Part shown: positions 1-64,000 of the stretch, piece by piece | How positions within the stretch are numbered: the first letter of the stretch is position 1 | How the letters are laid out: the number at the start of each line of letters is the position of its first letter | Assembly (NCBI RefSeq): GCF_024494645.1 | Contig: NZ_JANHDJ010000005.1 | Span: 124,001-188,000 of the forward strand | Reading direction: 5' to 3' | DNA length: 64,000 nucleotides | Source of the DNA: Halohasta litorea | GTDB lineage: Archaea > Halobacteriota > Halobacteria > Halobacteriales > Haloferacaceae | Program-made: the position numbers and the translations under genes | The notes under the pieces: model-generated | What the model saw: the letters and a program-made list of their open reading frames with translations, nothing else | Told to the model about the DNA's origin: nothing | The model's database searches: none

Positions 1-348
1 AACAACCAGTGTCGGACCCACGGCGAAGTCGAGGGCGAGGACGACCTCCGGATTAAGGCGATCCTCGACGACGGTACCGACACCGTCACCGCGATCATCG
101 GCTCGGAACTCACCGCAGAGATCTACGGCGGCGACGTGGCCGACGCCAAGGAGGCCGCCCGCGATGCGATGGACAAGGAGGTCGTCGCCGAGACGATCCG
201 CGAGCGACTGGTCGGCAACGCCTACCGGGTTCGCGGCTCGCTGTCGGTCGACGAGTACGGTCCGAATCTCAACGTCGAGGCCTTCGACGCGGCCGACGAG
301 GACCCGGCCGCACTTGCGACAGCCGCGCTGGCGGAGGTGCACCAATGA
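1..348 (+). CDS. rpa1: Replication protein A-type ssDNA-binding protein, C-terminal part
   Basis: The gene enters from the left edge, so only the last 115 codons are visible. The fragment begins just before a C-x2-H pair, CRTH, which fits the end of the CxxC...CxxH zinc finger found in euryarchaeal RPA. An OB-fold-like strand pattern and an acidic C-terminus follow. The protein binds single-stranded DNA in replication and repair. It overlaps the RPA-associated gene by 4 bp (ATGA), and a phosphoesterase gene follows. In Haloferax volcanii this three-gene order is the rpa1-rpap1-rpe operon, so the rpa1 identity rests mainly on context. The rpa3-type operon cannot be fully excluded from the fragment alone, but the phosphoesterase points to rpa1. 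Confidence 0.82.
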   Translation, partial: NNQCRTHGEVEGEDDLRIKAILDDGTDTVTAIIGSELTAEIYGGDVADAKEAARDAMDKEVVAETIRERLVGNAYRVRGSLSVDEYGPNLNVEAFDAADEDPAALATAALAEVHQ

Positions 349-2030
349 GCGCCGACGGTGACTCCGGACCGGGGCGACGCGAGGTCGCCTATCGGCCGTT
401 CGCGGCGGAGTTCGACGACGCGTCACTGTCGTACTCCGAGAGCGACGAGGAGCGTGCGCCGAACTTCGTCGTCACTCCAACTGGACTTCGGGTTAATCGA
501 CTGTTCGCCGTGGGCGTGCTCACCGAGGTCGAATCGATCAACGAGGATACCCTTCGCGGGCGGATCGTCGATCCCACCGGCGCGTTCGTGACCTACGCCG
601 GGCAGTACCAGCCGCCAGCACAGGCGTTCCTGGACCGGACGACGCCCCCGGCGTTCGTGGCGATCACCGGCAAGGCCCGCACCTTCGAGCCGGAGGACTC
701 AGATCGGGTGTTTACCTCCGTTCGACCCGAGAGCCTCAGCGAAGTCGACGTCTCGACCCGCGACCGGTGGGTCGTTTCGGCGGCGAAGTCGACGTTGCAG
801 CGGATCGCGGTCTGTGCGGCCGCCCGCGACTCCCCGCTCCGCGGCGAGGCGCTCCGGGCGGCCCTTTCGGAAGCCGGAGTAGACGACTCGCTGGCCGCGG
901 GGGTTCCGCGTGCGCTCGACCACTACGGGACGACAACCGCCTACTTGGAAGGGCTCCGCCAGCTCGCGGTCGACGCCCTCGAACTCGTCGCCGACGAACG
1001 CGAGGAGGTACGGCCGCTCAACGTTGCACCTGACGAGAGCGGCGACGTGGAACTCGGCCCGCTTCCGGCGGTCGACATCGATCTTGAGGAGGACGTGTCG
1101 ACGGAGCCAGCCGAGACGGCGGCCAACACAGCCGATTCGGCGACCGATCAGACCGACGCCTCGACCGAGGAGCCGACCGCCACGGCATCGGACTCTGCCG
1201 AGGCGACGACGGCTGATGAAGCGGCCTCGACCGAAGCGACGGAGACACCGACGACCCCGGACCCGGCAGAATCGAGCGGGACACCGGCCTCGGAGTCGAC
1301 TGACAGCACACCGACGACGGATCCGGAAGACGATACGGCAACGACCGACGTAGAAGACGAAGCCGGACCCGAGACGGACGTGTCGGCCACGCCGGATACC
1401 GAGGTCGCAAACGGGGCCTCCGAGCCCGATGCAGCCGCCGAGACTGGTGACGCCACCGACAACAGCACGGACGAGGAAGCCGCCGAGTCGGGTATGTACC
1501 AGCTCGACGAGGAGGAACGCGAGGAGCTGGAATCCGAGTTCGACACCGGCTTTTCCAGCGGCAACGAGGTTGATCCGGCGGGCGAGGCCGATATCGACGT
1601 CCCCGACGCCGATGAACTCGCAGAGCAGGCCGAGGCCGAAGGGACAGCACCCGAGGAGACGGCCGCCGACGCAGAAACGGCTGACGAGCCGCTCGGCGAG
1701 TTCGATGATGGCGTCGGTGACTCCGACGAGGACACTGGTTCGGCCGAGGAACCAGCTACAGAGACCGAGTCTACGACCGAAACCGACGACAGCCCCGAGG
1801 CAGGGTCCGGCGCTGACGAGGAACCGAGCACAGAGGTAGACCTCGAAGGAGCGGTCGTCGAAACAATGGCCGAACTCGACGACGGCGACGGCGTCGACCG
1901 CGAGGCGCTGGTGGCCGAACTCGTCGACGAATACGGGGTCGACGAGGCGGCCGTCGAGGACGCCATCGACGACGCGCTGATGGGCGGCCGGTGTTACGAA
2001 CCGGCCGACGGCACGCTGAAAGCGATCTGA
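345..2030 (+). CDS. rpap1: RPA-associated protein (RPAP, COG3390) with long acidic linker
   Basis: This 561-residue protein belongs to the euryarchaeal RPA-associated family, whose members work with RPA on single-stranded DNA. The N-terminal part (about residues 15-130) holds the OB-fold region, and residues 130-220 form a second conserved helical block. Residues 225 to about 490 are an extremely Glu/Asp/Thr/Ser/Ala-rich low-complexity stretch with no obvious fold. The last 60 residues (MAELDDGDGVDREALVAELV onward) look like a small helical, winged-helix-like domain ending in a conserved tail. The start overlaps rpa by 4 bp and the stop overlaps the phosphoesterase start by 1 bp, which implies translational coupling. 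The acidic linker probably varies in length between species and should be ignored when judging homology. Confidence 0.85.
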   Translation: MSADGDSGPGRREVAYRPFAAEFDDASLSYSESDEERAPNFVVTPTGLRVNRLFAVGVLTEVESINEDTLRGRIVDPTGAFVTYAGQYQPPAQAFLDRTTPPAFVAITGKARTFEPEDSDRVFTSVRPESLSEVDVSTRDRWVVSAAKSTLQRIAVCAAARDSPLRGEALRAALSEAGVDDSLAAGVPRALDHYGTTTAYLEGLRQLAVDALELVADEREEVRPLNVAPDESGDVELGPLPAVDIDLEEDVSTEPAETAANTADSATDQTDASTEEPTATASDSAEATTADEAASTEATETPTTPDPAESSGTPASESTDSTPTTDPEDDTATTDVEDEAGPETDVSATPDTEVANGASEPDAAAETGDATDNSTDEEAAESGMYQLDEEEREELESEFDTGFSSGNEVDPAGEADIDVPDADELAEQAEAEGTAPEETAADAETADEPLGEFDDGVGDSDEDTGSAEEPATETESTTETDDSPEAGSGADEEPSTEVDLEGAVVETMAELDDGDGVDREALVAELVDEYGVDEAAVEDAIDDALMGGRCYEPADGTLKAI

Positions 2031-2839
2031 TGGCTCGCGGCTCCCGACCGCGGATCGAACCGGTTCCCGACGCCCCGGCGGCGACGGTCGACCTCGGTGC
2101 GGACCGCGCCCTCGTCATCGGAGACTACCACGCGGGAATCGAGGCCGGACTGCGGTACGAACGTGGCGTCGAACTGCCGAGCGACGGCCCGGCGCGCCGC
2201 CAGCGGCTCCTGGAACTCCTTCGAAACGAACACGCCGCCCGGCTGGTCGTCCTCGGCGACCTCGGCCACCGGATCGGGAGCGTCGACGGGGCCGAACGCG
2301 AGGAACTCGACTCCCTATATAAAGCGGTCGTCGAGAATTTCGGAGCCCGGATCACGGTCGCTCCTGGCAACCACGACGGCGGGCTTGAGGGCCTGTGGGG
2401 CGATCTGGAGGGCGTCGATATCCTCCCGCAGGCGGGTGGTCTACTGGGCGATGCCGACCGCGGCGAGACGGTCGGCGTCTGTCACGGCCACACGTGGCCC
2501 GCCCCCGAACTGCTGTCGGCCGAGGTGATTTGTATGGCCCACGAACATCCGACCGTCAAGCTCACCGACAGCGTCGGCGGCTACCGCACTGAAAAGGCGT
2601 GGCTCCGGGGACGACTCGACCGCGACATCATGGCGGCGGGCGTCGACGCGGATCCAGACACGATCACGTGGGGCGATCCCGAACTCGTCGTCGTCCCGTC
2701 GTTCAACGACCGCTCGGGTGGGACGTGGGTCAACGTCGAAAGCGAGGGGTTTCTGTCGCCGTTCCTGCCCGAAGCGTTGGTCGATGCTGACTGCTATCTG
2801 CTCGACGGGACGCGGTTGGGTGCGTATAACTCGGTGTGA
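2030..2839 (+). CDS. rpe: RPA-operon calcineurin-like metallophosphoesterase
   Basis: The 269-residue protein carries the calcineurin-like phosphoesterase motifs in order: GDYHAGIE near residue 36, VVLGDLGHR near 77, PGNHDGG near 112, then CHGHTWP and AHEHPT. These provide the Asp/His/Asn ligands of a two-metal centre. The family is COG1407, the predicted phosphoesterase encoded with archaeal rpa1. Its physiological substrate is unknown. I chose the ATG at 2030 because it overlaps the rpap stop codon (TGATG). An upstream in-frame ATG at 1991 would lie inside rpap. The gene ends the operon, with a probable new promoter for the helicase 26-31 bp downstream. Confidence 0.85.
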   Translation: MARGSRPRIEPVPDAPAATVDLGADRALVIGDYHAGIEAGLRYERGVELPSDGPARRQRLLELLRNEHAARLVVLGDLGHRIGSVDGAEREELDSLYKAVVENFGARITVAPGNHDGGLEGLWGDLEGVDILPQAGGLLGDADRGETVGVCHGHTWPAPELLSAEVICMAHEHPTVKLTDSVGGYRTEKAWLRGRLDRDIMAAGVDADPDTITWGDPELVVVPSFNDRSGGTWVNVESEGFLSPFLPEALVDADCYLLDGTRLGAYNSV

Positions 2840-2864
2840 GGGGCGAGAGCACAACGACGGTGTG

Positions 2865-2870
2865 CTTAAT
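2865..2870 (+). promoter_or_regulatory. TATA-like box for the lhr-type helicase
   Basis: CTTAAT is centred about 27 nt before the ATG at 2895. That is the spacing expected for a leaderless haloarchaeal transcript starting at or next to the start codon. It supports the 2895 start over an in-frame ATG at 2718 inside the phosphoesterase gene. Confidence 0.4.
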
Positions 2871-2894
2871 TCCCTCGCGCCGTGTGATAGGACA

Positions 2895-5783
2895 ATGAGT
2901 TCCGCGGACGCGGAGTCGGGCGCAGATGCCTTCTCTCATCTCGGCGAGACGGTGCGGGCCGCCCTGTCGGACCGCGGGTTTTCGACACCCACCGAGCCAC
3001 AGCGGCGGGCGATTCCGCCGCTTGCCTCTGGTCGCAACACGCTGGTGATCGCACCGACTGGGACCGGCAAAACCGAAACGGCGATGCTGCCTGTTTTCGA
3101 TGCGATCGGCCAACACCGCGAACGGGAAGGGTCGACCGACGGCTTTTGTGCTTTATATATCACCCCGCTCCGCGCACTGAACCGGGATATGCGCGAGCGC
3201 CTCGACTGGTGGGGAGAGCGACTCGATATCGAGATCGACGTCAGGCACGGCGATACGACCCAGTACCAGCGACAGAAGCAGGCGAACGATCCGCCCGACG
3301 TGCTGGTGACGACCCCCGAGACGCTCCAAGCGATGTTGAGCGGCTCGAAACTGCGGACCGCGCTGGCGGACGTGCGGCACGTGATCGTCGACGAGGTCCA
3401 CGAACTCGCCGCCTCGAAACGCGGCGCACAACTCACTGTCGGCCTCGAACGCTTGCGGCTGCTTTCCGGAGCCTTTCAGCGGATCGGCTTGTCTGCGACC
3501 GTCGGCGACCCCGAAGCCGTGGCGGCGTTTCTGACTGGCTCCCGCGTCGACGCGCCGGAATCCGAAACCGACGCCGACCGCGATTTCTCTGTCGTCGAGG
3601 TCGACGTCGGCAGTCGCGTCGAATTTTCCGTCATCCACCCGGAGATCACCGCCGAAGACGATCGACTGGCGGGCAAACTCGCAACAACGGAGGAAATCGC
3701 CAGCCACGTTCGGGTCATCCGCGAAATCGTCGACGACAACGAGTCGACCTTGATTTTTGTCAATACTCGCCAAACAGCCGAAGCACTCGGCTCTCGGTTT
3801 AAAAAACTCGGCGAGCCGATCGAGGTCCACCACGGCTCGCTCTCGCGGGACGTGCGCGTGGATGTCGAAGACCGGTTCAAAAAGGGAGAGCTCGACGCAT
3901 TGGTCTGTACCTCCTCGATGGAGCTCGGGATCGACGTGGGGCGGGTCGACCACGTCGTCCAGTACGGCAGTCCCCGGGAGGTCGCCCGCCTGCTCCAGCG
4001 GGTCGGCCGGGCTGGCCACCGCCACGATCAGGTCTCGCGTGGCACGATCATCACGAGCCACCCCGACGACACGCTCGAATCGCTCGCCATCGCCCGGCGC
4101 GCTGGCGAGGGGTTGGTCGAATCCGCCGGCATCCACTACGGGAGTCTCGATGTCGTCGCCAACCAGATCGTCGGGCTGGTGATGGACTTCGGCGAAGTGA
4201 GCGGTCGACGGGCCTACGAAACCGTCACGCGGGCCCGCCCGTTCCACGATCTGAGCGAGGAACTGTTCCGGGCGGTCGTCCGGGAACTCAGCAGTAACCG
4301 GCTCCTGTGGCTTGACGAAGAGGCCGATCGGCTCGAAAAGTCCGGTGGGACGTGGCAGTACTACTACGCCAACCTCTCGATGATCCCCGACGAGGAGAGC
4401 TACGAAGTCCACGACATGTCCTCCCGAACGCAGGTCGGCACGCTCGACGAGCGGTTCGTCGTCAACTTCGCCGCGCCCGGCGAGGTGTTCATCCAGCGCG
4501 GCGAGATGTGGCGGATCAACGACATCGACGAGGAGGAGGCGAAAGTAAACGTCGCGCCGATCGAGGACCCCGCAGGCGAGGTTCCCTCCTGGATCGGCCA
4601 GGAGATACCGGTGCCTGCGGCGGTCGCCAACGAGGTCGGCGAACTCCGCGGGATCGCCGGCTCGCAGTTCGAACACGGGGCCGCACAGCGCGCCGTCGCC
4701 GGTGATCTCTGCGGCCGGTATCCGGCCGACGCTGCGACGCTCGAACCCGCACTCGACCCGATCGACCGCCACGTTGAGGCCGGGTTCCCGCTGCCGACTG
4801 ACCGTCGAATCTGTATCGAATCACGAGGGCGGACGGTCAGGGTCGACGCCGCCTTCGGCCACGAGATCAACGAAACCTTGGGTCGGCTGCTGTCGGCATT
4901 GGTCGGCCAGCAGACCGGCTCATCGGTGGGGATGAGCGTCGACCCCTACCGAATCAGTTTCGAGGTTCCGCAGGGCGTTTCTGCCGGCGTGTTTCGAGAT
5001 ATTCTCCAGTCGACCGACCCCGACCACCTCGAATCCTATCTCGAACTCGCCTTAAAAAGATCCGAGACCCTCAAGTTTACCTTGGCGCAGGTGGCCGCCA
5101 AGTTCGGCTCGCTGAAGCGGTATCAGGGCCGCGGGCGGTTCGGCGGCGACCGTCTGCTTGAGGCCTTGGAGGGAACTCCAGTGTACGACGAGGCGATGCG
5201 AGAGATCTTCCACCGCGATCTGGCACTCGAAGAGACGGCCGACGTGTTGCGGCGGGTCCAGGAGGGCGATCTCGACCTCGTGGTCGTCGGCGACGTGACG
5301 CCGATCGGGACGACCTCCCGGCCGAGCGGCCAGGAGCTCCTCGTCCCCGAAAAGGCCGACGCGAGCGTGATCGAGGCGATCGAAGACCGCATTCACAACG
5401 ACCGCGTGCTGCTGTGTTGTTGCCACTGCAAGGACTGGGACCACACCACCAAGGTCAGGAGGGTCCGCGAGCAGCCCGAGTGCCCGGAGTGTGGGTCGAC
5501 ACGCGTCGCCGCGCTGAACCCGTGGGCCGACGAGGTGGTCTCGGCAGTGCGGGCCGACGAGAAGGACGACGAACAGGAGAAACAGACCCAGCGGGCCTAC
5601 CGGGCGGCGAACCTCGTCCAGAGCCACGGCAAACAGGCCGTGATCGCACTGGCGGCACGCGGTGTCGGTCCCCACAACGCCGCCCGAATTATCAGCAAGT
5701 TCCGCGAAGACGAGATGGAATTCTATCGAGACCTCCTCAAACAAGAACGCGAGTACGCCCGAACACAGTCGTTTTGGGACTAA
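2895..5783 (+). CDS. lhr: Lhr-type ATP-dependent DNA helicase (SF2)
   Basis: A 962-residue superfamily 2 helicase of the Lhr (large helicase-related) group. Motif I is APTGTGKTE at residues 53-61, motif II is DEVH at 166-169 and motif III is SAT at 200-202. The second RecA domain carries VFVNTR- and QRVGRAGHR-like motifs. The Lhr-associated C-terminal domain follows. A cysteine-rich knuckle, with CCCHC at about residue 840 and CPEC at about 863, probably binds zinc. The protein is expected to unwind branched or RNA:DNA substrates in repair. The C-terminal 41 residues are repeated, in diverged form, 1.9 kb downstream at the end of an AT-richer island. The start at 2895 fits a TATA-like box 27 nt upstream. 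Confidence 0.9.
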   Translation: MSSADAESGADAFSHLGETVRAALSDRGFSTPTEPQRRAIPPLASGRNTLVIAPTGTGKTETAMLPVFDAIGQHREREGSTDGFCALYITPLRALNRDMRERLDWWGERLDIEIDVRHGDTTQYQRQKQANDPPDVLVTTPETLQAMLSGSKLRTALADVRHVIVDEVHELAASKRGAQLTVGLERLRLLSGAFQRIGLSATVGDPEAVAAFLTGSRVDAPESETDADRDFSVVEVDVGSRVEFSVIHPEITAEDDRLAGKLATTEEIASHVRVIREIVDDNESTLIFVNTRQTAEALGSRFKKLGEPIEVHHGSLSRDVRVDVEDRFKKGELDALVCTSSMELGIDVGRVDHVVQYGSPREVARLLQRVGRAGHRHDQVSRGTIITSHPDDTLESLAIARRAGEGLVESAGIHYGSLDVVANQIVGLVMDFGEVSGRRAYETVTRARPFHDLSEELFRAVVRELSSNRLLWLDEEADRLEKSGGTWQYYYANLSMIPDEESYEVHDMSSRTQVGTLDERFVVNFAAPGEVFIQRGEMWRINDIDEEEAKVNVAPIEDPAGEVPSWIGQEIPVPAAVANEVGELRGIAGSQFEHGAAQRAVAGDLCGRYPADAATLEPALDPIDRHVEAGFPLPTDRRICIESRGRTVRVDAAFGHEINETLGRLLSALVGQQTGSSVGMSVDPYRISFEVPQGVSAGVFRDILQSTDPDHLESYLELALKRSETLKFTLAQVAAKFGSLKRYQGRGRFGGDRLLEALEGTPVYDEAMREIFHRDLALEETADVLRRVQEGDLDLVVVGDVTPIGTTSRPSGQELLVPEKADASVIEAIEDRIHNDRVLLCCCHCKDWDHTTKVRRVREQPECPECGSTRVAALNPWADEVVSAVRADEKDDEQEKQTQRAYRAANLVQSHGKQAVIALAARGVGPHNAARIISKFREDEMEFYRDLLKQEREYARTQSFWD

Positions 5784-5886
5784 CTCCGGTGGCGGGTTAC
5801 GTAGTCAGTGATTCGGCGATGGCGGTCACAGATGTGTTGTCCCGAAAGGAGAGTCGAGAGCACTTGATCAGCGTTGTGTCTGGTGG

Positions 5887-6291
5887 TTAGCTATTCGAAT
5901 ACAGGTAGAGAGAACAGCCGACGAGGATCGACTCCACAGTCTTTGTTATAACTGCCCAGTGAGCGAGGGAGCCGTCTCTGTAGAACGCTTCAATCCCCCA
6001 TCCGTGTACCATAAACATTGCCAGAATCGAGAGTAACGCATAGAGTGCTGCCACAAGAAACAGTTCCTTCCGCCAGTATTTCGAGAGGTATAGAACCGTC
6101 CCGCCAACGAATCCGGCCCCGTTGAGTGCAAACAACACTCCCCCAGTAGTACCTGCAGTCGCGGTTGCCCCCGGAATGAGGTAGAAATGCAGGATGCCAG
6201 TCGTGAGTGCAGTCAGAATGGCAAGATACCCTGCGGGGTTCTCTGGTTTACTGAATACCGGTACGCCTGTAGCTGTGGTTGTTTCACCCAT
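5887..6291 (-). CDS. Small four-helix membrane protein of unknown function
   Basis: A 134-residue protein with four predicted membrane helices, roughly residues 20-42, 48-68, 76-96 and 110-130. The loops are short and there is no catalytic motif. Short uncharacterised four-helix proteins of this layout are common in haloarchaea, but I cannot assign a function. The gene lies in an AT-richer island at the 3' side of the helicase. Its promoter has a TATA-like box centred 27 nt before the ATG, with a 19-bp palindrome immediately upstream. Expression is therefore probably controlled by a DNA-binding protein. The neighbouring FilR1-type regulator on the same strand is the obvious candidate (inference). 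Confidence 0.75.
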   Translation of the reverse strand: MGETTTATGVPVFSKPENPAGYLAILTALTTGILHFYLIPGATATAGTTGGVLFALNGAGFVGGTVLYLSKYWRKELFLVAALYALLSILAMFMVHGWGIEAFYRDGSLAHWAVITKTVESILVGCSLYLYSNS

Positions 6292-6313
6292 GTCTTAGAG
6301 AATTTGGTTTCGA

Positions 6314-6322
6314 ATAATAAAA
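6314..6322 (-). promoter_or_regulatory. TATA-like box of the 134-aa membrane protein gene
   Basis: Read on the minus strand the box is TTTTATTAT. It is centred about 27 nt upstream of the ATG at 6291, which fits a leaderless transcript. Confidence 0.45.
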
Positions 6323-6336
6323 CCCATAGAATCTTG

Positions 6337-6355
6337 GGGTAAAAATTTTTTACCC
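6337..6355. promoter_or_regulatory. 19-bp perfect palindrome, candidate operator
   Basis: GGGTAAAAATTTTTTACCC has two perfectly complementary 9-base arms around one central base. It sits just upstream of the TATA-like box of the 134-aa membrane protein gene, about 45-63 bp before the expected transcription start. That is a typical position for an archaeal activator site. A partial copy of one arm, GGTAAAAATATTTCC, lies at 6375-6389. The likely ligand is the adjacent winged-helix regulator (inference). Confidence 0.45.
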
Positions 6356-6482
6356 TGTAGAATTGTTACATTGTGGTAAAAATATTTCCATCCATATGTA
6401 ATCTGATGTGTTATCTGTGTTTGGTTCCGGTGCCGTGGTCAACGACACGCCTACGCAATCAATAGAAACCCCACGAAACCCG

Positions 6483-7271
6483 TCACACCCGACTCAGATA
6501 CGAATCCAAGGGTTCCGCATCCTGCCAGAGCGATTCGTAGAGGTCCGAGGCCCAGCGGATAGCCGATTCCGCCTCGGAGATTAGCACCGACTCAACCGGG
6601 GACTGGGTCATCGGTCGGAGTGCCATCATCATATACGAATCAGCAACAGTGAGTCCGAACTGAATATCCGTCACTTTGTACTGGGCTGCATCGATCTCAC
6701 GGATTCGTTCGCGGGTTCCCGCCTCGACGTCCGCCTGTAACTGGTCGACAACACTCGGCGGAAACAGAAGACGAGAATCTGGATCATCTGGGAACGCATC
6801 CCTATACTCCGGAGCGTGGATCGGCACGGCAGTACAGCAGCTATCTGCTTGCTCAAGCAGGTCGACAACTGCGCTGGCATGTGCTCGAACGTTGGGTGGT
6901 TCGGAACGAACGACCTCGTAGTGCCCCAGTTCAGGAAGTCGGCGGCGAAACTCTCGGGGGAGGTGATCGGTTCGGTGGTTCACCCAGTATTCCTGGTCAT
7001 AGGTGATTGTCTGAACGGTGGATTTTCGTCGTTCGATCTGATCTACCACCAGACGACCTTGTCCTGTGAGCCTCCAGCCAGCTTCGCCATCAAAAACCAC
7101 TCCCTGACGCTCCAAATCCGCGAGTGCGGTATACACCGTTGATGTACTCGCATCTAGGTGGTCGATGAGATAATCCGTCTGCTGCACAGTTGCGGCTAGT
7201 AGCTGCAAAATATCAACCCGAACCGACGACGATATGACGAACTCATACACCGAATTCCCTCGCATTTGCAT
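6483..7271 (-). CDS. FilR1/COG4742-type winged-helix transcriptional regulator
   Basis: The N-terminal 80 residues form a winged helix-turn-helix (YEFVISSSVRVDILQLL, then DHLDASTSTVYTALADLERQ). The rest resembles the middle domain of FilR1-type regulators (formerly DUF1724), which is thought to be a ligand-binding or dimerisation module. I chose the ATG at 7271 (262 residues) because the minus-strand ATATTAT at 7294-7300 is centred 26-27 nt upstream, as expected for a leaderless message. The upstream ATG at 7295 would overlap that box and give 270 residues. The gene lies in the AT-richer island and may control the palindrome-bearing promoter of the downstream membrane protein. The ligand is unknown. 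Confidence 0.8.
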   Translation of the reverse strand: MQMRGNSVYEFVISSSVRVDILQLLAATVQQTDYLIDHLDASTSTVYTALADLERQGVVFDGEAGWRLTGQGRLVVDQIERRKSTVQTITYDQEYWVNHRTDHLPREFRRRLPELGHYEVVRSEPPNVRAHASAVVDLLEQADSCCTAVPIHAPEYRDAFPDDPDSRLLFPPSVVDQLQADVEAGTRERIREIDAAQYKVTDIQFGLTVADSYMMMALRPMTQSPVESVLISEAESAIRWASDLYESLWQDAEPLDSYLSRV

Positions 7272-7293
7272 ATATCGTTCAGTTTGCGGTCTC

Positions 7294-7300
7294 ATAATAT
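7294..7300 (-). promoter_or_regulatory. TATA-like box of the FilR1-type regulator
   Basis: ATATTAT on the minus strand lies 26-27 nt upstream of the ATG at 7271 and overlaps the alternative ATG at 7295. It therefore helps to decide the start codon. Confidence 0.35.
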
Positions 7301-7426
7301 CCTTGGATCGTTGGTTCTTTCGTGATCTGAACGGTTGGTGTCGGCTGCCAACCGCAGCACAGATACTGTTGCATACCGCTATTCACTCTGAATTCAATTG
7401 AGATGTAATCGATAGCACCTGCACGG

Positions 7427-7465
7427 CCCGTTTTCGACGGTGCTACCCCGTTTTCGACAGGGCTA
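7427..7465. repeat. Short tandem direct repeat, 20-bp spacing
   Basis: The 19-base sequences at 7427-7445 and 7447-7465 are near-identical. Both begin CCCGTTTTCGAC and end GCTA, and they differ at two positions. They lie in the non-coding part of the island, just before the helicase 3'-end remnant. No function is evident. Confidence 0.5.
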
Positions 7466-7522
7466 CTCAGCATCGTCGCGAGCAGTTGCGACTCGATCGA
7501 TGTCCAAATTCGCTCCGCACCA

Positions 7523-7669
7523 GCCGCAATCATCGCTTTTGCTCGCGGCGTCGGGCCCGATACCGCCACTCGGATCATCAACACCTTCCGCGACGAGGAG
7601 ACGGAGTTCTATCGGGACCTTCTCAAACAGGAACGGGAGTACGCCCGGACCCAGTCGTTTTGGGACTGA
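7523..7669 (+). pseudogene. Remnant: second copy of the Lhr helicase 3' end
   Basis: Read in the frame that ends with TGA at 7667-7669, this stretch encodes about 48 codons with no plausible start. Over the last 41 residues it matches the helicase C-terminus at 33 positions, including an identical run from EFYRDLLKQE to the end, TQSFWD. At DNA level the copies differ at many third positions, so this is not a recent exact duplication. No helicase sequence precedes it. The stop directly abuts the convergent exchanger gene. It most likely marks the original helicase 3' end, displaced when the island DNA was inserted or exchanged (inference). Confidence 0.8.
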
Positions 7670-8617
7670 TTACCGCAGCAAGAACTCACCGATCCACCGA
7701 ATCAGTTCCGTGAGCATCATCAGCCCGCCTTCGAGCCGAGAGAGCGATCGCCCGGTCCAGAGCAACAGCAGGACGCCACTGCTGAGCGCGAGCAGCCAGA
7801 GGGTGTCGTCGATCGCTGCCGGTGTGACATCCAAGGGGCGCAACAGGGCGGCGATCCCGAGTGCGCCCAGAATATTCAGGGCGTTGCTTCCGAGGACGTT
7901 GCCGAGTGAGACGCCGATCCGGCCGCGCCTGATGGCGATCAGCGAGACGGCCAACTCGGGTGTCGACGTTCCGGCCGCGACGACCGTCGCACCGATCGCC
8001 CACGACGGAACCCCGAAGAACAGCGCGAGATCCGATGCAGCTGTCACGAGCAAATGCCCGCCAGCGATAACGAGCACTAGCCCGCCGATGATGTGTGCGA
8101 TCTCACGCCACAACGGCGGGGACTCCGCCGCCGTCAGTTCCGACGGGACGTTCGTGGCATCACTGGACCGAGCGAGTACCAGCAGGTAGGCAAGCAGTCC
8201 TGCAAAAAGAACTCCTCCCTCGATCCGCGTGATCGTCAGGTCCGAAATGAATACCAGGGCGACGACAGTCGTCACGAACAAAACGGCCCCATCGCGCCGT
8301 ACGATGGCTCGGTCGACGGGAATCCGTTGAAAAAGCGCCACGACGCCGAGGACGACCGCGAGGTTGTAGATGTTCGACCCGACGATGTTGCCGACTGCGA
8401 TATCGCCGAGGCCAGCGAGTGCGGCATCGCTCGTCACGACGAATTCGGGCATTGACGTTCCGGCGGCGACGATCGTGAGGCCGATCACGAGTTCCGAAAG
8501 CCCGAGCCGACGGGCGATCTGTACGGCACCCTCGACGAGAGACCGCGAACCGTACCACAGCGACACCACGGCGAGTAGAACGGCGACGATATCGAGACTC
8601 ACCGCGAGTGCAGTCAT
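7670..8617 (-). CDS. Sodium/calcium exchanger family protein (CaCA)
   Basis: A 315-residue membrane protein with the inverted-repeat layout of the cation/calcium exchanger superfamily, YrbG-like. The first alpha-repeat has GTSMPE at residues 53-58 and GNIVGSN at 76-82. The second has GTSTPE at 216-221 and GNVLGSN at 239-245. These acidic and Asn/Ser residues form the ion path. About ten membrane helices are evident. The protein probably exports calcium in exchange for sodium or protons. Ion specificity cannot be told from sequence. Its stop codon abuts the helicase 3'-end remnant on the opposite strand. Confidence 0.9.
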   Translation of the reverse strand: MTALAVSLDIVAVLLAVVSLWYGSRSLVEGAVQIARRLGLSELVIGLTIVAAGTSMPEFVVTSDAALAGLGDIAVGNIVGSNIYNLAVVLGVVALFQRIPVDRAIVRRDGAVLFVTTVVALVFISDLTITRIEGGVLFAGLLAYLLVLARSSDATNVPSELTAAESPPLWREIAHIIGGLVLVIAGGHLLVTAASDLALFFGVPSWAIGATVVAAGTSTPELAVSLIAIRRGRIGVSLGNVLGSNALNILGALGIAALLRPLDVTPAAIDDTLWLLALSSGVLLLLWTGRSLSRLEGGLMMLTELIRWIGEFLLR

Positions 8618-8658
8618 TGGGAACCCATCGTTTGCGGTCGCAAAAAATCCACCAGCCG

Positions 8659-9561
8659 CTACTCGGGACCGCTCGGTGTTCCGGTGAGTGCTGGTAGTAC
8701 CACGAAGCCAATAAAGGGAACCGTGAACCCGACGAGATAGCCCGCCAGATGTCCCCAGACGTTAGTGCCGGATCGGACGAACAGCAGCGCGCCAGCGACG
8801 CCGAAGACGAACACCGTCGAACCGATCAGGAAGGCGAGCCGCACGTCCGGTTCGAGCTGCCGGTTGTATTGGCCGAGTCGCCGGGGGCGGTCATATCGCC
8901 ACAACAGGCCACCGATCGAGAGTCCACAGACAGCCAGGCCAGCCGCGAACAGCGGCCGCGTGGGGAAATACCACACCGAAGGGACCGCAAAGACGACCGC
9001 AAGCGAACACAGGAACGGAACCGCCGCCCACACGGTGTCGACTTCGCCGTTGGTCACCTCGCTGGCCGCCGCCGCCAGCGCGATCGGCAGGAACCCCAGA
9101 AAGGCCGCGACGATCCCTGAAAAACCGACCGACGGCTGGTCGGTGACGACGCCCAGCGTCTGGAGCGTTAGCCACGCAATAACGAAGGGACCGACCAGGA
9201 GGTAGACCGCCGCCGAGAGCCTGAACTCGCGATGCCAATCGGCGATCGATACCAGGGGGTAGATGCCGAACAGGGTGACCCAGAAGTTGAGCACGTTATC
9301 GAAGAGGTGGCGACTGCTGGCGTGCATGTAGTTGGCCGTGAAGGCCGTCGACAGCGTGCGGGGGCTCTCGAACAGCGAATCGGCCCCGAGACTGAATCCG
9401 AATCCAATCGACGGCGACAGCAGCCACACCGATACAAGTACTCCTGGAAGCAGCCCCAACACCAGCCACTGCTCGACGGGCCCAGCGGCTGTCGTCCGTC
9501 GCCACCAGTCGACGACGGTTGCGGGCAGCGACCCGAGTTCGCGGAGCCACCGAGATGCCAC
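8659..9561 (-). CDS. Rhomboid-like intramembrane serine protease
   Basis: A 300-residue multi-helix membrane protein with the rhomboid catalytic signature. HASSRHLFDN places His80, His85 and Asn89 at the end of an early helix. GFSG at 146-149 carries the presumed nucleophile Ser148. NVWGHLAG carries the presumed catalytic His271. All key residues are present, so it is probably active in cleaving membrane helices. The substrate is unknown. The gene stands 41 bp from the exchanger gene on the same strand and may be cotranscribed with it. Confidence 0.82.
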   Translation of the reverse strand: MASRWLRELGSLPATVVDWWRRTTAAGPVEQWLVLGLLPGVLVSVWLLSPSIGFGFSLGADSLFESPRTLSTAFTANYMHASSRHLFDNVLNFWVTLFGIYPLVSIADWHREFRLSAAVYLLVGPFVIAWLTLQTLGVVTDQPSVGFSGIVAAFLGFLPIALAAAASEVTNGEVDTVWAAVPFLCSLAVVFAVPSVWYFPTRPLFAAGLAVCGLSIGGLLWRYDRPRRLGQYNRQLEPDVRLAFLIGSTVFVFGVAGALLFVRSGTNVWGHLAGYLVGFTVPFIGFVVLPALTGTPSGPE

Positions 9562-9605
9562 AGTAGGTCAGCGTATGAAGGTCAGTGGTTTACCAGTGGC
9601 GGGTG

Positions 9606-10007
9606 TTACTCCCAGCTTTCGAGCAGCTCGGTGATCGTGGCGACAAGCGAGTCGAAATCCTTCAGCTTCAGGCCGTCGGTGGTGACGAAGACGCCGCTAT
9701 CGCCGACGCCGACCCGGACCAGAAACCCGTTTTCGAAGTTCCGGATCGTGTACTCGTAGTTGCCCAGCTCGGAGCCAGCGTAGGCGTCGGTCGTCGTCTT
9801 GTAGTCGTGCCACTCGTGGCCGATAAACGACATCAGGTCGGCGTCCTGTTCGAGATCGCCGCGGAGATACACCTGCATATAGTTGGTCGCATCGAAGTAG
9901 GTGACCGACCGACAGCTGTCGCCGACAGCGCTCCGGCAGGCGGTTTTGAGTTGGTCGGCGCGTGCATCAGTCAGCGGCTGCTCGCTCATCGGTTCTTCAT
10001 CGCTCAT
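9606..10007 (-). CDS. Conserved haloarchaeal protein of unknown function
   Basis: A soluble, acidic 133-residue protein with no signal peptide or membrane segment. The sequence reads as an alpha/beta fold: an N-terminal helix (LTDARADQLKTACRSAV), then strands with conserved aromatic residues (YFDATNYMQVYLRGDLEQD and YEYTIRNFENGFLVRVG). It resembles short uncharacterised haloarchaeal families, and I do not recognise a function. An alternative ATG at 9989 would shorten it by six residues. It lies between the rhomboid and Cdc48 genes on the same strand. Confidence 0.7.
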   Translation of the reverse strand: MSDEEPMSEQPLTDARADQLKTACRSAVGDSCRSVTYFDATNYMQVYLRGDLEQDADLMSFIGHEWHDYKTTTDAYAGSELGNYEYTIRNFENGFLVRVGVGDSGVFVTTDGLKLKDFDSLVATITELLESWE

Positions 10008-10064
10008 GATTCACCCGTACGGAGTGTGACGATTTGAATCCATGGGTCGGCTCAACTGCCGCCG

Positions 10065-12251
10065 TTACCGACTGGCGGCGATCGACTGGAGGGCCGTCTC
10101 GAACTGCTCGTTGGTGATCTCCAACTCATCGACGTGGTCGTTGGCCGTCTCGCCCTCGTAGCGTCCGGCGACCTCCATGATCGCCGCCAGCGCGGCCTCC
10201 CGGCAGATGGAGGTGAGTTCGGCCCCCGAGAACCCCTCGCTCTCGTCGGCGATCGAATCGAGGTCGACGTCGTCGGCCAGGGGCTTGTTGCGAGTGTGAA
10301 CGTCGAGGATCGCCCGCCGGGCTTCCCGATCAGGTTCGGGGACCTCGATGTGGCGTTCGAGCCGCCCGGCCCGGAGCAGCGCGTCGTCGAGACTGTCCCG
10401 TCGGTTGGTCGCTGCCAGCACCACGAGGTTTGGGTTGTCGCTGAGCCGATCGAGTTCGGTCAACAACTGGGAGACCACGCGGTCGCCGACGCCGGAGTCG
10501 CTGCCGAGACTGTCGCGGTCGCCCGCGATGGCGTCGATCTCGTCGAAAAAGACGATCGCCGGAGCCGACTGTCGGGCACGTTCGAAGACCTCTCGGACCG
10601 CCTTTTCGGACTCACCAACGTAGCGGTCCAACAGCTCCGGCCCCTGGACCTGAATGAAGTTGACCTCGCTTTCCCCGGCGATCGCCCGTGCGAGAAGCGT
10701 CTTCCCGGTGCCGGGCGGCCCGTGAAGCAGGACACCAGCCGCCGGGGCCGTGTCGGCCGCATCGAACAGCGGGCCGTACATCAGCGGCCAGGTCACCGCC
10801 TGTTCGAGCTGTGTTTTCGCCTCGTCGAGCCCGCCCACGTCGTCGAAATCAGTCGTCGGCGTCTCGGCGACGTACTCCCGCATCGCGCTGGGCTCGACGG
10901 CGGCCATCGCGCTCTCGAAGTCGGCCCGCGAGATGGTAATATTCCCCAGCGGCTCGCCAGCCCGTCTGGTCCGGCGGAGCGCGGTCATCGCGGCCTCCTT
11001 GGTCAACGATTCGAGATCCGCCCCGACGAACCCATGGGTTCGGGCGGCGAGTTTGTCGACGTCCACATCGTCGGCCAGCGGCATCCGCCGCGTGTGGACA
11101 TCCAGGACCTCCCTGCGACCGGCTTCGCCAGGGACGCCGATCTCGATTTCTCGATCGAAGCGGCCGCCACGCCGCAGCGCGGGATCAAGGGAGTCGACGC
11201 GGTTTGTCGCGCCGATGACGATCACGTCGCCCCGGGCGTTGAGCCCGTCCATCAGGCTCAGGAGTTGGCCGACGACCCGACTCTCGACATCGCCGCCGTC
11301 GTTGCGTTTGCCCGCGATAGAGTCGATCTCGTCGAAAAAGACGATCGCGGGGGCGTTGTCGGCGGCCTCCTGGAACTTCTCCCGGAGTTTTTCTTCCGAC
11401 TCGCCCTTGTACTTCGACATGATCTCGGGGCCCGAGACGGTGAGGAACGTGGCGTCGACCTCGTTGGCGACGGCCTTGGCGATCAGGGTCTTGCCGGTGC
11501 CGGGCGGGCCATGCAGGAGGACCCCTTTCGGCGGTTCGACGCCGAGCCGCGTGAAGATGCCGGGGTTCGACAGCGGGAGTTCGATCATCTCCCGGACGAG
11601 TTCGAGCTCGTCGTCGAGGCCGCCGATATCCTCGTAGGTAACGCCGGTCGGTGATTGGGCCTCGCTGTCGGTCTCCGCAGATATCCCATCGATGGCTTCG
11701 TCGATCGACTCCGGCGGTTTGCTCGTCGGATTCGACTGTGATTGCTTGACGGGGTCGACGGTAACACGCGTCGAGTCGGTGACCCGCACCGTTCCCTCGG
11801 GGTCGGTCGAGGCGACGGTGAACCGGGTTCCGGCGAGGCGTTCGATGCGGACGCCTTCGCCCTCGCGGATCGGTCGGTCCCGAATATCGCGTTCGACGGC
11901 GGTTTCGATGGTTTCGTGTGAGATGTCGGCCGCGGCCAACTCCGTCGGCGGGGTGAGTCGGACACGGCGGGCATCCGACACCGGCTCCTTTTTGACTCGG
12001 ACGGTCTCGCCGACTTTGACACTCGCGTTGGTGCGTGTGTCGGCGTCGATGAGGACTGCGCCCTCGGTCACGTTGTGGCCGCCGGGCCACACCTTGGCGA
12101 CCGTCGAGGCCGCGCCCTCGATGACGACCGTATCGCCACTCAGCACGCCGAGTTCGCGCATCGCTCGGTCGGGGAGCCGGGCGATCCCGCGTCCGGCATC
12201 CCGCTTTTCGGCACTGCGAACGGTGAGTTCGACTCCCGCATCCTCGCTCAT
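10065..12251 (-). CDS. cdc48: Cdc48/VAT-type double AAA+ ATPase
   Basis: The 728-residue protein has the VAT/Cdc48 layout. The N domain (about residues 1-185) holds the double-psi barrel, with RGIARLPDRAMRELG. The D1 AAA domain has Walker A GPPGTGKT at 248-255 and Walker B FFDEID at 305-310. The D2 AAA domain has Walker A at 511-518 and Walker B at 568-573. Arginine-finger regions follow each Walker B. It unfolds proteins and can feed the proteasome, whose alpha subunit gene lies at 31628-32371. The C-terminus ends QSIAASR, without an obvious HbYX proteasome-docking motif. Residues 186-202 form an acidic linker between the N and D1 domains. Confidence 0.95.
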   Translation of the reverse strand: MSEDAGVELTVRSAEKRDAGRGIARLPDRAMRELGVLSGDTVVIEGAASTVAKVWPGGHNVTEGAVLIDADTRTNASVKVGETVRVKKEPVSDARRVRLTPPTELAAADISHETIETAVERDIRDRPIREGEGVRIERLAGTRFTVASTDPEGTVRVTDSTRVTVDPVKQSQSNPTSKPPESIDEAIDGISAETDSEAQSPTGVTYEDIGGLDDELELVREMIELPLSNPGIFTRLGVEPPKGVLLHGPPGTGKTLIAKAVANEVDATFLTVSGPEIMSKYKGESEEKLREKFQEAADNAPAIVFFDEIDSIAGKRNDGGDVESRVVGQLLSLMDGLNARGDVIVIGATNRVDSLDPALRRGGRFDREIEIGVPGEAGRREVLDVHTRRMPLADDVDVDKLAARTHGFVGADLESLTKEAAMTALRRTRRAGEPLGNITISRADFESAMAAVEPSAMREYVAETPTTDFDDVGGLDEAKTQLEQAVTWPLMYGPLFDAADTAPAAGVLLHGPPGTGKTLLARAIAGESEVNFIQVQGPELLDRYVGESEKAVREVFERARQSAPAIVFFDEIDAIAGDRDSLGSDSGVGDRVVSQLLTELDRLSDNPNLVVLAATNRRDSLDDALLRAGRLERHIEVPEPDREARRAILDVHTRNKPLADDVDLDSIADESEGFSGAELTSICREAALAAIMEVAGRYEGETANDHVDELEITNEQFETALQSIAASR

Positions 12252-12302
12252 AGGGTCCCTTCGACCGCTGGCGGTTTATGATACACGGAGCCTGAAAACC
12301 GC

Positions 12303-12578
12303 TCAGCAGTGTTCGTCCAGGAGCCGCTCGGCGTGGGCTTTCGAGGTCGCCCGCTCCCACCGCACCTGTGTCGGCTCGCCAGCACCCTCGGTCGATGTCG
12401 GCTCGAATCCCGCTGGCTCGCCGTAGGCCAGCGCCTCCTTGAGTTCGTCCCGCAGGACGCCGATCCCGAACCCGAGGCTGGTGCCGTCGCTGTCGCCCAA
12501 CTCGTAGAGGCCGTAGGCGTCGGGAGCCCGACCCACCGTCGACCGTTCGAGGGGTCGCCACTGTTTTCTGAGACTCAT
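12303..12578 (-). CDS. Small conserved haloarchaeal protein (DUF7508-like)
   Basis: A 91-residue protein opening MSLRKQWRPLERSTVGRAPD, followed by AYGLYELGD. This N-terminus resembles a recurring haloarchaeal small-protein family (DUF7508-like, from memory). The YGLYELGD segment recalls the first strand of GIY-YIG-like folds, but the catalytic residues of that nuclease are not evident, so I infer no nuclease activity. It lies 51 bp downstream of the cdc48 start, on the same strand and therefore upstream of cdc48 in transcription order. Confidence 0.72.
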   Translation of the reverse strand: MSLRKQWRPLERSTVGRAPDAYGLYELGDSDGTSLGFGIGVLRDELKEALAYGEPAGFEPTSTEGAGEPTQVRWERATSKAHAERLLDEHC

Positions 12579-12606
12579 TGATGATTTGTTTATAAGTAGA
12601 CTGTGG

Positions 12607-13047
12607 CTAATCGAGTCTCGATTCGTCGACGAACTCGTAGCTGGCTTCGCCCCAGTCGTCCTCGACGAAGACGAACACGCGGCCGCGGGCCTCCTCGGGG
12701 TCGGCCTCGACGGTCGTCCGGAGCCCGTCGGTCCTGGAGACGGTCACGCCGGGGAAGACGTCCTCGCGGTCACCCTCCTCCAGGAGGATGCGGCCGACGC
12801 CGGTGTCTTCGAGGATCTCGTCGGCGGTCTTGAGGTCGTTGACGTACAGCAGGACGCCCTCAGTTTCGGTCGGGTCGGTGACGAGGACGTGGGTCTCCTT
12901 GCCGGGTGCGGTTTTGAGCGAGCCGCTGACCTTCTGCGGGACGCCGCGGTAGATCGTCGTTCGGTCGTCGGCGTAGGTGACGACGACACCCTCCTCTCGG
13001 AGTTCGACGCCGAGTGTTCGCGGGGGAACGTCGTTGTGAACAGCCAT
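12607..13047 (-). CDS. DUF5796 family haloarchaeal protein
   Basis: A 146-residue soluble acidic beta-rich protein. It begins MAVHNDVPPRTLGVELREEG and has an internal VLLYVNDLKTADEILED segment. This is the conserved single-copy haloarchaeal family catalogued as DUF5796, whose function is unknown. The gene is divergent from the lipoprotein gene at 13146. About 98 bp separate the two starts, and each has a TATA-like element at leaderless distance. Confidence 0.78.
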   Translation of the reverse strand: MAVHNDVPPRTLGVELREEGVVVTYADDRTTIYRGVPQKVSGSLKTAPGKETHVLVTDPTETEGVLLYVNDLKTADEILEDTGVGRILLEEGDREDVFPGVTVSRTDGLRTTVEADPEEARGRVFVFVEDDWGEASYEFVDESRLD

Positions 13048-13115
13048 ACCCGGATTACGTGTGAGACCGGAAAAACCCCGCCGTTCGAGCGGTCACTACC
13101 TCCCCGAACGTGGGG

Positions 13116-13123
13116 TTTATTAT
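13116..13123 (+). promoter_or_regulatory. TATA-like box of the lipoprotein gene
   Basis: TTTATTAT is centred 27 nt before the ATG at 13146, typical of a leaderless start. It supports that ATG over an in-frame ATG at 13110, which lies upstream of the box. Confidence 0.45.
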
Positions 13124-13145
13124 CCACGAACAACCAATCAGGATT

Positions 13146-14345
13146 ATGCAACCAACACGCCGTCGGTGCCTTGCGGTCGCCGGTGTTGGTATCGGCGTTG
13201 GGGTTGCAGGCTGTCTTTCATCGGGATCGAACATCACCTATCCGGAGCAGGCAGGTGGGTCGGACGGGTCCGAAAACTCGGGTGAGGGCGAGAGCCCCGG
13301 GGAGTCAGAAGAGCCATCCGGGGAACCGATCAATACGCGGCTCGCCGACGAGACAATGCGGGTGTACGACGAGCTCCGGTGGTTCGAGACCGAGTACGAT
13401 GACACGATGCAGGAATATCGGAGTCGGCTTCGGGACGTCTACACCGAGATAGAATCGTTACTGGAGACGATCGCCGACGAGGGACGGCTCGACGCACAGC
13501 CGCTCGAAGACGCCGAAACATTCGCGGCCGATGTGGCGAGTACGGTCACCGAGATTCCCGAACCACAGTTCCGGAACCATATTGATTTCGCGGCCGTCAA
13601 CGACGATAGGTTTCCCGAGGCCAAACGGTTCAGAGACCGCGAGGACTGGGACCGGGTCGAGGAGGAACTCGAATACGTCGCACGGATCTACGGCAACGCC
13701 TCGACAGTCAAAGCGACCGAAGAGCGCTACTCGCCCAATCCGATCGACAACCGACACTACGGCTGGCTCGGCGGGGACGAAGCCGGAACGATGTTCGAGA
13801 TCCGACACCTGAGCGACGACCCCGACCGACACGAGGATGCCGATCAGCGGCTTCCTGGACACGGTGTCTACGCCGTCTCGGATTCGAGCCGCGAGATCGA
13901 GTATCTCGATCGACCGATGGGTGGGAGACGGTACGACGTGCTGTCGTCGATGGACGACCGGTTCGCTCCGTTTGCAGAGCCGACCGACCGGCGCTATCGG
14001 CTCTACGTTCGGATTCACGATGTGGCCACCAGTGGCAGCATCGATCCAACCGAAACCGATCCGATACCGGTCTACGGCCAGCAGTACGAGGACCTCAGGG
14101 CCGCCGAAGCGGCTTTCGAGGCAGTCGTTGCCGACGAGACGTTCGACCTCGAAATCGAATCCGAAGTCCAGTGGGGCGACGAGTCCTGGAACCAGGTACT
14201 CTACACCAACGACGGACAACGGTTCTACAGCTACTTCTGTAGAGCAGATTCGTATCTGTTCGCGGTCGACCCTCTGCGGACACCATGGGAAGAACGTGAC
14301 GACGAACGGACCGAACTCCTCGACGGCACGTGGCTCAATCCATAA
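13146..14345 (+). CDS. Tat-exported lipoprotein of unknown function
   Basis: The 399-residue protein starts MQPTRRRCLAVAG, a twin-arginine signal. A lipobox GVAGC puts the lipidated cysteine at residue 23. A short Gly/Ser/Glu-rich linker follows (about residues 30-60), then a helical region (about 65-190) and a mixed alpha/beta C-terminal half. It is expected to sit on the outer face of the membrane, tethered by lipid. I recognise no enzymatic motif. The start is supported by both the Tat signal and the TATA-like box 27 nt upstream. The small membrane protein 15 bp downstream is probably cotranscribed. Confidence 0.82.
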   Translation: MQPTRRRCLAVAGVGIGVGVAGCLSSGSNITYPEQAGGSDGSENSGEGESPGESEEPSGEPINTRLADETMRVYDELRWFETEYDDTMQEYRSRLRDVYTEIESLLETIADEGRLDAQPLEDAETFAADVASTVTEIPEPQFRNHIDFAAVNDDRFPEAKRFRDREDWDRVEEELEYVARIYGNASTVKATEERYSPNPIDNRHYGWLGGDEAGTMFEIRHLSDDPDRHEDADQRLPGHGVYAVSDSSREIEYLDRPMGGRRYDVLSSMDDRFAPFAEPTDRRYRLYVRIHDVATSGSIDPTETDPIPVYGQQYEDLRAAEAAFEAVVADETFDLEIESEVQWGDESWNQVLYTNDGQRFYSYFCRADSYLFAVDPLRTPWEERDDERTELLDGTWLNP

Positions 14346-14360
14346 CACTCGACAACAACT

Positions 14361-14825
14361 ATGAAAAAGACACTGCAAGCAGTTGGGTTTATAACGCTAA
14401 TTTTCACGCTTTTCGGCATCGCCCTCGGAGTGTTGGCCTTTATTTCCGGCTCGTGGGCACAGTCACAACTCATTACCAGCGCTAGCGGTGCGACCGACTT
14501 CGGTCCCGTCTTTATCGGTATCGCCTACCTCCAGACAGCCGTTATCATCTTTTTCCTCGGACCGGTCATCGCGGCAGTTGCCGGTGGACTACTCGGCTCC
14601 GTGTTTTCGAGTCCGAAAACCGCACTCATAACGGGTGGGGTCGGTAGCCTCTTCGGGTTTTATCTCATGAGTATCATCGCGATCGGCGTGCTCGTCCTCT
14701 CGAAAGGATCGGGAGCCCAGCAAGCGTTTTCGTTCGGCCAGGCGTTGTTCCCGCTCGCCGTAACCGGTATTCCGACCGCGATTATTGGGAGCTTGATTTC
14801 GGCAATAAGTGCGGCGGTAAACTGA
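14361..14825 (+). CDS. Small four-helix membrane protein
   Basis: A 154-residue hydrophobic protein with four predicted membrane helices, approximately residues 8-30, 50-75, 85-112 and 125-150. The residues between helices are Gly- and Ser-rich, as in small haloarchaeal integral membrane proteins. There is no recognisable active site. It follows the lipoprotein gene by 15 bp, so the two may form an operon and perhaps a complex at the membrane. That link is inferred from position only. Confidence 0.72.
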   Translation: MKKTLQAVGFITLIFTLFGIALGVLAFISGSWAQSQLITSASGATDFGPVFIGIAYLQTAVIIFFLGPVIAAVAGGLLGSVFSSPKTALITGGVGSLFGFYLMSIIAIGVLVLSKGSGAQQAFSFGQALFPLAVTGIPTAIIGSLISAISAAVN

Positions 14826-14860
14826 ACGATCCGGCCGAGTGCAGTCCGAACCGTCACCTC

Positions 14861-14866
14861 TTTTAT
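14861..14866 (+). promoter_or_regulatory. TATA-like box of aroK
   Basis: TTTTAT is centred about 26 nt before the aroK ATG at 14889, consistent with a leaderless aroK-chorismate mutase transcript. Confidence 0.5.
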
Positions 14867-14888
14867 CACGCCTCACACCGGTTGGCGT

Positions 14889-15800
14889 ATGAAGGGAGTC
14901 GCCTCGGCACCGGGTGCCGGAACCGTTCTCAACGCGCTGGCAACACACACTGGCGCGGCCTTCGGTATTGATGTCGATACCACCGCCACCGTCGATCTCG
15001 ACGCGTCCGTCGAGTCGGTCACCGGTGAGATCGCTGCGGCCCCCGACGGCGACACCCGACTGATCGAACGCTGTGTCGAGCTCGTCACCGAACGATTCGG
15101 CAACGGCGAAGGTGGCACCGTCCACACCGACAGCGAGGTGCCGATGGCCGCCGGGCTCAAGAGTTCGAGCGCGGCCGCCAACGCGACGGTTCTCGCGGCC
15201 CTCGACGCGCTCGGCGTATCAGTCGTCGACCCAACTGGCGAAGGCGAACTCGACGGAGAGGCCGCAGTCGGCGCAAGCGACGAGATCACCTATCTGGACG
15301 CCTGTCGGCTGGGTGTCGAGGCCGCCCGCGACGTGGGCGTGACGATCACCGGCGCGTTCGACGACGCCGCCGCCAGCATGGTCGGCGGTGTCGTGGTCAC
15401 TGATAACGACACCGACGAGCTACTGGCCCGCGAGACCCGCGAGTGGGACGTACTGGTCTGGACGCCGCCGGAGCGAGCCTACAGCGCGGATGCGGATGTC
15501 GACCGCTGTGGCAACATCACCGAGATGGCCGAGTTGGTCGAAGAGTTGGCCCTCGATGGCCGCTACGGGAAGGCGATGACCGTGAACGGACTCGCCTACT
15601 CGGCAGCACTCGACTTTGCGACCGATCCGGCCGTCGAAGCCATGCCCCACGCCGAGGGCGTCTCGCTGTCGGGCACCGGTCCCAGTGTCGTGGCGGTCGG
15701 CGATGGCGAGTCGCTGGCAGCAGTCCGCGAGCAATGGGCTGCCCGCGATGGGAGCCTTCTTGAGACGACAACCCGAACCGAGGGAGCACGAATCCAATGA
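14889..15800 (+). CDS. aroK: Shikimate kinase, archaeal GHMP type
   Basis: This 303-residue GHMP-superfamily kinase phosphorylates shikimate in aromatic amino-acid synthesis. It is the archaeal type, unrelated to the bacterial P-loop AroK. The ATP-binding motif is MAAGLKSSSAAANA at about residues 86-99. The N-terminal MKGVASAPGAGTVLNALATH and the C-terminal GVSLSGTGPSVVAVG motifs also match the family. The stop overlaps the start of the chorismate mutase gene by 4 bp, so the two pathway enzymes are translationally coupled. Confidence 0.93.
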   Translation: MKGVASAPGAGTVLNALATHTGAAFGIDVDTTATVDLDASVESVTGEIAAAPDGDTRLIERCVELVTERFGNGEGGTVHTDSEVPMAAGLKSSSAAANATVLAALDALGVSVVDPTGEGELDGEAAVGASDEITYLDACRLGVEAARDVGVTITGAFDDAAASMVGGVVVTDNDTDELLARETREWDVLVWTPPERAYSADADVDRCGNITEMAELVEELALDGRYGKAMTVNGLAYSAALDFATDPAVEAMPHAEGVSLSGTGPSVVAVGDGESLAAVREQWAARDGSLLETTTRTEGARIQ

Positions 15801-16084
15801 GCACGAACCCCGAAGAAAAGAGCCTAGACGAACTGCGCACCGAAATCGAAGATATCGACCGTGAGCTGGTCGAACTGATCGCTCGGCGAACCTACGTCGC
15901 CGACACGATCGCGGAGGTCAAAGCCGAGCAGGACCTCCCGACGACCGATGAGGGCCAAGAGGAGAAAGTCATGGAGCGTGCCGGGGCGAACGCCGACAAG
16001 TTCGACGTCGACTCGAATCTGGTCAAAGCGGTGTTCCGACTCCTAATCGAGTTGAACAAGGTCGAACAGCGGCAGAACCGATAA
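15797..16084 (+). CDS. Chorismate mutase, AroQ class
   Basis: A 95-residue all-helical protein that converts chorismate to prephenate. The first helix has the AroQ pattern LDELRTEIEDIDRELVELIA followed by R-R, and KAEQDLPTTD and the third helix follow. The length is right for a monofunctional archaeal chorismate mutase. It overlaps aroK by 4 bp. The pairing of aroK with this gene makes the aromatic pathway assignment secure. Confidence 0.92.
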   Translation: MSTNPEEKSLDELRTEIEDIDRELVELIARRTYVADTIAEVKAEQDLPTTDEGQEEKVMERAGANADKFDVDSNLVKAVFRLLIELNKVEQRQNR

Positions 16085-16141
16085 CCCGCCGCCAACGCGT
16101 CGACAAACCGGACGATCCGATTTTAAAAGTATACTGCGTGT

Positions 16142-16393
16142 GTGGTCGTCACATGGCGACTGATCGTTATTCTAACGGCTTTCGTGCTTGCGGTTGTCGG
16201 ACTCGTTCCCGCTCGCATGGACAGTCTGGCGGAGCTGATCGATGCGATCCTGTTGCCGCTCATCTTCGTCGGACTCGGACTGCTTCTGTTCGGCATCGGT
16301 CGACACCTCCATCTCCTGGATCTGAATCTGGTTCGACAGCTCGGCATGAACCCGGATGATTCGGATGAGTCAGCCCAGGGAGATTCCGAGTAA
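16142..16393 (+). CDS. Small two-helix membrane protein
   Basis: An 83-residue protein with two hydrophobic segments (about residues 5-23 and 33-52) and a charged C-terminal tail ending DDSDESAQGDSE. The first in-frame start is GTG at 16142. There is an A/T-rich TTTTAAAAGTATA element at about 16121-16133. It is closer to that GTG than the usual 25 bp, so the exact start is uncertain. A frame offset at 16153 would encode a charged, less plausible protein. I know no function for it. Confidence 0.6.
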   Translation: MVVTWRLIVILTAFVLAVVGLVPARMDSLAELIDAILLPLIFVGLGLLLFGIGRHLHLLDLNLVRQLGMNPDDSDESAQGDSE

Positions 16394-16419
16394 TCGAGCG
16401 GTCGACTGTCGCAGCGAGC

Positions 16420-17340
16420 CTACTCGCGGTTCGGGCTCACAGAGCCGAGTCGCTCATGCAGCGTCTCCCGCTTCAGGAGGACGAAGCCACCGAAGATGAC
16501 GGCGAAGCCGAGCGCCGACAGCGCGTCGACCGACTCGCTCAAGACAAGCCACCCCGAGAAGGCCGCGAAGACGGGAACGGTGTAGGAGACGAGGTTGATC
16601 TCGATGGCCCCCAGTCGGTCGAGCAGATCGAAGTAGATGACGTAGCCGACCGCGCTGGCGAACACCGCGAGATAGATAACCGTCAGAATCGCCTCGGTCG
16701 TGACCGTCACGTCAGCCACCGATTCCGACGGGAGACCGATGCTGATCGCGTGGAGAACGACGGCTCCGAGTGCGGTCGACCACGCCACCATTCCCTCGGT
16801 CGGGAGATCGCTGTCGACGCGCTGGACCAACACGCTGCCGAGGGCGACAGCGACGGCCGCAAGCAGGACAAACCCCGGCGCGACGAGGTCGGCCGCCAAC
16901 AGGGTCGTGGCCGTCGGCCGCGCAACCAGTCCGACGCCGAGGAAGCCGAGACAGAGGCCGACGGATTCGACGGTTCCAAGCCGTTCGCTTGGCAGCAGGA
17001 GTCGAGAAAACCCCGTTGCCAAGACCGGGTTCATCGCGATCAGAATCGCGGCGACACCGCTCGTCACACCCTGCTGGCCGACGAACAGGAACGCGTTGTA
17101 GAGGGCGATGATGAGAATCGCGCCGATACCGACGACGGTCCAGTCCGCTCGGGATCGGGGCCGCCAATACTCGGTCGCGGCTGCTGCATAGGCAAGCATC
17201 CCGATGGCAGCGAGGTCGTAGCGGAACGCCGCGAACAGGACGGGCGGCATGAACTCCAACCCCACTTTGATCGCCATAAACGACGTTCCCCACAGAAACG
17301 ATAACAGTAGAAACAGTCCGCCGTTCCGGTACGTACTCAC
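16420..17340 (-). CDS. EamA-family drug/metabolite transporter
   Basis: A 306-residue protein with ten predicted membrane helices arranged as two five-helix EamA repeats. The opening LLLSFLWGTSFMAIKVGLE and the second-repeat GWLVLSESVDALSALGFAVI are typical of this family. Members export metabolites or amino acids, and the substrate here is unknown. The gene is convergent with the small membrane protein gene and stands alone. Confidence 0.88.
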   Translation of the reverse strand: MSTYRNGGLFLLLSFLWGTSFMAIKVGLEFMPPVLFAAFRYDLAAIGMLAYAAAATEYWRPRSRADWTVVGIGAILIIALYNAFLFVGQQGVTSGVAAILIAMNPVLATGFSRLLLPSERLGTVESVGLCLGFLGVGLVARPTATTLLAADLVAPGFVLLAAVAVALGSVLVQRVDSDLPTEGMVAWSTALGAVVLHAISIGLPSESVADVTVTTEAILTVIYLAVFASAVGYVIYFDLLDRLGAIEINLVSYTVPVFAAFSGWLVLSESVDALSALGFAVIFGGFVLLKRETLHERLGSVSPNRE

Positions 17341-17402
17341 ACCGCTCTCTTCGCTACCGATCTATTAAAGAACCGTCGTCGGGCGTCGTCGACCGAGCCC
17401 GT

Positions 17403-19277
17403 TCAGTCGTGGGGATGGAGCTGTGAGATCGCGTCGTGGACCGCATCAGTTCGGCCGAGGACGGTGAGGTGATCACCGTAGTGGATCTCTTGGCTGTCTT
17501 CGGGGACGGTGTTTTCTTCGTCCCTGCTGACGAGGGCGATCATACAGCTGGCGGGAAGCGACTCGGAGACGTCGCCGACCGTTTTGCCGACCAGCGATTC
17601 GTCGGTGACTTCGATCTCCTGGACGTCGCCGCTCCGACCGAGTTCGGTCATCCACCGCGACAGGGCGGGGCGTTCAATCAGGTTGTCGATCCCCCATGCC
17701 GTGGCTGCCGAGGAGGAGACAGTTTTGACGCCGAGTTCGTTGAACGCCTCGACGTTGTCGGGTTCGTTGACCCGACTAATGACCGTCTCAGTGTCGAACT
17801 TAGAGCTGGCGAGTTGGGCCACAAGCAGGTTCGTGTCGTCGTCACCGGTCGCGGCAACGACGATCTTCGACTGTTCGGCCCCGGCCTTCCGGAGCGTCTC
17901 GATGTTGGTTCCATCGCCGTCGTGGACGGCGTAGCCCTGGTTACGAAGGTCCTCCGCGGTCGACTCCCGCTGTTCGATGATGACGACGTTTTCACCCCGC
18001 TCTTCGAGCCGATCGACTATCTCCGTGCCGACACGACCGCCGCCGATGACGAGTACACGCATTGGTATGACCTCTAATGTCTCCGCAATTTGTCTGGCGA
18101 ATCCACCCTCGAATACCACAGTGAGCAGAATAACCAGAAAGACCGTCCCCGCGAGGATGCTCGCGCCCTCGGGGTTCGAGGGGGCCGCTGGCGTCTGAAG
18201 CTGGATCGCAAACAGTGTGGCGACGCTGGCGGGAATGATGCCCCGCGGCCCCACGAAACTCATAAACAGTTTCTCGGTCGTCTCGAACCGCTCGCCGGTC
18301 GTCGACAGGAAGACGAGCAGCGGCCGGACGAGCAGCGCGACCGCCGCCACGACGGCGAGCCCGCCGAGCCCGAGCGACAGCAGCGTGTCGAACTCGATCA
18401 GGGCCGCCAGCGCGATGAAGACGAACGACAGTACGATGATCGTCACGTCGCCTTTGAACTCCTCGATGGTCTCCTCGTAGGGGAGATCAACGTTCCCAAG
18501 GACGATCCCGGCGGTCGCCACCGCGGCGACACCGGACTCCGAGGCGACCGTGTCGGCGAGGCTGAACGCCAATATGGCCCCTGCAAGCGTCATCAGGCGG
18601 GCGTTCTGTGGCGTCCAGCCGGTCGAGAGCTCCGAGCGGACGAAGAGGAACCACAGCACCCCCGCCGCGAGCAGGCCGAAAAACACGCCGATGCTCAGCC
18701 GCTGGATGAACTCGACCAAATAGGCCGTCGGGGCGACCTCCTGGGCGGTCAGCAGTTTGAAAATGACGACCGCGAGGATGGCCGCGGTCACGTCGTTGAC
18801 GATCCCCTCGGTTTCGAGGGCCGCCGCGACGCGGTCCCGCACCGGAACCACCGCGAGGATCGGCGTGATGACAGTCGGCCCGGTGGCGATCAACAGCGCG
18901 CCGATCAGCGCCGAAATCCCCCAGTCGGCACCGAGGAACACTCTGGCTGCGAGGGTCGTGCCGACGAACGAGAGGAGGGCCCCGAGGGTGACGAGCCGGA
19001 GCGCCGCGGAGGGTGCCTCACGGAGTTTGTCGACCTTGAGATGGAACGACCCCTCGAAGACGATGATGGCGACGCTGAGCCCGACGATGGTCGTCAGCGA
19101 GTCGCCGAAGGTCTCGACGGTCACGATCGACAACCCCTTGGGGCCGACAGCGACACCCGCCAAAATCAGAAACAGGACGCTCGGCACACGGTACCGGTCG
19201 GCGAGTACCTGGGCGGCAACGCCGAGTGCGAGGATGAGCGCGACGATGACGAGTGTATCAGGGCCTTCTCCAACCAC
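17403..19277 (-). CDS. CPA1-type Na+(K+)/H+ antiporter with TrkA/RCK regulatory domain
   Basis: The 624-residue protein joins a membrane transporter to a nucleotide-binding regulator. Residues 1 to about 395 hold roughly 12 helices, with the family motifs ALLIATGPTVITPIL (about 137-151) and EGIVNDVTAA (about 165). In most CPA1 proteins the first motif reads TDP, but here it is TGP. The second, Asn-Asp, motif is intact. From residue 406 a TrkA-N Rossmann domain begins (MRVLVIGGGRVGTEIVDRL), followed by a TrkA-C domain to the end. It probably exchanges Na+ or K+ for protons under NAD(H) or other nucleotide control. Confidence 0.9.
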   Translation of the reverse strand: MVGEGPDTLVIVALILALGVAAQVLADRYRVPSVLFLILAGVAVGPKGLSIVTVETFGDSLTTIVGLSVAIIVFEGSFHLKVDKLREAPSAALRLVTLGALLSFVGTTLAARVFLGADWGISALIGALLIATGPTVITPILAVVPVRDRVAAALETEGIVNDVTAAILAVVIFKLLTAQEVAPTAYLVEFIQRLSIGVFFGLLAAGVLWFLFVRSELSTGWTPQNARLMTLAGAILAFSLADTVASESGVAAVATAGIVLGNVDLPYEETIEEFKGDVTIIVLSFVFIALAALIEFDTLLSLGLGGLAVVAAVALLVRPLLVFLSTTGERFETTEKLFMSFVGPRGIIPASVATLFAIQLQTPAAPSNPEGASILAGTVFLVILLTVVFEGGFARQIAETLEVIPMRVLVIGGGRVGTEIVDRLEERGENVVIIEQRESTAEDLRNQGYAVHDGDGTNIETLRKAGAEQSKIVVAATGDDDTNLLVAQLASSKFDTETVISRVNEPDNVEAFNELGVKTVSSSAATAWGIDNLIERPALSRWMTELGRSGDVQEIEVTDESLVGKTVGDVSESLPASCMIALVSRDEENTVPEDSQEIHYGDHLTVLGRTDAVHDAISQLHPHD

Positions 19278-19392
19278 AGCTAGGGAGAGACAGCCGACTC
19301 ATAAATGGGTGGCGAGTGCGTGGCCCGTGGCTCACCGTCGATCAGCGGAACGAGCGAGCGTATTTTCAGTTGGGGGAGTGATAGGCAACGCA

Positions 19393-20754
19393 ATGACTAC
19401 GCTCGCACTGTCGGCTGGCCGACTCGCCGCCGCGCTGTTTCTGGTTCTTCTAAATGGGTTCTTCGTGGCCGCGGAGTTCGCCTACGTCAGGATTCGCGCA
19501 TCGGCCGTCGAAGGGCTCGTCGAGGAGGGAAAACCCGGTGCCGATCTCCTCGATGAAGCGCTTGACAATCTCGATGACTATCTCGCGGTCACCCAGCTCG
19601 GCATTACGATCTCCTCGCTCGGATTGGGCTGGATCGGCGAGCCTGCGGTCGCCGCGCTTATCGAGCCCGTCCTGGAGTCGCTTGTTGGGCCGGATCTGAT
19701 CCATCTCATCGCCTTCGCCCTCGGCTTCAGCGTGATCACGTTCCTCCACGTCGTCTTCGGCGAACTCGCCCCAAAGACGATCGCCATCGCCCAGGCCGAG
19801 CGCGTCTCGCTGTTTGTCGCCCCGCCGATGCAGTTCTTCTACTACATTTTCCGGCCGGGCATCTACGTTTTCAACGGGACGGCCAACTACTTCACCCGGC
19901 TGATTGGCATCCCACCGGCCTCCGAAACCGACGAGACGCTGACCGAAGAGGAGATCCTCACCGTCCTCACGCGGTCGGGAACGAAAGGCCACATCGCCAG
20001 CGAGGAGGTCGAGATGATCGAGCAGATTTTCGATCTCGACGATCTGTCGGTCCGAGAGGTGATGATTCCCCGACCCGACGTGGCGAGCGTCTCGGCGGAT
20101 CTCCCGCTGACCGAGCTTCGGTCGACTATTATCACGGAGGGCCATACTCGATATCCGGTCGTCGAGGCCGACGAACCCGACCAGATCGTCGGCTTCGTCG
20201 ACGTCAAGGACGTACTTCGCGCCGAGGAGTTCGACGCCGAGCGCGCCGAGTCGATCACGGCGGGCGAGATCGCTCGCGAGATGTCGATCATCCCCGAGAC
20301 CGGCCAACTGACAGATCTGCTGGCGCAGTTCCAGCGTGAGGGGCGACAGATGGCCGCGGTTATCGACGAGTGGGGGGCCTTCGAGGGGATCGTGACGGTC
20401 GAAGACGTGATCGAGGTCGTCCTCGGCGATCTGCGGGACGACTTCGATGTGGCCGACGACGAACCCTCGATAGACCAGCGCAAGGACGGCAGCTACGTCG
20501 CCGACGGCGGGCTCACTATCTCGACGATTAACGAAACCCTCGGAACGAAATTCGAGAGTACCGATTTCGGCACTGTCGGCGGACTAGTGTTGGATCGGCT
20601 GGGACGGGCACCCAACGCCACCGATCAGGTCGACGTCGGCGGCTACCGGCTCACCGTCGAGGCCGTCGACGGTACCCGGATCACCACCGTGGGTATCGAC
20701 ACACTGGACGAACCGGCTGCCGACGAGAGCGGTGACAGCGACATGACCGAATAG
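19393..20754 (+). CDS. CNNM/CorC (HlyC) family membrane protein with CBS pair
   Basis: A 453-residue protein. Residues 1-185 form the four-helix DUF21/CNNM membrane domain (LNGFFVAAEFAYVRIR, then TQLGITISSLGLGWIGEPAV). About 205-330 hold two CBS domains (VREVMIPRPDV and YPVVEADEPDQIVGFVDVKD). About 355-440 is the CorC/HlyC transporter-associated domain. The family is linked to magnesium or cobalt efflux and homeostasis, and older databases call it hemolysin. I start it at ATG 19393, because the longer upstream open frame lies antisense to the antiporter gene and has no membrane-domain character. Confidence 0.9.
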   Translation: MTTLALSAGRLAAALFLVLLNGFFVAAEFAYVRIRASAVEGLVEEGKPGADLLDEALDNLDDYLAVTQLGITISSLGLGWIGEPAVAALIEPVLESLVGPDLIHLIAFALGFSVITFLHVVFGELAPKTIAIAQAERVSLFVAPPMQFFYYIFRPGIYVFNGTANYFTRLIGIPPASETDETLTEEEILTVLTRSGTKGHIASEEVEMIEQIFDLDDLSVREVMIPRPDVASVSADLPLTELRSTIITEGHTRYPVVEADEPDQIVGFVDVKDVLRAEEFDAERAESITAGEIAREMSIIPETGQLTDLLAQFQREGRQMAAVIDEWGAFEGIVTVEDVIEVVLGDLRDDFDVADDEPSIDQRKDGSYVADGGLTISTINETLGTKFESTDFGTVGGLVLDRLGRAPNATDQVDVGGYRLTVEAVDGTRITTVGIDTLDEPAADESGDSDMTE

Positions 20755-20811
20755 CAGCCCGTGGAGTCCGCGTGCCCACAAATGTAAATCAGTCGACTGC
20801 CTACGTCCCGT

Positions 20812-21669
20812 ATGTACGACCGAATCCTCGTTCCAGTCGATGGGAGCGACGCTGCGTCGGCGGCGCTCGATCACGCCCTCGATATCGCCGCCGAGCACGA
20901 TTCGACAGTAGATGCGATCAACGTCGCGGACACGAACGTTCCGAGCCAGACCCGCGTCGGCGGCGACGTGGTCGACGCACTGGTCGAATCGGGGACCGGA
21001 ATCGTCGAGGAGGCCCGCGACCGCGGCGAGGATCGCGGCGTGACGATGACCACCAACGTAATTCAAGGTACTCCGACCGATGTCATCATCGACTACGCCG
21101 ACACCTACGACTGTGGGCTGATCGTCATGGGGAACCGCGGCAACCGAAACCTCGGCGAGTACGTCCTCGGCAGCACCACCGACCAGGTGGTCACCCGAAG
21201 CGACAGACAGGTGTGTACGGTTCGAGCGACCGACGCCCAGGTCGCCTACCCCTACGAGACGATCCTCGTCCCGACCGACGGCAGCCAGCGGGCGACCGAA
21301 GCCGTCGAACTGGCCAGTGAGATCGCTGCCACTCACGGGGCGGCCCTCCACCTGCTCGTGGTTATCGACGAGCTCCCGGTCGGGATCGGCGCGGACGCCG
21401 CAGCCGAGCAAAGCGACGCCGAAAACAACGCCATCCTGGAGTCGGCGGCCGATCACGTCGCAGGCGATATCGAAGTCACCACCGCGGTCCGGTTCGGCTC
21501 GATCCGCGGGGAGATCACCGACTACGCCACCGATGTGGGTGCCGACTGCATCGTCATGGGCACCCATGGCCGAGAGGGGTTCAACCAACACCTCCTGGGG
21601 AGCACGACCGAGCGCGTGCTTCGGACGACGCCGGTCCCCGTGTTGACCATCGGCAGTCGAGAACAGTAG
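20812..21669 (+). CDS. Universal stress protein with two UspA domains
   Basis: The 285 residues form two tandem Usp domains, about 1-142 and 145-282. Both keep the ATP-binding signature G-x2-G-x9-G-S/T, as GNRGNRNLGEYVLGS in the first and GTHGREGFNQHLLGS in the second. That suggests a nucleotide-binding protein. It probably acts in stress adaptation or in regulating nearby transporters, which is inferred from the family. It is a single gene convergent with the carbonic anhydrase. Confidence 0.92.
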   Translation: MYDRILVPVDGSDAASAALDHALDIAAEHDSTVDAINVADTNVPSQTRVGGDVVDALVESGTGIVEEARDRGEDRGVTMTTNVIQGTPTDVIIDYADTYDCGLIVMGNRGNRNLGEYVLGSTTDQVVTRSDRQVCTVRATDAQVAYPYETILVPTDGSQRATEAVELASEIAATHGAALHLLVVIDELPVGIGADAAAEQSDAENNAILESAADHVAGDIEVTTAVRFGSIRGEITDYATDVGADCIVMGTHGREGFNQHLLGSTTERVLRTTPVPVLTIGSREQ

Positions 21670-21701
21670 CCGGTCGTGGTGTGTCGGGAGCCAGTTGCCG
21701 G

Positions 21702-22382
21702 TCAGTACTCCCAGAGCCGATCGATCCTGGAGCCGACCGCAGCGTGTTCGGCCCGGAGGCGGTCGGTGTCGGTCTCGCCGTTGACGTTGATGACGTGGAC
21801 CTCGCCGCGGTCGCCGCCGTAGACGTCCTGGAAGTCGTAGACGACCCCGATGCAGTCGACGTCGTCGGGCACGTCGTCGCTTGCTTTCAAGAACTGGATC
21901 TGACGGTCGACGTTGTACTCGACGAGTCGGTTGATCGCTCCGGCTCGGCTCACGTCGTCGGGCAGCAGATCGAGAGCCGGTTCCAGCCGTGGTTTCAACA
22001 GGTCGAGACAGTGGCTGATTCCGGCGGGCTCGTTGAGTCCTTCGGTGAGGTCGTCGTAGGTGGCCGTGACGGCACCACAGCCGGTGTGGCCCATCACGAT
22101 GGCGGTTTTAGTGCCGGTATGGGCGATCGGGTACAGTACGTCGCCGGAGACGGCGTCACCGGTCTCGGTTCGCTGCATGACGCGGTTGCCGATGTTGCCG
22201 CAGGTAAAGAGATGGCCCGGTCGATCGTTGCCCCAACTGTGATCCTGGAGCACTCGGGAGTCCGAACAGCAGACTGTGACGGCATCGGGATGCTGGGCGT
22301 CTTGTACAGCATCGAATCGAGAATCGAACGCCGTCGCGTGGTCGGCGTTGTTTGCTAACAGATCAACAACAGTCTGGTTCAT
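21702..22382 (-). CDS. Beta-class carbonic anhydrase
   Basis: A 226-residue zinc enzyme interconverting CO2 and bicarbonate. The ligand motifs are present: CCSDSR with Cys39, Asp41 and Arg43, and HTGCG with His99 and Cys102. These are the classic two Cys, one His zinc site and the Asp/Arg dyad. A TATA-like ATTTAAT on the minus strand is centred 25 nt upstream of the ATG, giving a leaderless transcript. The 227 bp between this gene and the ABC transporter genes hold no other coding signal. Confidence 0.92.
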   Translation of the reverse strand: MNQTVVDLLANNADHATAFDSRFDAVQDAQHPDAVTVCCSDSRVLQDHSWGNDRPGHLFTCGNIGNRVMQRTETGDAVSGDVLYPIAHTGTKTAIVMGHTGCGAVTATYDDLTEGLNEPAGISHCLDLLKPRLEPALDLLPDDVSRAGAINRLVEYNVDRQIQFLKASDDVPDDVDCIGVVYDFQDVYGGDRGEVHVINVNGETDTDRLRAEHAAVGSRIDRLWEY

Positions 22383-22403
22383 GTGCGAACATATACCGCA
22401 GGG

Positions 22404-22410
22404 ATTAAAT
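22404..22410 (-). promoter_or_regulatory. TATA-like box of the carbonic anhydrase gene
   Basis: ATTTAAT on the minus strand is centred 25 nt before the ATG at 22382, matching the leaderless haloarchaeal promoter layout. Confidence 0.5.
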
Positions 22411-22609
22411 CAGTTCGTCATTCGCTTGAGATCAGCCCCCGACGAACCCGTCGACGAAGGAGTGGGAGACGGACTCGCTGCCGCTACGACGAGGTGGAGG
22501 CCCCGCAATCGTGGGCATAGCTCGGCGCTATGGCTGGTTTCGGACTAGTGGAGGGCTGTCGGGAGCCAATCGATGGACGGCAGCCTCATAACGCACTCGC
22601 GGGACGCGG

Positions 22610-23368
22610 TTATATGAGCGATCGAACTCGCTCGTAGTAGCTACCGAACTCGGAGTCCGAGCGTGACCGCGGCCGGTCGACGTCGATCTCGACGATTTCC
22701 CGAATCGAGCCGGGGTTCTTCCCCATCACGACCACTCGGTCGGCGAGTTTGACGGCCTCTTCGACATCGTGGGTGACGAACAACACCGTTTTGCCGGTCT
22801 CCTGCCAGATCTCGATGAGTTCGTCCTGGAGCATCTCCCGTGTCTGGGCGTCGACCGCGCCAAAGGGTTCGTCCATCAACAGCAGCGAGGGATCGATCGC
22901 CAGCGCCCGAGCGAGTGCCACGCGCTGTTTCATCCCGCCGGACAGCGCCTTCGGATAGCTGTCCTCGAACCCCTCCAGGCCGACCAGATCGACCAGGTGC
23001 TGGACGCGCTGTCGTTTCTCGTCGGCCGGGGTGTCGGCTTTTTCCAGTCCGAAGGCAACGTTCTCTTGGACGGTCTGCCACGGGAACAGATGGTACTCCT
23101 GGAAGACGATCCCCATATCGGCGTTGGGTTCGGTGACCGTCGAGCCGTTGAGCAGGACCTCGCCGTCGGTTGGGGGTTCGAGCCCCGCGAGAATCCGGAA
23201 CAGCGTCGTCTTCCCACAGCCCGAGGGGCCGACGATACAGACGAACTCGCCGCGCTCGACGCTGAACTCGATCCCGCCGAGCGCCTGGACGGTCCCCTGT
23301 TTGCTGTCGTACTGCTTGCTGACGTTCTCGATACGAACCGTCGAGCCGCCGGAGTGGTCTATCGCCAT
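22610..23368 (-). CDS. NitT/TauT-type ABC transporter, ATP-binding protein
   Basis: The 252-residue ATPase has Walker A GPSGCGKTT at residues 47-55, the Q-loop FQEYHLFPW, the signature LSGGMKQRVALARAL and Walker B LLLMDEPFG. It energises import with the permease and binding protein encoded just upstream on the same strand. I chose the ATG at 23368, which overlaps the permease stop by 10 bp. A longer in-frame extension to 23545 would lie within the permease gene and has no ABC character. The closest families import nitrate, sulfonates, taurine or thiamine-like pyrimidines, and the substrate is not determinable here. Confidence 0.92.
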   Translation of the reverse strand: MAIDHSGGSTVRIENVSKQYDSKQGTVQALGGIEFSVERGEFVCIVGPSGCGKTTLFRILAGLEPPTDGEVLLNGSTVTEPNADMGIVFQEYHLFPWQTVQENVAFGLEKADTPADEKRQRVQHLVDLVGLEGFEDSYPKALSGGMKQRVALARALAIDPSLLLMDEPFGAVDAQTREMLQDELIEIWQETGKTVLFVTHDVEEAVKLADRVVVMGKNPGSIREIVEIDVDRPRSRSDSEFGSYYERVRSLI

Positions 23369-24165
23369 ACTAACACCCGCCGTTGGGCCGCGCGGAACGC
23401 CGAATCGACCAGCAGGAACATCAGGCTCAAAACCAGTATGTAGCTGATCACCACATCGACTTGAAGGTTGTTCGAGGCCCGCAGGATTCGGCGACCGATC
23501 CCGGGGACGCCGAAGATCTCGGAGGCGACCACCAGCATCCAGCACCGGCCGATCCCGGTTCGGATACCGGTCATGATCTCGGGGGAGGCCGCCGGAATCA
23601 CGACGGATCTGACCAGTTCGAGATCACCCTTGACGCCCAAACTGCGAGCGACGTCCAGGAGGTCATCGGAGACTCCCTCGACGCCACCGTAGCTGGCATA
23701 GAAGTTGATCCAGAAGGCCCCGATGGCGATGATGAAGGCGGCCCCGGCGTTGTTGATGCCGAACCACGCGATGGCGAAGCCGATCAACGCCAGCGGTGGG
23801 ACGGGTCGGAGCGTCCGGACCACCGGCGAGGTGATATCGTCGAGCAGCTGACTCCAGCCGAGGGCGATCCCGGCGATGATGCCCAACAGCGTCCCGATGA
23901 TCGTGCCTGGAATCCAGTGGAGGCTGCTCTGCCAGAGGGCGGTCAGCATCTCGCCGCTGGCGGCTTCGGCGACGAAGGTGGTGGCCACCGTCACCGGAGA
24001 GGGGAGGACGAACTCCGGCTGGAACAGCGAGGCGACCCACCAGAGCCCGATAAATCCGGCGAGGCCACAGAGTCCGAGCGCTGCCCGTCGAATATCGACG
24101 CCGAGTGCGGGGAGATCGGACGCTTCAGACGTCTGCGAGCGCTCCCCTTGGAGATCCGTTGCCAT
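23359..24165 (-). CDS. NitT/TauT-type ABC transporter, permease
   Basis: A 268-residue inner-membrane permease with about six helices and the cytoplasmic EAA loop (SLGVKGDLELVRSVVIPAAS), which contacts the ATPase. The motif RPVPPLALIGFAIAWFGI is typical of the SsuC/TauC group. Its ATG overlaps the binding-protein stop by 1 bp (TAATG), and its 3' end overlaps the ATPase gene by 10 bp. The three genes are therefore one tightly coupled operon. Confidence 0.92.
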   Translation of the reverse strand: MATDLQGERSQTSEASDLPALGVDIRRAALGLCGLAGFIGLWWVASLFQPEFVLPSPVTVATTFVAEAASGEMLTALWQSSLHWIPGTIIGTLLGIIAGIALGWSQLLDDITSPVVRTLRPVPPLALIGFAIAWFGINNAGAAFIIAIGAFWINFYASYGGVEGVSDDLLDVARSLGVKGDLELVRSVVIPAASPEIMTGIRTGIGRCWMLVVASEIFGVPGIGRRILRASNNLQVDVVISYILVLSLMFLLVDSAFRAAQRRVLVWR

Positions 24166-25181
24166 TACAGGGAGTCGTAGATGCTCATGTCGAAGATCCC
24201 GTCAGTCGTGAGCTGTTCGTCGGTCTGGCCGTTTGCGGCGGCGAACTCGGCGAAGATCTCGGTGCCGGACTGGATCTCCGCGGGATCGGTGACGAAGTTC
24301 GCCAGGGGGCCAGTAAGCGCCTGTTCGGCCTGTTCGGCTGGCATCCCGATCCCCGATTCGACGATCGTCGCGGTTTCGGCGGGGTTGTCGGCGATGAACT
24401 CGGTCGCCCGGACGTGTTGGCGGAGGAACTCACTGGCGACCGGCGACTCCCGGACTTCGTCGGTCATCAGCGTCACGGCGGCGGGCTGGCCGGTCATGAT
24501 CTCACTGGAGGTGCGGAACGTCCCGAAGCCGAGATCCTCCTGGGCCACACGAGTCGGCACGGGCTCCATGATCGAGGTCCCGTCGACCTCGCCGTTGGCG
24601 ATCGCCTGAAAGACCGCGTTCGCGCCGTTGATCTCGGTGATCCGGACGTCTGACTCGGGGTCGACGCCCTCCTCCTGGAGCCAGTAACGCAACAGGACAT
24701 CCGGGACCGATCCCTGCGGGAAGGTGCCGAAGGTGAACTGCTCGCCGTTTTCTTCCTCCCAGACGCCAAAGGCATCGCTGCCGTGGTCGTTCCAGAGGGA
24801 ACTGAGCTGCTCGTCGGCCACGATCGCCATCGGCTCTTTGATGTTGGCCGCGGTGACCTTGGCCGAGATGCCGCGGTCGATGGCGATCATCGCGGGAACG
24901 ACTCCGAACATCGCGATATCGATGTCGCCGCTGGCCGAGGCCCCGACGATATCCGGCCCGTTGGTGAACTCCTGGCTCTCGATGGTCGCATCGATCTCGT
25001 CGAAATATCCCTCCGAGTCCATCACGTAGTACTGGAGATCGGGGAAGATCGGCATATGCGCCACCGTCAGTTCGTCGCTATTGCCGCCACCGCCGAGACA
25101 GCCCGCAACGCCGAGTGCGGCTGCCGAGCCGACACCCGCGAGATAAGCCCGTCGAGAACGTCGCGTAGTCCGTCGAGTCAT
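24165..25181 (-). CDS. NitT/TauT-type ABC transporter, substrate-binding lipoprotein
   Basis: The 338-residue protein has a twin-arginine signal (SRRAYLAG) and a lipobox GVAGC with the lipidated Cys28. A Gly-rich tether and an NMT1/SsuA-like two-lobed binding domain follow. The opening strand ELTVAHMPIFPDLQYYVMDS and the ASASGDIDIAMFGVVPAMIA segment are typical of alkylsulfonate, nitrate or pyrimidine binding proteins. It captures the solute outside the cell for the downstream permease and ATPase. It is the first gene of the operon. The ligand is unknown. Confidence 0.9.
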   Translation of the reverse strand: MTRRTTRRSRRAYLAGVGSAAALGVAGCLGGGGNSDELTVAHMPIFPDLQYYVMDSEGYFDEIDATIESQEFTNGPDIVGASASGDIDIAMFGVVPAMIAIDRGISAKVTAANIKEPMAIVADEQLSSLWNDHGSDAFGVWEEENGEQFTFGTFPQGSVPDVLLRYWLQEEGVDPESDVRITEINGANAVFQAIANGEVDGTSIMEPVPTRVAQEDLGFGTFRTSSEIMTGQPAAVTLMTDEVRESPVASEFLRQHVRATEFIADNPAETATIVESGIGMPAEQAEQALTGPLANFVTDPAEIQSGTEIFAEFAAANGQTDEQLTTDGIFDMSIYDSL

Positions 25182-25411
25182 TACTATTGCTACTGGCCTG
25201 TGGGCCTAAGATTCGGTGGATTTCGGTAAGCTCCGGTCCTACCAAAGACAGCCGGGGCTGCCTCAAACACTCGATACAGCGCCTGTCGGCAGGTTTTTCT
25301 ACTGAAGAAACACTCTCGGAGGGTCATATGTAGCGGCAAGAAATGAAGGAAGTCACATAGCAGACACGTGTATCCGCAGCGAGTCGTCGACTCGAAGGCG
25401 GAATCCGGCTT

Positions 25412-26245
25412 TCACTCCGAGGCGACTTCCCCGCTCGGCGGTTCGAGCGTCCCGGTAATTCGGCCATAGAGCCCGAAAATCTCTTCATAGCCGTGTTCGC
25501 TGGCGAGCACCGGCACGATGCCCGGCTCGTCGACGCGATGGGTGTACTCGGCGTCGCTCGCGAAGACCGCCCCATCGGGGATCTCCTGGAAGTTGGCGTA
25601 GTTGACGTGTGGCTCGCCGCCGCCCTTGGGGACCTCCTCGATCCCCTCAACGACGGTTGCGGGCGTGAACGTCGGCGGCTCGTCGTCCAGCGCGCCGTGG
25701 GCCCGAAGGAACGCCAACGTCGATTCGAGGCCGAACTCGACGGCTTGCTGGCTGCCTTGGCGGCCGACCTCGACCGAGACCGAATGGGGAGCCACCGAGT
25801 CGAGCGTCGTCGACCGGAGGCCACCGGCATCCAGGACGTAGTCGACTGGCATGGCCGTCACAGTCCGGCGGACCGAGTCGGTCAGCTCGCTGTAGATCGC
25901 AAACGGCGGCGGCACGCTGTGGGAGGTGTGGATGGCGAAGACCGCATCCATATCGTCGACGGCCGCTACGATCTCCGGCGCAAGCGCGCGTTCGTACTCG
26001 TCGCTGTCGGTGTCGCCGGGGAACGCCCGGTTCAGATCGGTGTCTGTGTAGCGGACGCCTGCTTCGAGTGCCGGTTCGTTCGCGATGATCAGCCGCACGA
26101 TCCCCTCGCCCGCCGTTTCGTCGGGATCGGGAAGCAGGTCGGCGAGCCGCCTGACGATCCGCTCACCGGCTGGCTCGTCACCATGTAGCCCGCCGACGAC
26201 CGCAACGCGGGCCGACCCCGCAGCCCCACGCTCGATGATTTCCAT
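25412..26245 (-). CDS. Succinylglutamate desuccinylase/aspartoacylase family metallohydrolase
   Basis: A 277-residue M14-like zinc hydrolase. GGLHGDEPAGE at about residues 18-28 gives the His and Glu ligands, DLNRAFPGD supplies the substrate-binding Asn-Arg, and AIHTSHS gives the second His. The family removes acyl groups from N-acyl amino acids. The exact haloarchaeal substrate is unknown. I start at the ATG at 26245, because the longer open frame upstream is non-conserved and overlaps the pseudogene region. It stands alone, convergent with nothing nearby. Confidence 0.85.
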   Translation of the reverse strand: MEIIERGAAGSARVAVVGGLHGDEPAGERIVRRLADLLPDPDETAGEGIVRLIIANEPALEAGVRYTDTDLNRAFPGDTDSDEYERALAPEIVAAVDDMDAVFAIHTSHSVPPPFAIYSELTDSVRRTVTAMPVDYVLDAGGLRSTTLDSVAPHSVSVEVGRQGSQQAVEFGLESTLAFLRAHGALDDEPPTFTPATVVEGIEEVPKGGGEPHVNYANFQEIPDGAVFASDAEYTHRVDEPGIVPVLASEHGYEEIFGLYGRITGTLEPPSGEVASE

Positions 26246-26342
26246 ACGGTCACTACAGGTGACGGGAAAATAAACCCGGCCGTTTAGTCTCGGAGACAGT
26301 CCGTTCCAGCCGGGGCGTCGAAGGCGAAACGATCGGTCGACC

Positions 26343-26679
26343 GAGGGCGAGGCGACCGTCGACGCCACCGGCTCTCGGAGCTCGGGAGCCAACTTCAGCA
26401 CTTCGGCCTGGAGTTCCGTGTCGAGTTTATCCAGGAGCGAGCCACACGAGCCAACTGTTCTCGGAAACCCAACAAAAACGGGTGCGTACAGCGGTCGAAG
26501 AAGGCTATTACGACACGGCGCGAACCTGTTCGTTGACGGAGCTCGCCGGGGAGGTCGGCATCGCCAAGTCGACCTGTAGCGAAACGTTACACCGCGCCGA
26601 GGAGACGGTAATCAAACAGTTCATCGAAGACCTGCCGACGCCGATCGAATCGGACACACGGATTACTGCGCCGGAGTAG
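26343..26679 (+). pseudogene. Decayed 3' remnant of a bacterio-opsin-activator-like (HTH-10) regulator
   Basis: The last 66 codons (from GTG 26482) encode a good HTH-10 domain: VEEGYYDTARTCSLTELAGE, then VGIAKSTCSETLHRAEETVI. That domain is normally the C-terminal end of a much longer bacterio-opsin-activator-type regulator. Upstream the expected sequence continues, but only by changing frame. The frame starting at 26343 gives EGEATVDATG. The frame starting at 26342 gives LSELGSQLQHFGLEFRVEFI. The final frame gives QLFSETQQKRV. At least two frameshifts and a missing N-terminus mark it as broken. An expressed stand-alone HTH protein of 65 residues is possible but less likely. Confidence 0.65.
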
Positions 26680-26762
26680 CCGCCGCTGGTCGACAGACGA
26701 AAGATCAATCAAAACAGCCGCCACTTTCGGCGCTGCTGTTACAGTTTGTTCGGTTCGGAAAA

Positions 26763-26837
26763 TGCTCCGACGGGGATTTGAACCCCGGTCATTACCGTGA
26801 GAGGGTAATATGATTGGCCGGACTACACCATCAGAGC
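26763..26837 (-). tRNA. tRNA-Glu (anticodon CTC)
   Basis: The 75-nt minus-strand sequence folds as a cloverleaf. The acceptor stem is GCTCTGA with TCGGAGC and discriminator A. The D-loop contains AGTCCGG. The anticodon stem is TTACC/GGTAA around the loop CTCTCAC (anticodon CTC), and the T-arm GGGGTTCAAATCCCC is perfect. The 3' CCA is not encoded. The decayed HTH-10 regulator lies beyond its 3' end. Confidence 0.93.
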
Positions 26838-27196
26838 GTGCTGACGCGTTCTGCTGAACGCATCCTACAGTATCCCGGTGGTGAACAAAACAGTTGCGCT
26901 TTCGGTGCCCCTGTGTGGCGGGCTGTCGACCCACAAAACCACACGACGCCATCCGGGATCGGCCACAACCCGGTCCCACCCGAATCCTCTGTCGGCCCTT
27001 ACTCTCTCCAGGACTATGGCATGTGAACAACACACAATATGTGCTGTTGTGCAGTATCCATAGATATACTTGCTGAAATATAAGCTTCGAGGATCTGTCC
27101 GGCCAACTCACGAGGAATACTGATCGGAGTTCAGTATCGAATAGAAAAATCCTTCAATGCGGCTGTTCGTGGTTACACCATCTAGGTGTCGACCGA
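26838..27196. other. Intergenic region between tRNA-Glu and nadA
   Basis: About 359 bp without a convincing gene. It holds a perfect short hairpin, GCGTTC-TGCT-GAACGC, at 26846-26861, 5' of the tRNA. The stretch from about 27020 to 27075 is AT-richer. Near 27171-27194 there is an imperfect dyad that may regulate nadA. Open frames across this region run antisense through the tRNA and are not credible. Confidence 0.5.
27171..27194. promoter_or_regulatory. Imperfect dyad upstream of nadA, candidate operator
   Basis: GGTTACACC-ATCTA-GGTGTCGACC forms an inverted repeat of about nine bases per arm with one or two mismatches. It ends two bases before the nadA ATG. An A-rich element, TAGAAAAAT, at about 27142-27150 would place the transcription start at the dyad. 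A repressor bound here would block the nad operon (inference). Confidence 0.3.
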
Positions 27197-28354
27197 ATGG
27201 CAAACATGGAAACGGCGACGTTCGAGACTGAACTGAGTCTGTTTAAATACGACAATTTAGAGCAGCTACCGGCCAGCTATCGGGAGCTGACCGAGGCCGA
27301 CCGAACCCGGCGGATCGAGGCCGACCGAACCCGGCGGATCGAGGCCGCCCTCGACGAGCTGGGCGACGACGTGGTGATTCTCGGCCACAACTACCAGCGC
27401 CGCGAGATCGTCGAGCACGCCGACTTCATCGGCGATTCGTATGCGCTGAGCAAACGCGCCGCCGAGGCCGACGCCGAGTACGTCGTTTTCGGCGGGGTGA
27501 CGTTCATGGCCGAATCCGCCGACATCATCACCGACGACGACCAAACCGTGGTCCTCCCCTGTATGGAGGCCTCCTGTCCGATGGCCGGGATGGCCGAGGC
27601 CCTGCAGGTCGACGCCGCGTGGGAGCAGATCACCGCCGCAGACCCCGCCAGCGAGATCATCCCGATCACGTATATGAACTCGTATGCCGACCTGAAGGCG
27701 TTCTGCGCCGAACAAGGCGGCCTCGTCTGTACCTCCTCGAACGCTCACAAGGCCTTCGAGTGGGCCTTCGAGCGCGGCGACAAGGTACTCTTCCTTCCCG
27801 ACAAACACCTCGGCGAGAACACCGCCCACCGACTCGGGATGGAGGATTCGATCGCCGAGTGGAACCCGTGGGACCCCGAGGCCAAGGACGCCGACGAGCT
27901 CGAAGACGCGGAAATCGTCCTCTGGGACGGCTACTGTCAGGTCCACGAGCGATTCACCGCCGACCACATCGCCCAAGTCCGTGACGAACACCCAGAAGCC
28001 AACGTCGTCGTCCACCCCGAGTGTCGACGGGAGGTCGTCGAGGCCGCCGACGTGGTCGGCAGCACCGCGACGATCACCGAAGTCGTCGAAAACGCCGACC
28101 CCGGCGAGACGTGGGCCATCGGCACCGAAATCCATCTGGCCAAACACCTCGACCGCTGGCATGACGACGTGAACGTCGTCCCGCTCTGTGGCGATGCCTG
28201 TATGGACTGCGATGCCATGCGGCAGATCGACCCCAACTATCTGACGTGGGTGCTCGAAGAGCTGGCAGCGGGCCGTGAACACAACGTCATCGAGGTCGCC
28301 CCCGAGGAGAAGGAACTCGCGGGCCTCGCCCTCGACCGAATGTTGGAGCTATAG
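27197..28354 (+). CDS. nadA: Quinolinate synthase A
   Basis: The 385-residue [4Fe-4S] enzyme condenses iminoaspartate with dihydroxyacetone phosphate to give quinolinate. Family landmarks are ILGHNYQRREIVEHADFIGD at about residues 56-75, the cysteine motifs PCMEASCPMAG and GLVCTSSNA, and the C-terminal CGDACMDCDAM. Two ATGs (27197 and 27206) are possible starts. The N-terminal helix contains a perfect 24-bp tandem duplication, giving EADRTRRI twice, which most homologues should lack. The nadB start codon directly follows the stop codon. Confidence 0.94.
   Translation: MANMETATFETELSLFKYDNLEQLPASYRELTEADRTRRIEADRTRRIEAALDELGDDVVILGHNYQRREIVEHADFIGDSYALSKRAAEADAEYVVFGGVTFMAESADIITDDDQTVVLPCMEASCPMAGMAEALQVDAAWEQITAADPASEIIPITYMNSYADLKAFCAEQGGLVCTSSNAHKAFEWAFERGDKVLFLPDKHLGENTAHRLGMEDSIAEWNPWDPEAKDADELEDAEIVLWDGYCQVHERFTADHIAQVRDEHPEANVVVHPECRREVVEAADVVGSTATITEVVENADPGETWAIGTEIHLAKHLDRWHDDVNVVPLCGDACMDCDAMRQIDPNYLTWVLEELAAGREHNVIEVAPEEKELAGLALDRMLEL
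27293..27340 (+). repeat. Perfect 24-bp tandem duplication inside nadA
   Basis: The 24-base unit beginning GAGGCCGACCGAACCCGGCG occurs at 27293-27316 and again, identically, at 27317-27340. It keeps the frame and doubles the peptide EADRTRRI. The absence of any substitution suggests a recent slippage or duplication event. Confidence 0.9.
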
Positions 28355-29899
28355 ATGTCGGGAGAGCCGACTTCCATTGGCGACTCCGGCCCACGCACAG
28401 CCGACGTGCTCGTCGTCGGCTCGGGAATCGCTGGCTGTGCGGCCGCCCTCGCCGCGGCCCGCGAAGACGAGGAGGTCCTGCTGGTGACCAAAGCCAGCGA
28501 ACCCGAGGACGCCTCCTCAGATTGGGCACAGGGCGGCATCGCCACCACCCGTGGCGACCCCGAATCGCTGAAAGAAGATATCATCGAGGCCAGCGCGAAT
28601 ACGGCCGACCCCGAAGCCGTCGACGTCCTCGTCGAGAACGCGGCTCCCGCAGTCCGTGACGTCCTGATCGACACCCTAGAGATCGACTTCGACACCCTCG
28701 GGGCCGACTACGACTTCGCCCGCGAGGCGGCCCACTCGGCCGATCGGATTCTCCACGTCGACGCCTCGACGGGCCAACACGTCTTGCGGCCCTTCCTCTC
28801 GTATCTCAGTGAGGTCGACAACGTCACGATCCTCGAAGACACGACTGCGCTCGAACTCATTCGCCACGAGGGGCGGGTCCACGGCGCGCTCCTGGATACC
28901 GAACCCGACGGCAAGCCCGTTTTTGCGGGGGCAACAATTCTCGCTACGGGTGGGATCGGCGACTGTTTCGAGGACTCGACCAACCCGGCTGGCTCGACCG
29001 GCGACGGGATCGCCATGGCGTTTCTCGCCGGAGCCACCGTCGAGGACATGGAGTTCGTCCAGTTCCACCCGACCGCCGCCGCGGTCGACGATCCGTTCCT
29101 GCTGAGCGAGGCCGTCCGCGGCGAGGGGGGCGTCCTTCGCAACGAAAACGGCGAGCGGTTCATGCCCGACTATCACCCCGACGCCGAACTCGCGCCGCGG
29201 GATGTGGTCGCCCGCGCGGTCCAGGACGAGATCGACGCCACCGGCTCGGTCTCCCTCGACGTCTCGCCGCTCGACGACCCCTTCGACGAGGTGTTCCCGA
29301 ACCTTGCGTCGACCTGCGAAGAGCGAGGCGTCGACTGGCGTGAGGGGATTCCGGTCGCCCCCTGCGAGCATTTCCTCTGTGGCGGGATCGCGGTCGACGA
29401 CCGCGGCCGCGCCAGTCTCGATCGCCTGTATGCGGTCGGCGAGTGCGCCCGGACCGGCGTCCACGGCGCGAACCGGCTGGCCTCGACCAGTCTACTCGAA
29501 GGCCTCGTCTGGGGCCTCCGTGCTGGCGAGGACGCGACCGGCCACGACCCCGCGGCGATCGAGATCCAGCGACTGCGGAACAGCGACCCCGCACTCCCCG
29601 AGCGGTTCGCCGCCGAGAAGTTCCACCGCCTGCGGTCGATCACGAGTGCGGAACTCGGCCTGCGGCGGACAGCCACGGGGATCGACAGCGCGCGGGGCGT
29701 CCTCCGGCGACTCAAAGGCGAGGTTGACGCCTACACGCGCACCCGGACCTCCAGGAGCCTCTATGAACTCCGCAACGCCACGGTTGTCGCCATCCTGATC
29801 GCCAACGCCGCAGCCGACAGCGACGAGAGTGTCGGCTGCCACTATCTCGAAGACGGCAGCCGAGAACAGACTCCGACAGCCGAAGCAGGGCCGAACTAA
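28355..29899 (+). CDS. nadB: L-aspartate oxidase
   Basis: The 514-residue flavoprotein oxidises L-aspartate to iminoaspartate for NadA. The FAD-binding Rossmann motif is [20 protein letters not shown] at residues 13-32. [11 protein letters not shown], the active-site region EFVQFHPTA and [14 protein letters not shown] are typical of the fumarate reductase/NadB flavoprotein family. The C-terminal helical domain is complete. The ATG directly follows the nadA stop, and the nadB stop overlaps the nadC start (TAATG), so the three genes form one operon. Confidence 0.94.
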
Positions 29900-30726
29900 T
29901 GCTCACGAGCGACCGGATCGAGCGCTGGCTCCGCGAGGACGTCGGTCACCACGACGTGACCAACGACGTGCCCGGCGAGACGACGGGTCGACTCGTCGCT
30001 AAAGAGGCCGGGACTGCTGCGGGGATCGAGGCCGCTGCGGCCGTCTTCGAGTATCTCGACGTGTCGACCGAGACGCCGGTGGCCGACGGCGAGGCGGTCG
30101 CGGCTGGCGAGACCGTGCTCCGAACGACCGGTCCGGCCCGCGAGACGCTCCGAGCCGAACGCGTCGCGGTCAATCTCGCCGGACACGCCTCCGGGATTGC
30201 GACGGAGACCCGACAGGCGGTCGATCGCGCCCAGGCGGTCGATCCCGAGGTCCGGATCGCGGGGACACGCAAGACGACTCCAGGACTGCGGGGAATCGAA
30301 AAGCGCGCGGTCGTCGCTGGCGGCGGCGACACCCACCGGTTGGACCTCTCGCATATGGTGATGATCAAGGACAACCACATTGCCGAACTCGGCCTCGAAA
30401 CCGCCGTCGAGGAGTTTCGCGAGCGCGTCTCCTTTGTGACGAAAATCGAAGTCGAGGCCGAATCGGCCGCTCAGGCCCGGCGGGCGGTCGAGGCGGGAGC
30501 CGACATCGTTCTTCTCGATAATTTCACACCAACCGAATTGAGCGAGGTAGTCGACAGCCTCGCCGAGACGATCAAAGTCGCCGACCGCAAAGTCCTCATC
30601 GAAGCCAGCGGTGGGATCACGGTCGAGTCGGTCGCCGACTACGCCTCCACTGGCGTCGACATCATCTCGATGGGCTCGCTGACCCACTCCGCCGACAGCC
30701 TCGACTACTCGTTCCGTACCGGGTAG
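29899..30726 (+). CDS. nadC: Nicotinate-nucleotide pyrophosphorylase (carboxylating)
   Basis: The 275-residue enzyme turns quinolinate and PRPP into nicotinate mononucleotide and CO2. Motifs include REDVGHHDVTND at the N-terminus, the catalytic GTRKTTPGLRGIEKRAVVAG segment, MIKDNHIAELG, KIEVEAES and IEASGGI. The last two line the phosphate-binding loop. It completes the de novo NAD route with nadA and nadB in the same operon. Confidence 0.95.
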   Translation: MLTSDRIERWLREDVGHHDVTNDVPGETTGRLVAKEAGTAAGIEAAAAVFEYLDVSTETPVADGEAVAAGETVLRTTGPARETLRAERVAVNLAGHASGIATETRQAVDRAQAVDPEVRIAGTRKTTPGLRGIEKRAVVAGGGDTHRLDLSHMVMIKDNHIAELGLETAVEEFRERVSFVTKIEVEAESAAQARRAVEAGADIVLLDNFTPTELSEVVDSLAETIKVADRKVLIEASGGITVESVADYASTGVDIISMGSLTHSADSLDYSFRTG

Positions 30727-30755
30727 TAACCGTTTACCGACAGGGTAGCCACCGC

Positions 30756-31580
30756 CTACTCCTCGGCAGGGACCGTCTCACCGATCTCGACGGAATCGCC
30801 GACAGCGATCTCTGCGCCCCATTCGGACTGTGGGACAATCGTATTCAACATCAACCGGAAGTCGTGATCGAACCAGTCGCCGCCGCTCCACTCGGGCATC
30901 GTTTCGGCCCGTTTCTCGACGAACGTCGACTGAAATCCATCGTACTCCTCGCCTGTATCCGGATCGCGCGATGGCACCACACACCGCTGACAGGGGTTGA
31001 CTCCGCGGAAGGACACGTCACCGATCGAAAACTCGACGTGGTGGTCCCGGTCGGCAAACAGGTGATCCTCCCAGAAGGCCGGGACGCCACCGAGTTCGAT
31101 GTTTGGCCGGAGCCGACGGCGCATGCTGTCGGTGCTGATCCTGTCGAACCACCCGGCGACCGTCTCGATCGTCGCGGTGCTGATGATCGTCGGTCCCGAG
31201 GCGTGGGTATCGTCGGGGAACCCACCGTCGGGATCACGCGCCAGCGAAACCGGGTAGCCGACCTGGTCGCTTAGCCAGTCGACGGCCGCCCCGGCGTCGG
31301 CCAGTTCCTCGGCCGTGAACTGCTGTGGCTCCGTCTCGGCCGTCGAAAGCTCGACAGCGTCGATCCGCGCCCCGTCGCCCTCGTAGGTCGCCCGAATCGA
31401 GTGAATCCGCCGTTCTCGCTTCCCGTTGACGTAGGTGTCGTCGCTGTCGAACAGCGCGAACTCCCGGTCGCCAGCCAGTCCGCCGTTGTCGACGATCGAG
31501 ACCGACTCGACCGACCGCCCGTCCAATGATTTGATCGGATAGATTGTCAGCCGATCGACTGTCGGCGAAAGTGCTGCCAT
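30756..31580 (-). CDS. MOSC-domain protein, YcbX/mARC-like
   Basis: The 274-residue protein has an N-terminal MOSC beta-barrel (LTIYPIKSLDGRSVESVSI) and a C-terminal MOSC domain. The segment FRGVNPCQRCVVPSRDPDTG contains the family's R-x-N-x-C-x-x-C region, where a cysteine ligates the molybdenum cofactor in mARC and YcbX. It is therefore probably a small molybdenum enzyme that reduces N-hydroxylated compounds, though the physiological substrate is unknown. The gene is convergent with nadC. Confidence 0.87.
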   Translation of the reverse strand: MAALSPTVDRLTIYPIKSLDGRSVESVSIVDNGGLAGDREFALFDSDDTYVNGKRERRIHSIRATYEGDGARIDAVELSTAETEPQQFTAEELADAGAAVDWLSDQVGYPVSLARDPDGGFPDDTHASGPTIISTATIETVAGWFDRISTDSMRRRLRPNIELGGVPAFWEDHLFADRDHHVEFSIGDVSFRGVNPCQRCVVPSRDPDTGEEYDGFQSTFVEKRAETMPEWSGGDWFDHDFRLMLNTIVPQSEWGAEIAVGDSVEIGETVPAEE

Positions 31581-31627
31581 AGCTATCCATTCGACGGCAG
31601 TTTGAAAAACGTCCCGTCAGAAACCGC

Positions 31628-32371
31628 TTATTCGTCGTCTTCGTCGTCGGAGAGGTCGATGTCGGCCTCGGCGAAGACGTCCTCGATCTCCTCGACAGTC
31701 AGCGTCTGGTAGCCGTCCTCGACGGTCACCGTCGAGATGCTCACTTCGCTCGGACCGAGTTCGTCGTTGGCAACACGGAGGGCCCGTGCAGCGAGTCCGA
31801 GTCCGGTCCCGAGGTCGACTTCCTCGGTCCATTCCTCTTCGAGGAACTCCTGGATGTCACGGCCCGAACCGCCGATGACGGTGGCCTTCCACTCGTTAGG
31901 CGTCCCGGAGGGGTCGGCTGCGAACAGTCGCGGGGTGCCGTTCTGGATGCCACCAACGAGGAGGGCTGCCCCGTAGGGTCGGGTGCCGCCGCGCTGGGTG
32001 TTCTCCTGGACGTGGTCGGTGAGGTCCTTGGTCAGTGCCTCGACGTCGATAGGCTCGCCGAAACGGAGCCGGTTGACCTGGCCCTGTCGGCGGGCGAAAT
32101 CGACGAGCTGTCGGGCGTCGGCGACGTGGCCCGCGCTGGCCGCGCCGACGTGGTCGTCGAGCTTGTGGAGCTTTTCGATGCTCTCGGACTCCATCAGCGG
32201 CGATCCCGCCCGGCTCTGGGCGGCAAGGATCACGCCGTCGCTGGTTCTGAGGCCGACGCTCGGTGCGCCACGGGAGACCGCCTCGCGTGCGTACTCGACC
32301 TGATAGATCCGGCCATCGGGCGAGAACAGCGAGGTGCCCCGGTCGTAGGCCTGCTGATCGTTACCTCTCAT
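31628..32371 (-). CDS. psmA: Proteasome alpha subunit
   Basis: A 247-residue subunit of the 20S proteasome outer ring. The gate-forming N-terminus is MRGNDQQAYDRGTSLFSPDG, followed by the alpha signature RIYQVEYAREAVSRG at about residues 22-36. It lacks the beta-type N-terminal threonine nucleophile. The C-terminus ends in an acidic SDDEDDE tail, common in haloarchaea. With Cdc48 (10065-12251) as a possible unfoldase it forms part of the protein degradation machinery. The beta subunit gene is not in this window. Confidence 0.95.
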   Translation of the reverse strand: MRGNDQQAYDRGTSLFSPDGRIYQVEYAREAVSRGAPSVGLRTSDGVILAAQSRAGSPLMESESIEKLHKLDDHVGAASAGHVADARQLVDFARRQGQVNRLRFGEPIDVEALTKDLTDHVQENTQRGGTRPYGAALLVGGIQNGTPRLFAADPSGTPNEWKATVIGGSGRDIQEFLEEEWTEEVDLGTGLGLAARALRVANDELGPSEVSISTVTVEDGYQTLTVEEIEDVFAEADIDLSDDEDDE

Positions 32372-32447
32372 TGCGACCTCCGCGTGAACCGACGTCCGTA
32401 CTGATTCATCTGCTCTGTGCTATGGGGTCAGACAGGAAAAACCCTTG

Positions 32448-33053
32448 CTACCCGGTTAGTTCTCGGGGGGCTGGCTGTTGGCGACCGAACTCCGACAGCA
32501 TCTTCGACCACGTTTCGGCGACGACAGCCTCCGAACATCGGGTCGGATCGCTGTAGGGTTGGACGAACAGCCCGGCGGCCTTCCCCGCCGCCAGCGCGTT
32601 CCCGACATTGATATGGTAGTCATCGATTAACAGGTCGCCGTCGAGCCGCCCCTTGTTCTGTGGGACCTCCTGGATGATCCCGTCGTGGGGGATCTCGTGT
32701 TCGTCGAGCCACTGGGCGGTAAGCGGGTGGCTCTCGGGCGGTCGGTGGGTGGCGATCCGAACCGTATGGCCCTGGTGGTCGAGCCAGCGGGCGGCCTCGG
32801 CGGCCCCCGCGATCGGCTCCATCCCCAACAGGAACCACTCGGGCCGTTCGTCGAGCGCCCGCCGGATGAGGTCGCCGATATCGAGGTCCGTCCCGGGGAC
32901 CGAAAACGACCACTCCGTGATCGCATCGCGGGTGAGCGCGACACCACACTCGTCGTCGATATAGTCGAGGAGCCGCGGTACATTGTCACAGAGCGTCCCG
33001 TCGACGTCGAGCAGCACGGTCTTTTCGGTGGTCGTATCGAGCCGAACAGTCAT
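32448..33053 (-). CDS. HAD-family hydrolase, 5'(3')-deoxyribonucleotidase-like
   Basis: The 201-residue protein opens with the HAD motif I LLDVDGTLCDN at about residues 14-24, which supplies the nucleophile and general-acid Asp. Motif II ATHRP, with a conserved Thr, lies near residue 100, and motif III/IV is LLIDDYHINV with the metal-binding Asp pair. The pattern fits the NT5C/deoxyribonucleotidase branch, but any small phosphate monoester is possible. The gene is 76 bp upstream of psmA on the same strand. Confidence 0.78.
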   Translation of the reverse strand: MTVRLDTTTEKTVLLDVDGTLCDNVPRLLDYIDDECGVALTRDAITEWSFSVPGTDLDIGDLIRRALDERPEWFLLGMEPIAGAAEAARWLDHQGHTVRIATHRPPESHPLTAQWLDEHEIPHDGIIQEVPQNKGRLDGDLLIDDYHINVGNALAAGKAAGLFVQPYSDPTRCSEAVVAETWSKMLSEFGRQQPAPRELTG

Positions 33054-33366
33054 CGAACGGATGTTGGGCCGAACAGTCCTGAATCTATCTGTTTCGACGG
33101 GTACTTCTCGACGGCAACCCGGCCGAAAAGGGGTCTTCGGGGTCGTGTTTCACGCTGCCCTTATAACTCTCGGAGGAGCCGCAGTTCGTCCAGGAGACGA
33201 CCGGAAACCGACGGTTCCGGATGGCCAACAGCTTCGTTACGCCGATCCCGCTCGTAGCGGTATCGTTGGGTTCCGTCTCCAAGGCCCGCGTTTTGGATAT
33301 CCGCATCGGCCTGTTCAGGTATGGCAAAGGGAGAGCGTGTGCAGCCGGAAAACGGTTATGGTGGCT
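33054..33366. other. Intergenic region without a convincing gene
   Basis: This is a 313-bp gap between the HAD gene and the dihydrofolate reductase gene. Short open frames on both strands have no domain character and unusual composition. I see no tRNA, repeat or clear terminator. It may hold regulatory DNA for the divergent or flanking genes, but nothing specific is visible. Confidence 0.4.
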
Positions 33367-33873
33367 TCAACGACGCTCGTACTCGACGAACGAAAAGCCC
33401 TCGTGGTCATCGCGGCTCCGCTCGATCCACTCACTCCGGTCCCACGACGGGAATCGGGTGTCACCCTCGTAGGCATCATGGATTTCGGTGAGAATCAGTC
33501 GGTCCGCCCGTGGGAGGAACTGCTCGTAAATCGTTGCACCACCGATCACGTAGACCGTCCCGCTATTCCCAGCGGCCTCTCCGGCAGCTTCGACGGCCGC
33601 CTCGATGGAGTCGACAACGACGACCGAATCCGGAAGCGCTGGTGACCCGCGACTCAAGACGATGTTCGTCCGGTCCGGCAGCGGGCCACCGATATCCGCC
33701 GCAATGGACTCGTAGGTTAGTCGGCCCATAACAACGGGATGGCCCGTGGTCGTCGCCTTGAAATGCCGGAGATCAGCTGGCAGGTGCCACGGCATCTCGC
33801 CGTCGACGCCGATCACTCCGTTTTCGGCAACCGCCGCGATTAGGGCGATCTCGGGGGGAGCGTCGGTCGACAT
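33367..33873 (-). CDS. folA: Dihydrofolate reductase
   Basis: A 168-residue enzyme reducing dihydrofolate to tetrahydrofolate with NADPH. IALIAAVAENGVIGVDGEMP at the N-terminus, then WHLPADLRHFK, VVMGRLTYES and YVIGGATIYEQFL match the family throughout. I start at the ATG at 33873, because the long upstream in-frame extension lies inside thyA and is Arg-rich. The gene is 2 bp from the thyA stop, so the two are cotranscribed. Together they regenerate folate during dTMP synthesis. Confidence 0.94.
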   Translation of the reverse strand: MSTDAPPEIALIAAVAENGVIGVDGEMPWHLPADLRHFKATTTGHPVVMGRLTYESIAADIGGPLPDRTNIVLSRGSPALPDSVVVVDSIEAAVEAAGEAAGNSGTVYVIGGATIYEQFLPRADRLILTEIHDAYEGDTRFPSWDRSEWIERSRDDHEGFSFVEYERR

Positions 33874-33875
33874 GG

Positions 33876-34874
33876 TCACTCCGCGACCGCGAACCGAATC
33901 CCCTCGGCTGGGTCGTAATCCGTGAGCTGAATGTCCGCAAAATCGAGCGCGTCCAGCGGTTTGTCGGCGATCTCGATGGTCGGGCGGGATCGCGGCTCCC
34001 GTGAGAGTTGGGTGAGCAAGCCGGGGACGTGGTCGTAGCCCTCCGTCTCGTCGGTTTCGTCGGGTGCGGTCTCGGTGAGCCACGCGCGGACATCGAGATA
34101 CTCGTCTCGTGTGTCGACCCCACCGAGCCGCCGTTGGAGTTCATCGAGGTTGTCGGCGTACCACTCCCCGCGGTCGCCCTCGCCACAGTAGACGTGGGCA
34201 TCGACGATTGTGTGGCCGAACTCGCCGACCTCAAAGCCGGTCTCCTGGGCGACGGCGTGGGTCAAAAGCGAGTAGGCCGCGATATTAAACGGGACGCCGA
34301 GGGCGATATCGCCCGACCGTTGGGTCAGGTGACAGTTGAGCCGGTCGCCCTGTACGTTAAAGACGAAGGTGTAGTGGCAGGGTGGCAGTGTGCTCACCGC
34401 GGCGTTGGCGGGATGCCACGCCGAGACGACGAGGCGTCGGCTGTTTGGCGACTCCTGGAGCGTGTCGACGACGTACTGGATCTGGTCGAAGGTGCCGTCG
34501 TCGTTCCGCCAGCGGTGGTCCTCCTCGGGCCAGGCCTCGCCGTCGAGCCCGTCGGTAGGCACTGGATACCGCCGCCAGAACCGACCGTAGGCGGTGTCTA
34601 ATCGCCCCTCGTCGTCGGCCCAGGCGTCCCAGATGCCGGTCTCCTCGCGGAGCGAGCGGATGTGTTCCTCCCCGGAGAGATACCACTTGAACTCGTGGAT
34701 CAGCGAGTTCCACCGGAACCCAGAGAGGTCCTTCGTTGTGAGGAGCGGGAACCCTTCCTGGAGGTCGACGGTGTAGGACTGACTGAACGACGCGATCGTG
34801 TCTACGCCGGTCCGGTTCGGCTTGTAGTTGCCGCCCGAGAGCGTGCTGTCGACGAGATCGAGATACTGCTGCAT
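33876..34874 (-). CDS. thyA: Thymidylate synthase (ThyA)
   Basis: The 332-residue enzyme makes dTMP from dUMP and methylenetetrahydrofolate. The catalytic Cys166 lies in LPPCHYTFVF. RSGDIALGVPFNIAAYSLL and HVYCGEGDRGEW-like regions bind substrate. It is longer than the bacterial form, with insertions typical of the family in haloarchaea. I choose the ATG at 34874 over an upstream in-frame ATG at 34916, because family similarity begins at QQYLDLV. It is directly coupled to folA, the usual pairing for ThyA. Confidence 0.93.
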   Translation of the reverse strand: MQQYLDLVDSTLSGGNYKPNRTGVDTIASFSQSYTVDLQEGFPLLTTKDLSGFRWNSLIHEFKWYLSGEEHIRSLREETGIWDAWADDEGRLDTAYGRFWRRYPVPTDGLDGEAWPEEDHRWRNDDGTFDQIQYVVDTLQESPNSRRLVVSAWHPANAAVSTLPPCHYTFVFNVQGDRLNCHLTQRSGDIALGVPFNIAAYSLLTHAVAQETGFEVGEFGHTIVDAHVYCGEGDRGEWYADNLDELQRRLGGVDTRDEYLDVRAWLTETAPDETDETEGYDHVPGLLTQLSREPRSRPTIEIADKPLDALDFADIQLTDYDPAEGIRFAVAE

Positions 34875-34959
34875 GGTGTGGGTGCCGCGAGTGCGGCTGT
34901 TAGCAGTAGGAAACAAGCCGATCTACAAGTGAGTATCGGACCGCAACACGTCACTTACA

Positions 34960-35799
34960 CTATCGAAATGCCGCATCTAGCAATGCCTCATAAACGGGTT
35001 CATAGGCCGCTGCAACCCTTTTCGGATCATCTCGTTCGTCGCTCGTGAGGGGATGGAGGTCGTGTGCCGACACCGGCTCGATCATCTCGACGACGCGATC
35101 GACACGCTCTTCGAGTTGTCCCTCTCGGGCGCTGCCGCTTGCGACCTCGCAGGCTTTTAAATATCGATCACCGTCGTAGATCCGGGCTCGCGTCGGTCCA
35201 ACGACCGCGACAGCATCGAAGTCGATACCCGCTACGGGCAGCGCAATATCACTGTAGGATTCGACGACTGCCGGATCGGTCTCGGCGATCCGCTCGGTGA
35301 CACGCTCGAAGGCCGGGAGATACCGCTCGGCCATCAGCTCGTTGAACCCATCGACGGTCCGGACTCGTGGCGCATCATCCAGCCGCAGCGCCTCGAACAG
35401 TGGGTCGGAAACGAGCCCTGCATCTTCGGCCTCGCCGTTGACGACGAACTGCTGGCCCTCGGCCGTCGTCACGCGGTCGGCCAGAAACGTCCGCCCGCTC
35501 TCACCGAGTAATCCGGTCCGATCGGGGGTTGGTCGCCAGAGTCGATGGACGGGGTTGAGTCGTTCTTCCTGGAACTCCTCATCGACGCCCTCGCTGGCCG
35601 CCGCGGTGAGTGTCGCGGTATCCTTTCCGTACAGCCGACCTTCGGCCAGTGCGGTCGCCACGTCGTCGTGGTCGAACCAGTAGTCGTTGCCCGCTCGCGG
35701 TTTGAAGCCGACCGCATCGGACAGCGAAGCGAGCAATCCAGCCGCGAACGTCGTCTTGCCCGCGTCGACGCGGGCGTCACCAGCAACTAACAGTTTCAT
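34960..35799 (-). CDS. Predicted P-loop ATPase/GTPase, archaeal
   Basis: The 279-residue protein begins MKLLVAGDARVDAGKTTFAA, a phosphate-binding loop in which the first glycine of the classical GxxxxGK[ST] is replaced by alanine. The DAGKTT core recalls SIMIBI-class GTPases and ATPases, which also deviate from the consensus. Later motifs such as VAGIDFDAVAVVGPTRARIY could carry switch residues. This is a conserved archaeal family annotated only as predicted P-loop ATPase/GTPase. I cannot assign a role. The gene follows thyA by 85 bp on the same strand. Confidence 0.7.
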   Translation of the reverse strand: MKLLVAGDARVDAGKTTFAAGLLASLSDAVGFKPRAGNDYWFDHDDVATALAEGRLYGKDTATLTAAASEGVDEEFQEERLNPVHRLWRPTPDRTGLLGESGRTFLADRVTTAEGQQFVVNGEAEDAGLVSDPLFEALRLDDAPRVRTVDGFNELMAERYLPAFERVTERIAETDPAVVESYSDIALPVAGIDFDAVAVVGPTRARIYDGDRYLKACEVASGSAREGQLEERVDRVVEMIEPVSAHDLHPLTSDERDDPKRVAAAYEPVYEALLDAAFR

Positions 35800-35828
35800 A
35801 GTATGGTCTGAACGGTATTAGGCGTCGA

Positions 35829-36110
35829 CTACTCTTCGGCCGAGTCGGATTTGAGCCCGTAGTAGCCAGGCTCCTCGTCGCTCGGGGGTTCGGCGATCGC
35901 CAACTGCTCGGAGTTGCGCATGATCCACGGAATCGCCCAATCGAGCAGGATGTCTTCGACGCCCTCGTCGATCTCGGCGTCGACCTCTAGGCCCTGTAGC
36001 AGGCGAGCGATTTCGTAGACGGAGTACATCATATCCTCGTCGAGCAGTTCATCAGGGGTATAGAAATCACAGGGATACAGCTCCTCGAAATCGTCTTTGG
36101 GTCGTGGCAT
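35829..36110 (-). CDS. DUF5827 family haloarchaeal protein
   Basis: A 93-residue highly acidic soluble protein beginning MPRPKDDFEELYPCDFYTPD. It has one helix-rich segment, MMYSVYEIARLLQGLEVDAE, and a second near IDEGVEDILLDWAIPWIMRN. This matches a conserved haloarchaeal family catalogued as DUF5827, with unknown function. The gene is 29 bp upstream of the P-loop ATPase gene on the same strand, so they may be cotranscribed. Confidence 0.78.
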   Translation of the reverse strand: MPRPKDDFEELYPCDFYTPDELLDEDMMYSVYEIARLLQGLEVDAEIDEGVEDILLDWAIPWIMRNSEQLAIAEPPSDEEPGYYGLKSDSAEE

Positions 36111-36224
36111 ACACGGCAGTAGGGCTGCTGGCGGGGAAAACTGTGGGGGTTTGGTATCGCGGACGACAGCGCCTGCGCTGCCGCTGGCGGTGTAGCGTCA
36201 CAAAAAATGGTGTGAACTGCCCCG

Positions 36225-36824
36225 TTACTCGAATGCCTCGACGGCCTGTGCGTAGCGTTCGCTCGGTTCGTTCCAGTCGACGACCTCGAAGAAGGCGTCG
36301 ATGAACCCGCCGCGGTCGGGTCCGAACTGGTAGTAGTAGGAGTGTTCCCAGACGTCGAGTGCGAGAATCGGGTGACCGCCCCAGATCGCGCCCTGGTCGT
36401 GTTTGTCGACCACGACGTTCCGAAGCTGGTTCGAGAACGAATCGTAGACGAGCAGCGCCCAGCCACTGGCGTTTTTGGCTGCGGCTTCGAACTCGCCTTT
36501 CCAGGCCTCGTAGGAGCCGAAGTCCTCTTCAATTCTCTCGGCGAGGTCGCCGGACGGCTCGTCGCCGCCCTCGGGGGACATGTTCTGCCAGAACAGGTCG
36601 TGGAGAATGTGACCCGAGGAGTTGTGGGTCACGTTCCGAATGGCTCCGCCGCTGGAACTGAAGTCACCGTTCTCGCGGTTCTCGGCCAGCTCCTCTTCGG
36701 CCGAGTTCCAGCCGTTGACGTAGCCCTGATGGTGGGTGTCGTGGTGCCAGGTCAGGATCTGTTCGTCGATGTGCGGCTCAAGGGCGTCGTAGTCGTATGG
36801 AAGTGGATCTAGTTCGTAGCTCAT
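36225..36824 (-). CDS. sod: Superoxide dismutase (Mn/Fe family), first of two
   Basis: A 199-residue superoxide dismutase with all four metal ligands: His27 in TWHHDTHHQ, His75 in SGHILHDLFW, and the Asp and His of LALDVWEHSYYYQ. I start at ATG 36824, since the longer extension upstream is AT-rich and non-homologous. A TATA-like CTTTAA at about 36866-36871 predicts a short leader. A second SOD gene lies directly upstream. The two proteins differ in the metal-tuning region before the DVWEH motif, so their metal preference or expression may differ (inference). Confidence 0.93.
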   Translation of the reverse strand: MSYELDPLPYDYDALEPHIDEQILTWHHDTHHQGYVNGWNSAEEELAENRENGDFSSSGGAIRNVTHNSSGHILHDLFWQNMSPEGGDEPSGDLAERIEEDFGSYEAWKGEFEAAAKNASGWALLVYDSFSNQLRNVVVDKHDQGAIWGGHPILALDVWEHSYYYQFGPDRGGFIDAFFEVVDWNEPSERYAQAVEAFE

Positions 36825-36989
36825 GTGTAATACCTCTATTTCTATATTGTCTCGATTGCTGTTAAAGCTTGAGGAGTAGTTCGGTAACAATTGGCACATA
36901 AACACCGGCAAATAATGTATTTTGGTCGCAATCGAACAACTACGTAAGCAAAATAGTTTCCTCAATCGTGTCAGCCTGCCGGTTCGATC

Positions 36990-37598
36990 CTACTGGATCG
37001 ACCGGCCCTGACACTGCTCGAACCGCCGGGCGACGTCGTCCCAGTTGATGACCTCGAAGAAGTTCTCAACGTACTCCCCGCGGTTGTTCTCGTACTGGAG
37101 GTAATAGGCGTGTTCCCACACGTCACAAACGAGGATCGGCGTGGTAGCCTGCGGAGTCTGGTTCTGGTGGTTTTCGGCCGCCGCGATGAGCAGCTCGTCG
37201 CTGGCGGCATCGTGGCACAACAGCCCCCAGCCGGAGCCTTCGACGCCACCCGCGGCCGCCGAAAACTCCGATTTAAAGGCTTCAAACGAGCCGAAATCCT
37301 GCTCGATCTGATCGGCGAGATCGCCGCCGGGCTCGCCGCCACCGTCCGGATGCATATTCTCCCAGAAGATGGTATGGTTGACGTGACCCGACAGATGGAA
37401 CGCCAGTGCCCGCTTGACGCTCTTGATATCGCCGAAATCCTCCGAATCCCGCATCTCTTCGAGTCGGTCGCGGGCGGCGTTCGCGCCGTCGACGTAGCCC
37501 TGATGGTGTTTGTCGTGATGGAGTTCCATGATCCGTGAATCGATGTGCGGTTCGAGTGCGTCGTAGTCGTACGGGAGGTCTGGTAGTTCGTACGTCAT
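36990..37598 (-). CDS. sod: Superoxide dismutase (Mn/Fe family), second of two
   Basis: A 202-residue paralogue of the neighbouring SOD. Ligands are intact: His27 in ELHHDKHHQ, the His of SGHVNHTIFW, and Asp and His in VCDVWEHAYYLQ. It has the GGVEGSGWGLLCHD segment typical of Mn-type haloarchaeal enzymes, where the first copy has NASGWALLVYD. A TATA-like GTTTAG at about 37629-37634 fits a leaderless or near-leaderless transcript. The adjacent position suggests an old duplication, though the copies have diverged widely. Confidence 0.93.
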   Translation of the reverse strand: MTYELPDLPYDYDALEPHIDSRIMELHHDKHHQGYVDGANAARDRLEEMRDSEDFGDIKSVKRALAFHLSGHVNHTIFWENMHPDGGGEPGGDLADQIEQDFGSFEAFKSEFSAAAGGVEGSGWGLLCHDAASDELLIAAAENHQNQTPQATTPILVCDVWEHAYYLQYENNRGEYVENFFEVINWDDVARRFEQCQGRSIQ

Positions 37599-37690
37599 GC
37601 TTTTGAGATGACGGTCGAATCCTCCCTAAACTTTCGGTGTGTTAACATTTTCGTGGAGAGTCCCAGTCGAAGGACAGTACGGGAGTTCTG

Positions 37691-38989
37691 TCAGGCATCC
37701 GGAGTCGTCTCGTCCTGCGAGGGGCGGTGGCGGTCGACGACGGTCATCACCGGACTCGCTGCCACACCGTGGACGACGACCGAGGCTAACACGACGAAAC
37801 CGACGAACGCCCACAGCAGCTCCGCGGCCACTAGGAGTTCGAGTTCCTGGAAGGAGGCGTCCGCCAGCGCATAGGAGAGATAGTAGAACGAACCGATCCC
37901 TCTGATGCCGAACGACGAGATCACCAGCCGGTCGACCCATGGGGCCGAGGAGCCGAGAAAGCCGACGACACCGGCCAGCGGGCGGACGACGAGCAGGAAG
38001 CCGAGGCCCAGTAGGGCCGCCTCCCACGTCAGCGGTGCCAGCAGGCCGCTGGCGATCGCACCGCCGAACAAAACGAGAACCGTCGCCATCAGGAGCCGTT
38101 CGACGACTGCCGCGAAATCGTGGAGCTGGTGGTAGTAGCCGTGCTCCCACTCGAATCGGCGGAGTTCAAGGGCGGCGACGAACACGGCGAGAAAGCCGTA
38201 GCCTCCGGCGAGTTCTGTCAGACCGTAGGCGAACAGTGTCGTGACAAGCGCTTCGCCCCCGGCCATGAGTTCGGCCTGCTCGGAGACCGCGGGGGCGTGA
38301 AAGACGAGTCGAGCCATCAGGTGGCCGATGACGACACCAAACAGGAGGCCGACGACGATCCGGTAGCCGACGTCGACGAGCCCCCAGTCGACCAACCAGC
38401 CGACCCCGTCGACCGCACTCGCCCCCGCGGCGGCGATAGCGAGGTAGGTAAACGGGAACGCCAGCCCGTCGTTGAGTCCCGCCTCGGAGGTGAGCGCAAA
38501 GCGAATCGAGCCCCACTCGTGGACGTCGGCGGCCTCGACTTCCATCTCGGTCAGCGGCGCGCCAGCCTCGACATCGGAGGCGAGGACTGGATCGGTCGGT
38601 GCAAGGACGGCCCCAAGGAGGATCGCCGTCGCCGGGTGGAGGCCGAGCAGTAGCCAGCCGAGCACCGCCACGCTGGCGATCGACAGCGGCATCGTGATCC
38701 CGATCAGCCGCCACGTCGCCGTCCACGACTTCAACCCGAACGGCCGGTCGATTTTCAGCCCGACGCCCATCAGCGCGATGATGACCACCAGCTCGGTCAG
38801 ATGCTCGGTCAGCGTCGACTCCGCGACCGGGTCGACCGCAGGAACGGGAGCAATCCAAAACAGCAGGGCTCCAAAACCGACGTAGAACATCGGAAACGAC
38901 AGCGGTTTGTCCGCCAGTAGCCGCGGTAGCACCACTGCCCCGAGCAGTGCGACCGCGACGACAAGCATCCCGAGTTCGTAGCTACTCAT
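37691..38989 (-). CDS. CPA1-family sodium:proton antiporter
   Basis: The 432-residue membrane protein has about 12 helices and the CPA1 signature motifs APTDPVLASDV (about residues 127-137) and SEAGLNDGLAFPF (about 166-178). The Asp pair is intact, unlike the TGP variant of the antiporter at 17403. There is no regulatory TrkA domain. It probably exports sodium in exchange for protons. Of two possible in-frame starts, GTG 38995 and ATG 38989, I use the ATG. Confidence 0.9.
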   Translation of the reverse strand: MSSYELGMLVVAVALLGAVVLPRLLADKPLSFPMFYVGFGALLFWIAPVPAVDPVAESTLTEHLTELVVIIALMGVGLKIDRPFGLKSWTATWRLIGITMPLSIASVAVLGWLLLGLHPATAILLGAVLAPTDPVLASDVEAGAPLTEMEVEAADVHEWGSIRFALTSEAGLNDGLAFPFTYLAIAAAGASAVDGVGWLVDWGLVDVGYRIVVGLLFGVVIGHLMARLVFHAPAVSEQAELMAGGEALVTTLFAYGLTELAGGYGFLAVFVAALELRRFEWEHGYYHQLHDFAAVVERLLMATVLVLFGGAIASGLLAPLTWEAALLGLGFLLVVRPLAGVVGFLGSSAPWVDRLVISSFGIRGIGSFYYLSYALADASFQELELLVAAELLWAFVGFVVLASVVVHGVAASPVMTVVDRHRPSQDETTPDA

Positions 38990-39094
38990 CCCCACGTCCG
39001 TTCGACGTCCACGCTGAAAACCGGCGTGTCGACTTCGCCGACCTGTTGGTTACTACGGAGCTGTGTTTGTAAAGGTCGAAGTCGCCAAGTGCTG

Positions 39095-39514
39095 CTAACA
39101 GCCGCCTCTGTGGCCCTGGGTTTGATCGTCGTAGTGATCGTCCGCGACACCTCGATGATCATCAATACTCTCGCGATGGTCGTCAGTGATCTGTCGGCCG
39201 TCGTCACCGAACTCTCGGTGGTCGTCGATCCCCATATACTGGCCCATATCGTCGACGGTCAGTCCCATATGTGTCGCCATCTCCTCGACAGGCGGCCCCA
39301 TATGCCACCCCCGTGCGTCGACGGTGTCAGTACCCATGTGGGTGTCCATCCACGCAATCCGATCAGTCCGGTCGACGACCGGCTGGTCGGCGTCGACCGT
39401 CTCGTTGATCCCGACCGGGTCGCCACCGTGAGCGCTGACGACCGGCACCGCCAGTGCGACTCCGAGGATTGCGAGCGTTACGAGCAGCCAGCGTCCGACT
39501 GTGTTGGGTATCAT
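39095..39514 (-). CDS. Secreted Met/His/Asp-rich protein, possible metal binder
   Basis: A 139-residue protein with a Sec-type signal peptide (RWLLVTLAILGVALAVPVVS, cleavage after VSA). The mature part is dominated by two repeat types. The first is four [H/Y]MG units with spacing of roughly 12-15 residues (THMG, WHMG, THMG, QYMG). The second is four DDH[R/Y] units near the C-terminus (DDHRE, DDHRE, DDHRG, DDHYDD), and the end is HRGGC. Met, His and Asp clusters of this kind commonly bind copper or other metals. The upstream in-frame ATG at 39574 adds a non-hydrophobic leader and is less likely. The gene is followed 161 bp upstream by a membrane-anchored regulator with a Met-rich loop. Confidence 0.72.
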   Translation of the reverse strand: MIPNTVGRWLLVTLAILGVALAVPVVSAHGGDPVGINETVDADQPVVDRTDRIAWMDTHMGTDTVDARGWHMGPPVEEMATHMGLTVDDMGQYMGIDDHREFGDDGRQITDDHRESIDDHRGVADDHYDDQTQGHRGGC

Positions 39515-39674
39515 TGTGTGTCGCCTCAGATAGTCATACGAGGGTCGAATGGTTATCCCAATGGGTGTGAACACAGCGAGGAGATCCTCCGAGAACGTTT
39601 TTACTGGCTTCTAATCGTTTCCTTGTGATCGGACCGTTCGTCGCTGCCGAATTCGCCCGGTCGGTGGCTGAGAG

Positions 39675-40364
39675 CTATTGTCGGTTCGCTTGGAGGTCGT
39701 CGCTCGGGTAGACCCGGTAGGTTCGGCCCTGTCGTTCCCGGTACAGCAGTCCCCGGGATTCGAGATCGCTCACCGTCTGGCTCACCTTGCTCTTCGAGAA
39801 ATCGGCCCGGTCCCGGAGTTCGATCTGTGTGACACCCGGCGAGTCGATCACCGGTTCGAGTACGCGGCGTTCGTCCTCCGGAAGGAGATCCAGGACCCGT
39901 TTCTGTGGATGGGCCTCGGGATTGATCGACTCTGGCTCGGCTGTCGACTCGTCAGCTGCCGGGTCACCAGCCGCCGCAGTCGATGTGGACTCTGTTCCCT
40001 CCGGCCCTGTGTCGGCTGTGCTCGACTCGACGTCGACATCGGACGGCTGAGCGTCGGCAGTTGTCGATTCGTCGACTGCTGCTGTGGGTGGGGTGGCTGT
40101 GGGGTGTGAATCCGCTTCGCTCGACAGTTCCGCCCGGACCAACAGATAGCCTCCACCGATCACGGCCACAATCAGGAGCGTTCCGACGATCAGCCAGAGG
40201 GGGTCCGGTCCGTGCATCGATCCCATCGACGTATCCATCATCGGTCCCATTGCCCCATCGACGGCGCGACGCCGCTGGTAGGCCTGCCAACTGTAGCTCC
40301 CGCCAACGATGAGAACAACCCCGAGAAGGACGCCGACGGCTGTATCCGCCTGGCGACGGTTCAT
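39675..40364 (-). CDS. Membrane-anchored winged-helix regulator with Met-rich external loop
   Basis: The 229-residue protein has helix 1 (about residues 10-27), a short loop rich in Met and Gly (GAMGPMMDTSMGSMHGPD, 37-54), helix 2 (about 56-76), and a long Thr/Ser/Glu/Asp low-complexity linker (80-150). A winged helix-turn-helix follows (about 155-225), with TQIELRDRADFSKSKVSQTV and SRGLLYRERQGRTYRVYPS. With the wHTH inside, the Met-rich loop faces out, which fits a one-component sensor that binds a metal outside and controls genes inside. The neighbour on the same strand is the Met/His-rich secreted protein, a plausible target or partner (inference). Confidence 0.78.
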   Translation of the reverse strand: MNRRQADTAVGVLLGVVLIVGGSYSWQAYQRRRAVDGAMGPMMDTSMGSMHGPDPLWLIVGTLLIVAVIGGGYLLVRAELSSEADSHPTATPPTAAVDESTTADAQPSDVDVESSTADTGPEGTESTSTAAAGDPAADESTAEPESINPEAHPQKRVLDLLPEDERRVLEPVIDSPGVTQIELRDRADFSKSKVSQTVSDLESRGLLYRERQGRTYRVYPSDDLQANRQ

Positions 40365-40467
40365 CTATCGACTCCCGGCCCTATCGAGTGTCTGCCCATA
40401 GCCACGCGTTTGTGATCGTCCGGCGAATCAGTTGTGGTTCGTTCCGGTCGAGTTCGGTTCAGTCGGC

Positions 40468-41892
40468 TTATTCCCCACGTGCGGCCTCAAACATCGCAAT
40501 CGCCTTCTCGCGGCGGTCGCTGTGGTCCACAATGGGGTCGGGATAGTCGGGCGCGGCGTTCCGCCGCTGGGTCAGCGACGCCTCGTGCCAGGTGTGGATG
40601 ATCTCCGGGTCGGTATCCCGTAGTTCCGCTACATATGTCTTGATATACTCCGCGTCAGGATCGTAGCGTTCGCCCTGCGTCATCGGATTGAAAATCCGGA
40701 AGTAGGGTTGGGCGTCGGTCCCCGTCGAGGCGGCCCACTGCCAGCCGCCGTTGTCGTTGGCGGTGTCGTGGTCGACCAGCTTCTGGCGGAACCAGTCGTA
40801 CCCCTCACGCCAGTCGATCAGCAGATCCTTCGTTAAAAAGGAGGCGACGATCATCCGGACGCGGTTGTGCATAAAGCCCTCCGCACGGAGCTGGCGCATT
40901 CCGGCGTCGACGATCGGATACCCCGTTTTCCCGTCTTTCCAGGCCTCCAGGAGCTCCGCGTCGTTTTCCCATTCGATTTCGGTGTTGTACTCCTTGTAGT
41001 TCTTCGAGACCACCTCGGGATTGAACCACAGCACGTGCGTGTAGAAGGCCCGCCACGCCAGTTGGGACTGGAACTCCTCGATCGACGCCAGTTGGGCCTC
41101 GCTGGCCTCCTCGCGTGCCTCCTCGGTGGCCCAGTAGACCTCACGAATCCCGATAGTACCGTATTTGAGATCCGCCGAGAGCCGCGAGGTCGATTTTCGC
41201 ATGGGATAGTCCCGATCCTCCTCGTAGCGGTAGATGCCGTCCTCGCAGAAGGCCGCGAGCCGCTTTCTGGCGGCGGCGGTACCAGCAGCCAGTAGCTCGG
41301 CTTCCGGCTGGTCGAACCCCAGGTCGGCGAGCGTCGGTAGCGAGCCAGCGTCGACACCCACAGCGTCGGCCTCGACCAGCTGTTCGGGCTCCGGGGCCGG
41401 GTAGGGATCGTCCTTCCCTCGGTCCTGCCACTTGCGGCCGAAGTAGGTAAATACCGAGTAGGGGTCGCCCGCGTTGGTCGTGATCGAGCCGGGTTCGTGG
41501 CAGATGGCGTCGTGGAACGACTCGCGTCGAATGTCGGCGGCCGCCAGCGCCTGCCGGACCGCCGCATCGCGCTGGCGGGCCAGCCCGGAGTAATCCGTGT
41601 TCCAGACGACGCGATCGGCCTCGACAGCCTCAGCCACCGCGGGAACAGCCTCACGTGGATCGCCGTGGCGAACGAGGAGGTCGCCGCCGCGGTCGCGATA
41701 CCACGCCCGGAGCTCGGCCACCGCATCAAGCAGGTAGTCGACGCGCGGGGCTCCGGCGTGGTCGAGCACCTCGTCGTCGAAGACGAACAGCGAAACGACA
41801 CTGCTGTCGGCCTCCCGTGCTGCCTCGGCGGCGGCTGCCAGCGCCCGGTTGTCCGCACCGCGGAGATCCCGCCGGTGCCAGTGGAGTTGCAT
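40468..41892 (-). CDS. phr2: Deoxyribodipyrimidine photolyase (CPD class I)
   Basis: The 474-residue flavoprotein repairs cyclobutane pyrimidine dimers with blue light. The N-terminal alpha/beta domain begins MQLHWHRRDLRGADNRALAA. The C-terminal FAD domain has MIVASFLTKDLLIDWREGYD, LVDHDTANDNGGWQWAASTG and YFRIFNPMTQG, the last carrying the FAD- and dimer-binding residues. I start at ATG 41892, where photolyase similarity begins and a TATA-like CTTAT lies about 23 bp upstream. An in-frame ATG at 41940 is less likely. It matches the Phr2-type enzyme of halobacteria. Confidence 0.93.
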   Translation of the reverse strand: MQLHWHRRDLRGADNRALAAAAEAAREADSSVVSLFVFDDEVLDHAGAPRVDYLLDAVAELRAWYRDRGGDLLVRHGDPREAVPAVAEAVEADRVVWNTDYSGLARQRDAAVRQALAAADIRRESFHDAICHEPGSITTNAGDPYSVFTYFGRKWQDRGKDDPYPAPEPEQLVEADAVGVDAGSLPTLADLGFDQPEAELLAAGTAAARKRLAAFCEDGIYRYEEDRDYPMRKSTSRLSADLKYGTIGIREVYWATEEAREEASEAQLASIEEFQSQLAWRAFYTHVLWFNPEVVSKNYKEYNTEIEWENDAELLEAWKDGKTGYPIVDAGMRQLRAEGFMHNRVRMIVASFLTKDLLIDWREGYDWFRQKLVDHDTANDNGGWQWAASTGTDAQPYFRIFNPMTQGERYDPDAEYIKTYVAELRDTDPEIIHTWHEASLTQRRNAAPDYPDPIVDHSDRREKAIAMFEAARGE

Positions 41893-41998
41893 ACCGACAC
41901 CACGGTCGGACCGATAAGGAAACTTGTGGAGTCCACACACGATGCCCGTCGTTCATACATGATGGCCGGATTCAATCCCGCTTGAACTCATAGCCGAC

Positions 41999-42005
41999 TT
42001 TTTAT
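41999..42005 (+). promoter_or_regulatory. TATA-like box deciding the start of the small membrane protein
   Basis: TTTTTAT is centred about 26 nt before the ATG at 42028, as expected for a leaderless start. The upstream ATG at 42004 overlaps the box itself and would lie before the transcript start. Confidence 0.5.
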
Positions 42006-42027
42006 GATAGTCTACGAAGTCGAACCT

Positions 42028-42204
42028 ATGGTACTACACAATCCGGCTGTTCGATGGGGAATCGGGCTCTCCGGTGGACTCATCGTTATCGCGATCGCGT
42101 TCTTCTTTTTAAGTGGCACCGTCCAACTGGTGGCCTACGGGGTTGCCCTTCTCGATATGGTCGTCACGCCACTGATACTCAAAATGGCCGCCGAGGAGCA
42201 GTAA
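42028..42204 (+). CDS. 58-residue two-helix membrane protein
   Basis: Starting at ATG 42028 the protein reads MVLHNPAVRWGIGLSGGLIV, with helix 1 about residues 12-28 and helix 2 about 31-49. It has no charged loop longer than a few residues. The upstream in-frame ATG at 42004 would put the start inside the TATA-like box, so the shorter form is preferred. No function is known. Small two-helix proteins of this type are numerous in haloarchaea and often missed. Confidence 0.68.
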   Translation: MVLHNPAVRWGIGLSGGLIVIAIAFFFLSGTVQLVAYGVALLDMVVTPLILKMAAEEQ

Positions 42205-42215
42205 CTCCTTTTAAA

Positions 42216-42932
42216 TCAGTTAGTCGAAAACGTCGACGGGTCGTCGGCCAACGACTCGCGTCGCCCGTCGAGAATCGCAAACCGTTCGCCGCGTCGCCCT
42301 TCAAGCCAGTAGAGTAGCTGCTCGGCCCACCGGAGTTTGCGCGCCTTCAGCGGGTCGACCGACGGATCGTCGAAGTTCCAGCCGAGAAACCGCAGCTCCG
42401 CGGCCCCGAACGCGTCACTTATAAAGGCCGCCCGATCTCCGTCGGTAAAGCCGCCGACGTTCTCAATGGGGTCTCGGGGTTCGGCCTGTGTCGTCACGAG
42501 CATCCACTCGGGGTCGAACTGCGGGAGCCACTCCCGAAGCGTCGGGATGTTGTCGCCGTGAGCGTGGGCCGCGACCGGCGTACCGTCGTGGGTCAGTTCC
42601 CGAGCCGTCTCGACGTTCTTGTCGAGGTCGGTCACCATCAGGTCGACCGAGAGGCCGTGGTCGGCCAACACGTCGACCGCGGTCGAGGCGGCGACGATCG
42701 CGTCGACGCTTGCGGGCTCGAACGACGCGAGCTCGGCCGACAGCGATGGAGCCGCACCGACGACGGCGACCGTTGCCCCATCGAGATCGGCGAGTCGGTC
42801 GTGATCGAACGGGTGGGCCATCTCGGCGGCGATATCTCGGGCCGTCTCGTCGGCCGACCGATCGAAGCCGAGATCCGCGAGGATCGCCTCGTAAATCGGT
42901 TCCCACGTCGAAAAGCGACAGCTGTAGCTCAT
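42216..42932 (-). CDS. mptE: 6-hydroxymethylpterin diphosphokinase, MptE type
   Basis: The 238-residue enzyme belongs to the archaeal MptE family (DUF115-like), which activates 6-hydroxymethyl-7,8-dihydropterin with ATP in tetrahydromethanopterin or folate synthesis. Motifs include VAVVGAAPSLSAEL, VMVTDLD- and AHAHGDNIPT, matching the metal/ATP site of this family. The gene lies downstream of the dihydropteroate synthase gene on the same strand, and the two activities are sequential in the pathway. A hairpin followed by T-rich sequence separates them. Confidence 0.87.
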   Translation of the reverse strand: MSYSCRFSTWEPIYEAILADLGFDRSADETARDIAAEMAHPFDHDRLADLDGATVAVVGAAPSLSAELASFEPASVDAIVAASTAVDVLADHGLSVDLMVTDLDKNVETARELTHDGTPVAAHAHGDNIPTLREWLPQFDPEWMLVTTQAEPRDPIENVGGFTDGDRAAFISDAFGAAELRFLGWNFDDPSVDPLKARKLRWAEQLLYWLEGRRGERFAILDGRRESLADDPSTFSTN

Positions 42933-42949
42933 CGGTGAATTATAAAACC

Positions 42950-42977
42950 AGCCGAAAGAGCCGGTGGCTCATCGGCT
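42950..42977 (-). terminator. Hairpin with T-run between folP and mptE, candidate terminator
   Basis: Read on the minus strand, AGCCGATGAGCCACC-GGCTC and TTCGGCT fold into a stem of about 11 pairs with one bulge and a short loop. The stem is followed by GGTTTTATAATTC. This could end the folP transcript or be an mRNA structure ahead of mptE. The T-rich stretch might also be read as a promoter element, but it lies only about 12 nt before the mptE ATG. Confidence 0.35.
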
Positions 42978-43076
42978 GTGATATTGTATGGGCCGGATTG
43001 GCACAGAGTACCCCTACCCGAATGCCCCTCCGGCGTCCAATTGTTTGGTTTACCATGATCCGGCATAAGTTTTCTC

Positions 43077-44237
43077 TTAACAGCACGCCTTTCTGATACG
43101 TTCGACAACAGCGGATATCTGGCCGGAAACACCACTCAGACCCTCGGTAAGCTCTTCATAACTGGATTTCGTGCCAACTAATACCACCCGGTCGTCAGAC
43201 GGGTGGCTGACGCAGTCGACGCCTACTGTCTCACAGGTATCGATGAGCCGGTTCCGTGTCTCACTGTCGAGGCCGGAGAGTTCGAAGACGCGTGTCACGC
43301 TGTTGTCGGCGGCAGTCTCGGTATCGTCTTTGTCAGCGCCGAGTCGGTCGAGATGACGGCGAGCCTCGCGGGGTGTCGTGACGTCGAGTTCCTGGAGACC
43401 GATCCCCTCGACCGTCTCCTGGAGCCGCGGCCGGGAGAACTCCTTGCCGATCAGGGCCGCATCCCGCGTTTCGGCCACGTCGTGGGTCCGGATCACGTGC
43501 GCGCCGCGCTCGACGGCCATCGAAGTCGCGGCCAGCGAGACGGCGAGGGCGTCGTCGGTGTCCCGACCGGCGACCGACCGGAGGAAGTTCTTCCGGTTGA
43601 TCGAGACTAAAATCGGCTGGCCGTAGCCACGGAACTCCCGGAGCCGGTGGAAGGTTTCCCGATCGTCTTCGATCGTCTTGTCCTCGCTCCAGCCGCCGAA
43701 GGCGGGGTCGACGATCGTCTTGTCGGTCAGGCCGTTGAGCTCCAGCGCGTCGTAGATATCATCCACGTCCTCGACAGCACCCGGCCGTTCGAGGTCCGGC
43801 GGCGAAGCCATCTTGGCGACCGCAACGTCGTACTCCTCACAGACTTCGGGCATCTTCGGGTCGGCAAAGCCACAGATGTCGTTGACCATATCGAAGCCGC
43901 CCCTGATGGCGGCTTCGGCGACCTCGTGGTAGCGGGTCTCGATCGAGAAGACGGCGTCGCCGGAGACGCTTTCAATGGTCTCGAGGGCGGTGTCGAGCCG
44001 GTCGAGTTCCTCCTCGGCGGTGAGGACCTCGAACTGCTTGTTGGCCGATTCGAGGCCGACGTCGACGATGTCGGCACCCTCGTCGATCAGCGCCTCGTCG
44101 ACGTAGGCGGCGGCCTCATCCGGGGAGTTGAAAACGCTCGGCTTGTAGGGGGATTCCGAGCTGACGTTCAGTACGCCCATGATTCGCGGGGGCTGGTCGT
44201 CACCGATCTGCAGCCCAGCGGCGTCGACAGTTCGCAT
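43077..44237 (-). CDS. folP: Dihydropteroate synthase
   Basis: The 386-residue enzyme joins the activated pterin with a p-aminobenzoate-type acceptor. IMGVLNVSSESPYKPS-like (about residues 19-33), GADIVDVGLESAN and MVNDICGFADP are the TIM-barrel pterin-site motifs, followed by GWSEDK and SINRKNFLRS regions. The C-terminal extension of about 100 residues (after the EARRHLDRLG helix) is not part of the classical enzyme and is common in haloarchaeal copies. The mptE gene, whose product supplies its substrate, is 144 bp downstream. Confidence 0.92.
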   Translation of the reverse strand: MRTVDAAGLQIGDDQPPRIMGVLNVSSESPYKPSVFNSPDEAAAYVDEALIDEGADIVDVGLESANKQFEVLTAEEELDRLDTALETIESVSGDAVFSIETRYHEVAEAAIRGGFDMVNDICGFADPKMPEVCEEYDVAVAKMASPPDLERPGAVEDVDDIYDALELNGLTDKTIVDPAFGGWSEDKTIEDDRETFHRLREFRGYGQPILVSINRKNFLRSVAGRDTDDALAVSLAATSMAVERGAHVIRTHDVAETRDAALIGKEFSRPRLQETVEGIGLQELDVTTPREARRHLDRLGADKDDTETAADNSVTRVFELSGLDSETRNRLIDTCETVGVDCVSHPSDDRVVLVGTKSSYEELTEGLSGVSGQISAVVERIRKACC

Positions 44238-44322
44238 ACACTCACTGTGAACGCCGCCGACATAGGCGGTCCGGTCCGCCGGGAGTCAGTCTCTTTTTGT
44301 CGGCCGAGTTGCTACGTTCGCT

Positions 44323-44919
44323 ATGGCAAAAGTCAGCGTCGGGCTTCGTGGCTGGCGGTTCGAGGAGAGCGAGATCTTCACCGACAACGAGGAGTTCAAA
44401 CCGCTCGAAGAGATCCCGGAGGACCCACGCCAGCGACTGCTTCGCCTCTCGCGGCTGGTCGAACAGCCGTGTGACGCCTGCTACCTGATCCACGGCGAAG
44501 CCGACAAACAGCGGTGTAACCCATCGGCGTTCGTCTACGGCGAGCCGATGGACGAAGTGGTCCTCTGTGCTGACCACGAGCCGGAGTTCATCTACTGGTA
44601 CCAAAACGACGGCGGCAGCGAGCTTCGCGGGGAGCCGGAGTTCGCCGACAGCTTCCACAGCTGGTTCGCCGACGGCAACCGGGCACCCGAGGGCTTCGGC
44701 GGCGTCGACCACGTCGAAACCGATCCCGAGGGCCTCCCCGAGCCCCCGAGCCCCGAGGAGCTCCAGGAACGACTCGAAGCCGACTACGAGCGCAGCGAGA
44801 TAGACCTCCGGGAGTATATGGACGAAGCCAACAAATCGACCGAGGCCGCGGATCGAATCGATGACGAGGAACTCGACGAGCTGGACCTCGATACGAGCTA
44901 TCCGACCGGCGACGAATGA
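44323..44919 (+). CDS. Haloarchaeal protein with a Cys/His metal-knuckle
   Basis: The 198-residue acidic protein begins MAKVSVGLRGWRFEES. A central region has CDACYLIHG at about residues 50-58, RCNPSAFVYGE and VVLCADHEPEF, so four cysteines and two histidines could bind a structural metal. The C-terminal 60 residues are rich in Glu and Asp, with helical pattern. The start has a T-rich box (44294-44298) about 27 nt upstream. It overlaps the trmJ start by 4 bp (ATGA), so the two are translationally coupled. The family seems restricted to haloarchaea and has no known function. Confidence 0.8.
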   Translation: MAKVSVGLRGWRFEESEIFTDNEEFKPLEEIPEDPRQRLLRLSRLVEQPCDACYLIHGEADKQRCNPSAFVYGEPMDEVVLCADHEPEFIYWYQNDGGSELRGEPEFADSFHSWFADGNRAPEGFGGVDHVETDPEGLPEPPSPEELQERLEADYERSEIDLREYMDEANKSTEAADRIDDEELDELDLDTSYPTGDE

Positions 44920-45695
44920 GCCCCCGGCAACAGAAACCGATCGTCGTCGTGGTCGAACCCGAAACGCCGGGCAACGTCGGCACCATCGCCCGCGCGATGA
45001 AGAACTTCGGGCTTTCGGAGCTCAAGCTCGTCGACCCGCCCGAACTCGACCCTGACGGCGAGGCCTACGGCTTTGCGGGCCACGCCCGCGAGGACGTGCT
45101 GCCGAACGCCGAAGAGGTCACCCTCGACGAAATCATCGAGAACTACCACACGGTGGGCTGTACCGCGATTACGGGCGAGGACAGCCGCCGACACGTCAGG
45201 TTCCCGTTTACAACGCCGGTCGAACTCAGCGAGTCGCTGTCGACCGTCGAAACTCGAACGGCGCTCGTCTTCGGCCGGGAGGGGCGGGGCCTCCACAACC
45301 GCGAGATCGAGCGGCTCGACGAGGTGTGTTCGATCCCCGCCAGCGGCGAGTATCCAGTGCTTAATCTGGGCCAGGCAGCGACGATCCTCTTTTATGAGCT
45401 GCGTGAGCTGACTGTCGCGGAGACACAGCTTCCCGATGTCGACCACCACCGGGCCGACGAGTCGGATATCGAGCGGCTCTATGACTACTTCGCGGAGTTC
45501 CTAGATGCGCAGGCCTACAACGAGCGAAAAACGGCCAAGACACAACGGTTGTTCCGTCGACTCGTCGGCCGCGCTCACCCGACCGATCGGGAAGTCCACA
45601 CTCTCCTCGGCGTGTTTCGGCAGGCGACCAACCGGCTCACGGGCGAGGAGGAGGGCCAATCGGAGGATGCTGAACCGCCGGACAGCCCGCAGTAG
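44916..45695 (+). CDS. trmJ: tRNA 2'-O-methyltransferase TrmJ (SPOUT family)
   Basis: The 259-residue protein has the SpoU/TrmJ motifs: IVVVVEPETPGNVGTIARAM with the N-x-G-x-x-A-R core (residues 9-28), TALVFGREGRGL and CSIPASGEYPVLNLGQAATI, forming the knotted SAM-binding site. TrmJ methylates the ribose at position 32 of tRNAs. The C-terminal 60 residues extend beyond the knot domain, as in other TrmJ proteins. It is coupled by a 4-bp overlap to the Cys/His protein gene upstream, which may therefore have a role in tRNA modification (inference). Confidence 0.9.
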   Translation: MSPRQQKPIVVVVEPETPGNVGTIARAMKNFGLSELKLVDPPELDPDGEAYGFAGHAREDVLPNAEEVTLDEIIENYHTVGCTAITGEDSRRHVRFPFTTPVELSESLSTVETRTALVFGREGRGLHNREIERLDEVCSIPASGEYPVLNLGQAATILFYELRELTVAETQLPDVDHHRADESDIERLYDYFAEFLDAQAYNERKTAKTQRLFRRLVGRAHPTDREVHTLLGVFRQATNRLTGEEEGQSEDAEPPDSPQ

Positions 45696-45775
45696 GAACA
45701 TCCTACTCGACAGTAGGAACGACTTACCGCGGTCGGGTTCGGTACGATCGCTGCTGACTGGGCCCTTCCTAAACT

Positions 45776-45781
45776 GTTAAG
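45776..45781 (+). promoter_or_regulatory. TATA-like box of the 40-residue ORF
   Basis: GTTAAG is centred about 26 nt before the ATG at 45805, at leaderless distance. It supports the small downstream ORF as a real gene. Confidence 0.4.
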
Positions 45782-45804
45782 CCCCTCTGTGGTCGAACGA
45801 GGGT

Positions 45805-45927
45805 ATGGAACAATACATTCTCACCGGAGAGACGGAGCTTTCACCGGTTGTCGTGGTGACGACACTGCTGCTGATCGCGGCGTTCGTCCTCGGGTTCGGG
45901 AACCTGCTCGTGGGGACAGTACTGTAA
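45805..45927 (+). CDS. 40-residue single-helix membrane protein
   Basis: Reading MEQYILTGETELSPVVVVTT and onward to stop TAA at 45925-45927, the peptide has one hydrophobic helix (about residues 15-37). The N-terminus is acidic and polar. The promoter-like GTTAAG lies 26 nt upstream and the ORF fills the gap between trmJ and the response regulator gene. It is too short for routine gene calling, and I recognise no homologue. The distance and hydrophobic composition support a real membrane microprotein. Confidence 0.6.
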   Translation: MEQYILTGETELSPVVVVTTLLLIAAFVLGFGNLLVGTVL

Positions 45928-46015
45928 GTCGGCCACACGCTGTCACAGCCGATTAGGGACCGACCGAAATTGTTTCCTCCGAGTAGTTCAATCCCCTCAA
46001 CCAACTGCCACCAGT

Positions 46016-46594
46016 ATGTCCGACCACGAACCCGGAACGCCGACAGTGCTCGTCGTCGACGATGAGGAGGATATCGCCGACATATATAGCCTCCAGCTCC
46101 AGGACCGCTATACGGTTCGCACGGTGTACGGTGGCCAGGCGGCCATCGAGGTGGTCGACGAGGACGTCGACGTCGTCCTGCTCGACCGCCGGATGCCGGA
46201 GTTGTCGGGCAACGAGGTCCTAGAACGAATCCGGGCCGACGGCTACGACTGCCGGGTGATTATGGTGACGGCCATCGATCCGGAGTTCGACATCATCGAG
46301 ATGCCGTTCGACGACTACCTCTGCAAGCCGGTCGACAAGGAGACGCTCGTCGAGGCGATCGAACAGCAGCTCACGGCCAAACAGTACGACGAGACGGTCA
46401 GCGAGCTGTTCCGGGCCACCTCGAAACTCACGGTCCTGAAGGGCGAGATGAGCCAGGATGAACTCGAGGACTCCGAGGAGTATCAACGGCTCAAGGAGAC
46501 GACCGACGCGATGCGGAGCGACGCCGAATCGCTGATGAGCGAACTCGACGACTTCGAGGCGGCGTTCAAAGCGATCGATCGGTCGTCGAACTAA
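46016..46594 (+). CDS. HalX-domain response regulator
   Basis: The 192-residue protein has a receiver domain (residues 10-120) with acidic DDEED at 16-20, the phospho-acceptor Asp57 in VVLLDRRMPE, the conserved Thr of VMVTAID and Lys of LCKPVDKE. The HalX domain follows (about 130-190), a helical module of unknown function found almost only in haloarchaea. There is no DNA-binding domain, so it probably works through protein contacts. The cognate histidine kinase is not in the window. Confidence 0.92.
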   Translation: MSDHEPGTPTVLVVDDEEDIADIYSLQLQDRYTVRTVYGGQAAIEVVDEDVDVVLLDRRMPELSGNEVLERIRADGYDCRVIMVTAIDPEFDIIEMPFDDYLCKPVDKETLVEAIEQQLTAKQYDETVSELFRATSKLTVLKGEMSQDELEDSEEYQRLKETTDAMRSDAESLMSELDDFEAAFKAIDRSSN

Positions 46595-47494
46595 CTACTC
46601 CCGATTTTTGTCGGCATGCGAGCGGACCCAGAGTTCGCCGATCCGGGAGAGTTTGGTCCGGTAGGATTTGCCGACCTCCTCCTGTTCGATATACCCCTTC
46701 CCGCCGGGGCCGAGCCGGTCGACGTTGTAGATCACCTTCGAGCGGAAGCTGTCGGTGTACTCCTCGTTGAGATCCCGCGCCAGCGTCGAGGCCAACTCGC
46801 TGACGGATTCGAACTCGCCGTGTTCGCCCAGCGTGAACAAGACGAGCTCCTCGAAGGGTTTGACGCTCGAAAAGGAGGCCACGGGGAGTTCGACGATGTG
46901 GCTGTTGCCGATCTTCTTCGCACCGATAGTCACGCCGCGTTCGTCGAACTCCGAGAGCAGTTCGTTGATGCTTTCGAGTCTGGTCTCCATCCGCTCGCGG
47001 TCGAGATCACCGGCATCCAGGAGATCACTCAGCAGCTCGTGTTCGGCCCGGAGTTCCTCGGCGAGTTCGGTTTCGAGGTACTTCTCGGGGGCCGTGTAGT
47101 AAGTGTGAATCCGATCGCGGTCCTCCTGGCGTTCGACCATCACCGAGTGGGCCGCCGTCGCAAACGCGAAGCTCACGGGACGGGGCATCGAGCAGACGTT
47201 GACCCAGACCTCCGCGCCGCTGTCGAGCTGTTCGTTTATCAGTTCGAACGCACCCTCGAAGGCGGCGTCGTAGTCGTAGACGTCCTCAAGACGGATGCGC
47301 TCGGTCTCCGCGCCCAGGAGGTTCTGGAAATCCGTTTCGAGTTTGGTGGCGAGTCGGCGGGAGTATTCGACGTTGGCCTCGCTGCCGACCGCGCCCTCCA
47401 GGAGGATGACGTGGTCCACATCGAACTGATCGCGGATGAGCGGCGCAATAAGGCGGTCGTAGTCGAAGCCGACCGGAACGATGTGCGTCTCCAT
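46595..47494 (-). CDS. HFX_2341-family regulator with CARF-like N-terminal domain
   Basis: The 299-residue protein opens METHIVPVGFDYDRLIAPLI and contains VWVNVCSMPRPVSFAFATAA near residue 97. These are hallmarks of the haloarchaeal HFX_2341 (DUF6293) family. The N-terminal 150 residues form a Rossmann-like fold similar to CARF ligand-binding domains. The C-terminal part (about 190-299) holds winged-helix elements and a helical tail. CARF domains often sense cyclic nucleotides in CRISPR systems, but no CRISPR genes lie nearby, so the ligand is unknown. It is convergent with the HalX response regulator. Confidence 0.85.
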   Translation of the reverse strand: METHIVPVGFDYDRLIAPLIRDQFDVDHVILLEGAVGSEANVEYSRRLATKLETDFQNLLGAETERIRLEDVYDYDAAFEGAFELINEQLDSGAEVWVNVCSMPRPVSFAFATAAHSVMVERQEDRDRIHTYYTAPEKYLETELAEELRAEHELLSDLLDAGDLDRERMETRLESINELLSEFDERGVTIGAKKIGNSHIVELPVASFSSVKPFEELVLFTLGEHGEFESVSELASTLARDLNEEYTDSFRSKVIYNVDRLGPGGKGYIEQEEVGKSYRTKLSRIGELWVRSHADKNRE

Positions 47495-47591
47495 ACTACT
47501 ACGTAGCGATAACGCTTATAAAAACCACCAGTATCCGGACTGTTATTCCGGACTGGCTGAAAAACGGACACGGGCTGCAGCCGTGAGCTGC

Positions 47592-47957
47592 TTACTCGCC
47601 ACTGGCTTCGTCCGCGTCGTCTTCGGGCATGATCTCGGTCGACAGCACTTTTAAGGGGATGTTGTGCAACTGCTGGCCGATCTCCTTGCGGGCGATCCGG
47701 CTGGCGTGTTCTTCCTGTTCGACGTTGAAGACGATCAGTTCGAGTTCGAGGGCGACCAGCGCTTCGTCGGCGGCGATGAAGGCGGGCGGCAGTTCCTCTC
47801 CGGAGGGCGAGGTTCGTGTCCCCATCTCGATTTCGACGTAGTTGAGATCCGGGTTCAGCATCTCACCCGTCTTCGAGATGGCGATTCGGACGGCCTCGTC
47901 CACTGTCTCGACATCGTACACGGGCACCGCAGCCTCGACGACGACTCGGCAGTCCAT
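47592..47957 (-). CDS. UPF0212 (DUF555) family protein
   Basis: The 121-residue protein starts MDCRVVVEAAVPVYDVETVD and contains EMLNPDLNYVEIEMG and EEHASRIARKEIGQQLHNIP. This is the conserved archaeal UPF0212 (COG1885) family, which has an alpha/beta fold and no known function. The C-terminus ends in an acidic tail. The gene stands alone between the regulator and OGG1 genes on the minus strand. Confidence 0.9.
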   Translation of the reverse strand: MDCRVVVEAAVPVYDVETVDEAVRIAISKTGEMLNPDLNYVEIEMGTRTSPSGEELPPAFIAADEALVALELELIVFNVEQEEHASRIARKEIGQQLHNIPLKVLSTEIMPEDDADEASGE

Positions 47958-48035
47958 GGCACTAACTAGGCCCGCAGCGCGTATGAAACTTCGCCTACTT
48001 TCTCGAAAAAAGGAGTATCACCCGGCTGCCGTCGG

Positions 48036-48950
48036 TCAGTTTCCGCCGTTTCTGAGATAGTGAAAAACGTAGGTCTGGGCGTAGCCCGCATACTCCCCGC
48101 CGAACTGCTCGCGGATGGCCCGTGATGTCGAGACGTACCCACCCTGATCGCAGTCCGGATAGTGGTCGGCAATGGCGGTCTGAATCCAGGTATCGAGGGG
48201 GACGGCCTCGGTGAATCCCAACGAAAAGAGGAGGACGCAGTCGGCGACCTTGTTGCCGACGCCGACGAACTGGGCGAGGTGGTCGCGGGCATCCTCGTAG
48301 TCGAAATTGAGCGCGTCACGAGGGTCGACCTCACCGTCGGCGACCATCTCGGCTGTCCGCTGGACGTAGGGCGCACGGTAGCCTAAGCTCTGCTCCCGGA
48401 GTTCGTCTTCGGTTCGCGCGGCCAACTGGCTGGGGGTCGGAAACGCGTGGTAGGTTCGGCCGTCGAAGGCGATCTCGTCGCCGTACTCGCGGGCGAGTCG
48501 ACGCTGCATCCCGTGAATCCGCGAGACGCGCATTTGGGCCGAACAGATAAACGAGACGAGACAGGGAAACACTGGATCACGAACGAGTCGCATCCCCGCA
48601 TACTGCTCGAAGGCGCGATCGAGCAGCGGATCGGCCGGGGTGGCGGCCTCGATCGCCGTCAGATCGTCGTCGAGCCGCAAGAGATGTGTGAGGATCGGCA
48701 CCGCATCGGTCGTCGACTCCCACTGAAGTTCTTCTCCTTCCTGGCGGACCCGAACCACGGCCTGCTCGTCTGAAACTGCGGGAATCGGTGGCACGACCGT
48801 CTCGTACCACGCACTGCCGCCGTAGGCTTCCGTTGTGGTGTACATCTCGCCGTCGGAGCGGTCCCACAGATAGCTCTGGCCGCTTTCGACGGTCGACTGG
48901 AGATCGAACGCGCCATCGAGATCCTCACACCGAATAACGCCCTGTTCCAT
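48036..48950 (-). CDS. ogg: 8-oxoguanine DNA glycosylase (OGG1 type)
   Basis: The 304-residue repair enzyme removes oxidised guanine. The N-terminal TBP-like domain covers residues 1-95. The helix-hairpin-helix-GPD region has LAQFVGVGNKVADCVLLFSL with catalytic Lys234, and VPLDTWIQTAI with catalytic Asp253. Both residues required for glycosylase/lyase chemistry are present. The family landmark FICSAQMRVSRIHGM corresponds to the FICSSNNNIARI helix of OGG1, with unusual substitutions. Oxidative damage repair would complement the SODs and photolyase of this window. Confidence 0.9.
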   Translation of the reverse strand: MEQGVIRCEDLDGAFDLQSTVESGQSYLWDRSDGEMYTTTEAYGGSAWYETVVPPIPAVSDEQAVVRVRQEGEELQWESTTDAVPILTHLLRLDDDLTAIEAATPADPLLDRAFEQYAGMRLVRDPVFPCLVSFICSAQMRVSRIHGMQRRLAREYGDEIAFDGRTYHAFPTPSQLAARTEDELREQSLGYRAPYVQRTAEMVADGEVDPRDALNFDYEDARDHLAQFVGVGNKVADCVLLFSLGFTEAVPLDTWIQTAIADHYPDCDQGGYVSTSRAIREQFGGEYAGYAQTYVFHYLRNGGN

Positions 48951-48996
48951 TACCGCTTTTCGGACGTGTGGCCGTTTTTCCGTTTCGGTGTGACCG

Positions 48997-49446
48997 TCAG
49001 TCGACGCGCCAGGTAAAGAGGCTCTCGGCGACGTAGTTGAACACCATGCCGACGCCGATCCCGATCACGTTCGCGACCGTCGGCCACAGTTCGAGCCCGG
49101 CCACCGGCAGCGAGAACTGAACGACGCTCGTTAGTACGAAGAGGACGGCGAAGCCGACACCGAGCCCGACCGCCCGAACGAGGTGGGATTTCCCCCACCG
49201 GCGGCCGAACGCACCCAGGCCGAGTTTGCCGTTATCGGCGAAGGTCCACTGGTCGTTGACGACGAACATCGTCGAGATCGAGAGCTCCGCGCCGACCGCT
49301 TTCGCGGCCAGCGGTCCGAACCCGGCGGTCGTCGTCAGCAGCGCGACGATCGCGGTCTCGATGGTCGCCCCAAGCGCACCGACTGAGACGAACTTGCCGA
49401 TCCGGGCGCGGTGGGTCAGCGCCGACAGCGGTGACTCAGTCGCCAT
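48997..49446 (-). CDS. GtrA-family membrane protein
   Basis: The 149-residue protein has four predicted helices and the GtrA pattern, FVSVGALGATIETAIVALLT in helix 1 and NVIGIGVGMVFNYVAESLFT in helix 4. GtrA proteins are proposed to flip polyprenyl-linked sugars. I start at ATG 49446, which overlaps the glycosyltransferase stop region by 11 bp. A longer frame upstream runs inside that gene. The neighbouring gene encodes a polyprenyl-phosphate glycosyltransferase, the usual partner. Confidence 0.87.
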   Translation of the reverse strand: MATESPLSALTHRARIGKFVSVGALGATIETAIVALLTTTAGFGPLAAKAVGAELSISTMFVVNDQWTFADNGKLGLGAFGRRWGKSHLVRAVGLGVGFAVLFVLTSVVQFSLPVAGLELWPTVANVIGIGVGMVFNYVAESLFTWRVD

Positions 49447-50206
49447 TGTTCCCGGTGTAGGTGAGCTTCGATCGGGGGGTCGGCTGGATGTCCCGATATC
49501 GGGGGCTGGCCGCGATGGCGTCGGCCCGCCGACGGACATCCAACAGCGCCCGGCCGAGTTCGATCGTTGTCCATACCGGATCGACGGTCGAATCGGGGTG
49601 ATCCTCCCACTCGACGGGGACCTCCCTGATCTCGTAGCCGAGCGAGCCCGCCACCGAGATGAACTCGAGGTCCCACGCGAACCCCGACTCGTAGCAGTGG
49701 TGGCCGATCTCGTCCCAGGCCTCAGCCCGGAGGGCCTTCGCGCCACACTGGTAGTCGTAACACTTCGTCGGCAGCAGTTGCCGTGCGGTGAAGGCGAAGG
49801 CGTCGCCGAGGAATCGTCTGGCGACCGTCTGGTGGTCGACGATCTTCGAGTCGGGATGGCGGCGCGAACCGATACTCACGTCGGCGGTCTCCCCGCGGAC
49901 GTGGCCGACGATGGTGGCCAGCGACGAGGCGGGCACCGAGCCGTCGGCGTCGGCGAATGCGAGGATATCCGTCGAGAGCCCGTCGAAACCGTCCATGACC
50001 GCGCCGCCCTTGCCGCGGCGTTGGGCGACAGCATTGAGCTCATCGACGACTGGTTCGATCCGGGAACGTACCGCGTCGGTTGGGGCGTCGATCTCGACAC
50101 GAACCGTCGACGGATCGAGCGTTGCTCGAATATCGTCGATATACGTCAGGAGAGCCTCGATATCCGGCTCGTAGGCGGGAATCACGACGCCAAGCGACTC
50201 ACTCAT
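49436..50206 (-). CDS. Family 2 glycosyltransferase, polyprenyl-phosphate type
   Basis: The 256-residue GT-A enzyme begins GVVIPAYEPDIEALLTYIDD (residues 6-25). It has the metal-site DADGS motif in LAFADADGSVPASS, and QCGAKALRAEAWDEI near the acceptor site. It resembles dolichyl-phosphate glucose/mannose synthases, which load a sugar on dolichyl phosphate. It overlaps gtrA by 11 bp, and a GT-C-type enzyme lies upstream on the same strand. The cluster probably decorates glycoproteins or lipids, with the sugar unknown. Confidence 0.88.
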   Translation of the reverse strand: MSESLGVVIPAYEPDIEALLTYIDDIRATLDPSTVRVEIDAPTDAVRSRIEPVVDELNAVAQRRGKGGAVMDGFDGLSTDILAFADADGSVPASSLATIVGHVRGETADVSIGSRRHPDSKIVDHQTVARRFLGDAFAFTARQLLPTKCYDYQCGAKALRAEAWDEIGHHCYESGFAWDLEFISVAGSLGYEIREVPVEWEDHPDSTVDPVWTTIELGRALLDVRRRADAIAASPRYRDIQPTPRSKLTYTGNNGD

Positions 50207-50355
50207 GGTATCGTGTGAGACGCCTCCGAGTCGGTTGTTTCAAAAATACGGAGTAATGACTATTCATATACACGTTCGACGGGGTTCCGGCTCTTAATTC
50301 TGATGGATGCAGGTGGATAAAAACACGTCCAGGAGGAAGACAGAGACGAAATCCG

Positions 50356-51732
50356 TTAGAACGGCGAGAGGCTGCCGACAATCCACTGTGCCGGTGGCTC
50401 CTCGAAGGGCCACTGGCCACAGGTCGACTTATAAAGAGTGCCTCCGGTTTCCTGCTCGAAGAACTGCTGTTTGAGTCCCAACCGGTAGTGACACTGTTCG
50501 GGCTGGAGTTTCTCCCAGTAGATCGTCTCCATCGACGGCCACCCCTCGGGGTCTTCGGGCAGCGAGTCGTATTTCGGGACCTCCCATTCGTCGTGTTCGG
50601 CTTCGACCGCGTTCTGCAGCGGTGGGTCGGGAGAATCCGCAACGACCCACGCGAGGTTCCAGTAGCCGCTTGTCACGACCAACAAGAGGACACAGCCAGC
50701 AATCACCGACCGCCGGGAAGGCGTCGAGCCATAGGAGACCAACAACCCAACACCCAACGCGAGGAAGACGAAAAACAGGACGAGTTCGATCGCACCCTGA
50801 AACTCCAAGAACAGTTGGTAGCTGTAGATCACGCCGCCAGCAGCCACCCACCAGTATTCGGTGTAGTCGTCGGCGATGGCCTGGCCCCAGCCGTAGACCG
50901 CAAACGGGAGGATCAACACGCCGTAGCCGATCTGGATGACAAACATGAGTAGCCGACTGACTACAGTGTAGTTCTCGACGCCATAGATCGGTGCGAGGAC
51001 GGCCTCGACGAACAGCGGTATCGTGTGGCCCTGTAGTACGAACGGAGCCACCGTGAGGACGGTCACGGTGAGCCCGCCGCCGATCGCCCGCCACATCCCA
51101 TCGAAGCCGTTGCGCTGGAGGCTCATCCCGACGACGAGCAGGGCGATCGGTGCGCCGAGCTGCCAGAAGCCAGCCGCGGCCGCGCCCGCCGCACCCGCGA
51201 GAAACGGCCGGTCGTCGACCGCCAACAGCAGCGCGCCGACACCACAGAGGAAAACGAAATACTTCGGTCGGATTCCGGCGTAGGGAAACGAGTACACCGA
51301 AGTCAGGATGAACATCGTCAGGCCAGCGACGACGCTGGCAAAGCCGTCGTCGGTCAATCGGTGGGTCAGCACACCGACGAGCGTGATCCCGGCGACGATG
51401 GTGCCGACGGCGACGATCACGCTGAGGACGTGCAACACTGCCATATTGCCGAACGACAGCGCCGCCAGCACCACCGTCACGAAGTAGATCAGCGGCGGTT
51501 TGAGGTCCCAGATGTCGACGTAGAGGTCCGCGCCGTTGAGGATCGACCACCCCGCATGCTGGAACAGCGCCGAATCCTTGTTCACATAGAAGGGGTTCTC
51601 CGCAAACATGAGGACGGTTGCCACCGAGACCAGCAGCGTCGAGCCGACTAACAGGATCCGAAACCAGTGGGTGTCGACCTGCTCGTAGAGCGCCGCCTGA
51701 CTCCGGAGCACCGTCGCAGCGTACTCTCGCAT
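50356..51732 (-). CDS. GT-C-type glycosyltransferase, probable dolichyl-phosphate-sugar user
   Basis: The 458-residue protein has about 10-11 predicted membrane helices and an external loop after helix 1 with NKDSALFQHAGW and LYVDIWDLKPPLIYF. The conserved acidic residues there are typical of GT39/GT-C enzymes that take sugars from dolichyl phosphate. A final hydrophilic region of about 90 residues faces the outside. It lies 149 bp upstream of the polyprenyl-phosphate glycosyltransferase gene on the same strand, so one product may supply the other's donor (inference). Confidence 0.8.
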   Translation of the reverse strand: MREYAATVLRSQAALYEQVDTHWFRILLVGSTLLVSVATVLMFAENPFYVNKDSALFQHAGWSILNGADLYVDIWDLKPPLIYFVTVVLAALSFGNMAVLHVLSVIVAVGTIVAGITLVGVLTHRLTDDGFASVVAGLTMFILTSVYSFPYAGIRPKYFVFLCGVGALLLAVDDRPFLAGAAGAAAAGFWQLGAPIALLVVGMSLQRNGFDGMWRAIGGGLTVTVLTVAPFVLQGHTIPLFVEAVLAPIYGVENYTVVSRLLMFVIQIGYGVLILPFAVYGWGQAIADDYTEYWWVAAGGVIYSYQLFLEFQGAIELVLFFVFLALGVGLLVSYGSTPSRRSVIAGCVLLLVVTSGYWNLAWVVADSPDPPLQNAVEAEHDEWEVPKYDSLPEDPEGWPSMETIYWEKLQPEQCHYRLGLKQQFFEQETGGTLYKSTCGQWPFEEPPAQWIVGSLSPF

Positions 51733-51772
51733 CTCTGCGTTGGTTTCTGCGAGCCGACAGTTAAACCTGTTT

Positions 51773-52729
51773 TCAGCGGTTCCGACTGACCGGGAAGCTC
51801 GTTACGGTTGGATTCTCGTTGAACCGCTCCAGGATGCGCTCGTACAACTCGTTTCTGACGCGCGTGCCGCGCCGTGGGTGGACGACGTACCGGAGTCGGA
51901 GTTCGACCCACGACTCGGCCTGGACGATGTTGACAGTCGGTCGGTCGGTGACTTCGAGTTCGACCGGCGTCTCGGCGAGTCGCTCGCGGAAGTCGGCGAT
52001 GCGGTCGACCATCTCCTCGCCGATCACCTCGTCGGCCTCTTCGATCATCACCGATGAAGCCACGTCGAGATCCGTCTCGTAGGAGACCTGGATCGCCAGC
52101 TCGTTCCAGACGTACTCCGAGCCACCGCCGCCGAAGTTGGTGACTTCCGAGTCCAACACCGTGCTGTTCGGGACGGTGACGACGCGACCCGAAGGCTGGT
52201 TCGTCGAGACCAGCTCGCCGCCGATCTCCCAGATCGTCGTCACGAGGAAGTCGACCTCGATCACATCCCCTTTGGTCTCGCCGATCCGAACCCGGTCGCC
52301 GACGCCGTAGGGGCGTTTGGTCATGATGTAGAACCACCCCAATAGCGACAGCAGCGGTTGTTGGAGTGCGAAGGTGATCGCAAATCCGACCACACCCAGC
52401 GACAGCAGGACGCCGACCCACTGGTCGGTGAGCACGCCAAGCAGGGCGACGATCCCCACCGCACCGAACACGAGCCGGAGCACATTCCGGATGTCGTGGG
52501 CCCGTCGCTTGGTCGCCGTTCGCAGGAGCACGCCCACGACGAGCGTATGGAGTCCCCAGAGGCCGACGAGGACCGCCACGGCGAACAGGCCCTTGGTGAG
52601 GACCTCCAGGGTCGGAACCCCACCGATTGTCGAGGGCCCGAACGAGGGCTCGACAGTCGAAACGATCGCTCCGGCAGCTGCGAGCAGCAGCGCTCCACCG
52701 ACCGCTAGCAAGCCGACGAATCGGTTCAC
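51773..52729 (-). CDS. MscS-family mechanosensitive channel
   Basis: A 318-residue protein with about four membrane helices. The pore-lining helix contains LSLGVVGFAITFALQQPLLS. The MscS beta domain follows (PYGVGDRVRIGETKGDVIEV and VTVPNSTVLDSEVTNF) with a C-terminal alpha/beta part. It opens on membrane tension to release solutes during osmotic downshift, useful for a halophile. The gene is monocistronic between two membrane-protein genes. Confidence 0.92.
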   Translation of the reverse strand: MNRFVGLLAVGGALLLAAAGAIVSTVEPSFGPSTIGGVPTLEVLTKGLFAVAVLVGLWGLHTLVVGVLLRTATKRRAHDIRNVLRLVFGAVGIVALLGVLTDQWVGVLLSLGVVGFAITFALQQPLLSLLGWFYIMTKRPYGVGDRVRIGETKGDVIEVDFLVTTIWEIGGELVSTNQPSGRVVTVPNSTVLDSEVTNFGGGGSEYVWNELAIQVSYETDLDVASSVMIEEADEVIGEEMVDRIADFRERLAETPVELEVTDRPTVNIVQAESWVELRLRYVVHPRRGTRVRNELYERILERFNENPTVTSFPVSRNR

Positions 52730-52768
52730 AGTTCAACGAGTCGACCGACTGATAAAACGGTTTACCCG

Positions 52769-53641
52769 CTACTCGCACTCGGTCGACGAAACGGTCCCGA
52801 TCTGCCGGTATCGGACGACGGCGTATATTACCGCGACTGCCGCGAGCGCGATATAAAAGCCGAACATCGCATCTCCGGCCGGATAGCCCGACTCTCGGGC
52901 CGTTGCGGCGAGGTAGACGAGACCGGCGACCGCCGGTGGCACCCCCACGTACCGCCACCAGGTCGGCTGCCACGCGTCGGCAGCTCGGGAGGCCGTCGCA
53001 TCCAGGAACAGTCCGATGAACGCGACCGCCGAACAGACAAACAGGCCGACAGCGCTCAGAAACGAGAGGCCGAACCCGAAGGCGTCGGGATGGGGCCACA
53101 ACAGGATCGCCAGCCACACCGGCCCGACGACGGCATAGAGGACAACGGGAATCCACCACCGCGAGTCGGTCGGCTGGCCGTCGTCATCGATCGACTCGTA
53201 TCTCCGATCAGGGTCGATGCGTTGGAGCAGCCAGTCGGTTCCGAGAGCCGCGAGGACGCTGACGACGACCGAGAGACCCACCCCGAGGACGGTGAAAACC
53301 GGGGCCAACACGAGGATGATTCCACGGGTCCCGGACGCCGTGGCGATCGCCCCGAACGACGGCACGCCGAAGACGATCAGTGCCGCGAGGCCGCCGGTCA
53401 GCCCGGTCCAGATCCCGGCCCGCTTGGTAGCGGTCGACCGGCCGTGATAGTAGGCACCGACGACCACGCCAGCGACGAGAACCGCGAGTCCGTCGAACTG
53501 GCCGCCGGTCGCCGCCGCCTCGCCCGACAGCGAGCCCCATGACAGCAGCAGCGAGACCGGAACCGAGGCGAGACCGACCGCGATCGCGACGCGAAGGGAG
53601 TCGTCGGTCGCCTCGGCTGCGAGTCGGGTACGTCTCGACAC
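52769..53641 (-). CDS. Seven-to-eight-helix membrane protein of unknown function
   Basis: The 290-residue protein has an N-terminal hydrophobic domain (residues about 15-140) resembling the small DUF5518-like haloarchaeal membrane modules, and a second hydrophobic part (about 160-285). A hydrophilic segment around residues 143-160 (DPDRRYESIDDDGQPTDSRW) separates them. No catalytic or transport motif is visible. It follows the MscS gene upstream on the same strand, with 39 bp between them. Confidence 0.72.
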   Translation of the reverse strand: MSRRTRLAAEATDDSLRVAIAVGLASVPVSLLLSWGSLSGEAAATGGQFDGLAVLVAGVVVGAYYHGRSTATKRAGIWTGLTGGLAALIVFGVPSFGAIATASGTRGIILVLAPVFTVLGVGLSVVVSVLAALGTDWLLQRIDPDRRYESIDDDGQPTDSRWWIPVVLYAVVGPVWLAILLWPHPDAFGFGLSFLSAVGLFVCSAVAFIGLFLDATASRAADAWQPTWWRYVGVPPAVAGLVYLAATARESGYPAGDAMFGFYIALAAVAVIYAVVRYRQIGTVSSTECE

Positions 53642-53713
53642 GTGGTGTTCTCTGGGGCCGTCTCACTTATATCTCCAGGAGCGGTTTCGGAGCGTGAACC
53701 GCCACGGTCTGGC

Positions 53714-55045
53714 TCACTCGAACTCGCCGAGCGACGACTGGCCCTCGCGGTGGCGATCGTCGTCGGCTGCCGACTCGGCCCCTCCCTCGGCTTCGAGCCA
53801 GTCGGTGAGCCGGCTCTCACCGTCGACGCGTTCGACTGACTCGGTGTCGGTCGCAGTCGAGTTGGTAGTTCCCGCAGCCGACTCGAAGCCATCGAGCCGG
53901 GCCTGCTCTTGGCCGTGGAAATCGAGATTCGATACTCGGACACCAAGCTTCCGGACCCGCTCGTCGGCGAACTCTTCGAGGAGATCCAGCGCGACTGACT
54001 CGACCAGTTCGGGGTCCTCAACCGGCCCCGACAGCGAGGAGGCCCGCGTGTTCACGTCGAATGGTGGGGTGACGACCTTGATGCCGATGGTGCGGTACAT
54101 CGCCCCGCGGCTCTGTGCGCGGGCGGCCACGTCGGCCGCCAGCGCGCTCACCCGATCGCGTTTGGTATCCATCTCGGCGGTCGCCTCGGTGAACGCTGAC
54201 TCCCGCGAGAGGCTCTTGGGTTTGCCGGTGGGTGTCACCTCGCGGTCGTCCTCGCCGCGGGCGCGAGCGTGGAGTTCGCGGCCGCGCTGGCCGAAGCGAG
54301 CTTCGAGGGCCGACACGTCGGCCGTCCCCAACTCACCGGCGGTTTCGATTCCCAGCTCGCCGAGTTCGCCGGCCGTGACGGGGCCGACACCGTGGATCTC
54401 GTCGACCGGCAGCGGATCGAGAAACGCGGCAACCTCGTCGGGCGGGACGACCGTGAGGCCGTCGGGTTTGTCGAAATCGCTGGCGATCTTCGCGGTCGAC
54501 ATGTTCGGTGCGACGCCGACGCTCGCCGGAACGCCGACCGTCCGGCTAATCTGCTGTTTGATATGGCGACCGTACCCCTCCGCAATCGTGCGCTCGCCAC
54601 CGTCGACGCGGTCCCAACTGGTCCGGTCGGTCACGTCCAGATAGGCCTCGTCGATGCTGACTTCTCGCAGTGTTTCGGCGTGCTCCTGGAGGATCGCCTT
54701 GACATCGGCCGCGATCTCCTTATAAAAGTCGAGATCGACCGGCCGGTAGAATCCGACTGGACCGTCGTGGTCGGCGGGAGCGTCTTCGGCCCGCGGGAGC
54801 GCATCGAGGGCCTGGCCGATCGCCTGGGCGCTCTCGACGCCGTGCTCGCGGGCCTCGTAGCTGGCGGTGGCGACCGCGCCGTGGCCCTCGCCCGGCTCGT
54901 ACCCCATCCCGACGACCAGCGGTTCGCCTTGTAAATCCGGCTCGCGCAGCCGCTCACAGGAGGCATAAAAGCAGTCCATATCGACATGGAGGATAATGCG
55001 GTCCTCGGCGTCGACCGTGGCTCCCGGCAACTGCGGGCCGTCCAT
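53714..55045 (-). CDS. dinB: DNA polymerase IV/Y-family (DinB)
   Basis: The 443-residue translesion polymerase has IILHVDMDCFYASCERLREP at residues 18-37 and the catalytic VSIDEAYLDVTD at about 128-139, giving the three metal-binding carboxylates. YGRHIKQQISRTVGVPASVG and the fingers' NMSTAKIASDFDKPDG follow, then helix-hairpin-helix and little-finger regions. After about residue 365 there is an acidic flexible tail, and the last eight residues QSSLGEFE resemble a PCNA-interacting (PIP) peptide. It bypasses damaged templates. Confidence 0.93.
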   Translation of the reverse strand: MDGPQLPGATVDAEDRIILHVDMDCFYASCERLREPDLQGEPLVVGMGYEPGEGHGAVATASYEAREHGVESAQAIGQALDALPRAEDAPADHDGPVGFYRPVDLDFYKEIAADVKAILQEHAETLREVSIDEAYLDVTDRTSWDRVDGGERTIAEGYGRHIKQQISRTVGVPASVGVAPNMSTAKIASDFDKPDGLTVVPPDEVAAFLDPLPVDEIHGVGPVTAGELGELGIETAGELGTADVSALEARFGQRGRELHARARGEDDREVTPTGKPKSLSRESAFTEATAEMDTKRDRVSALAADVAARAQSRGAMYRTIGIKVVTPPFDVNTRASSLSGPVEDPELVESVALDLLEEFADERVRKLGVRVSNLDFHGQEQARLDGFESAAGTTNSTATDTESVERVDGESRLTDWLEAEGGAESAADDDRHREGQSSLGEFE

Positions 55046-55184
55046 ACCCGGCGTTAGCAGTCAGCAACTATGACTGTTGGCCATCGAACCGACTCTCTCA
55101 ACAATCCCGTTGTGAGACAATACGAGTTCTGCAGGTTCCGACAGGGTGAGACTTATCAGGATATCAGTTGCCTGATGAGGTGTG

Positions 55185-55634
55185 ATGTCCCTCCAACAGC
55201 GACTCCCGATATCCGAGAGGAGTATCCGGTCGATCGCCATCAGCGTCGGGATCAGTCTCCTGTATACTGCGATCGTGTTGGGCTACAGTGTCCATCCCGC
55301 GACGGACATCTCGGTCTCCGGGACGCTCTGGCACGCAGTCGGCTTGTTTTCGGTGATGGCCTTCGGAACTGTCGGCGTTCCGCTCTTGGTGTGGCTGCGC
55401 TATGGGATTCGAAGCCCAGGCGTTCTGTTGGCGGTTATCCTGCTGTTCTGGCACGTACTGGTCGCGTTCCCACCACTGGGGAGTGGGCAGGGAGACTCCC
55501 CGGGGTTCTTTTTCGTATTCGCCTGGATGCCGTTCTATCTCGTCGCCTATGGACTGCTTGCCGGTGGGGAGTACTGGGTTCGGAGACGGACTCACTCACA
55601 ACCCACGGAACATAACGGGATATGGATCACGTAG
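55185..55634 (+). CDS. Small four-helix membrane protein
   Basis: A 149-residue protein with four predicted helices (about residues 15-37, 45-72, 75-100 and 108-130) and basic C-terminus. A GTG codon directly precedes the ATG at 55185, which I use because a TATA-like CTTAT lies about 31 nt upstream. There is no motif that suggests a function. The gene stands alone next to the permease genes on the same strand. Confidence 0.65.
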   Translation: MSLQQRLPISERSIRSIAISVGISLLYTAIVLGYSVHPATDISVSGTLWHAVGLFSVMAFGTVGVPLLVWLRYGIRSPGVLLAVILLFWHVLVAFPPLGSGQGDSPGFFFVFAWMPFYLVAYGLLAGGEYWVRRRTHSQPTEHNGIWIT

Positions 55635-55643
55635 CGGCCAAAT

Positions 55644-55649
55644 ATTTAA
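55644..55649 (+). promoter_or_regulatory. TATA-like box upstream of the leader mini-ORF
   Basis: ATTTAA is centred about 28 nt before the ATG at 55675. This predicts a transcript that starts directly at the 23-residue leader ORF rather than at the permease gene. Confidence 0.45.
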
Positions 55650-55674
55650 CACGAAACCGAAACGACAGCCACCA

Positions 55675-55746
55675 ATGAACGGCGTCGACGAGGAGACGGC
55701 CCCCACAGCCAATATAACTCGACACGCGGCGCTCGTGTGGCGATGA
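55675..55746 (+). CDS. 23-residue leader peptide, coupled to the permease
   Basis: The peptide [20 protein letters not shown] ends VWR, then stop TGA at 55744-55746. Its stop overlaps the permease ATG by 4 bp (ATGA), so translation of the peptide should feed into the permease gene. The TATA-like box 28 nt upstream predicts that the mRNA starts at this ATG. The peptide is hydrophilic, with no membrane helix. It may act as a leader that regulates permease translation, or only as a translational entry point. Its size puts it below usual gene-calling limits. Confidence 0.5.
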
Positions 55747-57197
55747 GCGACGACCAGCCAGCCCCACCCGAAACGCCGCAGGCCGACTCCCACGCCGACC
55801 CCGCAGTCGACATCGGCGAGACGACCGACGAGACGACCATCACCGAAGAGGGATCCGAGCTCGAACGCACCATCGGCCTCAGCGGTGGCCTCACGATCGG
55901 CATCGGGACGATGATCGGCGCGGGCATCTTCGTGTTTCCTGGACTAGCGGCGGGCAACGCTGGCCCTGCCGCGGCGGTCTCCTTCGGGATCGGCGCGATC
56001 GTCGCGCTGCTTGTCGCCCTGCCGACCGCCGAGTTGGCCACCGCGATGCCGAAAAGCGGCGGCGGCTACTACTTCATCTCCCGCGGGATGGGATCGCTGT
56101 TCGGCGCGGTCGTCGGCCTCAGTCTCTGGCTCGGGTTGGTCTTCGCCACCGCCTTTTATTTGGTCGGCTTCGGCGAGTACGCACTGGCCGTCCTCGTCGA
56201 GATCGGCCTGCCGCGGCCGCCCGACCTCGGCCCGCTGAGTCTCGTCGCCGTCCTCGGTGTCCTCTGTGGGGTCGCCCTGACGGCGCTGAGCGTCGGCGGC
56301 ACCGAGAACACGACGAAACTTCAGAACGCGATCGTCAGCCTGCTGCTCGGGATTCTGGCGGTCTTTCTCACCGTCGGCATCGTCGACGCCCTCGGCTTCC
56401 TCGGCGCGGAGACGACGCCCGAGGAGTTCACTCCCTTCGGCATCGGACCGGTGTTGTCGACCGCGGCGCTCGTCTTTACCTCCTATTTGGGGTTCGCCCA
56501 GATCGCCACCGTCGCCGGGGAGATGAAGGAACCGAGCCGGAATCTGCCGCTGGCGATGGTGGGGTCGGTGATCGTCGTCGGCGTGCTGTACGTGGTGACG
56601 ATCTTCGTTGCGACCAGTGCTTTCGGGAGCCGGGAGTTGGGCCAGCTCGGCGAGACCGCCATCGTCGAGGTCGCCCGCTCGTATCTCGGCCTGCCGGGGG
56701 CGATCGCCATCCTGATCGCGGGGCTGTTTGCCACCGTCTCGTCGGCCAACGCCTCGATTCTGAGTGCCTCCCGTGCCCTCTACGCCGTCAGTCGAGATAC
56801 ACTGGTCCCGAAGGAGGTCAGTCGGGTGAACCTCCGGTACGGAACGCCCCACCTCGCGCTCGCACTCGTCGGCGGACCCACAGTGCTGCTCGTCGGTACC
56901 GGCCAGACCGAACTGCTGGCCGAGGTCGCCTCGTTTCTCCACCTCATTATGTACGGGCTGATCTGTGTGACGCTGATCGTCCTCCGTCGACAGTCCCCCG
57001 AGTGGTACACGCCCACCTTTCAGACGCCGGGGTATCCCGTCGTCCCGGCGGTCGGTGGCGCGGCGAGCATCGCCATGATCGCCTTTATGCAGCCGACCTC
57101 GCAGGTGGTCGGGCTGTTCGTCATGATCGGCGCGGTGGGGTGGTACTTCTTGTATGCCCGTGATGTACGCCTCAAGGGAGGTGAGATGGATGAGTAA
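55743..57197 (+). CDS. APC-family amino-acid permease
   Basis: The 484-residue protein has 12 predicted membrane helices. The first helix carries [20 protein letters not shown] (about residues 52-71), the amino-acid/polyamine permease signature. A hydrophilic, acidic N-terminal stretch of 45 residues precedes it. Substrate specificity cannot be read from the sequence. I start at ATG 55743, which overlaps the 23-residue leader ORF stop. A GTG at 55737 is also possible. The stop overlaps the following Usp-like gene by 8 bp, so all three reading frames form one transcript. Confidence 0.92.
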
Positions 57198-57909
57198 CGC
57201 GACGAGCGTGTTGGTGCCGGTTGCAGCCTTACAGGGCGAGGCGCTCTCGGAGGCGCTGGTCGAGGTGCTGTCGAGCGTCGAGGTCACCTTGCTCGGCTAC
57301 CACGAGATCCCCGACCAGACGGCGACCGAGCAGGCCCACGACCAGTTCAACGAGCAGATGCAGCGCAAACTCGACGAGTACGTCGAGCTCTTTGCGGCCC
57401 ACGGCGGCACGGTCACACCGCGGACGGTGTTCACCCACGACGCTCCGGAGACGTTCAAACGGATCGCCATCGAGGAAGATATCGGTGCGATCCTCGTGAC
57501 CAACCCGGCCCCGGCCATCGACCGGGTCCTCGTACCGATCCGAGGCCCAGTGAACCTCGATCCGATCCTCACGATGACCGCGGCCCTCAGCGTCGACCCG
57601 GAGATCGTGCTGTTCCATGCAGCACCGAGCGACGAAACGCGAGCCGACGGCGAGGAACTCCTCTCGACGGCCGCCGCCCAGCTGGAAGCCGCTGGCGTCG
57701 ACCCCGACCGGATCGACCGCCAACTCGCCGTCAGCGACACGCCGATCCGGGCGATCAGCGACGCGGCGACCGATACCGGCTTGGTCGTCATCGGCGAGAA
57801 AGAGCCCTCGGTCGTCGACATCATCTTCGGCGATGCGGCCGACCGGATCGCCGAGGCCGCGGCCTCGCCGGTGTTAGTCGTTCGTACCGACCGCTCCGAC
57901 GAGGACTGA
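57190..57909 (+). CDS. Usp-domain pair protein, permease-linked (copy 1)
   Basis: The 239-residue protein has two Usp-like domains (about residues 1-115 and 116-235). The first begins [20 protein letters not shown], the second [20 protein letters not shown]. Neither has the G-x2-G-x9-G-S ATP-binding signature: the second ends [20 protein letters not shown]. It therefore belongs to the non-ATP-binding Usp class. It overlaps the permease stop by 8 bp and may regulate that transporter (inference). A close paralogue lies 105 bp downstream. Confidence 0.88.
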
Positions 57910-58014
57910 TTGCTGGCCATCCGATCCCGTCGCTCACGCCGAACGGTTCGGCCGACTCTACGGAATTCCGGCTTGTGAGACGCTTCTTGTGGCTGGCGAC
58001 CGTCGTGCAGCGGT

Positions 58015-58740
58015 ATGGGAGCCTCGACCGCCGTTCTGGTGCCCGTGGCCGCCCTGCAAGGCGAGTCGCTCTCGGAGGCCGTCGTCGACCTGCTGTCGAG
58101 CGTCGAGGTCGTGCTGCTCGGCTACCACGAAGTCCCCGACCAGACCGCACTCGAACAGGCCCGCGACCAGTACGGCGAGCGACTCCGCCGGACGCTGTCG
58201 GCGTACGCCTCGCTGTTCGAGCCCAATGCCGAGCGCGTCGCCACCCGGACCGTGTTTACCCATGATGTCCAGGACACCATCGAACGCATCGCCATCGAGG
58301 AAGCAACAACGGCAATCTTGCTACCAAACCCCGCGCCAGTCATCAAGCGCGTCCTGGTTCCGATCCGCGGGCCGGTGAATCTCGACCAGCTCACGACGAC
58401 GACCGCCGAGGTCGTCGACGGCACCGACAGCGAGGTCCTCTTGTTCCACGCCGCCAAGAGCGAGGCGGACCGAGAGACCGGCGAGGAACTATTGTCGACT
58501 GCCGCCGACCAACTGGAGACGGCAGGCGTCGACCGTGATCGAATCGAGACCCAGCTCCGGGTGACACGGTCGCCGCTGCGAGCGATCACGACCGCAGCCG
58601 AGGATAGCGAGTTCGTCATCATCGGCGAGCGGAAACCCTCGCTGGCCGACCACATCTTCGGCGATGTGGCCGATCGGCTGGCCGCCTCGACCGCCGGACC
58701 CGTGCTGGTAGTCCGGAAGCTCCGCTCAGCGGATAGCTAA
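58015..58740 (+). CDS. Usp-domain pair protein, permease-linked (copy 2)
   Basis: A 241-residue paralogue of the preceding gene. It shares the opening [20 protein letters not shown], the second-domain start [20 protein letters not shown] and the ending GERKPSLADHIFGDVADRLA. It too lacks the ATP-binding glycine signature. The gene is separated from copy 1 by 105 bp without an obvious strong promoter, so it may be on the same transcript. The pair looks like a tandem duplication. Confidence 0.87.
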   Translation: MGASTAVLVPVAALQGESLSEAVVDLLSSVEVVLLGYHEVPDQTALEQARDQYGERLRRTLSAYASLFEPNAERVATRTVFTHDVQDTIERIAIEEATTAILLPNPAPVIKRVLVPIRGPVNLDQLTTTTAEVVDGTDSEVLLFHAAKSEADRETGEELLSTAADQLETAGVDRDRIETQLRVTRSPLRAITTAAEDSEFVIIGERKPSLADHIFGDVADRLAASTAGPVLVVRKLRSADS

Positions 58741-58763
58741 TAAACAAAAGGTGGCGGTCGCGT

Positions 58764-59606
58764 CTACAGCTCGTCTTCGAAGTCTTCGAGCGCGTAGACG
58801 GTGCCAGCGTTGCGGCGGTCGAGCGTCTCGTTGGCGAGTAGCCAGTAGACGACCGACAGCGCCCGCCGACCCTTGTTGTTCGTCGGGATGACGAGGTCGA
58901 CGTTGCTGACCTGATTGTTGGAGTCACACATCGCAATCACCGGGATACCGACCGTGATCGCCTCTTTGACCGCTTGGGCGTCGCCGATCGGGTCGGTGAC
59001 GACCACGACGTCGGGCTCGATGTAGCCCGCGTAGTCGGGGTTCGTCAGCGTGCCGGGGATGAATCGGCCGGTGCGAGCGCGTGCGCCGATCGCGTCGGCG
59101 AACTTCTCGGCGGGGAACCGACCGTACTGCCGCGAGGAGGTGACAAGCACCTGCTCGGGGTCGTAGCCCGCGAGGAAGTCCGCAGCCGTGCGGATGCGGC
59201 TGTCGGTCTGGCTCACATCGAGGACATAGAGCCCGTCGTCACGGACGCGGTGGATGAACCGCTCCATGTCCTGGGTCTTCTGCTGGGTCCCGATGTGGAC
59301 ACCCGCGCCGAGGTAGTCCTCGACCGGGATGAGGAGGTCGGCCTCGTCGTCCGGCATCACGTCGTCGTCGAACGGTGAGGCGTCTTCTTCCTCCGCTTCC
59401 TCGGCGTCAGCGTCGGCCTCGGCTGCCTCGTCGGCGGTCTCGGGGTCGGCGTCTGCCTCGGTTGCTGGTTCGTCCTCGGTGGCTGCCTCGTCGACAGACT
59501 CCTCGGCGTCCGGTTCGGCTTCGACAGGCTCGTCGTCGACTGGGGCCTCGTCGGCCGCGTCGGGCTCGTCCTGTGTCTCTACGGTTTCGGTGTCGTTGTC
59601 GCTCAT
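58764..59606 (-). CDS. rps2: 30S ribosomal protein S2
   Basis: The 280-residue protein starts with an N-terminal extension of about 90 residues that is almost only Glu, Asp, Ala and Thr. The conserved S2 core begins at [20 protein letters not shown] and continues with [20 protein letters not shown] and [20 protein letters not shown]. The acidic extension is common in haloarchaeal S2 and varies in length. The gene overlaps eno by 4 bp (ATGA) at the end of the ribosomal-RNA polymerase-enolase operon. Confidence 0.95.
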
Positions 59607-60802
59607 ACTGCGTCTTCCGCGATTCTGATAAGTTCGTTGAGTTTGGCGGTTCGCTCGCCCGCAACGGTGCCGGTTTTGATGAATCCGGCATCGGTTGCGA
59701 CCGCGAGGTGTGCAATCGTCGTGTCTTCGGTTTCGCCCGAGCGGTGAGAGATGATCGTCTCGTAGCCGTTGCGAACCGCCAGCTCGATCGCGTCGACGGT
59801 GTCGGAGAGCGAACCGATCTGGTTGGGTTTGATGAGAATGCTGTTGGCCGCGCCCTGGTCGATGCCGTCCTGGAGGCGCGAGACGTTGGTGACGAAGAGG
59901 TCGTCACCACAGATGAGCGTCTGGTCGCCGACCTGCTCGGTCAGCTCCGCGAACGCTTCGTAGTCGTTCTCATCGAGTGGGTCCTCGACGTAGGCGAGGT
60001 CGTACTCCTCGACGAGCTCGGCGATGTACTCGATCTGCTCGTCGGGGGACTTCTCGCCGTCGCTGTACTGGTAGGCTCCCTCGTCGTACATCTCGGAGGC
60101 GGCCACGTCGAGACCGAACTTGATCTCGAAGCCGACCTCTTCGGAAACCCGGGAAACGGCCTCGTCCATGATCTCGAAGGCTTCGGCGTCCGAAACGGGC
60201 GGTGCCCAGGCACCTTCGTCGCCTTTGCCTGCGCCGATTCCCCGTTCGTCGAGGATGTCACCGGCTGCGCCGTGGACCTTCGCGTTGGCGAAGACGGCCT
60301 CGGAGACGCTCGGTGCGCCGACTGGTGCGGCGAGGAACTCCTGGATGTCCGTCGCGTCTTTGGCGTGTTCGCCGCCGCCGATCACGTTGCCGAGCGGGAC
60401 GGGGAAGTTCTCGCCGCGGAACGCGCCGCCGAGGTGCTGGTAGAGCGGCGCACCGAGCACGTCGGCTGCGGCCTTGGCGGCTGCCATCGAGATGGCGACC
60501 GCGCTGTTGGCGCCGATCTCAGAGAAGTTCTCGGTGCCGTCGGCGGCCCGGAGCGCGCCGTCGACCGCCCGCTGGTCGCCCGCGTAGACGGTGTCGACCA
60601 GTCGGGGGACGGCGTGTTCTCTCGCGTTGGCGATCGCCTCCTTTGGCGGGAGTTCGATCGCCTCATACTCGCCGGTCGAGGCCCCGGAGGGCGCTGCCGC
60701 GCGGCCGAAGCCGCCGGATTCGGTGAGTACGTCCGCTTCGACCGTGGGGTTGCCACGGGAGTCGAGCACGCGTCGGAGTGAAATCGAGCTGATTTGTGTC
60801 AT
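59603..60802 (-). CDS. eno: Enolase (phosphopyruvate hydratase)
   Basis: The 399-residue glycolytic enzyme converts 2-phosphoglycerate to phosphoenolpyruvate. [16 protein letters not shown] near residue 9, [57 protein letters not shown] and the Ser-His region [11 protein letters not shown] are all present. These supply the Mg2+ and catalytic residues. In archaea this gene often follows rpoN and rpoK as here. Its start is 1 bp from the rpoK stop. Confidence 0.96.
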
Positions 60803-60803
60803 G

Positions 60804-60974
60804 TTAGTCTCGTTTGACCGTAAACGGCAGCACGCCCGCGTCGTACTCCTCTGCTGCGATGAGGATGGGCTCGCTTTGAGCGGTTTCGACGAGGACCGGC
60901 GCGCCGTATGAGATCTGCAGCGCTCGCGCCCCGAGAATGCGGGCTTTCTCGTAGCGGTTGTACTGGCCTCTCAT
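60804..60974 (-). CDS. rpoK: DNA-directed RNA polymerase subunit K
   Basis: The 56-residue protein starts [20 protein letters not shown] and continues with [10 protein letters not shown], the conserved Rpb6/omega-like segment that helps fold the largest subunit. It is short but complete, ending FTVKRD. Its start overlaps rpoN by 4 bp. The neighbourhood rps9-rpoN-rpoK-eno-rps2 is conserved in archaea and confirms the call. Confidence 0.95.
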
Positions 60975-61162
60975 TGGTAGGGTGCAACAACGTCGACGAG
61001 ATCGGTGTGCGACACCATCATGCGCCGACAGCAGTGACGAGTGACCCCGAGGTCGTCGAGGACCTCGCCGGGATCTTCGCCACTCTGGGACCGTTCGTCG
61101 AACTCCTCGTAGTGTTCACCGATGACGTTGCCACAGGTGAAACACCGGACTGGGATCATCAT
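60971..61162 (-). CDS. rpoN: DNA-directed RNA polymerase subunit N
   Basis: The 63-residue Zn-binding protein starts with Met-Met-Ile-Pro-Val-Arg, so two ATGs are possible. The zinc cysteines are CFTCGN near residue 7 and CCRRMM near residue 44, matching the Rpb10/RpoN family. [10 protein letters not shown] is characteristic. It is cotranscribed between rps9 and rpoK. Confidence 0.95.
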
Positions 61163-61174
61163 AGTTTGGTCACC

Positions 61175-61573
61175 TCAGCGGTAGGACTTCTGGTAGCGAG
61201 CGCGGGCACCAGGGCCGCCCCATTTCTTCGGCTCGGACTGCCGGACGTCGTTGACCAGCAGCGAGCGGTCGAACTGCATGTATGCTTCACGCAGTTCTGC
61301 ATCATTAAGATGCTGGACAAGTCCACGCGCCAGCGCCGTTCGCACGGCGTCTGCCTGGCCGCTGAAGCCGCCGCCGTTGACAGTGACGTCGATGTCGACG
61401 TCGTCACGGAGGTCGTCGCCAGCGATGCGGAACGGTTCGAGCATCTTGAGGCGTGCCATCTCCGGTTCGACCAGCTCGACTGGCTGGGAGTTGATACGGA
61501 TGCGACCGTCACCATCGCGCACGGTGGCGCGGGCGACGGCCGTCTTCTTCTTGCCTGATGTGTTGGTTACCAT
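61175..61573 (-). CDS. rps9: 30S ribosomal protein S9
   Basis: A 132-residue small-subunit protein. The N-terminus [20 protein letters not shown] and the C-terminal [21 protein letters not shown] segment, which reaches the P site in the ribosome, are conserved. It overlaps rpl13 by 7 bp and precedes rpoN by 12 bp. Confidence 0.96.
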
Positions 61574-62004
61574 GTGACGTTCGCTCCCAGTTTCTCGGAG
61601 ATCTCTCCGAGCGTGATGAACTTGATGTTCGAGAGTCGGTCCAGCGAGGTTCCCTCAAGCACGTCCCCGTCCTCGTCGTAGGGGTTGCCCACGTAGACGC
61701 GGACGTTCTCGAAGGCCTCGCGGCCGTGTTCCTTCTTGTACGGCACCATCCCGCGGATCGCACGTTTGAAGATTCGGTCCGGCCGCTTGGGGTAGTAGGG
61801 ACCCCGGTCGGAGCCGACCTCCGCGCGCTTGCGGTAGGTGTCGAGGGTATCCTCTTTGTTGCCGGTGATGACGGCGTGTTCGGCGTTGACCACCGCGACA
61901 CGCTGTCCGGCGAGGACTTTCTGTGCGACTTCGCTGGCGACGCGACCGAGAATGCAGTCTCGGGCATCGACCACGACGTCGACTTCGAACTCGGCGGCGC
62001 TCAT
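61567..62004 (-). CDS. rpl13: 50S ribosomal protein L13
   Basis: A 145-residue large-subunit protein. [40 protein letters not shown]-like and [20 protein letters not shown] segments are typical of archaeal L13/L13ae. It overlaps rps9 and rpl18e by a few bases, so translation is coupled across the cluster. Confidence 0.96.
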
Positions 62005-62354
62005 CGGATCACCCGCACGTTGGTACCGTTGGGGTTCTCGTCGAGAACCGCCTCAAGGCTTACTGCGTCGCCGACCTGTCCGATCTTCGTTTCGGCTGTC
62101 GACGAGAAGTCGACGGCGGCGACGGTGACGTTCGTTTCGAGCACACCACTCCCCAGGACCTTTCCTGGAACAACGATGGTCTCATCGTCACGGGCGTACC
62201 GTTCGATGCGACCGAGGTTGACTTCCGCGTGGGTGCGCCGGGGCTTTTCGAGACGGTCGGCGACGTCCTGCCAGACTGCGGCATCGGACTCGCCTGCGGC
62301 CGTCTTCAGCTCGGCGATGAGACTCTGAAGTCTCGGATTCGTCTTACTGCTCAT
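62001..62354 (-). CDS. rpl18e: 50S ribosomal protein L18e
   Basis: A 117-residue archaeal/eukaryotic large-subunit protein beginning [20 protein letters not shown], with [20 protein letters not shown] central. It is the first protein gene after tRNA-Leu. An AGGAG Shine-Dalgarno element lies 7 nt before the ATG, and the minus-strand GTAAAAAC box predicts a 15-nt leader. This operon is thus one of the leadered ones. Confidence 0.95.
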
Positions 62355-62361
62355 GAGTAAT

Positions 62362-62366
62362 CTCCT
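62362..62366 (-). promoter_or_regulatory. Shine-Dalgarno element of rpl18e
   Basis: AGGAG on the minus strand lies seven bases before the ATG at 62354. It contrasts with the leaderless starts elsewhere in the window, so the ribosomal operon probably uses a leadered message. Confidence 0.5.
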
Positions 62367-62392
62367 GATAGAAAGTGGAGTGCCGGAAGCAG

Positions 62393-62400
62393 GTTTTTAC
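62393..62400 (-). promoter_or_regulatory. TATA-like box for the rpl18e operon
   Basis: GTAAAAAC on the minus strand, just downstream of tRNA-Leu, is centred about 42 nt before the rpl18e ATG. It predicts a transcript start near 62370. Cotranscription with the tRNA is also possible. Confidence 0.35.
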
Positions 62401-62428
62401 GACTCTTCGGTTCGAGTGAGTCGCAAAA

Positions 62429-62513
62429 TGCAGGGAGCAGGATTTGAACCTGCGGACCCCTATGGGACAGCGCCCTGAACGCTGCGCCGTTGGCCTGACT
62501 TGGCTATCCCTGC
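62429..62513 (-). tRNA. tRNA-Leu (anticodon CAG)
   Basis: The 85-nt minus-strand sequence folds as a class II tRNA. The acceptor stem is GCAGGGA with TCCCTGC and discriminator A. The anticodon stem is CAGCG/CGCTG around TTCAGGG (anticodon CAG), followed by a long variable arm near TCCCATAGGGG. The T-arm is GCAGGTTCAAATCCTGC. CCA is not encoded. In many archaea tRNA-Leu sits upstream of rpl18e, as here. Confidence 0.94.
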
Positions 62514-62715
62514 TCGCACTCCGATGTAGCCCACACCACCCTTTACCTGTTTCGATCCACCACCGCCGTCGCTCTGTCATCGAGCGTCGACGTGCGTCCC
62601 CTCGCCCAGCCATCGGGCGAGAAGATCGACCGCCCCGGACTGCTGGCGAGACGCGTGTCTCTCCGGCAGCGCGGGCGGTCGGGTGGATCGAGTGTGTGGT
62701 CATGTGGGGCTTGTG

Positions 62716-63465
62716 TTAGGCTGTGACTGCGTCGTGTAGTTCGTCCGCGCGGGCACCGAGCGATTCGGCGGCGCGAAGCACCAGTTCCTCGACCGCAAAC
62801 GAGCCGTCGGTCTCTACGTGGAACACGTAGGCACCGGGCACGTCCTCGACTTCGAGCTCCTTGCCGGGGTAGCGGTTAGTGAGATCGTTGTCGAACTCGT
62901 CGGTGAGCACGATCTCGCCGTCGTCGGTCTCGATTACCCCGCGAAGGATCTGCGGCTCCTGGTCGTCGAACTCGCCGATGTCGTCGACGACGCTCACACG
63001 CTGGAGGTGTCGGAACCCGACCGAGACACCGCCCTGGTGTTTGGCGTGTTCCTTGCCGTGATCGAGGACCGCGTCGGCCTCGAACTCGAGTCGTTGGCCC
63101 TCTTTGAGCTCAATGATCGGCACGTTCTCGTCGGCTGGCTCGACCAGCGCGTCGGCGGATTCGATATCCCCCGAGTAGGCCGTCGCCGGCCCCTCGACAT
63201 CGAGTGCGACCGTGACGGTGTCACCGATCTCGAAGTCGTCCAGCGGCGTGGTCAACGGGATGAGCCCGAGTCGGAGGGCGATCATCTCGTCGAACATCAC
63301 CGAGGTGTTCTCGACGAACCGGACGGTATCGATCGAGAACGTCGGCACATCGGCGATCATCGCGCGCCGGAAGCCGTTTGCGAGTGCCGGTGTCAGTCCA
63401 CGGACGAGGAATCGCGCCTTGCGATCCTCCCGTTCGATGAACTCAACGTCGAATTCCTGTGCCAT
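62716..63465 (-). CDS. rpoD: DNA-directed RNA polymerase subunit D
   Basis: A 249-residue alpha-like assembly subunit (Rpb3 homologue). The N-terminal motif [20 protein letters not shown] (about residues 17-36) and the [13 protein letters not shown] segment form the dimer interface with subunit L. The [4Fe-4S] cysteines seen in some archaea are absent, as expected for haloarchaea. It lies 6 bp downstream of rps11, within the rps4-rps11-rpoD block. About 200 bp separate it from tRNA-Leu. Confidence 0.95.
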
Positions 63466-63471
63466 GCGTCG

Positions 63472-63861
63472 TTAGACTCGCTTGTTCTTCGGGGCTCGGG
63501 TGCCGTCGTGCGGGATCGGCGTCACGTCTTCGATCCGACCGATCTCGATTCCGGCTCGGGCCAGCGCGCGGATCGTCGCCTGCGCGCCGGGGCCCGGGGA
63601 TTTGTTGCCGTTGCCGCCGGGGCCGCGAACGCGGACGTGGAGTCCGGCGATGCCCGCTGCCTTGACTTCCTCGGCGACGGTCTCGGCCATCTGCATGGCG
63701 GCGTACGGCGATGCCTCGTCCCGGTTCTGCTTCACCACGGTCCCACCGGAGGATTTGACGATGGTTTCGGCCCCCGTCAGATCGGTGATCGTGATGAGCG
63801 TGTTGTTGAACGACGAAAACACGTGGGCGATGCCCCACTTGTCGTCTGCTGTTTCACTCAT
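63472..63861 (-). CDS. rps11: 30S ribosomal protein S11
   Basis: A 129-residue small-subunit protein with [40 protein letters not shown], and the C-terminal segment [20 protein letters not shown]. All are hallmark segments of S11. It precedes rpoD and follows rps4, the conserved archaeal order. Confidence 0.96.
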
Positions 63862-63867
63862 GATTGG

Positions 63868-64000
63868 TTACTCCTGAGCCTCCGCCCGTGCTGGGTGGAG
63901 TTCGTCGGCGATCGGACTGCGCTCGTCGTACTCGACGAGCGCCTCTTCGCCAGCCTCGATCTTCCGCGAGGGAGCCTTCGCGCGAGCCCCGTCGACGGTG
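63868..64000 (-). CDS. rps4: 30S ribosomal protein S4, C-terminal fragment
   Basis: Only the last 43-44 codons are in the window, because the gene continues past the right edge. The visible C-terminus reads APSRKIEAGEEALVEYDERS, then PIADELHPARAEAQE and stop TAA at 63868-63870. The position directly before rps11 and the tail match archaeal S4. Confidence 0.88.
   Translation of the reverse strand, partial: TVDGARAKAPSRKIEAGEEALVEYDERSPIADELHPARAEAQE

Follow-up and report, generated by a model that had tools for sequence, protein, structure and literature searches.

A spare lhr 3' end behind the helicase gene of Halohasta litorea and its partial affinity to Halonotius

Genes and features of the lhr locus

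The window considered here, a stretch of 64,000 nucleotides from the genome of Halohasta litorea (G000), contains the gene lhr (2895-5783, forward strand), which encodes a large helicase-related protein with DEAD/H, WH_Lhr and DEAD_assoc domains by Pfam. The gene is intact and has a native, Halohasta-type 3' end (copy 1), whose tail is of the PHNA/RDLLKQ type and matches that of the congeners in which the site behind lhr is empty. The gene is followed by a spacer (5784-5886, assigned to no strand), in which homology to the DNA behind lhr in the genus Halonotius starts right after the lhr stop codon; the spacer is 76% identical to its counterpart in Halonotius G025 and 81% to that in Halohasta G003, and is unlike the post-lhr DNA of two further Halohasta genomes, G001 and G002. 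There follow, both on the reverse strand, the two genes of what is here called the cassette: one for a DUF7475 membrane protein (5887-6291; PF24287, E=1.3e-38) and one for a transcription regulator (6483-7295) with an HVO_A0261_N winged helix and a FilR1_middle domain (PF08350 and PF25213, both above cut-off). The closest relatives of the DUF7475 protein are found in G003 and in Halonotius, where their genes also adjoin lhr, and orthologues of the regulator adjoin lhr in G003 and in three Halonotius genomes. A search of PHROG gave no match for either cassette gene. In the promoter region of the DUF7475 gene, beside the regulator gene, lies a near-perfect palindrome, GGGTAAAAATTTTTTACCC (6337-6355), which is a possible candidate operator; in G003 and Halonotius its place is taken by related, non-identical AT-rich repeats.

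The cassette is closed by a second lhr 3' end (copy 2; 7544-7669, forward strand), made up of the last 41 codons of the gene (7544-7666) and a stop codon (7667-7669) which directly abuts, at 7670, the stop of a gene for a Na/Ca exchanger (7670-8617, reverse strand; PF01699). Beyond this lies a gene for a rhomboid-like membrane protein (8659-9561, reverse strand), which in G001 and G002 is convergent with lhr. As described in the first-pass annotation of this DNA, copy 2 ends at 7669, is in frame, and is identical in 33 of its 41 residues to the C-terminal end of the helicase. At the DNA level the two copies agree at 101 of 123 nt (82%), without a long identical core, and the longest identical run is indeed the one of 16 nt reported earlier, CAGTCGTTTTGGGACT, which extends into the stop codon. 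Weaker in-frame similarity to lhr continues to the left of copy 2 as far as about 7502. When the whole genome was searched with the lhr end, copy 2 was the only second match, with E=8.6e-30 for DNA and 1.3e-18 for protein, and it is therefore not a chance resemblance. The AT-richer island with a regulator and a membrane protein, recognised at the same time, has a G+C content of 52% against about 60-69% in the flanking DNA, except that its AT-rich stretch already stops near 7540. No integrase was found in the island, again in agreement with that description, nor was any other mobility gene found between lhr and the rhomboid-like gene, where the only genes are those for DUF7475, the regulator and the exchanger.

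Filled and empty sites in Halohasta and Halonotius

In a DNA tree of rpoB', whose deeper forks are weakly supported, G000 and G003 come together, joined then by G001 and then by G002, with Halonotius as the neighbouring genus. The site is empty in two of the four Halohasta genomes, G001 and G002, in which lhr is directly convergent with the rhomboid-like gene, so that the island is not common to all relatives. In G003 the site is filled: the order is lhr, DUF7475, regulator, lhr end and rhomboid, the spare end abutting the rhomboid-like gene, and the DNA behind it is colinear with that behind the only lhr end of G001 (79%). The empty sites support the earlier proposal that DNA bringing an lhr 3' end of its own was added behind lhr, and since the rpoB' tree groups G000 with G003, a single gain in their ancestor would explain the pattern in Halohasta.

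The first-pass annotation took the exchanger gene for the original neighbour of lhr, a role which on the evidence of G001 and G002 passes to the rhomboid-like gene. An order in which rhomboid and/or DUF7522 and an AAA ATPase come after lhr is widespread across the class, a rhomboid-like gene stands beside lhr also in Natronocalculus, G011 and G018, and this gene is the ancestral convergent neighbour of lhr. Relatives in which lhr converges on the exchanger gene, which had been suggested as the form of an uninserted site, were not found among the named relatives; the uninserted site does exist, and is convergent with rhomboid. The exchanger lies between an lhr end and rhomboid in the window's genome only. 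No relative of it was detected in G001 or G003 at E<=1e-60, none was seen within 10 kb of lhr in the named relatives, and its best relative among 292 genomes has 57% identity and comes from another family. As the exchanger is missing from G001 and G003 and the congeners have lhr next to rhomboid, the latter is the old neighbour and the exchanger a separate arrival; its absence from the sampled close relatives likewise puts the historically relevant boundary to the right of the exchanger-side edge of the island.

In Halonotius G025, H. roseus and G408, lhr is followed by DUF7475, the regulator and then trkH, while the cassette is absent from Halonotius pteroides and genome A07HN63. A decayed lhr 3' end is present just before trkH in G025, ending exactly at the stop codon, with a local score of 39 that was reached by none of 2000 shuffles. 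Just a few bases around the lhr stop are left in G408 and H. roseus, and the score of the G408 trace is not above that of shuffled sequence. In G408 (L179) a rhomboid-DUF7522 pair lies about 15 kb from lhr, past trkH and with its order inverted, suggesting an inversion that had one of its breakpoints immediately after the spare lhr end.

Affinity of the spare end and divergence of the cassette

All five Halonotius lhr ends read GPDTAARIINNF (PDTA), whereas the other haloarchaeal lhr ends sampled have N instead of T (PxNA, mostly PHNA). The spare end reads GPDTATRIINTF (PDTA) in the window and APETAVRIITNV (PETA) in G003. In a DNA tree of lhr ends, built on the last 41 codons and with an informative stretch of just 123 nt, the spare end of G003 is nested among the Halonotius sequences (support 100/99). 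Forcing it together with Halohasta lhr was rejected (AU p=0.005), and a position outside both genera was not firmly rejected (AU p=0.076). It is the G003 copy that shows this affinity, the window copy alone being undecided in the tree. At the eight sites with fixed differences between Halohasta and Halonotius, the G003 spare end has the Halonotius base six times, the Halohasta base never, and neither base twice; in the window copy, three of the first four sites carry the Halonotius base and the last four all carry the Halohasta base. Judged by its sequence, copy 2 of the window is a chimera, Halonotius-like to about 7581 and Halohasta-like from about 7601, and the single clean event envisaged at first cannot account for a switch between these points.

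The end of the full-length gene is of Halohasta type in both G000 and G003, and the lhr ends of G001 and G002 have no Halonotius-type base at the fixed sites. Together with the grouping in the tree, the bases of the G003 copy support the assignment of its extra lhr end to a lineage other than the host's, one that appears Halonotius-like, much as the first reading of the window had supposed for the incoming end. That reading also held that the old end had been displaced, and here the evidence points the other way, the full gene keeping a Halohasta-type end while foreign-type sequence is found in the downstream copy. A recent replacement of the 3' part of lhr from Halonotius was considered and rejected, as identity in 150-nt steps shows no clear Halonotius-like stretch in the lhr gene of the window.

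Divergence at four-fold sites is much lower for the cassette genes than for lhr in all pairs compared: 0.20 vs 0.63 between G000 and G003, 0.36-0.47 vs 0.80-0.98 between the genera, and 0.32 vs 0.69 within Halonotius. Such values fit a later exchange of the cassette, as a supporting point only, since the low cassette divergence is seen within Halonotius too and may partly reflect the AT-richer composition of the genes. The amino acid identities of the cassette track those of lhr, at 89-90% in the Halohasta pair and 72-84% between genera; for the regulator they are 87% within Halonotius and 72-79% between genera. The cassette proteins look reciprocally grouped by genus, so that any donor would be a stem or unsampled relative of Halonotius.

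Origin of the cassette

The cassette and a spare lhr end occur in both genera, the site is empty in two congeners, and the spare end has Halonotius affinity. The explanation that we prefer, with somewhat better than even confidence, is that a cassette bearing a spare, Halonotius-type lhr 3' end reached Halohasta through recombination at the end of lhr. In the Halonotius lineage, DUF7475 and the regulator would already have been flanked by lhr on one side and a spare lhr 3' end on the other, and would have been transferred from there to the ancestor of the two Halohasta species, the lhr 3' end common to donor and recipient providing the homology. The resident lhr would have retained its own 3' end, which would explain why the insertion was tolerated, with the cassette and the donor's spare end added behind it and before rhomboid. 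The donor DNA could have been either a circle of the cassette plus one lhr end or a linear piece carrying an lhr end on each side. Later, and in the window lineage only, the right part of the spare end would have been swapped for Halohasta-type sequence and the exchanger gene added beside it; the chimera would need a later exchange or conversion in copy 2, which may have coincided with the arrival of the exchanger. Which way the transfer went, how many crossovers it took and in what order the later steps followed are as we infer them. Among the points that tell against transfer, the spare end evolves fast and its informative stretch is 123 nt only, and a single simple crossover does not account for the chimera in the window.

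The main competitor, to which we give roughly one chance in four, is vertical descent: the common ancestor of Halohasta and Halonotius would have had lhr, cassette, spare lhr end and rhomboid in this order, and G001 and G002 would have lost the island cleanly, perhaps through the two lhr ends recombining with each other and so restoring a scarless empty site. Clean repeat-mediated deletions are known in Haloquadratum (PMC3119063), both genera have the same cassette in the same place with amino acid identities that track those of lhr, the rhomboid-DUF7522 pair inverted past trkH in G408 looks as if the ancestral rhomboid had adjoined the spare end, and the AU test leaves a spare end outside both genera short of firm rejection (p=0.076). 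On the rpoB tree, however, two independent losses are required. Moreover, PDTA or PETA is common to the spare ends and Halonotius while Halohasta and the outgroups have PxNA, so that vertical descent requires a reversion in Halohasta lhr. The lhr ends of G001 and G002 contain no Halonotius-type base, although repeat excision could leave one. A tandem duplication of the lhr 3' end within Halohasta, with two genes inserted later, would agree with the Halohasta-type right part of the window copy and with the occurrence of plain tandem copies elsewhere, as directly behind the gene in G269, but is highly improbable given that the cassette has the same order in Halonotius and that the G003 copy groups with that genus. 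In its simple form, the old tandem duplication in one lineage raised in the first-pass annotation, the test with the G003 copy rejects it (AU p=0.005), and the copy in the window is chimeric.

Two further routes concern the mechanism of insertion. An intact gene trailed by a partial copy of its end is what a site-specific integrative element classically leaves behind, here one with the lhr 3' end as its attachment site, which would have carried a replacement 3' end and since lost its integrase; in G042, from another family, each of three tandem cassettes even ends in an lhr 3' end. Against this, neither an integrase nor any other mobility gene is present in the island, DUF7475 relatives elsewhere occur singly, with no relative of the regulator adjoining them, and no lhr tail copy was found behind lhr in 80 named relatives, so that no active element family was met at the lhr site; we regard such a remnant as improbable. 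In homology-facilitated illegitimate recombination, which is known in transformable bacteria and has been invoked for the Vibrio cholerae T6SS arrays and Rhs loci (PMC5361080), donor DNA pairs at lhr and joins illegitimately within the resident lhr end, and the downstream copy is the recipient's displaced end, as the first reading of the window had it. The right part of the window copy, being of Halohasta type, would suit this, but the process should leave the full gene with an end of donor type and the downstream copy native, which is the reverse of what G003 and the left part of the window copy show. The right junction also lies within lhr homology, both junctions being in or at the end of lhr-homologous DNA. 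As the source of the island in Halohasta this route is the one to which we give least weight, though it may have been the first origin of the spare end in Halonotius.

Besides transfer from the Halonotius lineage as a single history, a broader proposal is that the lhr 3' end is a recurrent homology landing pad for small haloarchaeal cassettes, which with their spare lhr end could be excised, transferred and put back at any lhr gene by ordinary recombination, with tandem pile-up possible, as suggested by the three-unit array in G042. We think this doubtful. The three cassettes behind lhr in G042 (L033, G042:C8, 8277-14226), of which the last lhr end is the most divergent, each consist of two or three genes without a Pfam match, and in the second unit a deletion has joined a cassette gene in frame to the lhr end. 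In G269 (L048, G269:C1) the last 22 lhr codons recur as a protein-identical tandem copy 61 nt past the stop, after which a similar spacer is repeated. A 14-kb contig of G161 (G161:C2, L049) repeats, with disrupted reading frames, the stretch RPA-lhr-AAA found on the main contig; its lhr match is probably an assembly duplicate and was left out of the cases. No other clear case of an lhr tail copy behind lhr was seen in the 80 named relatives, and independent lhr end copies came from G042 and G269 alone. The sample was as large as that of a control with the EF-2 end, in which a second copy occurred in none of 391 genomes. Two independent cases at lhr are not separated from none at EF-2, numbers too small for lhr to count as a general hotspot. 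In a local test of 747 gene ends, tail-only copies were found only at lhr, in four genomes that had been picked for this feature, and in 80 unselected loci there were none.

Displaced gene ends left by homology-facilitated illegitimate recombination have been described in the effector-immunity arrays of the Vibrio cholerae type VI secretion system (T6SS) and in Rhs loci (Kirchberger et al. 2017, PMC5361080). As at those loci, where repeated events build arrays, the cassette joins the 3' end of a conserved gene by homology and pieces of gene ends of a different origin remain behind it. There, however, the recipient's old end moves downstream, whereas at lhr it is the donor-like end that lies downstream and the resident end has kept its place; the cargo here is a regulator and a membrane protein rather than a toxin-immunity pair, and the host is an archaeon. 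As the affinities of the two ends are opposite, the two cases are alike in how such loci grow, but not in the precise mechanism. Exchange of genes between haloarchaeal genera, outlined for instance for the Deep Lake community (PMC6011602) and in a review (PMC4500145), likewise carries DNA across genus borders by recombination; the present case differs from exchange as outlined there in being old and in being marked by a partial copy of a core gene. With islands that restore the 3' end of their target, such as those of Haloquadratum, in which prophage-type sites hold partial tRNA copies and where partial gene copies without an integrase and repeat-mediated deletions are also described (PMC3119063), the locus shares an intact gene and a partial 3' copy flanking foreign DNA. 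Unlike tRNA-type islands, it has a protein gene as its target, no integrase, and ends that are 82% identical.

Most likely, then, the locus holds a horizontally acquired cassette at the end of a core gene, which is a well-documented but ordinary kind of event. Its value is as a well-bounded archaeal case in which the recombination partner is legible, from empty and filled sites, a likely donor genus, and partly decayed ends that can still be aligned. It shows how a cassette without a mobility gene can settle at the end of a core gene and leave that gene unharmed; and if the lhr end is reused repeatedly, this would amount to an integrase-free route to the building of gene arrays.

Follow-up and report, generated by a model that had tools for sequence, protein, structure and literature searches.

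SilE and PcoE are sponges of the Gram-negative periplasm. They are exported, of small size and high Met and His content, with MxxH-type motifs and genes that keep company with metal efflux genes; pcoE is under the control of the two-component system CusRS (all as given in the available portion of PMC5008109). CusRS and CopRS, so far as the accessible accounts describe them, are bacterial envelope sensors that combine extracytoplasmic copper sensing with DNA binding inside the cell and have metal-handling partners. ToxR and CadC are single proteins with an extracytoplasmic sensor, a membrane anchor and a cytoplasmic winged helix-turn-helix (wHTH), which is N-terminal, of the OmpR type and placed before a single membrane helix. 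Haloarchaea have an Lrp-TRASH copper regulator, which we take to be VNG1179C. In the available text of PMC3600143 this regulator is printed as VNG1197C and its TRASH domain is said to get metal from metallochaperones; it and CopR/CopT of Sulfolobus are copper-responsive regulators found in the context of P1B ATPases and CopZ.

Two neighbouring genes of Halohasta litorea resemble each of these systems in part. Both are on the minus strand of the window (the whole stretch of 64,000 nucleotides that was analysed), and we refer to them as R, the upstream gene, and S. S is like SilE and PcoE in its small size, predicted export, Met and His content, MxxH-type motifs and company of metal efflux genes; a further point of likeness is its AlphaFold2 model, which contains short helices only, at low confidence. 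S is unlike them, as they are described in the accessible part of PMC5008109, in having a single C-terminal Cys, another motif spacing and a one-component wHTH partner. R would share with CusRS and CopRS the extracytoplasmic sensing of metal and the DNA binding inside, but it is a single polypeptide whose Met loop is short, and a Pfam search with R gave no match to a histidine kinase or receiver domain. R is archaeal and found near similar genes, as are the Lrp-TRASH regulator and CopR/CopT, but it is predicted to be membrane-bound and had no Lrp or TRASH match in the same search. R has the single-protein design of ToxR and CadC; in contrast to theirs, its wHTH is C-terminal and MarR/DUF7343-like, and it has two membrane helices and a loop of putative metal ligands instead of a folded sensor domain. 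The closest functional likeness would be a sponge of the SilE/PcoE kind, the members of which bind several Ag+ or Cu+ ions and fold when they do so, but driven by a one-part membrane regulator instead of a two-component system. The preliminary description of this locus knew of no system with this combination, and we too found no description of an R-S pair in the literature searched, nor of an archaeal protein that by itself senses extracellular metal directly. We think it probable that R and S together are a self-contained module for the response to extracellular metal, in which R is a Cu(I)/Ag(I) sensor that controls S.

S is a predicted exported protein of 139 amino acids (39098..39514, minus strand). 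It has one N-terminal hydrophobic segment (residues 5-31), and the predicted signal peptide ends near VSA-H. We prefer the ATG at 39514 to an upstream GTG as the start because relatives align from there and because stops interrupt many of the would-be N-terminal extensions; an extension to the GTG was rejected as coding and is read as a conserved leader. The mature part is acidic and rich in Met and His. Four [HY]MG motifs (at 59, 71, 82 and 93) and four DDH[RY] motifs, which form the tail (at 97, 111, 118 and 125), are present just as had been claimed; when the mature protein was shuffled 20,000 times, neither motif ever came to four copies. In an alignment of 17 sequences the DDH repeats lie outside the conserved part. 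The conserved core consists of MxxHM motifs, which in the window protein are WMDTHM and EMATHM, and the terminal Cys. Among 89 distinct full-length sequences there were 1.96 MxxHM motifs per protein, compared to 0.05 in shuffles; 86 had a Cys within the last three residues, 86 had exactly one Cys, and 82 had A-H near the end of the signal peptide, so that cleavage could expose an N-terminal His. S matched no family in Pfam or NCBIfam, and a search of solved structures gave nothing useful (best E 0.24).

R appears to be a winged-helix regulator whose helical hairpin anchors it in the membrane. It has 229 amino acids (39678..40364, minus strand, with the stop codon at 39675-39677), and its features were read from the open reading frame, Pfam, hydropathy, an AlphaFold2 model of low overall confidence (mean pLDDT only 61.7) and 118 distinct relatives. 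The order is helix, Met-rich loop (residues 37-52), helix, acidic linker and C-terminal DUF7343/MarR-type wHTH. Hydropathy places the hydrophobic stretches at about 6-26 and 51-81; in the model, helices 3-38 and 55-84 flank the loop, and residues 153-226 form a helix-turn-helix with a beta wing. The winged helix passes the cut-offs of DUF7343 (PF24034; 37.2 bits, cut-off 27.6) and MarR_2 (PF12802; 33.5 bits, cut-off 27), and a search of solved structures gave one weak MarR match. The loop, GAMGPMMDTSMGSMHG (codons 40209..40256, minus strand, computed from the open reading frame), is rich in Met, Gly and His. Its family consensus is MGxMMxxSMGx[VM]HGxxP, with M42 at 88%, M43 at 99%, M47 at 91%, H51 at 91%, G52 at 99% and P55 at 99%, counted over the sequences without a gap there. 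D7, Y73 and R77 are invariant or nearly so. The two helices, Met-rich loop and winged helix of the preliminary description are therefore borne out by hydropathy, Pfam and the model. That the loop lies outside, which it had also stated, is deduced: the DNA-binding C-terminus must be cytoplasmic, and Lys and Arg are fewer in the loop (1.22) than in the seven N-terminal residues (2.73; 98 sequences).

R and S occur together across the haloarchaea, as the preliminary description had suggested checking; it had named a lack of co-occurrence as grounds for refutation, and the outcome is clearly the opposite. We searched a class-wide sample of 391 haloarchaeal genomes, accepting S matches with E up to 1e-3 and R matches, found with the 87-residue N-terminal part, with E up to 1e-5. 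S was matched in 117 genomes and R in 134 (in 44 and 47 of the 86 genera, respectively); 111 genomes had both, 6 had S only, 23 had R only and 251 had neither (Fisher p about 9e-66, a value that overstates independence because the genomes are related). The order of the two genes is conserved as well. R was at most 3 kb from S in 107 of the 146 S matches, on the same strand in 103, and was upstream of S in every near case; among the other S matches, 17 had R within 20 kb, 21 had no R listed on the contig and one had R far away. These are direct observations, as are the gene structure and conservation described above. A search of 392 genomes sampled from the whole phylum gave 26 matches, every one of them inside the window's own taxonomic order. 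Plasmid pNG600 of Haloarcula marismortui carries R, labelled 'MarR family transcriptional regulator', and S, labelled 'hypothetical protein'. The available text on this plasmid reports five CopA homologues, unusual for an archaeal plasmid (PMC4187130). Near-identical R loci were found across genera (L195-L211 and others, in Halorubrum, Halobellus, Natrinema and Halosimplex), many of them on plasmids, pointing to recent horizontal spread.

The genome of the window has a second R-S pair and a third S. The second pair (R2-S2, on contig C34) has the same order, and its R is 67% identical to that of the window (R1). It is in an island with a heavy-metal P1B ATPase, and its neighbours encode an ArsP_1 permease with YHS domains, a DUF302 protein, a thioredoxin, an ArsR-like regulator and an HMA protein. 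The third S (S3; L014:8371-10665, on contig C23) has the promoter element described below upstream and is followed by genes for a Met-rich SHOCT membrane protein and a multicopper oxidase; no close R is beside it and no R-family match was found on its contig, so that S3 is possibly controlled in trans. Within the 64 kb of the window, ten profiles detected no copper gene save for a weak match to a DUF411-like profile (13110-14345, plus strand, E 3.8e-5). Two adjacent open reading frames on the minus strand (36225-36965 and 36990-37598) resemble Fe/Mn superoxide dismutases by eye.

Genes of metal-related families are enriched near R. We clustered 120 R loci, taken from 150 listed rows after exclusion of 24 near-identical and the 6 weakest ones, and compared them to 20 random control windows from 20 of the R-locus contigs. 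At least one of nine metal families was present at 91 of the 120 R loci and in 5 of the 20 controls (p about 2e-5); on the same 20 contigs only, 15 of 20 R loci had such a gene. All nine families were absent near 29 R loci. SHOCT proteins were the commonest neighbours (95/120 versus 0/20); others were the ArsP_1 permease family (59/120 versus 0/20), P1B ATPases (58/120 versus 3/20), DUF302 (51/120 versus 0/20) and halocyanin-like cupredoxins (42/120 versus 1/20). Lrp-TRASH genes were near 26 of the 120 loci, and for Lrp-TRASH, multicopper oxidase, DUF411, DUF326 and Usp the individual enrichment over controls was not significant. The neighbouring SHOCT proteins are small and consist of a Met/Gly-rich membrane hairpin and a SHOCT tail (for example, L076:8139-8495 and L147:12737-13108). 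Their hairpin weakly resembles that of R: the SHOCT profile matches R1 at E 1.1e-5, and a profile-profile comparison of the R hairpin and the SHOCT protein gave a probability of 44%.

A candidate promoter or operator element precedes S and is specific to S and to genomes that carry R. The stop codon of R and the likely ATG of S are 160 bp apart, and the sequence that precedes S is highly conserved, also where the proteins have diverged. A matrix from 84 distinct S upstream regions gave AAACGaTTAGAaCgcccTATAcACGTTCTCGAACGtTCTCCT, with the near-palindrome ACGTTC-TC-GAACGT as its core. The window copy (39581..39620, minus strand) has one mismatch to the pattern AAACGNTTAGA-N6-TANANACGKTCTCGRACGNTCTC, and its second half-site is degraded. 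Among the 120 R loci there were 118 core scores above 12, compared to 1 in one-strand shuffles, and the matrix found the 42-mer site at 108 and no site at 12. In the window's own genome there were exactly three pattern matches with up to 3 mismatches, one preceding each of S1 (the S of the window), S2 and S3. The degenerate pattern occurred 133 times in the 391 genomes, in 110 of them, and a reversed-pattern control had zero matches both there and in the own genome. R was encoded in 109 of the 110 element-bearing genomes (Fisher p about 6e-71). The element was 64-86 nt before S in 119 of the 133 matches, and at exactly 64 nt in 109; as the pattern was derived from S upstream regions, a place in front of S is in part a consequence of its origin, which does not hold for its rarity elsewhere or its match to the presence of R. 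Of the remaining 14 matches, 11 were at most 3 kb from R. The strict pattern was missing in 25 of the 134 genomes with R.

We propose that R binds this element. The element could instead be bound by a different regulator, with the linked R controlling something else or being a mere membrane component. This alternative draws on the R promoter, which has no element, and on one genome (G228) that has the element and no R match. It is very unlikely, we think, given that R is present in essentially every element-bearing genome and lies upstream in all cases where it is near S, that R is kept at the 29 loci without other scanned metal families, and that in the window R, S and the element have been retained together without such a neighbour. 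Autoregulation of R through the S element was also considered and was rejected: none of 121 regions upstream of R scored above threshold, the best score was hardly better than that of shuffles, and the R promoter, although conserved, is unlike that of S.

The element also leads to proteins that the S profile does not recognize. We could read 13 such proteins downstream of an element, and 10 of these bear a signal, are rich in His and Met and have a near-terminal Cys; the other 3 lack this Cys, and two of them are SHOCT membrane proteins. In the diverged analogues of S, His is found in place of Met, and in some lineages the protein is overwhelmingly His-rich. The element precedes a cupredoxin-like protein at L175:7625 and L177:7623 (strand-relative starts) and a SHOCT protein at L119:7702, which suggests a slightly larger regulon at these few loci.

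The substitution of His for Met speaks against the possibility that R senses oxidants. Oxidation of the Met-rich loop by reactive chlorine or oxygen species could be the signal, and S could be a sacrificial, Met-rich surface antioxidant. Met is sensitive to oxidation, according to the accessible part of PMC9302797, and thioredoxin-family genes were near 23 of the 120 R loci and none of the 20 controls. However, His is conserved in the R loop along with Met, S has His and a terminal Cys, and the neighbours of R are metal transporters and copper proteins. We consider oxidant sensing very unlikely and follow the reading of R as a metal sensor.

The module might be mainly for another metal (Ag, Zn, Ni, Cd or Hg) or for several, with the copper genes belonging to co-travelling metal islands on plasmids. 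Many of the P1B ATPases near R have CPC or CPH motifs, which we take to be Cu transport types, and some have SPC or CPG, pointing to other metals. The ArsR-type regulator in the C34 island, the lineages with overwhelmingly His-rich analogues, and the mobility of the islands, with near-identical copies in different genera, would also fit a metal other than copper. On the other side, Met-dominated loops such as that of R suit soft monovalent ions, and cupredoxins, multicopper oxidases and CopZ-like HMA proteins are recurrent neighbours. We regard this alternative as unlikely and prefer Cu(I) as the putative ligand, with Ag(I) possible. The families near R are also those induced by silver in Haloferax alexandrinus, a comparison made at the level of gene families. 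In that species the genes that rise under silver are copA, lrp and copZ, two plastocyanin-like genes, one for a SHOCT membrane protein and one for a permease of COG0701 (PMC10694973).

The position of the element suggests how S might be controlled. The palindrome comes immediately after a TATA-like AAACGnTTAGA, and archaeal repressors typically bind downstream of TATA, so that relief of repression is favoured. A second conserved stretch, CGAATTC...GAACGGTC (39632..39655, minus strand), is upstream of the element in the conservation line and is a possible additional binding box. R could thus be an activator of S that acts through this stretch or through the element, a variant compatible with the module proposed here. 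ToxR and CadC, which are also membrane-tethered, are activators, and a box upstream of the element, of the GAACG type, would suit an activator, but the strongest conserved palindrome is in the place typical of a repressor. We hold activation to be possible, though rather doubtful, and continue with repression. The promoter assignment itself is uncertain: the S promoter elements fit only loosely the published haloarchaeal consensus, given as TTWT and CGAAA in the available text of PMC4983044.

The leader between the element and the S start (39515-39580, minus strand) is conserved and of nearly constant length. It contains the linear motif TTCACACCCA (39562..39571, minus strand) followed by GATAAC and GAGG, an arrangement found in 83 of 100 distinct homologous upstream regions. 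A conserved RNA structure was rejected: the RNAalifold consensus energy of 37 diverged leaders was 0.0, no better than that of column shuffles (average -0.01). Despite its conservation, the leader seems to be neither coding nor folded.

The two-part metal response that had been proposed for this locus is well supported, at the level of sequence, by the co-occurrence and adjacency of R and S, the shared element and the observed enrichment for metal genes. We propose that R is a one-component regulator held in the membrane by its hairpin, and that its Met/His loop outside would bind soft metal ions, with Cu(I) the most likely ligand and Ag(I) a possible one. The winged helix in the cytoplasm would bind the near-palindrome of the S promoter. 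Metal at the loop would change the hairpin, the winged helix would alter its hold on the element, and S would be switched on, with derepression the likelier route and activation the less likely one. Exported S would then soak up metal through its MxxHM motifs, the tail rich in His and Met and the terminal Cys, and lower the metal signal that reaches R, a negative feedback. The topology of R and the sign of control are deduced parts of this scheme.

We believe, at slightly better than even odds, that R founds an archaeal family of membrane-tethered one-component metal sensors in which an outer Met/His loop directly gates an inner winged helix and the single dedicated target is a secreted sponge, the sequence of which may drift freely provided that the protein retains its ligand content and terminal Cys and the gene its promoter element. 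If this is true, the module would be a one-protein archaeal reader of external metal, with sensor, DNA site and effector in less than 1.3 kb and with R present in about a third (134/391) of the sampled haloarchaeal species, and it would give a likely role to genes that are now labelled only as encoding a MarR family regulator or a hypothetical protein.
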